From positions 1 to 25,124 of IMG/VR virus record IMGVR_UViG_3300046748_000031: 25,124 bases of DNA; one strand, written 5' to 3'. A program made the position numbers and the translations under genes. The notes beneath the pieces were generated by a model that was not told the DNA's origin, ran no database searches, and saw nothing but the letters and a program-made list of their open reading frames with translations. Shown here in pieces: positions 1 to 25,124 of this stretch; positions within the stretch are counted from its first letter, which is position 1; each line of letters starts with the position of its first letter. Source of the DNA: a virus.

Positions 1-6
1 TTAAAA

Positions 7-684
7 ATGATTAAAGATTTATCCGATATTATCCGCAAGCATCAAAAAACTCTACCTAACATAGAGGAAATGGATGTTGCTGATAAGTTTAAAGAAGTCT
101 ACAAGGAAACAGAAGATGGCAATCTAGTCATTGAGAATGAAATGCACATGTGTACTGGATTACGTAAGGTACATATGGAAATTGCTAATCTAGGAGCACT
201 AGATATCATTCATTGTATCTGGTATCCTGATCCAGACTTCGATTTACCTATTTTTGGTGCTGATATTGTATCTAATAGGAACATTGTTACTGCTGCTATC
301 ACAGATATTTCTCCTGTAGGTGACCTAGAACACCCAATCTATGAAGAGATAGGGGATATTAGCAGGATGCATAGTTTTAAACACAACAGAGAGATTCCTA
401 CATGGGGTCAAATCTTCTCTCCTTATTGTAAGTTTGCTAGATTAGAAACTGATGAAGATAAAGGTACATTCTGTAAGGTTGTTGACCAGTATCTAGATGC
501 ATTTGTGGGTGCTGTGTGGAAATCTACCATGGATTACAATGGAGCAGAACAAAGAAATGAAGCACAGATAAACTATTGTACAAATCAGAAGAAGAACGAT
601 AAAACTAGAAAGATTCTTACTGGTTATTTTGGTGAAAAGTGGGCAGAGAATTACATCAATCAGGTCTTATTTGACGAGCCATAA
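7..684 (+). CDS. pcyA: Phycocyanobilin:ferredoxin oxidoreductase (PcyA-type bilin reductase)
   Basis: This 225-residue protein belongs to the ferredoxin-dependent bilin reductases, which reduce biliverdin to phycobilin chromophores of light-harvesting antennae. The C-terminal stretch around 'NDKTRKIL', then 'FGEKWAENYINQVLFD', closely follows cyanobacterial PcyA as I know it, as do 'LDIIHC' (65-70), 'DLPIFGADIV' (79-88) and 'AAITDISPV' (96-104). The three residues matching the PcyA catalytic Glu, His and Asp (E76, H88, D105 in Synechocystis) appear as E58, H69 and D86. The sequence does not resemble the phage PebS enzyme, so phycocyanobilin synthesis is the better guess than phycoerythrobilin synthesis. 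Phage pcyA genes are known in marine cyanophages. The ATG at 7 lies at the window edge, so upstream context is unseen. The length is slightly short for PcyA (about 240-250) but the domain is complete. A late promoter overlaps its stop codon. Confidence 0.9.
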   Translation: MIKDLSDIIRKHQKTLPNIEEMDVADKFKEVYKETEDGNLVIENEMHMCTGLRKVHMEIANLGALDIIHCIWYPDPDFDLPIFGADIVSNRNIVTAAITDISPVGDLEHPIYEEIGDISRMHSFKHNREIPTWGQIFSPYCKFARLETDEDKGTFCKVVDQYLDAFVGAVWKSTMDYNGAEQRNEAQINYCTNQKKNDKTRKILTGYFGEKWAENYINQVLFDEP

Positions 685-687
685 ATA
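680..687 (+). promoter_or_regulatory. T4-type late promoter (NATAAATA)
   Basis: CATAAATA matches the cyanomyovirus late-promoter motif read by the gp55-type sigma factor. It overlaps the pcyA stop codon. The motif ends 21 nt before the GTG at 709, the same spacing as the copy before the gene at 20819. It ends only 10 nt before the ATG at 698, which favours 709 as the start of the next gene. Confidence 0.6.
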
Positions 688-708
688 GGGTGAAGATATG
701 ATGAAACA

Positions 709-1176
709 GTGGCACAGAAACATGATGTACAAAAGGATGTTGAAGAATATCCAAATCCCTGGCAATATATGGGTACCATTTTTAGTGGGACTGATCTTGG
801 GGACTACTATGGTTTTGTTTATAAAATTACTTGTGAAACCACCAACCGTTGTTACATCGGAAGAAAGTATTTCTGGCAGAAACGAAAGCCTAGAAGTAAT
901 AATTCAACTAAAAAACGGAGAAGAGTTACAAGTGAGAGCAACTGGAAGAACTACTATGGAAGTTCTGAAGAACTTAAAGCAGATCGAAAAATATTTGGAG
1001 ACGCAGCGTTCAAACGAGAGATCTTATCCCTCCACACCACGCCAGGAAGAGTCAATTATGCAGAAACAAGGCAACTCTTCCTTCATGACGTTTTAACTGA
1101 GGCACTTGACAATGGAGAACCAGCATATTATAATTCTAATATACTAGGAAGGTACTATCGTAAAGATTATTTTTAA
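709..1176 (+). CDS. GIY-YIG-like putative endonuclease, GTG start
   Basis: The 155-residue product carries the two halves of a GIY-YIG motif, 'GFVYKI' (35-40) and 'CYIGRKYF' (48-55), with R52 in the expected place. Further along, 'ETRQLFLHDVL' (119-129) has a Glu that could be catalytic, and 'AYYNSN' (139-144) is near the end. GIY-YIG nucleases cut DNA and include phage homing enzymes, but related proteins in T4-like cyanophages are uncharacterised, so the activity is inference. A basic stretch 'KKRRR' (68-72) could bind nucleic acid. The start is unusual: the only start codon upstream of the conserved N-terminal part is GTG at 709, because an in-frame TGA lies at 691. A well-placed late promoter precedes it. 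A 132-codon ORF beginning at ATG 698 overlaps it in another frame and is judged a shadow. Confidence 0.7.
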   Translation: MAQKHDVQKDVEEYPNPWQYMGTIFSGTDLGDYYGFVYKITCETTNRCYIGRKYFWQKRKPRSNNSTKKRRRVTSESNWKNYYGSSEELKADRKIFGDAAFKREILSLHTTPGRVNYAETRQLFLHDVLTEALDNGEPAYYNSNILGRYYRKDYF

Positions 1177-1196
1177 AGTTTCATATATACTAAAAA

Positions 1197-1439
1197 ATGA
1201 CTGAACCTTACATGAGTGTTCCTGCACCAAAGTATTTAAAATATGATCCTTGGTTTGGTCCTGCTGTTCTTTCAGAAGAACAACAGAAATACATGCTTGC
1301 TGAATTGGAAAGAGAAAATATTTTAATACCTTTAAAAGAAAAAAAAGTAGAAGTTGACAATATCCATAAAGTGATGTATAATTTAGCTACCCAATGGGCA
1401 AAAGAATTGGGTGGAGGATCCGAAAATTATTGGATCTGA
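1197..1439 (+). CDS. Hypothetical protein, 80 residues
   Basis: I do not recognise this small soluble protein. It opens with a Pro/Tyr-rich segment ('MSVPAPKYLKYDPWFGP', residues 6-22). A charged, probably helical middle follows, rich in Glu and Lys, and the end is Gly/Trp-containing. No signal peptide, membrane helix or known motif was seen. The ATG at 1197 follows the previous stop by 20 nt and has no clear Shine-Dalgarno sequence, only an A-rich leader. It lies in the same direction as its neighbours and may be co-transcribed with them. Confidence 0.6.
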   Translation: MTEPYMSVPAPKYLKYDPWFGPAVLSEEQQKYMLAELERENILIPLKEKKVEVDNIHKVMYNLATQWAKELGGGSENYWI

Positions 1440-1463
1440 AATGAAAATGACCTTTGAGGAGAG

Positions 1464-1688
1464 ATGATTAACCTAGAAGAAAAATTTGAATCCTACATCA
1501 AACATGGTAGTAGTAAGGGTTTTCGTATAGATGGTGTTATTGAACCAGTCACGGGGTATGGTTACCATTGTGATGGTTCCGACATCGTTGGGTACTGGGT
1601 TAACACTAGAAATTATAAACTGTACTATAATATGAACGAACAGTTCATAAAAATGGAACCTTTAAATGAACACAGCAACTTAACATGA
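1464..1688 (+). CDS. Hypothetical protein, 74 residues, coupled to talC
   Basis: This is an unrecognised small protein with many Tyr and Gly residues ('GYGYHCDGSDIVGYWVNTRNY', residues 31-51) and no membrane segment. A strong Shine-Dalgarno sequence (GAGGAGAG, from 1456) sits directly before the ATG. Its stop overlaps the talC start (ATGA at 1685-1688), so the two genes are probably translationally coupled. The coupling suggests co-expression with the carbon-metabolism genes, but says nothing firm about function. Confidence 0.65.
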   Translation: MINLEEKFESYIKHGSSKGFRIDGVIEPVTGYGYHCDGSDIVGYWVNTRNYKLYYNMNEQFIKMEPLNEHSNLT

Positions 1689-2338
1689 AAATATTTTTAG
1701 ATACAGCAGATATTAATGAGATTCGTGAGCGTTGGGACACTGGTCTTATCAGTGGTGTAACTACTAACCCAACTCTTGTTCGTAAAGCAGGTGGTAAGTA
1801 CGTAGATCTTGCCATTTCAATCTTAGAGGAGTTTCCAGAGATTGAATCTCTTTCTTTGGAACTTGATGGTAAAGATGATATGGATTATAGACGTAACATG
1901 GGTGAGTTCTATCTCGGTCATCCTGCAATTACATTGAAAGTACCTTGTACAAGAGAAGGTCTTAAGTTCGTTACTCATTGTGCAGAGAATAATGTACCAA
2001 CCAATGTAACATTGTGCTTCACTGCTGCCCAAGCAGTAATGGCAGGTCTTTCTGGTGCTACTATGATCTCACCATTCGTGGGTCGTATGAATGATAACTC
2101 TCTTAGTGGTGTTGAACTTGTGCGTTCTATCGCTGGACTATATAAACAGCATGGGGTAGAGACTAAGGTCTTAGCAGCATCATTAAGAGATGCTCATCAT
2201 GTGTCTAGGTGCCTTCTAGCAGGTGCTGATATAGTGACGTTACCTCCTAGCACCTTTGATAAGATGTATGATAGTGTGCTAACCCGTGAAGGGTTGGAAA
2301 TATTCAACAACGATTTTAAGGAGATGAGCAGTCAATGA
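1685..2338 (+). CDS. talC: Transaldolase, TalC/fructose-6-phosphate aldolase-like
   Basis: This 217-residue class I aldolase has the short transaldolase form (TalC/FSA type). It shows 'FLDTAD' (4-9), 'GVTTNPTLV' (24-32), the Schiff-base lysine K85 in 'ITLKVPCTREG', 'NVTLCFTAAQA' (107-117), 'ISPFVGRM' (128-135) and 'GADIVTLPPS' (180-189). K85 matches the position of the FSA active lysine, and the length is normal. Transaldolase moves three-carbon units in the pentose phosphate pathway. Cyanophage TalC is a well-known auxiliary metabolic enzyme, thought to favour pentose phosphate flux, giving NADPH and ribose for nucleotides, over the Calvin cycle during infection. Start and stop overlap both neighbours by ATGA, and glutaredoxin follows directly, which fits a redox and nucleotide-supply operon. 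Confidence 0.95.
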   Translation: MKIFLDTADINEIRERWDTGLISGVTTNPTLVRKAGGKYVDLAISILEEFPEIESLSLELDGKDDMDYRRNMGEFYLGHPAITLKVPCTREGLKFVTHCAENNVPTNVTLCFTAAQAVMAGLSGATMISPFVGRMNDNSLSGVELVRSIAGLYKQHGVETKVLAASLRDAHHVSRCLLAGADIVTLPPSTFDKMYDSVLTREGLEIFNNDFKEMSSQ

Positions 2339-2574
2339 CATTTACCGTATACTCTAAAAAGGGATGCCCCTATTGTGAAAAATTTATCGCAATCATTGAA
2401 TACGAAGAACTAAAACATGTTGTTTACGAACTAGAAAAACACTTTACCAAAGACCAGTTCATTGCTGAGTTTGGTGAAGATTCTACATTTCCACAAATTG
2501 TGGTTGATGGTGAAAAATTAGGTGGTTGCCGAGAGGCAATTGAATATTTACAAGAAAATAAAATTGTTGCATGA
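2335..2574 (+). CDS. Glutaredoxin
   Basis: The 79-residue product has a complete glutaredoxin fold signature. The dithiol active site C-P-Y-C is at 11-14, the cis-proline is in 'TFPQIVVDG' (51-59), and the glutathione-side loop is 'GGCREA' (63-68). It reduces disulfides using glutathione. In T4-like phages a glutaredoxin usually supplies electrons to ribonucleotide reductase, and I infer a similar role here. No nrd genes are in view. The ATG overlaps the talC stop (ATGA, 2335-2338), so it is probably coupled to talC. An extra cysteine (C65) after the Gly pair is typical of several glutaredoxins. Confidence 0.92.
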   Translation: MTFTVYSKKGCPYCEKFIAIIEYEELKHVVYELEKHFTKDQFIAEFGEDSTFPQIVVDGEKLGGCREAIEYLQENKIVA

Positions 2575-2575
2575 C

Positions 2576-2728
2576 ATGATTGAATTAACTGAGGCAGAAT
2601 TTAAAGGAGACCTAGCCAAATATACTACACGTATAGAACATGGTGAGGACTTCCTTATTAAAAAAGAAAGTGGTGAAAAATATATTGCCACTGACATTGA
2701 AAAATTCCAAAACCCTTGTGACATCTAA
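2576..2728 (+). CDS. Small Phd/YefM-antitoxin-like protein, 50 residues
   Basis: I choose the ATG at 2576, one base after the glutaredoxin stop. The longer in-frame start at 2522 would lie deep in glutaredoxin and adds 18 residues of low plausibility. The product starts 'MIELTEAEFKGDLAKY' and continues 'GEDFLIKKESGEKYI'. This resembles the N-terminal DNA-binding and dimerisation half of Phd/YefM antitoxins (a strand, a helix with F/L/Y spacing, then 'G..FLI.. .G'). The C-terminal toxin-binding tail is short, and no toxin ORF follows. It might be a stand-alone repressor or a remnant. The family call is by eye and uncertain; that it is a real gene is more likely. Confidence 0.5.
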   Translation: MIELTEAEFKGDLAKYTTRIEHGEDFLIKKESGEKYIATDIEKFQNPCDI

Positions 2729-2738
2729 TAAAGTGGCA

Positions 2739-2767
2739 CACCCCCTTCCCAAGAGGAAGATGGGGTG
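2739..2767 (+). other. GC-rich hairpin overlapping a promoter
   Basis: An inverted repeat forms an 11-bp stem: bases 2739-2744 pair with 2762-2767 and 2745-2749 with 2755-2759. It has a 5-nt loop and a 2-nt bulge at 2760-2761. No T-run follows, so it is not a standard intrinsic terminator. It sits between the end of the talC-glutaredoxin operon and a TATAAT box at 2769 and could act as an operator, attenuator or terminator. Confidence 0.55.
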
Positions 2768-2774
2768 CTATAAT
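2746..2774 (+). promoter_or_regulatory. Candidate sigma70-type early promoter
   Basis: A perfect -10 box, TATAAT (2769-2774), lies 17 nt after TTCCCA (2746-2751), which matches the TTGACA -35 box at 4 of 6 positions. Transcription would start near 2781, just before the gene at 2797. The -35 box is buried in a hairpin. The -10 match and spacing are good, but the -35 box is weak. Confidence 0.5.
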
Positions 2775-2796
2775 TACAAGGTAAACAAAAAAACTC

Positions 2797-3075
2797 ATGA
2801 CCGCAACTCTAATCCTTGAAAGATTCCCCTATCGTTACGTTCAGTGTGGAACCCTTGACATCAATGGTCAACCAGACTATCGTATCCTCAAATACAATGA
2901 GGTAACTAGGAGTTACCAAACAATGTACTATCTTGATAGTCAGATACAATTAGATTGCTGTCTTGAAGATCCTGAGTACACTAAGTGGTTAGACCCAGAC
3001 CCTGAAGTGGGTGCTTATCCCAATAAATCCGATTCCGTAAAAAACGAAAACTATGTCAATACAATCTCATCTTGA
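2797..3075 (+). CDS. Hypothetical protein, 92 residues
   Basis: This is an unrecognised soluble protein rich in Tyr, Asp and Pro ('DPEYTKWLDPDPEVGAYP', residues 58-75). It has three cysteines (C17 and a C53-C54 pair) and no membrane segment. It is the first gene after the candidate early promoter at 2746-2774, with an A-rich leader and no Shine-Dalgarno sequence. Its last 23 bases overlap the start of the next gene, so the two are probably co-translated. I cannot assign a function. Confidence 0.6.
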   Translation: MTATLILERFPYRYVQCGTLDINGQPDYRILKYNEVTRSYQTMYYLDSQIQLDCCLEDPEYTKWLDPDPEVGAYPNKSDSVKNENYVNTISS

Positions 3076-3361
3076 AAGTGCTGAAGAATCTATTCGTCAG
3101 GCACTAGCAGAAGCGTTAGCAGAAAAGAAAGATGGAACTCTTTCAGGACTGTTTGATCTTCTTAATACTGTTAAGGAACTTAAATCAAGTAATATTGATT
3201 ATGATTTCACTAATGATCTCGTATTCAATTCTGATTACATAAATGACACTGCTAGTATCGGTGATATTAAAATCGATACTAATGTTGGTGCAGATATTAT
3301 TAGTTTCCCCACACCAGAAGGTTCTGTAGATCTTACTAACAATATTGAATTGAATCTATAG
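3053..3361 (+). CDS. Hypothetical acidic protein, 102 residues
   Basis: The protein begins with an amphipathic Ala/Glu/Leu-rich helix ('ESAEESIRQALAEALAEKK', residues 8-26), a possible coiled coil. A Ser/Asp/Asn/Ile-rich half with no hydrophobic core segment follows. Similar small acidic proteins occur in T4-like cyanophages without a known role, so I leave the function open. The start overlaps the previous gene by 23 nt, and the stop directly abuts the ATG of the next gene at 3362. This makes a compact three-gene operon running to the terminator near 4010. Confidence 0.6.
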   Translation: MSIQSHLESAEESIRQALAEALAEKKDGTLSGLFDLLNTVKELKSSNIDYDFTNDLVFNSDYINDTASIGDIKIDTNVGADIISFPTPEGSVDLTNNIELNL

Positions 3362-4003
3362 ATGAAATACGAGAACAACTTCAGTGTAATGTTCTCTGTC
3401 CCACCTTTAATGACTTCATTATATCCTCATGAGGATTTTAATGACATCGTTAATCATATAAAGGGATTACAATATGGAACTAATAATAAGTGTCATGACA
3501 ATTCAAAGTCAATAGACACATTTGTTCTCAATAAAGACATTCTTAGTAATCTCAATGAGTTTATCAAAGACTGTGTTAAAGAGTATACTGATAAAATCTT
3601 CGTTACTGATCAGGAACTTGATGTCACACAGTCTTGGGTAAACAAAACTAAGATAGGACAAGAACATCATTACCACTACCATCCAAATAGTATTCTTAGT
3701 GGAGTATTCTTTTTGCAGTCAGGTGGTGAAAACATATCACCAATTAAATTTTTAAATAATAGGAACGATGCCTTTCATTTAGAATTTAAAAAAAATGTTA
3801 ATCCATTTAATGAATTCAATCAATCATCATACCAATATCCTTCGCAACCTAGGGTATTAGTATTGTTTCCTAGTTATATTCCACATTGTGTACCATTAAA
3901 TACTGGTGATGATAGATATAGTCTTTCTTTTAACACCTTTCCATCAGGTTCATTTGGGAGTAAAACGGGTTTAACATATGTTAATTTGGAAAGGGAGGTT
4001 TAA
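3362..4003 (+). CDS. 2OG-Fe(II) oxygenase-like protein
   Basis: The 213-residue product matches a phage and marine-bacterial group of 2-oxoglutarate/Fe(II) dioxygenases. It has 'QSWVNKTKIGQ' (90-100), then a His-rich metal-site segment 'HHYHYHPNSILSGVFFL' (102-118), and a distal His and Arg in 'LFPSYIPHCVPLN' (168-180, H175) and 'DDRYSLSF' (183-190, R185). In this family the first histidine and acidic or equivalent residue plus the distal His bind iron, and the Arg binds 2-oxoglutarate. The exact first ligands (H105 or H107) are uncertain. The substrate is unknown; hydroxylation of a protein or small molecule is possible. It is the last gene of its operon and ends inside a terminator hairpin. 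Confidence 0.75.
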   Translation: MKYENNFSVMFSVPPLMTSLYPHEDFNDIVNHIKGLQYGTNNKCHDNSKSIDTFVLNKDILSNLNEFIKDCVKEYTDKIFVTDQELDVTQSWVNKTKIGQEHHYHYHPNSILSGVFFLQSGGENISPIKFLNNRNDAFHLEFKKNVNPFNEFNQSSYQYPSQPRVLVLFPSYIPHCVPLNTGDDRYSLSFNTFPSGSFGSKTGLTYVNLEREV

Positions 4004-4017
4004 TACCTCCTTTTTTT
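3991..4017 (+). terminator. Rho-independent terminator
   Basis: The stem GGAGGT (3994-3999) pairs with ACCTCC (4005-4010) around a TTAAT loop. Seven T residues (4011-4017) follow. The hairpin contains the stop codon of the oxygenase-like gene. It separates the early-type operon from the late structural block. Confidence 0.85.
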
Positions 4018-4023
4018 ATGTTT

Positions 4024-4031
4024 AATAAATA
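4024..4031 (+). promoter_or_regulatory. T4-type late promoter (NATAAATA)
   Basis: AATAAATA ends 37 nt before the ATG at 4069. It directly follows the terminator, so it is the natural start of late transcription for the tail-appendage block. Confidence 0.7.
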
Positions 4032-4068
4032 CTTCTAGCTTAGAAATAATGTCTTCAGGACTGGAAGT

Positions 4069-6399
4069 ATGTCAAAAATTCTTGCAAATCAAATTGCTAA
4101 TTATGGGGACAATTCTCCTGTCGAGGTAAAGGAAGGAGTAAACATCCCTGCTGGTAAACCAATACAAGCATCAGGTGTTGCTGGATCTTCGGGACAATTG
4201 CTATCTTCTACTGGTTCATCTATTTCATGGATCGATGCCTTTGACAGAGATTATAATAGTCTTACTAATTTACCAAATATACCTGCAGCACAAGTTAATT
4301 CAGATTGGAATGCTGTTGGTGGCATTGCTTCAATTTTAAACAAACCAGTTATACCTCCACAAAATTCTGTAACTGTAGTCAATGCTAGTGGCGGTGGTAA
4401 TTTATCATTCAATGGTGGTAACGGAGAATTTACATACACTCCACCAGATCTCTCCTCGTATGCAACATCAACTCAACTTACTAATGCAGTAGCAAACTCT
4501 TCTCAGTGGGATGCAGCATATGGTTGGGGTAACCATGCTAGTGCTGGTTATGCAACAACAGGTGATGTTTCTACTGCCGTTGCAAATTCTGGTAACTGGG
4601 ATACTGCATATGGTTGGGGTGATCATAGTCTTGTGGGATATTTAACATCAACTACTGATACACTACAGGAAGTTACTGCAAGAGGTGGTAGTACAACAGA
4701 ACAGATTATTGCTAATGGTGGTATTAGAGCACTCAATCTTACTAGTGGAACTGTAAATGACCTCGAATTTAAACACGATAATAATACTAGTAAATCCTTT
4801 ATTTCACACACAAATACTACAGATAATTTCTATGTTGAGTCAGTCACTTCCCTATACTTAAACGCTGGTAGAGACGGTGATCCAGGTGCTTTATATTTAC
4901 AGTATAATGACTCTACTAAACTAAGTGTTAGTGGTAGTGGTGTTCAGGTTGGTGATCTTTATGTTTCTGGAACTACTGATCTAACAACAGGTGATCTTGC
5001 TGACGTTGATCTTAGTATTGGACCTACTGATGGTCAAGTTTTAAAATGGGATGACGCTAGTAGTAAGTGGAAGGCAGCAAATGATCTTCAAGGATCTGGT
5101 GCTGGATTATCATTAGCAGATTTTTCTGTTACTACACTTACAGCAGGAACTAATGCACTTACATATAACCCTGTTAATGGTGTATTCTCATATACTCCAC
5201 CTGATTTCACTAATTATGATACAGCATATGGATGGGGTGATCACGCACAAGCAGGATATTTAACCAGTGAAACTGATCCTGTATTCTCTGCTCATGTAGC
5301 ATCAAATATTCTACAGTCAAATATTAATAATTGGAATGATGCACATGCATGGGGCAACCATGCTGCTATGGGTTACTTGATTGCTTCAGCTACTGACAAA
5401 AGTAATTGGAATACTGCATACGGTTGGGGAGATCATGGTATTGCAGGGTATATACAGACAGAGACAGATACTTTTGCTAGTGTAACTGGTAGAGGTGCTT
5501 CAACATCTACAGCATTAAATCTAACAAATGCTGGTACAGCATTGACATTAACAGGTGGAAATACAACAGGTAGATTAGATATTCAAAATGCTGGTTCTTA
5601 TTCTATTTCATTAGATGCTAATATTGGTATCAATACTTATGATGGTGTTGGTTTAAAGATTGGAAATTATGGAACTAACCTTTATAGAGCAGAGATTGAT
5701 GGTACTAGTGGTGACATTAATGCTGGATCATACTCAACAACTGGTAGTTTAACTGCTGGATCTATGACTGTTGGTGGTTTGACATACCCAACTACCAACG
5801 GGACTCAAGGTTATGTCCTTACCAGTGATGGTTCAGGAAATGTTGGATGGGCAGCATCAACAGGTGGAGGTGGAGGTGGAGGTGCCAATGTAACCATTGG
5901 AGATACTGCACCTGGATCACCTTCCTTTGGTGATCTTTGGTGGGAATCTGATAAGGGTCGTCTAAAGATTTATTATAATGATACTGATAGTTTCCAATGG
6001 GTTGATGCATCACCACCACTATCACCAACAAATCTATCCAATGGTGATAACTTAATCTCAACAACAGCATTAGATGGTTCTGGTTTTGGTGTAGAGAATG
6101 CTATTGAATTCTCCACTGATAACAACGGAACTGCTGGACTTCGTTGGAGAATTACTACAGATGGTCATCTATTACCTGCTGCTAATGATACATATGACAT
6201 TGGTAATGCTAATTTTAAAATCAGAGACTTGTATGTCAATGATGGATCTATTCACACAGAGAGTGGAAAGGCATTATCGTTCCACAATGGTCAATTATCA
6301 TGGGGTGATGATCCAGTTATCACTGTAGAAGTTCTGAAGCAAATGTTATCCTCATGTACTAGCTTTGGTCAATTCAAAGAACACATCATGGGTCTTTAA
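4069..6399 (+). CDS. Tail fibre-like structural protein with AYGWGDH repeats
   Basis: This 776-residue virion protein is built from short repeats and has no signal peptide. Five copies of an 'AYGWG[ND]H..[AV]GY' motif appear; the first starts at A150, the next about 30 residues later, and three more are encoded between about 5220 and 5450. Two copies of an 'NG.F.YTPPD' module precede some of them. A poly-Gly stretch near residue 600 leads into 'GDLWWESDKGRLKIYY' and 'SFQWVDASP', and the end carries 'YDIGNANFKIRDLYV', all familiar from marine phage tail-fibre proteins. I infer a trimeric or fibrous appendage that contacts the host. It has its own late promoter and a 'GGAAG' ribosome-binding site before the ATG. 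The exact position on the virion cannot be read from sequence. Confidence 0.75.
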   Translation: MSKILANQIANYGDNSPVEVKEGVNIPAGKPIQASGVAGSSGQLLSSTGSSISWIDAFDRDYNSLTNLPNIPAAQVNSDWNAVGGIASILNKPVIPPQNSVTVVNASGGGNLSFNGGNGEFTYTPPDLSSYATSTQLTNAVANSSQWDAAYGWGNHASAGYATTGDVSTAVANSGNWDTAYGWGDHSLVGYLTSTTDTLQEVTARGGSTTEQIIANGGIRALNLTSGTVNDLEFKHDNNTSKSFISHTNTTDNFYVESVTSLYLNAGRDGDPGALYLQYNDSTKLSVSGSGVQVGDLYVSGTTDLTTGDLADVDLSIGPTDGQVLKWDDASSKWKAANDLQGSGAGLSLADFSVTTLTAGTNALTYNPVNGVFSYTPPDFTNYDTAYGWGDHAQAGYLTSETDPVFSAHVASNILQSNINNWNDAHAWGNHAAMGYLIASATDKSNWNTAYGWGDHGIAGYIQTETDTFASVTGRGASTSTALNLTNAGTALTLTGGNTTGRLDIQNAGSYSISLDANIGINTYDGVGLKIGNYGTNLYRAEIDGTSGDINAGSYSTTGSLTAGSMTVGGLTYPTTNGTQGYVLTSDGSGNVGWAASTGGGGGGGANVTIGDTAPGSPSFGDLWWESDKGRLKIYYNDTDSFQWVDASPPLSPTNLSNGDNLISTTALDGSGFGVENAIEFSTDNNGTAGLRWRITTDGHLLPAANDTYDIGNANFKIRDLYVNDGSIHTESGKALSFHNGQLSWGDDPVITVEVLKQMLSSCTSFGQFKEHIMGL

Positions 6400-6407
6400 A
6401 ATAAATA
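6400..6407 (+). promoter_or_regulatory. T4-type late promoter (NATAAATA)
   Basis: AATAAATA begins directly after the preceding stop codon and ends 23 nt before the ATG at 6431. An AAGGAG ribosome-binding site lies between (6413-6418). Confidence 0.7.
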
Positions 6408-6430
6408 ACATGGAAGGAGTATCTTAACCA

Positions 6431-7402
6431 ATGGCAATTAATTTTCCCTCAACAGGAGGGCAGGCAACTGACGGAACATTCACGTATGTAGCAGCAGGTA
6501 TTACCTACTCGTGGAATGGTGAAAGCTGGAATGCTGCTGGTAGTGGTGCTACTGCAACAGACAGAACAGTTTTCAGTGCTACTACTGCATCTGCTGGATC
6601 GACGTCACTATCATACAACAGTAACAATGGTGTTTTTACATACACACCACCAGACCTTAGTAGTTATTTGACATCAACTGGTGCACTTAATACACATATT
6701 GATGTCAACCACGGCACTCCTAGTAATGGGGATCTGTTATATTGGAATGGACCTAATCTTAAGTGGGAAAATCTAACACCTGGTTCTAGTAGTGGTTTAG
6801 ATGCGGATCTCTTGGATGGTGAGGAAGGATCTTATTATCGGAATGCTGATAATATTAATACGGGAACTATAGGATCTGGTAGATTATCTGGATCTTATAA
6901 TATTAGTATTGGTGGTTCTGCTGCTAGTATTCCTACTGTTAATGACATTGGTAATGCAAGCATCTCTTCAGTTACTGATGGTCAAACTCTTAGGTATGAT
7001 GGTAGCAATTGGATCAACAGTGATGTAAGTACAAGAAGAACTATTGCTATTACACAACCAAGTGCTACGGATGGTAGTGCGTATAATTTATCAATCAGTG
7101 GTGCTCCAAATACTTATGCTCTCTTGAAAATTGAAACATCACATGCTGCGTGGGTAACACTATACACAGATACCAGTAGCAGAACAAATGATTCTACTAG
7201 GAGTGAGGATACTGACCCAACACCTGGTGATGGTGTTATTGCGGAAGTAATTACTGGTGGTTCTGTATCACAGAAACTTACTCCAGCACCGTTCGGATAT
7301 AGTGACACACAAAACAATACTATTTACGTAAAAGCAGTAAACAAAAGTGGTAGCACAGTTAACTTACAAGTAACTGTAACTGTAGTTGCATTAGAGGAGT
7401 AA
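6431..7402 (+). CDS. Tail fibre-like structural protein, 323 residues
   Basis: The N-terminus 'AINFPSTGGQATDGTFTY' followed by 'YSWNGESW' is a common opening of marine phage tail proteins. Next comes the 'NGVFTYTPPDLSSYLTST' module shared with the gene upstream. Then 'GLDADLLDGEEGSYYRNADN' and 'GTIGSGRLSGSYNI' (near residues 123-155) form a repeat unit widespread in phage tail fibres. The last 120 residues are a beta-rich domain with 'YALLKIETSHAAWVTLY' and no recognised catalytic motif; this may be the receptor-facing tip. It has its own late promoter and Shine-Dalgarno sequence. The stop lies one base before the ATG of the protease gene, and its GAGGAG end serves as that gene's ribosome-binding site, so the two are probably coupled. 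Confidence 0.7.
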   Translation: MAINFPSTGGQATDGTFTYVAAGITYSWNGESWNAAGSGATATDRTVFSATTASAGSTSLSYNSNNGVFTYTPPDLSSYLTSTGALNTHIDVNHGTPSNGDLLYWNGPNLKWENLTPGSSSGLDADLLDGEEGSYYRNADNINTGTIGSGRLSGSYNISIGGSAASIPTVNDIGNASISSVTDGQTLRYDGSNWINSDVSTRRTIAITQPSATDGSAYNLSISGAPNTYALLKIETSHAAWVTLYTDTSSRTNDSTRSEDTDPTPGDGVIAEVITGGSVSQKLTPAPFGYSDTQNNTIYVKAVNKSGSTVNLQVTVTVVALEE

Positions 7403-7403
7403 C

Positions 7404-9452
7404 ATGACATCAAAAGTATATGTTGTCACCTTATATCGTAAGGAAGATCTACCAAATTTTTATGCTGAAATGGCGAAGGATAATATCCGATTAGAAAAGA
7501 AGAGACCTATCAGTAGAAATACAAATTATTATTTGACTGAAGAACAAGCAGAAGAACTACGTAAAGATCCTAGAGTGTGGGGAGTAGAAGCTCAGGAAGA
7601 CTTTAAGATTAAACCATGTGTTATTAATAGAGAACCATATGCTAAGAGTGGTGTCTTTTGGAAATCAGATACTCAGGGACAAATGACTGTTAGTCCTAAC
7701 GATTTCCAGTGGGGACATATTCATTGTGCAGGAAATGATGGACAACGTGGTAAAAATAATTTTGGACCTATCAATTTGGGATGGAATTATGAAAATACAA
7801 ATGATACTATTGAAGTCTTTAATTCTGGTAAACATGTAGATGTTGTTATTGTTGATGATTGTGTATCATATGATAGTGAAGAGTGGTACAGTCCGACTAC
7901 TGGACAGACAAGATTTGTTCAGTATCAGTGGTTAACTGAACTGAATACTTTGGTTAATAGTATTGATGATGATGCACAGTCAGAACCAACTGGTACTATT
8001 ACATACCATGAAAATGGAAGTATGTCTTCTTATCATGGTAATCATGTGAGTGGTACTGTTGCAGGACAACATTATGGGTGGGCAAGAGAAGCAAATATAT
8101 ACAATCTTGCAGTTATTGATCCATGGGCATCTGGTCAGTCAATTCCTCCACTACTAATCTTTGATTACCTTAGAGCATTTCATAGATCAAAAGGTATTAA
8201 TTCAGACACAGGTAAGAAAAATCCTACCATAACCAATCATAGTTATGGTGGCATTAGATACATGCCTAATGAACAGAACCTTCAGTTTGGTGATGTGATA
8301 TCGGTAACATTCAGAGGGGTGCAGTATGATTCTGGTAATCCAGGACCATCTGGTTGGACTCAGAGTGGTGTGGAAGATGATTTTGGTGTTAGATTTAACT
8401 TATCAGAATACCCAACATATAGTTCATCAATTGCTGCTGATGTACAAGATGCTATCGCAGAAGGTGTTGTTGTTGTGGGAGCTGCTGGAAATGATAATTT
8501 ATTAGTAGCACAAGTAGGTGATCAAGATTGGGATAATACTTTACAAGTTAATGGTGTTGGAACTTTCTTTTATAATAGAGGTGCATGGCCCAATAGTCCT
8601 GATAGTGGTGCAATAAATGTTGGTGCTTTGAATAAACAAGCAGACTTTAGAAGATCTACTTACACACAATTTGGTCCTGGCATTTCAGTATTTGCACCTG
8701 GTGATAATATTATATCTGCATATGGAAATGGTGGTTTAAATGATAGTAAATACGGACAAGGATCTGGAAATTATTTTTATCCTATTAGTGGAACTAGTAT
8801 GGCATCACCTCAGGTATGTGGTGTACTTGCTTGCCTAGCAACAGCAAAGGATAGATTTAATCAAGAACACTCGTTTGCATACTTAGAAAAGTTATCTAAA
8901 GATAATGATATGTCATTTAATCTTTCTGGTGGAGGTTTAGGTGATAATACTTGTTCGTTTGGCAGTCCAAACAAATATCTTTTAGCACAGTCACCAAGAG
9001 AAATTGTTGGTTACATTAAAGATGTAGATGGTAGAAGAATATCTGGTGGTCAAACATACCCTAGATCTCATAGATTATTTTCGGAACCTCCTATAAGTCA
9101 GTCTATGAATGTTACATTTACTGTAGTTGTAGGTGGTGGAAATTATATTTTTACTGGAACTGATAGGGTTAATACATTCAATGATACAAATAATCCAAAC
9201 ATTAGAATTAATGCTGGAGATAAGATTGTATTCACATTAAATACATCTGGACATCCATTTTTAGTTAAGACTGCTGCTACTACTGGAACTGGTGATCAAC
9301 TTATAACTTATAGTGGTAGTGGATATGGAGTTTTAAGGAACGATTCAATTGATGGTGATGTCACTCTTTACACAGAAGGACTGGCAGGAACCACACTTTA
9401 TTATATTTGTAGATTCCATAGTTCAATGCAAGGGCAGATCATTATCTCGTAA
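7404..9452 (+). CDS. Subtilisin-like serine protease with C-terminal cupredoxin-like domain
   Basis: This 682-residue protein has three parts. Residues 1-75 resemble an I9 propeptide ('KVYVVTLY' and 'LTEEQAEELRKDPRVWGVE'). An S8 peptidase core follows with Asp in 'VVIVDD' (D151 or D152), H211 in 'HGNHVSGT', the oxyanion Asn N363 in 'AAGND', and S465 in 'GTSMASP', so the catalytic triad looks intact. The last ~115 residues resemble a blue-copper fold: H617 in 'SGHPFLVKT', then C669, H672 and M675 in 'YYICRFHSSMQGQ'. No signal peptide is present. It lies inside the tail-appendage block, one base after the preceding gene, so I infer a virion-attached protease acting on the host surface or on structural proteins. 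Copper binding and target are untested. Confidence 0.85.
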   Translation: MTSKVYVVTLYRKEDLPNFYAEMAKDNIRLEKKRPISRNTNYYLTEEQAEELRKDPRVWGVEAQEDFKIKPCVINREPYAKSGVFWKSDTQGQMTVSPNDFQWGHIHCAGNDGQRGKNNFGPINLGWNYENTNDTIEVFNSGKHVDVVIVDDCVSYDSEEWYSPTTGQTRFVQYQWLTELNTLVNSIDDDAQSEPTGTITYHENGSMSSYHGNHVSGTVAGQHYGWAREANIYNLAVIDPWASGQSIPPLLIFDYLRAFHRSKGINSDTGKKNPTITNHSYGGIRYMPNEQNLQFGDVISVTFRGVQYDSGNPGPSGWTQSGVEDDFGVRFNLSEYPTYSSSIAADVQDAIAEGVVVVGAAGNDNLLVAQVGDQDWDNTLQVNGVGTFFYNRGAWPNSPDSGAINVGALNKQADFRRSTYTQFGPGISVFAPGDNIISAYGNGGLNDSKYGQGSGNYFYPISGTSMASPQVCGVLACLATAKDRFNQEHSFAYLEKLSKDNDMSFNLSGGGLGDNTCSFGSPNKYLLAQSPREIVGYIKDVDGRRISGGQTYPRSHRLFSEPPISQSMNVTFTVVVGGGNYIFTGTDRVNTFNDTNNPNIRINAGDKIVFTLNTSGHPFLVKTAATTGTGDQLITYSGSGYGVLRNDSIDGDVTLYTEGLAGTTLYYICRFHSSMQGQIIIS

Positions 9453-9455
9453 CGT

Positions 9456-9463
9456 CATAAATA
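9456..9463 (+). promoter_or_regulatory. T4-type late promoter (NATAAATA)
   Basis: CATAAATA lies 4-11 nt after the protease stop codon and ends 29 nt before the ATG at 9493. Confidence 0.7.
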
Positions 9464-9492
9464 AACAAGAGCACTAGTACCCGATAGGTTAG

Positions 9493-12400
9493 ATGGCTGA
9501 TCGTTTTCCACTGATTGTTAATTCTACATCAAAAAAGATTGAAGAACTTGTAGCAGGAGATAATTTAGAACTATCCAACAATGGGATTGTGGTTAGTGGA
9601 GATACTGGTGCGGGAAAATATTTAACAAGTGATGGCACAAATGTTTTTTGGGGTACACCTGGTGATGTTTACTTAACACAAACCCAGACGTTAGAAAATA
9701 AGGTCTTCAATAACTGTACTATATCGGGTAACTTAAATACTTTAACTAATATCGCTAACACTGCTCTAGTTAACAGCGGTATTACGATCAATGGAACTAC
9801 TATTCCTCTAGGTGGATCAGTAGTTACTCCTAATGATAATACTCAGTACGCTATGTCTGCTGACGATGGTGCATCTGCATCATCAAAAACTATTTTAATT
9901 ACTGCCACTCCTGGTGGTACTACCAGTGGTATTAATTTTGCTGTTGCAGTTGCAAGTTCTGTACCATCAGGTGAGAATGCTATTAACTTTGCACTTGGTA
10001 GATCTGGAGATACGATTACTCTAACAGGTACAGTTCAGGATAACAATACTATTACTAGAGTACAGTCACAGTCAGGTGGTAACTTAGTAGCTGGTGATAT
10101 TACTATTGCTGCTGGTAACTTTACTACAGTATCTCAGATAGGACAAACAATTACTGTCTCTGGTCAGGACACTGATACTATTACTAGAGTTAGAGCAACT
10201 GCTGGTCAGTCATATGCTGCTGGTGACTTTACATTCCTTGCTAGTGGTGCTGCTTCTGTAACTCAGGGTCAGGATTTGAGTGGTGATCCAACAATTACTT
10301 ATGGTGCAACCAACACAGTTACCAGACTTAAGGGTGGTTCTTCTGGATCATTAACATCTGGTGATGTCACTATTACTGGTGGAAATGCTCTTGGTGGAAA
10401 CGTAGCAGTATCACAAAGTGGAAGCACTATTGAAATTGATAGCACAGATACCAACACAGTAACACAACTAGCTAGTGGGTCAGAGGTTCTTTCTTCTGGT
10501 GATTTTAGATTCATTGCATCTGGTGCTACTAGCATTAGTGCAGCAGACAACTCTGGTGTAACTGAAATTACTATCAGTTCTGTTAACACTGACACTGGTG
10601 CATCTCAGTCTGCTGCTGGTGGTCTTTCAAAAGCAGGGAATGAATTTAGTATTAAGAACAATACTAACTTCATTGGTAACACTGTCATGAAATGGGACAG
10701 TGGTAATGGACAACTTACTAATAGTATCCTTGAGGATGATGGAACAACACTCACTGTTGGTGGTGATTTAGTTGTAGAGGGTACACAAACTATTTTTAAT
10801 ACCAGTGTTCTTCAGGTAGAAGATAATATTATTGAACTAAGAAAAGGTACTAGTATAACAGCTGCTGATGGTGGTATTCAAGTTAACTTAACTTCAGATT
10901 CTAATGGTAATATTGAAACTTATAAACAACTACAATGGTTTAATAGTGGTGGATATTGGAGATCATTTGATGGTTCTATTGACAATAGATTTGTAACAGA
11001 GACTGAGACACAGACTCTTACTAATAAGACTCTAACATCTCCAACGATGACTAACCCAGAGTTGGGAACTGCTACTGCTACAACTGTTAATGGTGTTACC
11101 ATTTCTGCAGCATCATCAGCAACACTTACTATTAGAGATTCTAAAGAACTTAATGTACAGAGAGATCTTCTATTAACATCTGATAATAACTTACAAGAAA
11201 TTACTGTTAACTTCAGACAGGGTGGTAGTGTAGCAATGACTTCGGATACTCTTGCAGTATTCAACTCAACAACTTCCACACAGATGAGAGCACTGGTTAG
11301 TGATACTACTGGTACTTCTAAATTAGTATTCCAAGATAATCCTAATATTCTTAGTGGATTTACTACCACATCTAGTGGTCTTACAATTTTTAATACTACT
11401 GCAACTTCTATTCTTGCCTATGGTGCAGCAGAATCTATTACTTTTGGTGCATCAACTGGTACAACATTAATCAATCATAGTCTGACAGTTACAAAAGATA
11501 CTACACTTGGAGAAACTTCTAGTGATGATCTCTTAGTCAATGCAACTGCTAATTTTGAAACGAATGATATTCTAATTCGTGGTACACAGACAGACCCAAT
11601 GTCTATCGGTAGAGGTGCTAATGCTGTTGGAACTAATACTAGAATAGGTGTTGCTTGCTTAGATAACGTCACTTCAGGGTCTCAAAATACTGCGGTTGGC
11701 TACAAAGCACTTCTCACATGCAATAGCGGTGCATCGAATACTGCAGTGGGTGTAAGGTCTTTGAGTCAAAATGGTATCGGTACGAACAATATTTCAATAG
11801 GCCGAGATGCAATGCTCTCCAATCAGTCGGGAGATAAAAACGTTTCGGTTGGTAACAACACAATGGAGAGCAATACTGCGGGCGAGGCGAACGTATGTAT
11901 TGGTCACTTCGCTGGTTATAGTGTTACTGGTACTGGTAACGTTGTTATTGGACCAGCAGATAATGAGAACTCAACTAACGTTACTTACCAGTTAGATATT
12001 CCATCTGGTGATAGACAGTTAGTTATTGGTTCTGGTACAGAAGCATGGATTAAAGGTAATGCTTCGTTTGATACTACTGTTAATAATAATTTGACTGTTA
12101 ATGGTGATGCTTTAGTACAAGGATCACTGACAGTTAATGGTACTGTTGTTAGTATCAACTCAACCACCATGCAGGTTGATGATAAGAACATAGAACTTGC
12201 TTCTGTTGTCAACACTACTTTCTCTTGTATTACAGTTGATGGATCTAATAATATTACAAGTATTACACCAACTGCAGGTTTGATTCCTGGTATGGAAGTT
12301 AACTCTACTACTGGTGGTATTAGTGTTCCTGTTGGTACGACTATTGTTTCACTTAATGGTAACCAAGCAACACTTTCAAACTCTGTTACTGGTAGTGGAA

Positions 12401-13119
12401 CAGCAAGCATTGTTGCTGCTGGACCTTCTGATCTTGCAGCAAATGGTGGTGGTATTATTCTTAAGGGACTTGATGGATCACTTGGTGGTACAGGAGATAA
12501 GACAATCCTTTATGATCATAGTAGAACAGATAAGTATTGGACAGTTTCTGAAAACCTTGAGATTGCATTTGGTAAGAAGTTTGTTATTGGTAACCAGTTA
12601 GCACTATCTGCTACTGCTCTTGGTACAACAGTTGTTGACTCTTCACTAACATCAGTTGGTGTTCTAGTTGGTCCTGCTGGATCACCTGCACTAGAAGTTA
12701 ATGGTGCTGCTGTTCTTGGTGGTAGAGTTCTTGAGAAATCATTTAGTAGTTTCAATTCAGGATTTACTATCAACAGTAATGTTATTACTGTCACTGCAGC
12801 TGCAGCAAATACTGTTTGTGGTAACACTTCATCAAACACTGCTATTAATGAGTGGGCGTTTAATACTGCTGATCCAAATGGTAACATTATAGCAAACAAC
12901 CAGTCACTTACACTTACTCTAATTGTGGATGCGTCTACTGCGTCTACATATGGTGATGCCTGTTCTGTTGATGGAAACAGCGTTACTAACGGTGTCGAAT
13001 GGTCGGGTGGTTCACCACCAGTTGCTACATCAAATACCGACATTCTTACTTTTGTAATTATCAAAGACGGTTCTGGTGTCATTAGAGTCTTTGGTCAAGG
13101 CAACACAGACTTTAGTTAG
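9493..13119 (+). CDS. Large tail fibre/adhesin structural protein, 1208 residues
   Basis: The N-terminus ('ADRFPLIVNSTSKKIEELVAG') is typical of cyanomyovirus virion proteins. Four tandem units of about 43-47 residues beginning 'TITRV' or similar occupy residues 187-366. Two separate modules ('GDLVVEGTQTIFNTSVLQVE', then near the end 'GSLTVNGTVVSINSTTMQVD') are the 'new basis' beta units seen in phage fibres. Residues ~717-816 carry repeats 'NTAVGYKAL', 'NTAVGVRSL', 'NISIGRDAM', 'NVSVG', 'NVCIGHFAG' and 'NVVIG', which resemble the left-handed beta-roll head of YadA-type adhesins. The C-terminal ~130 residues are probably the tip domain. It probably forms a long trimeric fibre for host attachment. 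It has its own late promoter but only a weak Shine-Dalgarno sequence. Confidence 0.75.
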   Translation: MADRFPLIVNSTSKKIEELVAGDNLELSNNGIVVSGDTGAGKYLTSDGTNVFWGTPGDVYLTQTQTLENKVFNNCTISGNLNTLTNIANTALVNSGITINGTTIPLGGSVVTPNDNTQYAMSADDGASASSKTILITATPGGTTSGINFAVAVASSVPSGENAINFALGRSGDTITLTGTVQDNNTITRVQSQSGGNLVAGDITIAAGNFTTVSQIGQTITVSGQDTDTITRVRATAGQSYAAGDFTFLASGAASVTQGQDLSGDPTITYGATNTVTRLKGGSSGSLTSGDVTITGGNALGGNVAVSQSGSTIEIDSTDTNTVTQLASGSEVLSSGDFRFIASGATSISAADNSGVTEITISSVNTDTGASQSAAGGLSKAGNEFSIKNNTNFIGNTVMKWDSGNGQLTNSILEDDGTTLTVGGDLVVEGTQTIFNTSVLQVEDNIIELRKGTSITAADGGIQVNLTSDSNGNIETYKQLQWFNSGGYWRSFDGSIDNRFVTETETQTLTNKTLTSPTMTNPELGTATATTVNGVTISAASSATLTIRDSKELNVQRDLLLTSDNNLQEITVNFRQGGSVAMTSDTLAVFNSTTSTQMRALVSDTTGTSKLVFQDNPNILSGFTTTSSGLTIFNTTATSILAYGAAESITFGASTGTTLINHSLTVTKDTTLGETSSDDLLVNATANFETNDILIRGTQTDPMSIGRGANAVGTNTRIGVACLDNVTSGSQNTAVGYKALLTCNSGASNTAVGVRSLSQNGIGTNNISIGRDAMLSNQSGDKNVSVGNNTMESNTAGEANVCIGHFAGYSVTGTGNVVIGPADNENSTNVTYQLDIPSGDRQLVIGSGTEAWIKGNASFDTTVNNNLTVNGDALVQGSLTVNGTVVSINSTTMQVDDKNIELASVVNTTFSCITVDGSNNITSITPTAGLIPGMEVNSTTGGISVPVGTTIVSLNGNQATLSNSVTGSGTASIVAAGPSDLAANGGGIILKGLDGSLGGTGDKTILYDHSRTDKYWTVSENLEIAFGKKFVIGNQLALSATALGTTVVDSSLTSVGVLVGPAGSPALEVNGAAVLGGRVLEKSFSSFNSGFTINSNVITVTAAAANTVCGNTSSNTAINEWAFNTADPNGNIIANNQSLTLTLIVDASTASTYGDACSVDGNSVTNGVEWSGGSPPVATSNTDILTFVIIKDGSGVIRVFGQGNTDFS
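10051..10590 (+). repeat. Four tandem ~45-residue coding repeats
   Basis: Within the 1208-residue gene, units begin at about residues 187, 230, 276 and 323. The shared pattern is T[IV]T[RQ][VL]..., then G.....GD.T or GDF.F, then V.Q.G or equivalent, and finally DT.T. The repeats are degenerate at DNA level. They look like shaft-forming repeats whose number could vary by recombination. Confidence 0.65.
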
Positions 13120-13130
13120 AGGAATTATAA

Positions 13131-16100
13131 ATGCCAGTAGGATTTAGTAGTGCCGCGAGGAACTTATTTCTTTTAGGTTCAACGGGATCGGTTGCATCAA
13201 ACTTTTTTAAACAGGTAGATGAATCTTCAAACTCTTTGGGTACTTGGATACCACAAAGTATAATTTACAATGATGCTGATCAAAAATATATTCTTGGTGG
13301 ATATCATAAAGATTCCAACACGAAAGATCGTGGTTGGATTAGTAAGAGAAATTATGATGCTGAAACTGATCCACAGAACCCAACAACAACACAAGAATGG
13401 GGTATAGGATCTCAATATACAGTACCTAATGGTGGTAGTGTTAGATTCAATTCAGTAAAACTTGATTCTACTGGTAAAGTTATTGTAGCTGGAGATTTTA
13501 ATAGTGGTACTGGTAATATACCATTAGTTGCTAGGTATTCTACTACTGGTGCATTGGAGTGGCAAGCAACAAGTAATTATGTTGGTAGAGCAACCGATAT
13601 TACTTCCGATGATAATAATAATTATTATATTTGTGGAACTGATGAGTTAGGTGAGGCTTTTATTGAAAAATATGATACAGATGGAACTCCTATATGGGGG
13701 AAGGTAGTATCTACTGGAAGTGCAAATGCTGATACTACTTTAGAAAGTATTGGTGTTAATGATAGAGGACATGTTGTTGCTGGTGGAACACTGGATGCTA
13801 CCAATCCTCATCGTGGATATCTTATCAAGATTAATACTGAGACTGGTGAAGTCATGTGGGATAAAACATTCTTCCGTGCATATGATGAGAATGGTACTTT
13901 TGGATATAATGCAGTGGTAAATATATGGGAATTATATATTGATAGTAAAGATCAAATTTATATTACTGGTACATATGGTAGTCCAAAACGTCAGTGGATT
14001 TCTAAACTGACAGCAGAAGGAAATATTATTTGGCAGAAAGGAACTACAAATACAACAAATGTTTTGGGTGGTCAAGATATATTACCTATAGGAATTAGAT
14101 CTGATGGTGAAACAGAACAAACTATTGTTTTATCAAAGCAAGCAGATAGCTCACAAATTTATCTTCTCTTATCAAAATATTCTAAGAGTGGTGAACTTGT
14201 GTGGAGAAGAAAGTTAGATAAGGGTAATGCATTTAGTAGTTCTCCTATTAGAAGTTATGGTGCTAGTTTAGATGCAGACCCATCTTTTTATTATATTTCA
14301 TATGTAGATCAATCTTTTAATGCTGTTTCTGGAACACCAGATACTTATTATTTTGGTAAAGTAAGTAGTTCTGGTAATGGTTTAGGTGCTTTTGATTATG
14401 ATGATGGTAGTGCAGTAACACTAGAGTATACAATTAGTAGTCAGACTGATACAACGGAAAGATTAAAAGATGGTTCTGTTAGGAATGATACTAGTGATTT
14501 GATATCATATCCATTCGATGCTAATAAAATATTTTTTGATGATTTTGCCACACCTGTTGCAAATAAAAAGAGACAAGTAACTAGTATAGATTCAGTTGAT
14601 TTTAGTGGTAGTCCTGCTATTAGAACTAGAGATTTTCCATCAACACATTTATTAGCTGCTGAGTATAGTGGAACTGGAGATTGGTTGGATAAATCTAAGA
14701 ACGAAATCAATGGTACATTATATAATCCATCACATGAATCTGATCCTCCAGATCATTTTGAGATTAACAGTACCAGACGTGTTGAGTTACAAAATTATAG
14801 TGTTGCTGGTAAGACAGATTTTTCTATTGAGACATGGGTTAAGTTTGATAGTTTACCAGGTGGTATGGATACCTCTCAAGGATATGTTTGGGATCAATCT
14901 CCTGGACAAAGTGGATGTTCTTTACGTTGTAGTTCAACAGGTGTTTGGAATATATTTGTATATCCACAAAGTAATTCTATTGTATTAGGTGAAGGTTCTA
15001 CTGTTACTACAAGTTTATGGTATCATACTGTTGCTGTCTTTAATGCTAGTAATAATACGATTAAATTGTATTTAAATGGTGACCAAGATAAAGAAGAAAC
15101 TGGAACTTGGGATGCAGTTAAATCTTTAGAATCATCAGCAGCATTTACAATTGGAGCGTCTACAGATTCTTTAGGACCAGCAGCAGGTGAAGTGCAGTAT
15201 ACATCTCCTGGAACATATACATTAGATGTTAGTAACATCTCAACAGTATCAGCTGTTCTAGTTGGTGGCGGCGGCGGCGGTTCTTCAACAACAACCTCTT
15301 CTAGTGGTATCTCTGGAGGAGGTGGTGGTGGAGGTGCTTTAAGTTATATCAATGATCTTGATGTCAGTGGACAATCAACGTTATACATTACTGTTGGTTC
15401 TGGTGGTAATGGTGGTGGATATCAACAAAATAACGCTACTGCTGGTGGAGATAGTTATCTCCATTTTAGTAGTCATTCAGGAACTATTGTTTCTAGAGCA
15501 GGTGGTGGTGGCAAAGGAGAATATAATAATCCAAACGTTGTTCAAAATGGTGGGGTAGATTACTCAGGAACATATGGTGGCGGCGGCGGTTATGGCGGTC
15601 GTGGTGGTCGTGGACAAAGTGGTCACCAATGTGGTGGTGGCGGAGGAGCTGGTGGATATAGTGGAACTGGTGGTCGTGGTAGTGATGGATCAAATAGTGA
15701 TGCAACAGGTGGATCAGGTGGAGGTGGTGGAGGTGCTGGTGGTAATAACTCTACAGGAAGTTTAAGGACTGTACATGGTGGTGGAGGAGTTGGTATTTTT
15801 GGAACGGGATCTAATGGAGCTGCTGGTGAATCAAGGAGTGGTTCTCAAGTTAACTTACTATTTGAGTCACAAGGTTTTTCGGGATCTGGTGGAACATCTG
15901 AGGATCCTACGAGTACCAGTAGAGAGAAAGGATATGGTGGTGGAGGAAATGGTAATGAAGATGATACAACTAGTGGTGCAGCAGATGGATCTGGTGGTGC
16001 AGTAAGAATTGTATGGGGTACTAGTAGAACATTTCCTTCTACCAATGTAGGAAAAGATGAGTCTGGTGGCGGTGCCACTGGTGATACTAGAGAATATATG

Positions 16101-17438
16101 GATGGTGATATTGCAGAGTTTAGAATTTATGATTATGTTTTAACTGCTGCACAAATAAACCAAAACTATAATGCTACTAAGTCTAAGTATATTGATGAAG
16201 CAACTGATACAGCACCTCTAGTTACTTCTAATATTGTAGTTGATAGTAACTTGCTTCTGCACTATGACTTTGGAAACAGAGCATGTTATGAATTTGCTGA
16301 GAATCTTGTAAGACATAGTGAAGACTTTAAGGTAGATGCAGGGGGATCTTGGGGAGAGGATAGTGCAAATTGGTTGGATAATTCAAAAATAATTGCCAAC
16401 TATGCTTTGTCTCCTTTTAAATGGGATAAAGAAATAAGAGCAAGTAAATTACTTAATGATACTGGCAGTTCAAAGATTATAAATTACAGTCCAAATACGT
16501 TTCTTAATGGATCGTATGATGTTAATGGTCAGCATACTATTAGTCTATATGCTAAAGCAATTTCCAATCCTTGCAAGCTTGTAATTGGTCAATGGGATGG
16601 ATTTACTTTTAGGAATACAAACTTCGATTTAGTAAGTGGTGTAGTAGATTCTACTAGCAGCACAGATGCTACTAGTATTCAAGCAGTTGGAGATGGGTGG
16701 TATAGAATTAGTAGCACTGCAACTAATGGAAGCTCTAACACATCTTATCAAATGCAACTTGTTGATGGAATAGAATTGTTGATGATGGGAGCACAGATGG
16801 AAAAAGGAAATGTTCTTGGTAAATATAATAGAACATATGGAACTACATTATCATTACCAACTGGTACCAAAAACCTTGCGGATGGTGGTGCATCAGGTGG
16901 ACAAATTATTGGAGCTACATTTAATAGGGATGGATACTTTGAGTTTGATGGAACAAATGATAGGATAACAATTCCTGGTCTATCTTTATCTACTACAGGT
17001 GGATTTACTGTTTGTGCCTGGTTGAAAATGACTGGTCTTCAATCTGGATCTACATGGAATTACTTTATTAAAGATGCTGATGGTCTTACTCCAGTGCTTG
17101 AGAGTGGAATTTATAATAACAATAATTATTCTTTTGGGTGGAAAGATAATTCTGTTGGCGTTCAAATATCAACTGTTCTTACTCAAAATCAGTGGCATTA
17201 CATTTCCTTTGGAGTTAATAGTTCACAAGGTGTACCTTTCATATACAAAGATGGATCCTATGCTGGTGGATCAGGAACAGCATTTGGCACTGGCGTCTTC
17301 CCAATAGCACACATTTTTGGACCTACTGGCAATAATCTTGGTGGTCATTGTGGTGCAGTCCAAGCATATGATAGAGAACTATCAGGAACAGAAGTTGAAC
17401 AAAACTTTAATGCTACACGTACTAGGTACGGTGTCTGA
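13131..17438 (+). CDS. Giant modular adhesin: propeller-like, LamG, glycine-rich and second LamG domains
   Basis: This 1435-residue protein has several carbohydrate- or surface-binding modules. Residues ~30-410 contain repeated 'G.I.W.K'-like blades of a beta-propeller type. Residues ~561-686 form a LamG/concanavalin-like domain ('FSIETWVKF', 'LWYHTVAVFN', 'IKLYLNGDQ'). Residues ~687-970 are a glycine-rich domain ending 'GGAVRIVWGTSRTFPS'. The LamG closing strand 'DGDIAEFRIYDYVLTAAQI' follows at 991, so the glycine-rich module is inserted in the LamG domain. Residues ~1035-1265 look like a jelly-roll or CBM-like segment ('GDGWYRISS', 'MMGAQMEKGN'), and a second LamG domain (1268-1435) ends the protein. 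I infer a receptor-binding appendage. It starts 11 nt after the previous stop with an AGAGGA ribosome-binding site and has no late promoter of its own. Confidence 0.75.
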   Translation: MPVGFSSAARNLFLLGSTGSVASNFFKQVDESSNSLGTWIPQSIIYNDADQKYILGGYHKDSNTKDRGWISKRNYDAETDPQNPTTTQEWGIGSQYTVPNGGSVRFNSVKLDSTGKVIVAGDFNSGTGNIPLVARYSTTGALEWQATSNYVGRATDITSDDNNNYYICGTDELGEAFIEKYDTDGTPIWGKVVSTGSANADTTLESIGVNDRGHVVAGGTLDATNPHRGYLIKINTETGEVMWDKTFFRAYDENGTFGYNAVVNIWELYIDSKDQIYITGTYGSPKRQWISKLTAEGNIIWQKGTTNTTNVLGGQDILPIGIRSDGETEQTIVLSKQADSSQIYLLLSKYSKSGELVWRRKLDKGNAFSSSPIRSYGASLDADPSFYYISYVDQSFNAVSGTPDTYYFGKVSSSGNGLGAFDYDDGSAVTLEYTISSQTDTTERLKDGSVRNDTSDLISYPFDANKIFFDDFATPVANKKRQVTSIDSVDFSGSPAIRTRDFPSTHLLAAEYSGTGDWLDKSKNEINGTLYNPSHESDPPDHFEINSTRRVELQNYSVAGKTDFSIETWVKFDSLPGGMDTSQGYVWDQSPGQSGCSLRCSSTGVWNIFVYPQSNSIVLGEGSTVTTSLWYHTVAVFNASNNTIKLYLNGDQDKEETGTWDAVKSLESSAAFTIGASTDSLGPAAGEVQYTSPGTYTLDVSNISTVSAVLVGGGGGGSSTTTSSSGISGGGGGGGALSYINDLDVSGQSTLYITVGSGGNGGGYQQNNATAGGDSYLHFSSHSGTIVSRAGGGGKGEYNNPNVVQNGGVDYSGTYGGGGGYGGRGGRGQSGHQCGGGGGAGGYSGTGGRGSDGSNSDATGGSGGGGGGAGGNNSTGSLRTVHGGGGVGIFGTGSNGAAGESRSGSQVNLLFESQGFSGSGGTSEDPTSTSREKGYGGGGNGNEDDTTSGAADGSGGAVRIVWGTSRTFPSTNVGKDESGGGATGDTREYMDGDIAEFRIYDYVLTAAQINQNYNATKSKYIDEATDTAPLVTSNIVVDSNLLLHYDFGNRACYEFAENLVRHSEDFKVDAGGSWGEDSANWLDNSKIIANYALSPFKWDKEIRASKLLNDTGSSKIINYSPNTFLNGSYDVNGQHTISLYAKAISNPCKLVIGQWDGFTFRNTNFDLVSGVVDSTSSTDATSIQAVGDGWYRISSTATNGSSNTSYQMQLVDGIELLMMGAQMEKGNVLGKYNRTYGTTLSLPTGTKNLADGGASGGQIIGATFNRDGYFEFDGTNDRITIPGLSLSTTGGFTVCAWLKMTGLQSGSTWNYFIKDADGLTPVLESGIYNNNNYSFGWKDNSVGVQISTVLTQNQWHYISFGVNSSQGVPFIYKDGSYAGGSGTAFGTGVFPIAHIFGPTGNNLGGHCGAVQAYDRELSGTEVEQNFNATRTRYGV
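15189..16041 (+). other. Glycine-rich domain inserted in a LamG domain
   Basis: This segment encodes runs of 4-7 glycines separated by short Ser/Thr/Asn-rich loops. It opens with 'GTYTLDVSNISTVSAVLVGG' and closes with 'GAVRIVWGTSRTFPS'. The pattern matches glycine-rich phage adhesins, in which poly-Gly helices pack as a sandwich (as in the gp38 adhesin of phage S16). The GGN and GGC codon runs are prone to slippage and recombination. Confidence 0.7.
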
Positions 17439-17444
17439 TAAATA
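17437..17444 (+). promoter_or_regulatory. T4-type late promoter (NATAAATA)
   Basis: GATAAATA overlaps the stop codon of the giant adhesin and ends 38 nt before the ATG at 17483. Confidence 0.7.
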
Positions 17445-17482
17445 CATAAAGCATAAGTATATCAATCCGAGGAACATAGGTA

Positions 17483-20400
17483 ATGGCAAGGAAATCCATT
17501 AAAAGTAATTATTATCTTTTTGATGCATCCGCTAGAGAAGTTATCATCCCAGGTGGTATTCAGCGTGAGCAACTGGTTCTTATCACGAACGTGACATCCA
17601 ACAAGGTAATCTATAATTTTTCTGATCCTGAACTAGTTGCTACCACATATGATATTTCGACTGACGTTCGTAACAACACCACTACTAGAGTTGTGTTGTC
17701 ATATAATACAACTGCAATGTCTGATACAGACAAGTTGCAGATTGTTTACGATGATTTTGAAGAGACTATAAGACCAGCAGAAACATATAATGATGCTGTA
17801 AACAAGTCAAAGATTTCTCAACCACAGTCACAGATTGATACTGACTTTGAGTATGGTACTCAGGATACTAAGTGGGAATCGTTGGCAATGATCAACAACA
17901 ACCCATTTGCATATAAGTCACAAGATTCTATTGTTATCACTGAGATGCAAACCTCTACTAACAGTAGAGAAATTGAAGTTTCATGTTCTAATCCACCTGG
18001 TGCTGGTTCTGCTATCTATGTTCAAGACTCTGAATTTCAAGCTGCAAATGGTGTCTTCATCATTGATAGTGTAAGTACAGTAGGAGCGTTTGTTGGTTTC
18101 AGATATACTGCAAAATATGAATGGACTCAGGGTGCTCAGAATGTATATACTGCTGCCCGAACTGCTATCTATCAGGGTATTCACTTTAGTGGATCTGATC
18201 TTGGTGGATCAATCACCTTGTCTACACCATCTGGTGTGATGTCTGGTTCAATTCAAGTAGAGACAACACAAGCACATGGTCTGGAAGTTGGTAATGAAAT
18301 TGCAATTGCTGGTTCTTCTGGTACTAACGTTAATGGATCTTGGGTTATTTCTAGGGTAGAAAACCCAAACACATTCTATTACTTCCCTGATGCTGCTCCT
18401 TCTGGATCTGTAAACAGTGGTACTAAAAAATTATATACTAGACCACAAGGATCGTCAGTACATAGATCTTTTGATGGTGGTGTTAAATTCTCTACTAATT
18501 CTCATTCTAAAAACCAACAGGCAGTTAGGCAGACAAAACGTTACTTTAGATATCAGTCTGGTAAAGGTGTTGCATTCTCTACTGGTTCTATCTTAGAACC
18601 AGCACTACCAAACCTTGATAATATCTCATCATCTGGTACTACAGTAACTGTTGTATCTTCAGAAGCACATAACGTCACTAGAGATACAGTTATTGATGTT
18701 CGTGGTGTAACTGACAATACCTATAACGGTATCTATGATGTTAGTAATGTCATTGACCCATATACTTTTCAGTATGTTACACCAAATACTCCATCAGAAA
18801 CAGAAGCTTCTGGTGAGTATACTGTGACCCCAGTTGATTCATATGGAACCAAGTTAGAACTTGGTATGATGGATCAACAGAATGGTATCTTCTTCCGTTG
18901 GGCAAGTGGTAACTTAAGTGTTGTACGTAGAACTTCTACATTCCAGTTGGCAGGTAGAATTTCCGTAGCAAATGGTAGCACTTTGGTTTCTAGTTACACT
19001 GCCACTAATGGACAGGGTACAAAGTTTTCAAAACAATTAAAACCAGGTGACTACGTTGTCATTCGTGGTTCTTCTTATCGTGTTGATGGTATTGTTTCTG
19101 ATACTCAGATGGTTATTTTCCCTGACTATCGTGGACCTAATGATTCTGGAGCACTTGCTGCAGAGAACCTAATTGTAACTAAAACTGTTGAGGCTGAATG
19201 GAATCAGTCTGACTGGAACATTGACCGTTGTGATGGTACTGGTAAGTCTGGATATACTCTTGACCCAACCAAGATGCAGATGTTCTACATGGATTACTCT
19301 TGGTATGGTGCAGGTTTTGTACGTTGGGGTTTCCGTGCTTTGGATGGTGACGTTATCTACGCTCACAAGATTCCTAACAACAACCAGAACACTGAAGCAT
19401 ACATGAGATCTGGTAACCTACCAGCTCGTTATGAAGTTAATACTATACCTCCTGCTACTACTACATCTAAGACATTCTCCAGTGGAGATACTACGATCTA
19501 TCTAAACACAGCACCAACACATTTTCCTGACTCTGGCACACTAAGAATTAAGAGAACTACTGGTGCTACTGCAGGTGTTCAGGAATACATTAACTACACT
19601 GGTAAAACTCAATTTATTCAAGATGTTATTAATGTAAGTGGATCTGCAAATACTATTGAAGTTGCATCTACTACTGGTCTAAGTCCTGGTGGTCAGCAGA
19701 CTATTATTTTCGACCAACCGTTCTCTAATGTTGTTGCTAATAAACCATACTTTGTTGCTGCAGTTCCATCTGCTACAACTTTTAAAATTACTTTAACTCA
19801 AGGTGACTCAACTGGTATTTCTCTTAATGCACAGGTTGGATCTCCATTGTCTCCATTAGCACGTTCATTCTCTGGATCATTTACTGGTATTGTTAGAGCA
19901 CAAGCTGGTAACTCAAGTGTTAACTTAACTATGGCTAGTGGAACTGGTTCAGGTACTGTAAGTTCTAATACTGGTATTCAGAAAGGACAAAGACTTGTTG
20001 GTAGTGGTGTTCCTGCTGATACTTTTGTTCATTCTATTAGTGGTAATAATATTATATTGAGTAGAGCAGTAACTAGTGCAAACCCATCTGGTATTAGGTT
20101 TATTCCTCTAGGAACTACTTCAGCACAGAACTTTACCTATGATTCTACTCAACCTGTTGGTGTGGAACTGATTGGTGCAACTTCTATACCACAGATTAGT
20201 CACTGGGGTTCATCTATTATCATGGACGGTAGACTAGATGATGACCGAGCATATGTTTACACTGCTGCTACGAAACAACAAAGACAGATTGGTGCTGGAC
20301 AAACCAGAGCGATCATTGCTCTACGTGTAGCACCATCTGTTGACAATGGTATTCCTGGTAACTTTGGTACTAGAGATCTTGTTAATAGGATGCAGTTGGT

Positions 20401-20794
20401 TCTGCGTCAGGTTGATATCTCATCTAACGGTAAGTATTTTGTTGAGTTGGTGTTGAATCCTGTCACTAGTGATACTACTAGCTGGATCAACGTTGGTGGT
20501 ACATCTCTCGCACAATATGCTGTGCTTGGAACTCAAGCAGAACTATCTGGAGGAGAAGTTATCTTCGCATTCTATTCTGATAACGGTGTTAACAGTTATA
20601 GTTTGAACGAAGTTAAAGAGATCTCTAACTCTATTCTAGGTGGTGGTTCAGATGACTACGAAAATACTCAAGCACCAAACCCAACTGGTATCTTCCCAGA
20701 TGGTCCTGAGGTTCTTGCTATTCGTGTTAGAAACTTAACCAATGGAAACAGAAACATTGACGCACGTTTCTCATGGAAAGAAGCACAGGCATAA
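17483..20794 (+). CDS. Conserved cyanomyovirus virion structural protein, 1103 residues
   Basis: The N-terminal region ('NYYLFDASAREVIIPGG', then 'QIDTDFEYGTQDTKWES') and a long central segment ('LDPTKMQMFYMDYSWYGAG', 'VRWGFRALDGDVIYAHK') are, to my knowledge, strongly conserved in T4-like cyanophage structural proteins. Two units of the form 'AH[GN]......I.[IV].G...N..[GW]......V..P.TF.Y' occur near residues 265-310 and 390-430, a pattern common in tail and baseplate-associated proteins. It has fewer low-complexity repeats than its neighbours and no signal peptide. I infer a large tail or baseplate-associated component rather than a fibre tip. Its own late promoter lies 38 nt upstream, with 'GAGGA' and 'AGG' near the start. 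The stop overlaps the next late promoter. Confidence 0.72.
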   Translation: MARKSIKSNYYLFDASAREVIIPGGIQREQLVLITNVTSNKVIYNFSDPELVATTYDISTDVRNNTTTRVVLSYNTTAMSDTDKLQIVYDDFEETIRPAETYNDAVNKSKISQPQSQIDTDFEYGTQDTKWESLAMINNNPFAYKSQDSIVITEMQTSTNSREIEVSCSNPPGAGSAIYVQDSEFQAANGVFIIDSVSTVGAFVGFRYTAKYEWTQGAQNVYTAARTAIYQGIHFSGSDLGGSITLSTPSGVMSGSIQVETTQAHGLEVGNEIAIAGSSGTNVNGSWVISRVENPNTFYYFPDAAPSGSVNSGTKKLYTRPQGSSVHRSFDGGVKFSTNSHSKNQQAVRQTKRYFRYQSGKGVAFSTGSILEPALPNLDNISSSGTTVTVVSSEAHNVTRDTVIDVRGVTDNTYNGIYDVSNVIDPYTFQYVTPNTPSETEASGEYTVTPVDSYGTKLELGMMDQQNGIFFRWASGNLSVVRRTSTFQLAGRISVANGSTLVSSYTATNGQGTKFSKQLKPGDYVVIRGSSYRVDGIVSDTQMVIFPDYRGPNDSGALAAENLIVTKTVEAEWNQSDWNIDRCDGTGKSGYTLDPTKMQMFYMDYSWYGAGFVRWGFRALDGDVIYAHKIPNNNQNTEAYMRSGNLPARYEVNTIPPATTTSKTFSSGDTTIYLNTAPTHFPDSGTLRIKRTTGATAGVQEYINYTGKTQFIQDVINVSGSANTIEVASTTGLSPGGQQTIIFDQPFSNVVANKPYFVAAVPSATTFKITLTQGDSTGISLNAQVGSPLSPLARSFSGSFTGIVRAQAGNSSVNLTMASGTGSGTVSSNTGIQKGQRLVGSGVPADTFVHSISGNNIILSRAVTSANPSGIRFIPLGTTSAQNFTYDSTQPVGVELIGATSIPQISHWGSSIIMDGRLDDDRAYVYTAATKQQRQIGAGQTRAIIALRVAPSVDNGIPGNFGTRDLVNRMQLVLRQVDISSNGKYFVELVLNPVTSDTTSWINVGGTSLAQYAVLGTQAELSGGEVIFAFYSDNGVNSYSLNEVKEISNSILGGGSDDYENTQAPNPTGIFPDGPEVLAIRVRNLTNGNRNIDARFSWKEAQA

Positions 20795-20797
20795 ATA
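20790..20797 (+). promoter_or_regulatory. T4-type late promoter (NATAAATA)
   Basis: CATAAATA overlaps the stop codon of the 1103-residue gene and ends 21 nt before the ATG at 20819. It likely drives the three-gene group 20819-22279. Confidence 0.7.
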
Positions 20798-20818
20798 GAA
20801 TGGCCTTGATAAGTTATA

Positions 20819-21268
20819 ATGACTAATGAAATAAAGAAAGAGGTAAAGGAAGAGAAGAAAAGTATATTTGCTAAGGCAAAGGATGCGATTCTTCCCGACC
20901 CCGAAGAGCAAGCAGCAATCATCAGTACATTTGTCAGAATTACTGTGCTGGCCTGGTCTGGAGGGATATTAACTTTAAACTATGTCGCCATACCTGGCGT
21001 CCCTCAACAGAAAATAGATCCGACATTTATAGCTTCGGTTTTTACTGGAGTTTTAGCTAGCTTTGGAATTCAGACAGCTTCTAAAAAGGGTGACGGTACT
21101 ATGAAGATGGACAAGAACGGCAACCCTGCTGGTGGTCCTCCTCCTGTTACTGCTAAGGATATAGAAGCGATCATAGCGAAAGCTGGATCTGGTGGACCTG
21201 TTCAAACTATTAGAGTTGAACAAGCACCTCTTAAAATCACTACCGACGATAAACCCTATAAGTTATAA
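20819..21268 (+). CDS. Small two-helix membrane protein, holin-like candidate
   Basis: The 149-residue product starts with a highly charged segment rich in Lys and Glu (1-30). Two probable membrane helices follow at about 41-59 and 69-86, joined by a short Pro/Gly turn ('IPGVPQQKID'). A Pro/Gly-rich and polar tail completes it. Two closely spaced helices in a small late protein fit a class II holin, but the long polar tail is unusual and no endolysin is adjacent, so this is only a possibility. An alternative is a structural or assembly membrane protein. It is late-promoted, has no clear Shine-Dalgarno sequence, and ends 2 nt before the next ATG. Confidence 0.6.
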   Translation: MTNEIKKEVKEEKKSIFAKAKDAILPDPEEQAAIISTFVRITVLAWSGGILTLNYVAIPGVPQQKIDPTFIASVFTGVLASFGIQTASKKGDGTMKMDKNGNPAGGPPPVTAKDIEAIIAKAGSGGPVQTIRVEQAPLKITTDDKPYKL

Positions 21269-21270
21269 TC

Positions 21271-21495
21271 ATGCAAAAAATAATTAATGTACTTGCTATT
21301 GCGTCTACTGTTGTATCTGCTGCCGTTATTGGCTCTGGTGCTTACGTTTACGTTAACAAAGATGCCATCGTAGATGGAGTCAAAGAAAAGATTACTGAGT
21401 CTGTAATGGGATCAGTAGGTGGAGCACTTCCAGGTGCTGTAGACGGTGCTATGCCAGAATTACCTGGAGTAACAGGACCTGCTCTTCCTTTCTAA
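21271..21495 (+). CDS. Small membrane-anchored or exported protein, 74 residues
   Basis: Residues ~5-28 form one hydrophobic helix ('VLAIASTVVSAAVIGSGAYV') after a lysine, either a signal anchor or a signal peptide. A Lys/Asp helix and a Gly/Pro/Ala-rich tail ('MPELPGVTGPALPF') follow. No motif identifies a function. It begins 2 nt after the previous stop and precedes the next gene by 16 nt, so it is part of the same late operon. In a lysis context it could be an accessory membrane protein, but nothing in the sequence proves this. Confidence 0.6.
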   Translation: MQKIINVLAIASTVVSAAVIGSGAYVYVNKDAIVDGVKEKITESVMGSVGGALPGAVDGAMPELPGVTGPALPF

Positions 21496-21511
21496 ATTAT
21501 ATTTGTAATAT

Positions 21512-22279
21512 ATGATGGAGATCCCTGAGATTAGAATCAAGGGTGGTGAGATTGATACTGTTCGTATCCCTTACACTCCTGATTATTTGGCACAACCACC
21601 TCAAACAATAAGAATAGGTACACCAGTCACTAATCAGATTGGCGTACCTATTGTTGATGTGCCTGGTTGTGTGGAAGCACATCAGGTTGATGAGAATAAC
21701 ATGCTGGAAGGAGATGATCCTAAAGGTGTGAGAGTTTATTGTGATGGGCAGCAACCATCCTTTAATCCTATTAATTACAACAAAGAAGATTTGGAATTCA
21801 CAGGAGAGGCACAGGTGCCCATCATACCTCCTCCAAATGATCTTGAGGTAGATGCACCAGAAATACCAAAGAAGACTGTTACAAAGGAAATAAAGTGCCC
21901 TACAGAGGCACAACAATTAAAGCAACCAATTGGTACGTTAGTTAAGGATGGAAAAGAAAAAATTATTGAGTATAGATTGGTTGGAAAAGAATGTATAGCA
22001 ATATCTGAAGAAATATCTTTTGCAGATCAGGTTGTTAAAGGAATACCATCTGCCAATCAGGTATCTCAGACTGCAGGCATAGCAATCGTAGCAACCGCAG
22101 CTGCTACTGCAACTCCTATCCTATTGAAGATTGTTAAACCTATAGTCAAACAGATCTTTAAGAAAGTTCAAAAACTATTAGGTAAAGAACCTCCTAAACT
22201 ATCCGCTAGTGATATTAGAGCTGATAAGTATCGTGAGAAGAAAGGATTACCTCCTATCAAACGTCCTAAGAAAAAATAA
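21512..22279 (+). CDS. Proline-rich protein with C-terminal membrane helix, 255 residues
   Basis: I do not recognise a known family. The first ~130 residues are rich in Pro and Ile/Val, with three cysteines in the N-terminal half (C53, C77, C129) and one more at C161. A hydrophobic Ala/Thr-rich helix spans ~188-208. A strongly basic tail follows ('KQIFKKVQKLLGKE', then a Lys/Arg-rich end), which would stay inside the cell if the helix spans the membrane (positive-inside rule). Two start codons are adjacent (ATGATG); the ribosome-binding site is weak. It is the last gene of the late operon. Its stop at 22279 directly abuts the stop of the convergent gene at 22280, with no terminator between. 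Confidence 0.65.
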   Translation: MMEIPEIRIKGGEIDTVRIPYTPDYLAQPPQTIRIGTPVTNQIGVPIVDVPGCVEAHQVDENNMLEGDDPKGVRVYCDGQQPSFNPINYNKEDLEFTGEAQVPIIPPPNDLEVDAPEIPKKTVTKEIKCPTEAQQLKQPIGTLVKDGKEKIIEYRLVGKECIAISEEISFADQVVKGIPSANQVSQTAGIAIVATAAATATPILLKIVKPIVKQIFKKVQKLLGKEPPKLSASDIRADKYREKKGLPPIKRPKKK

Positions 22280-23179
22280 TTATTCCTTTAGTGTACCAAT
22301 AGAATGAGTTTCTAAGGATGATGAATCAGTTGATACTTCTTTAGTGGTAAGATCAATCTCTACCTTTTTCTTTTCTACTTCTGGAATGTTATGCTTATGT
22401 GGAATCATAAAGTTTACACCAGCTACCTGTACGTCAGCACATATCTTTGCATACTCTGTGCCAGGAGCGAAACGAATTCCCTGTTTCATCAATTCTCCGC
22501 AATTTTTTAACCTGGCTATCTCAAAGTCCAATCTCTTATTGGCATTTTGTTGAGTCATCAAGTTAATATTTGCTTGTGCTGCTGCTTTACATTGGTCTTG
22601 TAATGACTTATCTAATGGTTTAGACCATGTAGCACTAAAACCTACTGCAATGTTGGTGTTATTCTTTTGACCTGTTCTTGTGGGGATGTGGTATAGTACG
22701 TCACCTGGATTGTCTAACACACCATCCTCATTCAAGTCTGACATGTCGTATACAGGATCCATATAGATTGGCTCATAGGGATGCTGTTGTGACACCGCAC
22801 CTGTGAGGTATGGCGTAAAGTTCATGGTAGGTCCTTGGCATTGTATACCACTACCATATGTGTTGGTTATGTATGGACCTTGTAAAACCTGAATTGCCTG
22901 GTTGGTTACTGAGCCAGAACTATTAGCTATGGGACTTGCTGTTGCACTCACACCCCCTACAGTCTCCGCCCTTATGACAGGGGCAATCGCAAGATTTATT
23001 AGACATAATGCTCCTATTGTTGGAATATACTTGTTGTGTCGGTGATTGATGTCACCTCTGTTTCTCTTTGAATTATTGTGTGGTTTTGAAGCCCAGCTCC
23101 AGAAAGGGTTTCTGTGAACTGAAACGCTGCTCCTGGTGTTGTCTGTACAAAGTTTGGTTTGCCTGTTATACTTGTCCAT
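22280..23179 (-). CDS. Exported protein of the minus-strand cassette, start uncertain
   Basis: The coordinates run to the only in-frame ATG (23179), but the true start is probably later. Residues 1-43 of this reading are out-of-frame sequence from the upstream gene and look random. The convincing part begins around residue 50 with a signal peptide ('YIPTIGALCLINLAIAPVIRA', cleavage after residue 71) and mature start 'ETVGGVSATASP'. No ATG, GTG or TTG lies in frame nearby; ATC at 23050 (after GAGGTGA), ATT at 23026 and ATA at 22999 are the candidates. The mature protein has 'TNQAIQVLQGPYITNTYG', 'DLNEDGVLDNPGD' (an acidic, possibly calcium-binding loop) and a Lys/Glu-rich C-terminal part with three cysteines. 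Similar proteins recur in T4-like cyanophages at this locus. Function is unknown; periplasmic or cell-surface location is inferred. Confidence 0.7.
   Translation of the reverse strand: MDKYNRQTKLCTDNTRSSVSVHRNPFWSWASKPHNNSKRNRGDINHRHNKYIPTIGALCLINLAIAPVIRAETVGGVSATASPIANSSGSVTNQAIQVLQGPYITNTYGSGIQCQGPTMNFTPYLTGAVSQQHPYEPIYMDPVYDMSDLNEDGVLDNPGDVLYHIPTRTGQKNNTNIAVGFSATWSKPLDKSLQDQCKAAAQANINLMTQQNANKRLDFEIARLKNCGELMKQGIRFAPGTEYAKICADVQVAGVNFMIPHKHNIPEVEKKKVEIDLTTKEVSTDSSSLETHSIGTLKE
22923..23006 (-). CDS. Tiny cysteine-rich ORF overlapping the signal peptide region
   Basis: An ATG at 23006 follows AGGAG by 4 nt. The AGGAG itself overlaps the stop codon of the upstream gene (TAGGAG). It opens a 27-codon frame, different from that of the exported protein, encoding six cysteines in the pattern CxCxCx5CxxCxC with a nearby His and Gly pair. 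This arrangement suggests metal binding, and the start site is the best-placed one in this gap. It may be a real small protein, a leader that couples translation of the exported protein, or chance. Confidence 0.4.
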   Translation of the reverse strand: MSNKSCDCPCHKGGDCRGCECNSKSHS

Positions 23180-23460
23180 GATGATGTCACGCCATTAATA
23201 GTTACATTGTTTGTTCCTGTCGTAGGTGACAGGTTGCCATCAGCGGTTACGCCTGAGCCAGTCACAGAATATTGATATCCTGTGTTGTAGTCCATAGAAT
23301 TTATTGTCTCAGTGACCTTACTAGTCGTCTCCGTGTGGCTCGACATTGATCCCTGGGTAAAATTTGGTACCACGGGGACTGCCTTTACAGGTGCAGTAGA
23401 ACTGACTACGAGTACACCTGTTGCAATATATGTTGTTATCTTTCCAAAATGGATGTTCAC
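23014..23460 (-). CDS. Exported protein of the minus-strand cassette, 148 residues, GTG start
   Basis: The start is GTG at 23460, preceded by GAGGA. The N-terminus has a signal peptide ('TYIATGVLVVSSTAPVKA', cleavage near residue 27) and the mature part starts 'VPVVPNFTQGSMSSHTE'. The mature protein is Thr/Ser/Asn-rich and probably beta-structured, with 'VTETINSMDYNTGYQYSVTG' and 'TTPGAAFQFTETLSGAGL'. The second motif resembles 'DTAGAAFSFSQSYTQAD' in the product of 23473-23967, so the two may be related. It lacks cysteines. Proteins of this type occur in many T4-like cyanophages without known function. It lies 12 nt after the preceding gene, and its stop overlaps the ribosome-binding site of the tiny ORF. 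Confidence 0.72.
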   Translation of the reverse strand: MNIHFGKITTYIATGVLVVSSTAPVKAVPVVPNFTQGSMSSHTETTSKVTETINSMDYNTGYQYSVTGSGVTADGNLSPTTGTNNVTINGVTSSWTSITGKPNFVQTTPGAAFQFTETLSGAGLQNHTIIQRETEVTSITDTTSIFQQ

Positions 23461-23472
23461 GAGGATTCCTCA

Positions 23473-23967
23473 CTAATCGATAACGGTAATTTCAGATACG
23501 AATTGTCCAGTAGCTGTAGTACCCGCTCCACCAGCTGTTATGCCAATGACTGAGGCACTTGTGAGAGTTCCAGCCAAGGTATCTTTAGCACCAGATGCAA
23601 CTGCAGTAAGACTACTAAAGTTAGGGTTAGCACCAACAGTCGCCGCACCTGTGGGAACCGCATCAGCTTGAGTGTATGACTGGCTAAAGCTGAATGCCGC
23701 ACCTGCTGTGTCTTGTGTCGCTGCAATGACACCTGGTGAGTAGACACCTGATGCTATAGTACCAGCAGACACTGTGCCAGCCGTCGTTCCATCAGTTGTG
23801 TCTATGTTTGAGCCACTTATAGCGAAAGAAGAACCAATTCTTGAAGCTGTTGATCGTGCAGCGTCAACTGTGAGTTGCACACTAGAAGCGTGTTTAGTAA
23901 TAAGTCCACCAGCATTTGCTGCACTAGCGGTCATCAATAACATTATAATAGGAATTAGTTTCTTCAT
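23473..23967 (-). CDS. Exported protein of the minus-strand cassette, 164 residues
   Basis: A classical Sec signal peptide ('MKKLIPIIMLLMTASAANA', cleavage after residue 19) is followed by 'GGLITKHASSVQLTVDAARS'. The mature protein is Ala/Thr/Gly/Ser-rich and low in charged residues, with 'TAGTVSAGTIASGVYSPG', 'AGAAFSFSQSYTQAD' and an end 'GQFVSEITVID'. The composition suggests a beta-rich secreted or surface protein. It is the first gene of the cassette and lies 32 nt after a minus-strand late promoter, so it is expressed late, when virions form or cells lyse. An exported phage protein might sit in the periplasm or outer membrane, or be released. I cannot assign a reaction. Confidence 0.75.
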   Translation of the reverse strand: MKKLIPIIMLLMTASAANAGGLITKHASSVQLTVDAARSTASRIGSSFAISGSNIDTTDGTTAGTVSAGTIASGVYSPGVIAATQDTAGAAFSFSQSYTQADAVPTGAATVGANPNFSSLTAVASGAKDTLAGTLTSASVIGITAGGAGTTATGQFVSEITVID

Positions 23968-23999
23968 GAATATGCAAACTCTAGGGGATATTGTTTCCG

Positions 24000-24010
24000 T
24001 ATTTATTTAT
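24000..24010 (-). promoter_or_regulatory. Minus-strand late promoter (overlapping double ATAAATA)
   Basis: On the minus strand this reads ATAAATAAATA, two overlapping copies of the late motif. The downstream copy ends 32 nt before the ATG of the exported protein at 23967. It is the only late promoter seen on this strand and makes the secreted cassette an independent late unit. Confidence 0.7.
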
Positions 24011-24017
24011 TCAAGTT

Positions 24018-24036
24018 GCTTATGTTCACTATAAGC
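24018..24036. other. Short inverted repeat between divergent promoters
   Basis: GCTTAT (24018-24023) pairs with ATAAGC (24031-24036) around a 7-nt loop. It lies between the minus-strand late promoter and the plus-strand early promoter. It could be a weak hairpin or protein-binding site; it is short and AT-rich, so chance is possible. The rest of the 188-nt intergenic region (23968-24155) shows only the two promoters. Confidence 0.3.
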
Positions 24037-24096
24037 ATTTATTACATACAAAAATTCATTATATTATTGATAAGAAATACTTATATAGACCGTACC

Positions 24097-24125
24097 TTTA
24101 CAAAACTTTATCTTTGCTATATAAT
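24097..24125 (+). promoter_or_regulatory. Strong sigma70-type promoter for the hli cluster
   Basis: TTTACA (24097-24102, 5 of 6 to the -35 consensus) and TATAAT (24120-24125, perfect -10) are separated by exactly 17 nt. Transcription would start near 24132, about 24 nt before the first hli ATG. This is the best host-type promoter in the window and fits early expression by host RNA polymerase. Confidence 0.8.
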
Positions 24126-24155
24126 ATTGTTACATTACTTTACAAACCAAAGCAA

Positions 24156-24374
24156 ATGACTTCTTCAACTGCCAAAAGATACACTACTACCGAGTATGGT
24201 AAGCAAAACATGTTCGCAGCAGAGCCTCCTATACAGTACGTTGAGAACTACAAGGGATACGGACTAAATGCAGAGCAACTTAACGGTCGTCTAGCGATGA
24301 TCGGTTTTGTAGCAGCATTGACATCCTACATTTCATCTGGTAGTATATTCTTCTTTGGTACTTTCGGTATTTAA
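24156..24374 (+). CDS. hli: High-light-inducible protein (72 residues)
   Basis: I choose the ATG at 24156 because earlier in-frame starts lie upstream of the promoter. The product has a polar N-terminal half ('TSSTAKRYTTTEYGKQNMF') and a C-terminal membrane helix with the Hlip chlorophyll-binding signature 'AEQLNGRLAMIGFVAAL'. High-light-inducible proteins are one-helix relatives of plant light-harvesting proteins. They bind chlorophyll and carotenoid and protect photosystem II. Phage copies are thought to keep photosynthesis running during infection. The long N-terminal extension is typical of the larger Hlip type. Its stop shares one base with the next ATG (TAATG). Confidence 0.9.
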   Translation: MTSSTAKRYTTTEYGKQNMFAAEPPIQYVENYKGYGLNAEQLNGRLAMIGFVAALTSYISSGSIFFFGTFGI

Positions 24375-24526
24375 TGTCCAACCCTAACCAACTCTATGAT
24401 GATATGGAAAAGTTAAATGATCTCTATGAAGAGTTACTTTGGCACCATGATGACGAGTTGCAGTTCACCCATGATGGTGAACAAATTATAATCACAAACA
24501 AAACACAACAGGAACAAAAACAATGA
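24374..24526 (+). CDS. Small acidic hypothetical protein, 50 residues
   Basis: The reading frame starts inside TAATG at the end of the first hli gene and ends in ATGA overlapping the next hli start (24523-24526), so it is coupled on both sides. The product is acidic and helical ('YDDMEKLNDLYEELLWHHDD', residues 8-27), with a short strand 'EQIIITNK' and a Gln-rich end. It has no membrane helix and no Hlip motif. The tight coupling makes it a likely real gene. Its role within the hli operon is unknown. Confidence 0.65.
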   Translation: MSNPNQLYDDMEKLNDLYEELLWHHDDELQFTHDGEQIIITNKTQQEQKQ

Positions 24527-24630
24527 CAAACGAAGCAGAAAGATTTAACGGTTGGATGGCAATGCTAGGCGTTGTCGCAGCAATAGGTGCTTATGCAACC
24601 ACAGGACAAATCATTCCAGGTATATTCTAA
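24523..24630 (+). CDS. hli: Short high-light-inducible protein (35 residues)
   Basis: This minimal Hlip is almost only the chlorophyll-binding helix. It has 'EAERFNGWMAMLGVVAAIG' with the Glu, Asn and Met of the family signature, followed by 'TTGQIIPGIF'. The usual Arg of 'NGR' is replaced by Trp ('NGW'), which is notable because that Arg forms the helix salt bridge in the family. The end is almost identical to that of the Hlip at 24791, pointing to duplication. The start overlaps the preceding stop (ATGA), and the next gene begins directly after its stop. Confidence 0.85.
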   Translation: MTNEAERFNGWMAMLGVVAAIGAYATTGQIIPGIF

Positions 24631-24744
24631 ATGAAATATTGGAAAGAAGCAGAGCAAACTAATGGTCGCCTAGCGATGATGGGTTTCTTTGCACTCGTCG
24701 TAAACTATGGATTCACTGGTTGGATAATACCAGGAATCTTCTGA
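24631..24744 (+). CDS. hli: Short high-light-inducible protein (37 residues)
   Basis: The product shows the signature 'EAEQTNGRLAMMGFFALVV' with Glu, Asn, Arg and Met all present, then 'GFTGWIIPGIF'. It is a single-helix pigment-binding protein like its neighbours. The ATG abuts the previous stop with no gap, so translation is probably coupled. After its stop there is a 46-nt gap with no obvious promoter or terminator. Confidence 0.87.
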   Translation: MKYWKEAEQTNGRLAMMGFFALVVNYGFTGWIIPGIF

Positions 24745-24790
24745 TCTTAACAGGTCTCTTTCAATTCTACCCCTACTTAATCTAAGAAAA

Positions 24791-24934
24791 ATGACTAACA
24801 AAACAGAAACAAAAACAATCGAAAAGGAAAAGCAGATCGCAGAAACTATCAATGGTAGATTCGCAATGATCGGTTTGATAGCAGGACTAGGTGCTTACCT
24901 AACAACAGGTCAAATCATTCCAGGTTTCGTATAA
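24791..24934 (+). CDS. hli: High-light-inducible protein (47 residues)
   Basis: A charged N-terminus rich in Lys, Thr and Glu (1-18) precedes the Hlip helix 'AETINGRFAMIGLIAGLG' and the end 'AYLTTGQIIPGFV', which matches the end of the 35-residue Hlip. The family residues Glu, Asn, Arg and Met are intact. It lies 46 nt after the preceding hli gene and shares one base with the next ATG (TAATG). It probably helps protect the photosystems as the others do. Confidence 0.88.
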   Translation: MTNKTETKTIEKEKQIAETINGRFAMIGLIAGLGAYLTTGQIIPGFV

Positions 24935-25014
24935 TGAAAATCCTTATCCAGTTAATGTTCTTAGGAACAGTTGCAGCAGCAACAGCATACGCACCAGTCG
25001 TAGCATACGTATAA
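24934..25014 (+). CDS. Very small hydrophobic peptide, 26 residues
   Basis: The ORF starts in TAATG at the stop of the last hli gene and ends in TAATG at the next one, so it is coupled both ways. It encodes 'MKILIQLMFLGTVAAATAYA' plus six residues: one Lys and one membrane helix. It is either a single-helix membrane peptide like the small subunits of photosystems or a bare signal-peptide-like sequence. I recognise no specific photosystem subunit in it. The coupling and context support it being translated. Confidence 0.5.
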   Translation: MKILIQLMFLGTVAAATAYAPVVAYV

Positions 25015-25124
25015 TGACTTGTACATTGTTCACGATCAGGAGATCCACTCTAGTAAAACTATTCTTGGTAATCAACTTACCTTGGTTAGCAGTTTCTGCT
25101 ACAGCAGGATCCTTGATCAGTATA
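25014..25124 (+). CDS. Partial CDS with signal-peptide-like N-terminus
   Basis: An open frame begins in TAATG at 25014 and runs off the window edge after 37 codons. The start has basic residues ('IRRSTLVK', 8-15), then a hydrophobic stretch 'LFLVINLPWLAVSATAG', which looks like a signal peptide with cleavage near residue 31. The rest of the protein is outside the window, so its identity is open. Confidence 0.5.
   Translation, partial: MTCTLFTIRRSTLVKLFLVINLPWLAVSATAGSLISI

What the first reader, a model, noticed from the sequence alone, without database searches (positions are those of the whole stretch)
7404..9452. Phage tail-region protease fused to a cupredoxin-like domain
One 682-residue protein combines an I9-like propeptide, an S8 core with an apparently complete triad (D151/152, H211, S465, N363) and a C-terminal domain with plausible copper ligands (H617, C669, H672, M675). 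A protease inside the tail-appendage block could trim host surface proteins or mature other fibres. The role of a possible copper site is unclear.
Basis: partly seen in the sequence, partly recalled or inferred. Interest (0 to 1): 0.6.

Follow-up and report, generated by a model that had tools for sequence, protein, structure and literature searches.

The report
Phage tail protease with copper-site domain
A virus of marine cyanobacteria makes a tail protein that joins a protein-cutting enzyme (a subtilisin relative) to a domain that looks like a blue-copper protein with its copper site intact, and relatives of that copper domain occur in the tail proteins of many marine viruses, although no one has yet shown that it binds copper or what it does.

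Summary
ORF 7404-9452 (682 aa), in the tail block of a T4-like cyanophage, is an S8 peptidase (Pfam 5.8e-20). D151, H211, N363 and S465 are essentially invariant in about 120 relatives; D152 is not. The I9-like propeptide is plausible but unproven. Residues 563-682 form a cupredoxin: AlphaFold pLDDT 96.5, best solved-structure match rusticyanin, profile hits to plastocyanin and amicyanin. H617, C669, H672 and M675 are the four most conserved positions among 113 distinct domains (about 99%), with amicyanin-type C-x2-H-x2-M spacing; where the site is lost, three or all four ligands go together. The module also occurs in other cyanophage appendage proteins and at over 550 places in viral contigs, and it is optional: some close relatives stop cleanly before it. 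The protease gene lies 1 nt behind a fibre gene whose last ~120 residues are conserved beside nearly every relative. Elsewhere that fibre domain precedes a second tip-protein family that often carries the same cupredoxin, which suggests a docking cassette. A distant S8 homologue and a cupredoxin-bearing fibre of phage S-SCSM1 are marked as virion proteins. Activity, copper binding and role are untested. I found no paper describing the fusion.

The parts
7404..9452 (+). CDS of the S8 protease-cupredoxin fusion, 682 aa
   Evidence: relatives
7404..7604 (+). N-terminal I9-like (possible propeptide) region, residues 1-67
   Evidence: weak: Pfam I9 E 0.023 below cut-off; order of elements
7830..8870 (+). 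Peptidase S8 catalytic domain, residues 143-489
   Evidence: E 5.8e-20
7854..7856 (+). codon of catalytic D151
   Evidence: 117 of 118
8034..8036 (+). codon of catalytic H211
   Evidence: 120 of 120
8490..8492 (+). codon of oxyanion-hole N363
   Evidence: 120 of 120
8796..8798 (+). codon of catalytic S465
   Evidence: 121 of 121
9090..9449 (+). cupredoxin domain, residues 563-682
9252..9254 (+). codon of H617, first copper ligand by homology
   Evidence: 104 of 105
9408..9428 (+). codons of C669, H672 and M675 (C-x2-H-x2-M), the other three ligands by homology
   Evidence: 108/109, 107/108, 108/109; spacing
6431..7402 (+). CDS of the coupled upstream fibre protein, 323 aa
   Evidence: phrog_9627
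7028..7399 (+). conserved C-terminal domain of the upstream fibre protein (residues 200-323), proposed docking domain
   Evidence: present upstream of 95 of 98 relatives
7394..7399 (+). GAGGAG, Shine-Dalgarno-like site for the protease gene inside the last two codons of the fibre gene
   Evidence: read from the sequence

Best explanation
This is a tail-appendage protease of a T4-like marine cyanophage. SHOWN by sequence and model: a subtilase domain with an intact catalytic set, followed by a cupredoxin domain with a complete type-1 copper ligand set (His, Cys, His, Met), encoded 1 nt behind a fibre gene with a conserved C-terminal domain. INFERRED: the protein is co-translated with the fibre protein, docks on the fibre's C-terminal domain and is displayed in the virion; the N-terminal I9-like domain keeps it inactive until assembly; on adsorption the protease cuts proteins of the cyanobacterial surface to help attachment or penetration. 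The cupredoxin is an optional, swappable appendage module that binds one copper ion, more likely for a rigid fold and surface binding than for protease chemistry, since proteases that lack it keep the same catalytic residues and the same fibre partner.
For: S8 match and conserved catalytic residues. Cupredoxin fold and ligands. Proteases without the module keep the triad and fibre partner. Fibre domain conserved and coupled and also coupled to a second, non-S8 family. Tail block location. S-SCSM1 S8 homologue SSCSM1_228 and cupredoxin-bearing fibre SSCSM1_231 marked as virion proteins (PMC9602691). The module recurs in fibre connectors and proximal fibres.
Against: No direct evidence of protease activity, copper binding or presence of this protein or a close relative in virions. 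The S-SCSM1 homologue is distant (28.5% identity), and the count of marked proteins (48) does not equal the 45 reported. The I9 match is below threshold. Foldseek TM-scores to copper proteins are moderate, about 0.5. The upstream fibre domain could be a substrate rather than a dock.
Confidence: 0.5

Rival explanations
1. Morphogenetic protease: it acts during assembly, cutting itself and the coupled fibre protein (or neighbouring structural proteins) to mature the appendage, and does not act on the host.
For: Coupling to one fibre domain in nearly all relatives; a possible propeptide.
Against: The same fibre domain is coupled elsewhere to a family with no S8 match, so it does not need this protease; an S8 homologue is marked as retained in virions.
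Confidence: 0.25
2. The C-terminal domain is a metal-free beta-sandwich used only for binding or trimer contacts; the ligand residues are kept for structure.
For: Three related domains lack all four ligands and a fourth keeps only the Met, yet all keep the rest of the fold pattern. Copper binding was not tested.
Against: The four ligands are the most conserved columns of the domain, with metal-site spacing, and in the exceptions they are lost together.
Confidence: 0.12
3. An electron-transfer protein for the infected cell, akin to phage plastocyanin (petE), that happens to be fused to a protease.
For: Cyanophages carry petE (PMC3037559; S-SCSM1 petE); fold and ligands are of the same general type.
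Against: The domain is fused to tail proteins and lies in the tail block; in S-SCSM1 petE is a separate short gene far from it.
Confidence: 0.04

Closest known systems
Peptidase family S8 (subtilases; proteinase K and subtilisin type), PF00082
   Same: Fold family, Asp-His-Ser triad, oxyanion Asn, HGxH and GTSMASP motifs
   Different: Encoded in a phage tail block, coupled to a fibre gene, VIVDD in place of the common D-S/T-G motif, cupredoxin fused at the C-terminus
Type-1 (blue) copper cupredoxins: rusticyanin, amicyanin, plastocyanin (PF00127)
   Same: Fold match and all four ligands; C-x2-H-x2-M spacing as in amicyanin
   Different: A domain inside virion proteins rather than a small electron carrier; below the Pfam cut-off for the window's own copy
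phrog_9158 and cyanophage genes annotated 'subtilisin-like serine protease'
   Same: Full-length match (E 5.6e-288); same gene neighbourhood in S-CAM4, S-H9-1, S-WAM2 and S-RSM4
   Different: Those records name at most the peptidase; the cupredoxin part and the fibre pairing are not annotated
phrog_677, baseplate wedge tail fibre connector of cyanophages
   Same: Shares the cupredoxin domain at its C-terminus
   Different: No S8 domain
Iron (HxH) sites proposed in marine phage tail fibres (PMC11705849)
   Same: A metal site proposed in a marine phage tail fibre
   Different: Different metal and fold; a type-1 copper site instead of repeated HxH motifs in a fibre trimer

Membership tests
Peptidase S8 | Match to the family profile above its curated cut-off | tested here: met
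   PF00082, 72.2 bits against 21.8
Peptidase S8 | Asp-His-Ser triad and oxyanion Asn in the family order | tested here: met
   D151, H211, N363, S465
Peptidase S8 | Proteolytic activity lost on Ser replacement | not testable with these tools
   needs purified protein
Inhibitor I9 propeptide | Match to I9 profile above its cut-off | tested here: inconclusive
   E 0.023, 15.8 bits against 21.2; no PDB profile hit; element order fits
Type-1 copper cupredoxin | Cupredoxin (Greek-key beta-barrel) fold | tested here: met
   pLDDT 96.5, all-beta; rusticyanin top at E 1.7e-5, probability 1.00, TM about 0.5
Type-1 copper cupredoxin | His, Cys, His, Met ligands at the right positions and spacing | tested here: met
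Type-1 copper cupredoxin | Pfam PF00127 cut-off reached | tested here: not met
   window domain 13.8 bits against 21.2; 40 of 88 relatives match at E of 0.01 or better, best 5.8e-9
Type-1 copper cupredoxin | Binds copper, intense absorption near 600 nm | not testable with these tools
   needs purified protein
Virion tail-appendage protein | Gene lies in the tail-fibre and structural block | tested here: met
Virion tail-appendage protein | Present in purified virions | tested here: inconclusive
   Distant homologue SSCSM1_228 marked '(virion protein)' (PMC9602691); nothing found for close relatives

The most novel reading that the evidence does not exclude
Marine phages display true type-1 copper centres on their tail appendages as a widespread, exchangeable module, here carried on a protease docked to a fibre tip, and use the bound copper in recognising or attacking the host surface: a copper counterpart to the iron proposed in tail fibres.
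Probability: 0.3. Interest if true: 0.8.

Novelty: new variant of a known kind. Interest (0 to 1): 0.55.

Why it matters
If the domain binds copper, blue-copper sites would be a common part of marine phage tails, which would bear on host recognition and on trace-metal chemistry in the sea. A virion protease with a fixed fibre partner would give a concrete, testable case of a tail enzyme that attacks or remodels proteins, whereas the familiar tail enzymes attack sugars or peptidoglycan (general knowledge). Public records of these genes name at most the peptidase.

Tried and rejected
Single-sequence search of the C-terminal domain against PDB gave only chance hits; the profile was needed. Late-promoter-like motifs at 4024 and 6400 are not above chance in number. 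Literature searches for cyanophage with cupredoxin, plastocyanin-like tail fibres, or subtilisin-like tail proteins found no description of the fusion; the only hit for cyanophage with cupredoxin was the Borg paper, and the library lacks most subscription journals. Considered and rejected: that the S8 is a degenerate pseudoenzyme (catalytic set intact), and that the fusion is an assembly artefact (same fusion in complete isolate genomes).

Full report
WHAT IS THERE. The window is a fragment of a T4-like cyanophage genome (its record is a 25,124-base virus contig). DNA matches are to Synechococcus and Prochlorococcus phages, and it runs through a tail-fibre and virion-structural block. It has full-length relatives in S-CAM4, ACG-2014e/i/j and S-H9-1 at 57-63% identity and in IMG/VR contigs at up to 87%. 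So the fusion is a conserved gene, not a chimera of assembly.

PROTEASE. Pfam Peptidase_S8 matches residues 143-489 at E 5.8e-20. A profile of relatives matches extracellular subtilases, proteinase K and subtilisins. In 122 distinct relatives the catalytic residues are essentially invariant: D151 in 117 of 118, H211 and N363 in all 120, S465 in all 121. The serine lay in a pattern used to find some relatives; the others did not. The first 67 residues resemble an I9 propeptide in order of elements, but the Pfam match is below its cut-off and no solved structure matches. I call this plausible, not shown.

COPPER-TYPE DOMAIN. Residues 563-682 are a cupredoxin. Family profiles hit plastocyanin, rusticyanin, amicyanin and nitrite reductase in the PDB. 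A model from 88 diverse sequences has mean pLDDT 96.5, and Foldseek ranks rusticyanin first (E 1.7e-5, probability 1.00, TM about 0.5). In an alignment of 113 distinct domains the four most conserved columns are M675, C669, H672 and H617, each about 99%. H672 and M675 were never used to find sequences. Among domains not matching the patterns that contained H617 or C669, 39 of 40 and 55 of 56 still have the residue. In the 88-sequence set 84 have all four, with C-x2-H-x2-M in 81 (the amicyanin spacing). Three related exceptions lack all four and a fourth keeps only the Met. This is what one shared metal site predicts.

THE MODULE IS WIDESPREAD AND OPTIONAL. It occurs at the C-terminus of the protease, in tandem copies, inserted within S8 proteins, in tail-fibre connectors, in proximal tail fibres and in short proteins of 127 aa. 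In about 85,000 cellular genomes only 15 loci were found by the same approach, several of them from Flavobacteriia, with the same ligand pattern in the domains read. Conversely, 17 of 109 distinct near-full proteases end cleanly before it, including one 88% identical over the protease part. S-WAM2, S-CREM1 and S-H38 carry no copy anywhere, and S-RSM4 and Sf-FR1 have only weak partial matches. The fraction with the module among my loci is inflated by the searches; among the isolate phages about half the species have it in the same protein.

A FIXED PARTNER. The stop codon of ORF 6431-7402 ends 1 nt before the protease start, and its last two sense codons form a GAGGAG Shine-Dalgarno-like site. 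Among 98 relatives with a readable upstream ORF the gap is 1 nt in 75. In 95 the upstream protein is similar to the window's, in nearly all cases over the same C-terminal ~120 residues, although total length varies from about 100 to 1,723 residues (profile check 91 of 94). The domain has no convincing Pfam or PDB match. Where it is not followed by this protease it is usually followed within a few nt by another large protein. In S-CAM1 that is a very divergent S8 with a cupredoxin inside. In S-BM3, Sf-CH1b, S-SCSM1, S-H9-1 and several contigs it is a second family of about 610-860 aa, several of whose members carry a cupredoxin. S-CRES1 is an exception. This suggests a docking domain that presents exchangeable tip proteins; docking is inference.

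LOCATION. In S-SCSM1 the S8 homologue (SSCSM1_228) and a fibre with both a cupredoxin and the fibre C-terminal domain (SSCSM1_231) are marked '(virion protein)'. The paper reports 45 proteins found by mass spectrometry in purified virions (PMC9602691). I count 48 marks in the record, so the agreement is close but not exact. No proteomics was found for a close relative.

MECHANISM AND RIVALS. Best supported: a virion protease docked on a fibre C-terminal domain, with a copper-binding appendage module that the protease itself does not need. Host-surface cleavage is the favoured use because homologues are marked as virion proteins and the fibre domain also partners a family without an S8 match. 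A role only in assembly is the main rival. A metal-free beta-sandwich, or an electron-transfer role in the cell, is less likely.

KNOWN OR NEW. S8 peptidases in cyanophages are known (PMC3037559; record annotations). I found no paper that describes the cupredoxin part or the fibre pairing, within a library that lacks most subscription journals. A metal in marine phage tail fibres has been proposed for iron (PMC11705849). I therefore rate this a new variant of a known kind.

Noticed in passing
window 7028-7399; also L177, L178, L180, L020: A ~120-residue fibre C-terminal domain without a convincing Pfam or PDB match ends nearly every fibre gene upstream of this protease family, usually with a 1-nt gap, and is coupled elsewhere to other large proteins.
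   Followed up: partly
L178:3883-6180, L020:2572-4875, L162, L134, L136, L111, L131, L123, L142: A second, unnamed protein family (about 610-860 aa) follows the same fibre domain, and several members carry an internal cupredoxin.
   Followed up: partly
L152:7720-8037, L156:7735-8058, L157:5679-6002: Cupredoxin domains in which all four copper ligands are replaced while the rest of the domain pattern is kept.
   Followed up: no
L017, L081, L096, L107: The cupredoxin is inserted inside the S8 domain rather than at its C-terminus; in L107 the catalytic Asp aligns with Glu.
   Followed up: no
L181-L195: Cellular relatives of the cupredoxin domain in Flavobacteriia and a few other bacteria, with the same ligand pattern, mostly at the end of longer proteins.
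   Followed up: partly
window 4024-4031 and 6400-6407: AATAAATA motifs like T4 late promoters sit just before ORFs 4069 and 6431; their number in the window is not above chance.
   Followed up: partly
window 698-1176: Two overlapping + strand ORFs in different frames (698-1096 and 709-1176); the second looks like a GIY-YIG endonuclease by eye.
   Followed up: no
window 1685-2338, 3362-4003, 23991-24374: Usual cyanophage auxiliary genes: transaldolase and a 2OG-Fe(II) oxygenase (both by Pfam), and a C-terminal stretch that looks like a high-light-inducible protein (by eye).
   Followed up: no
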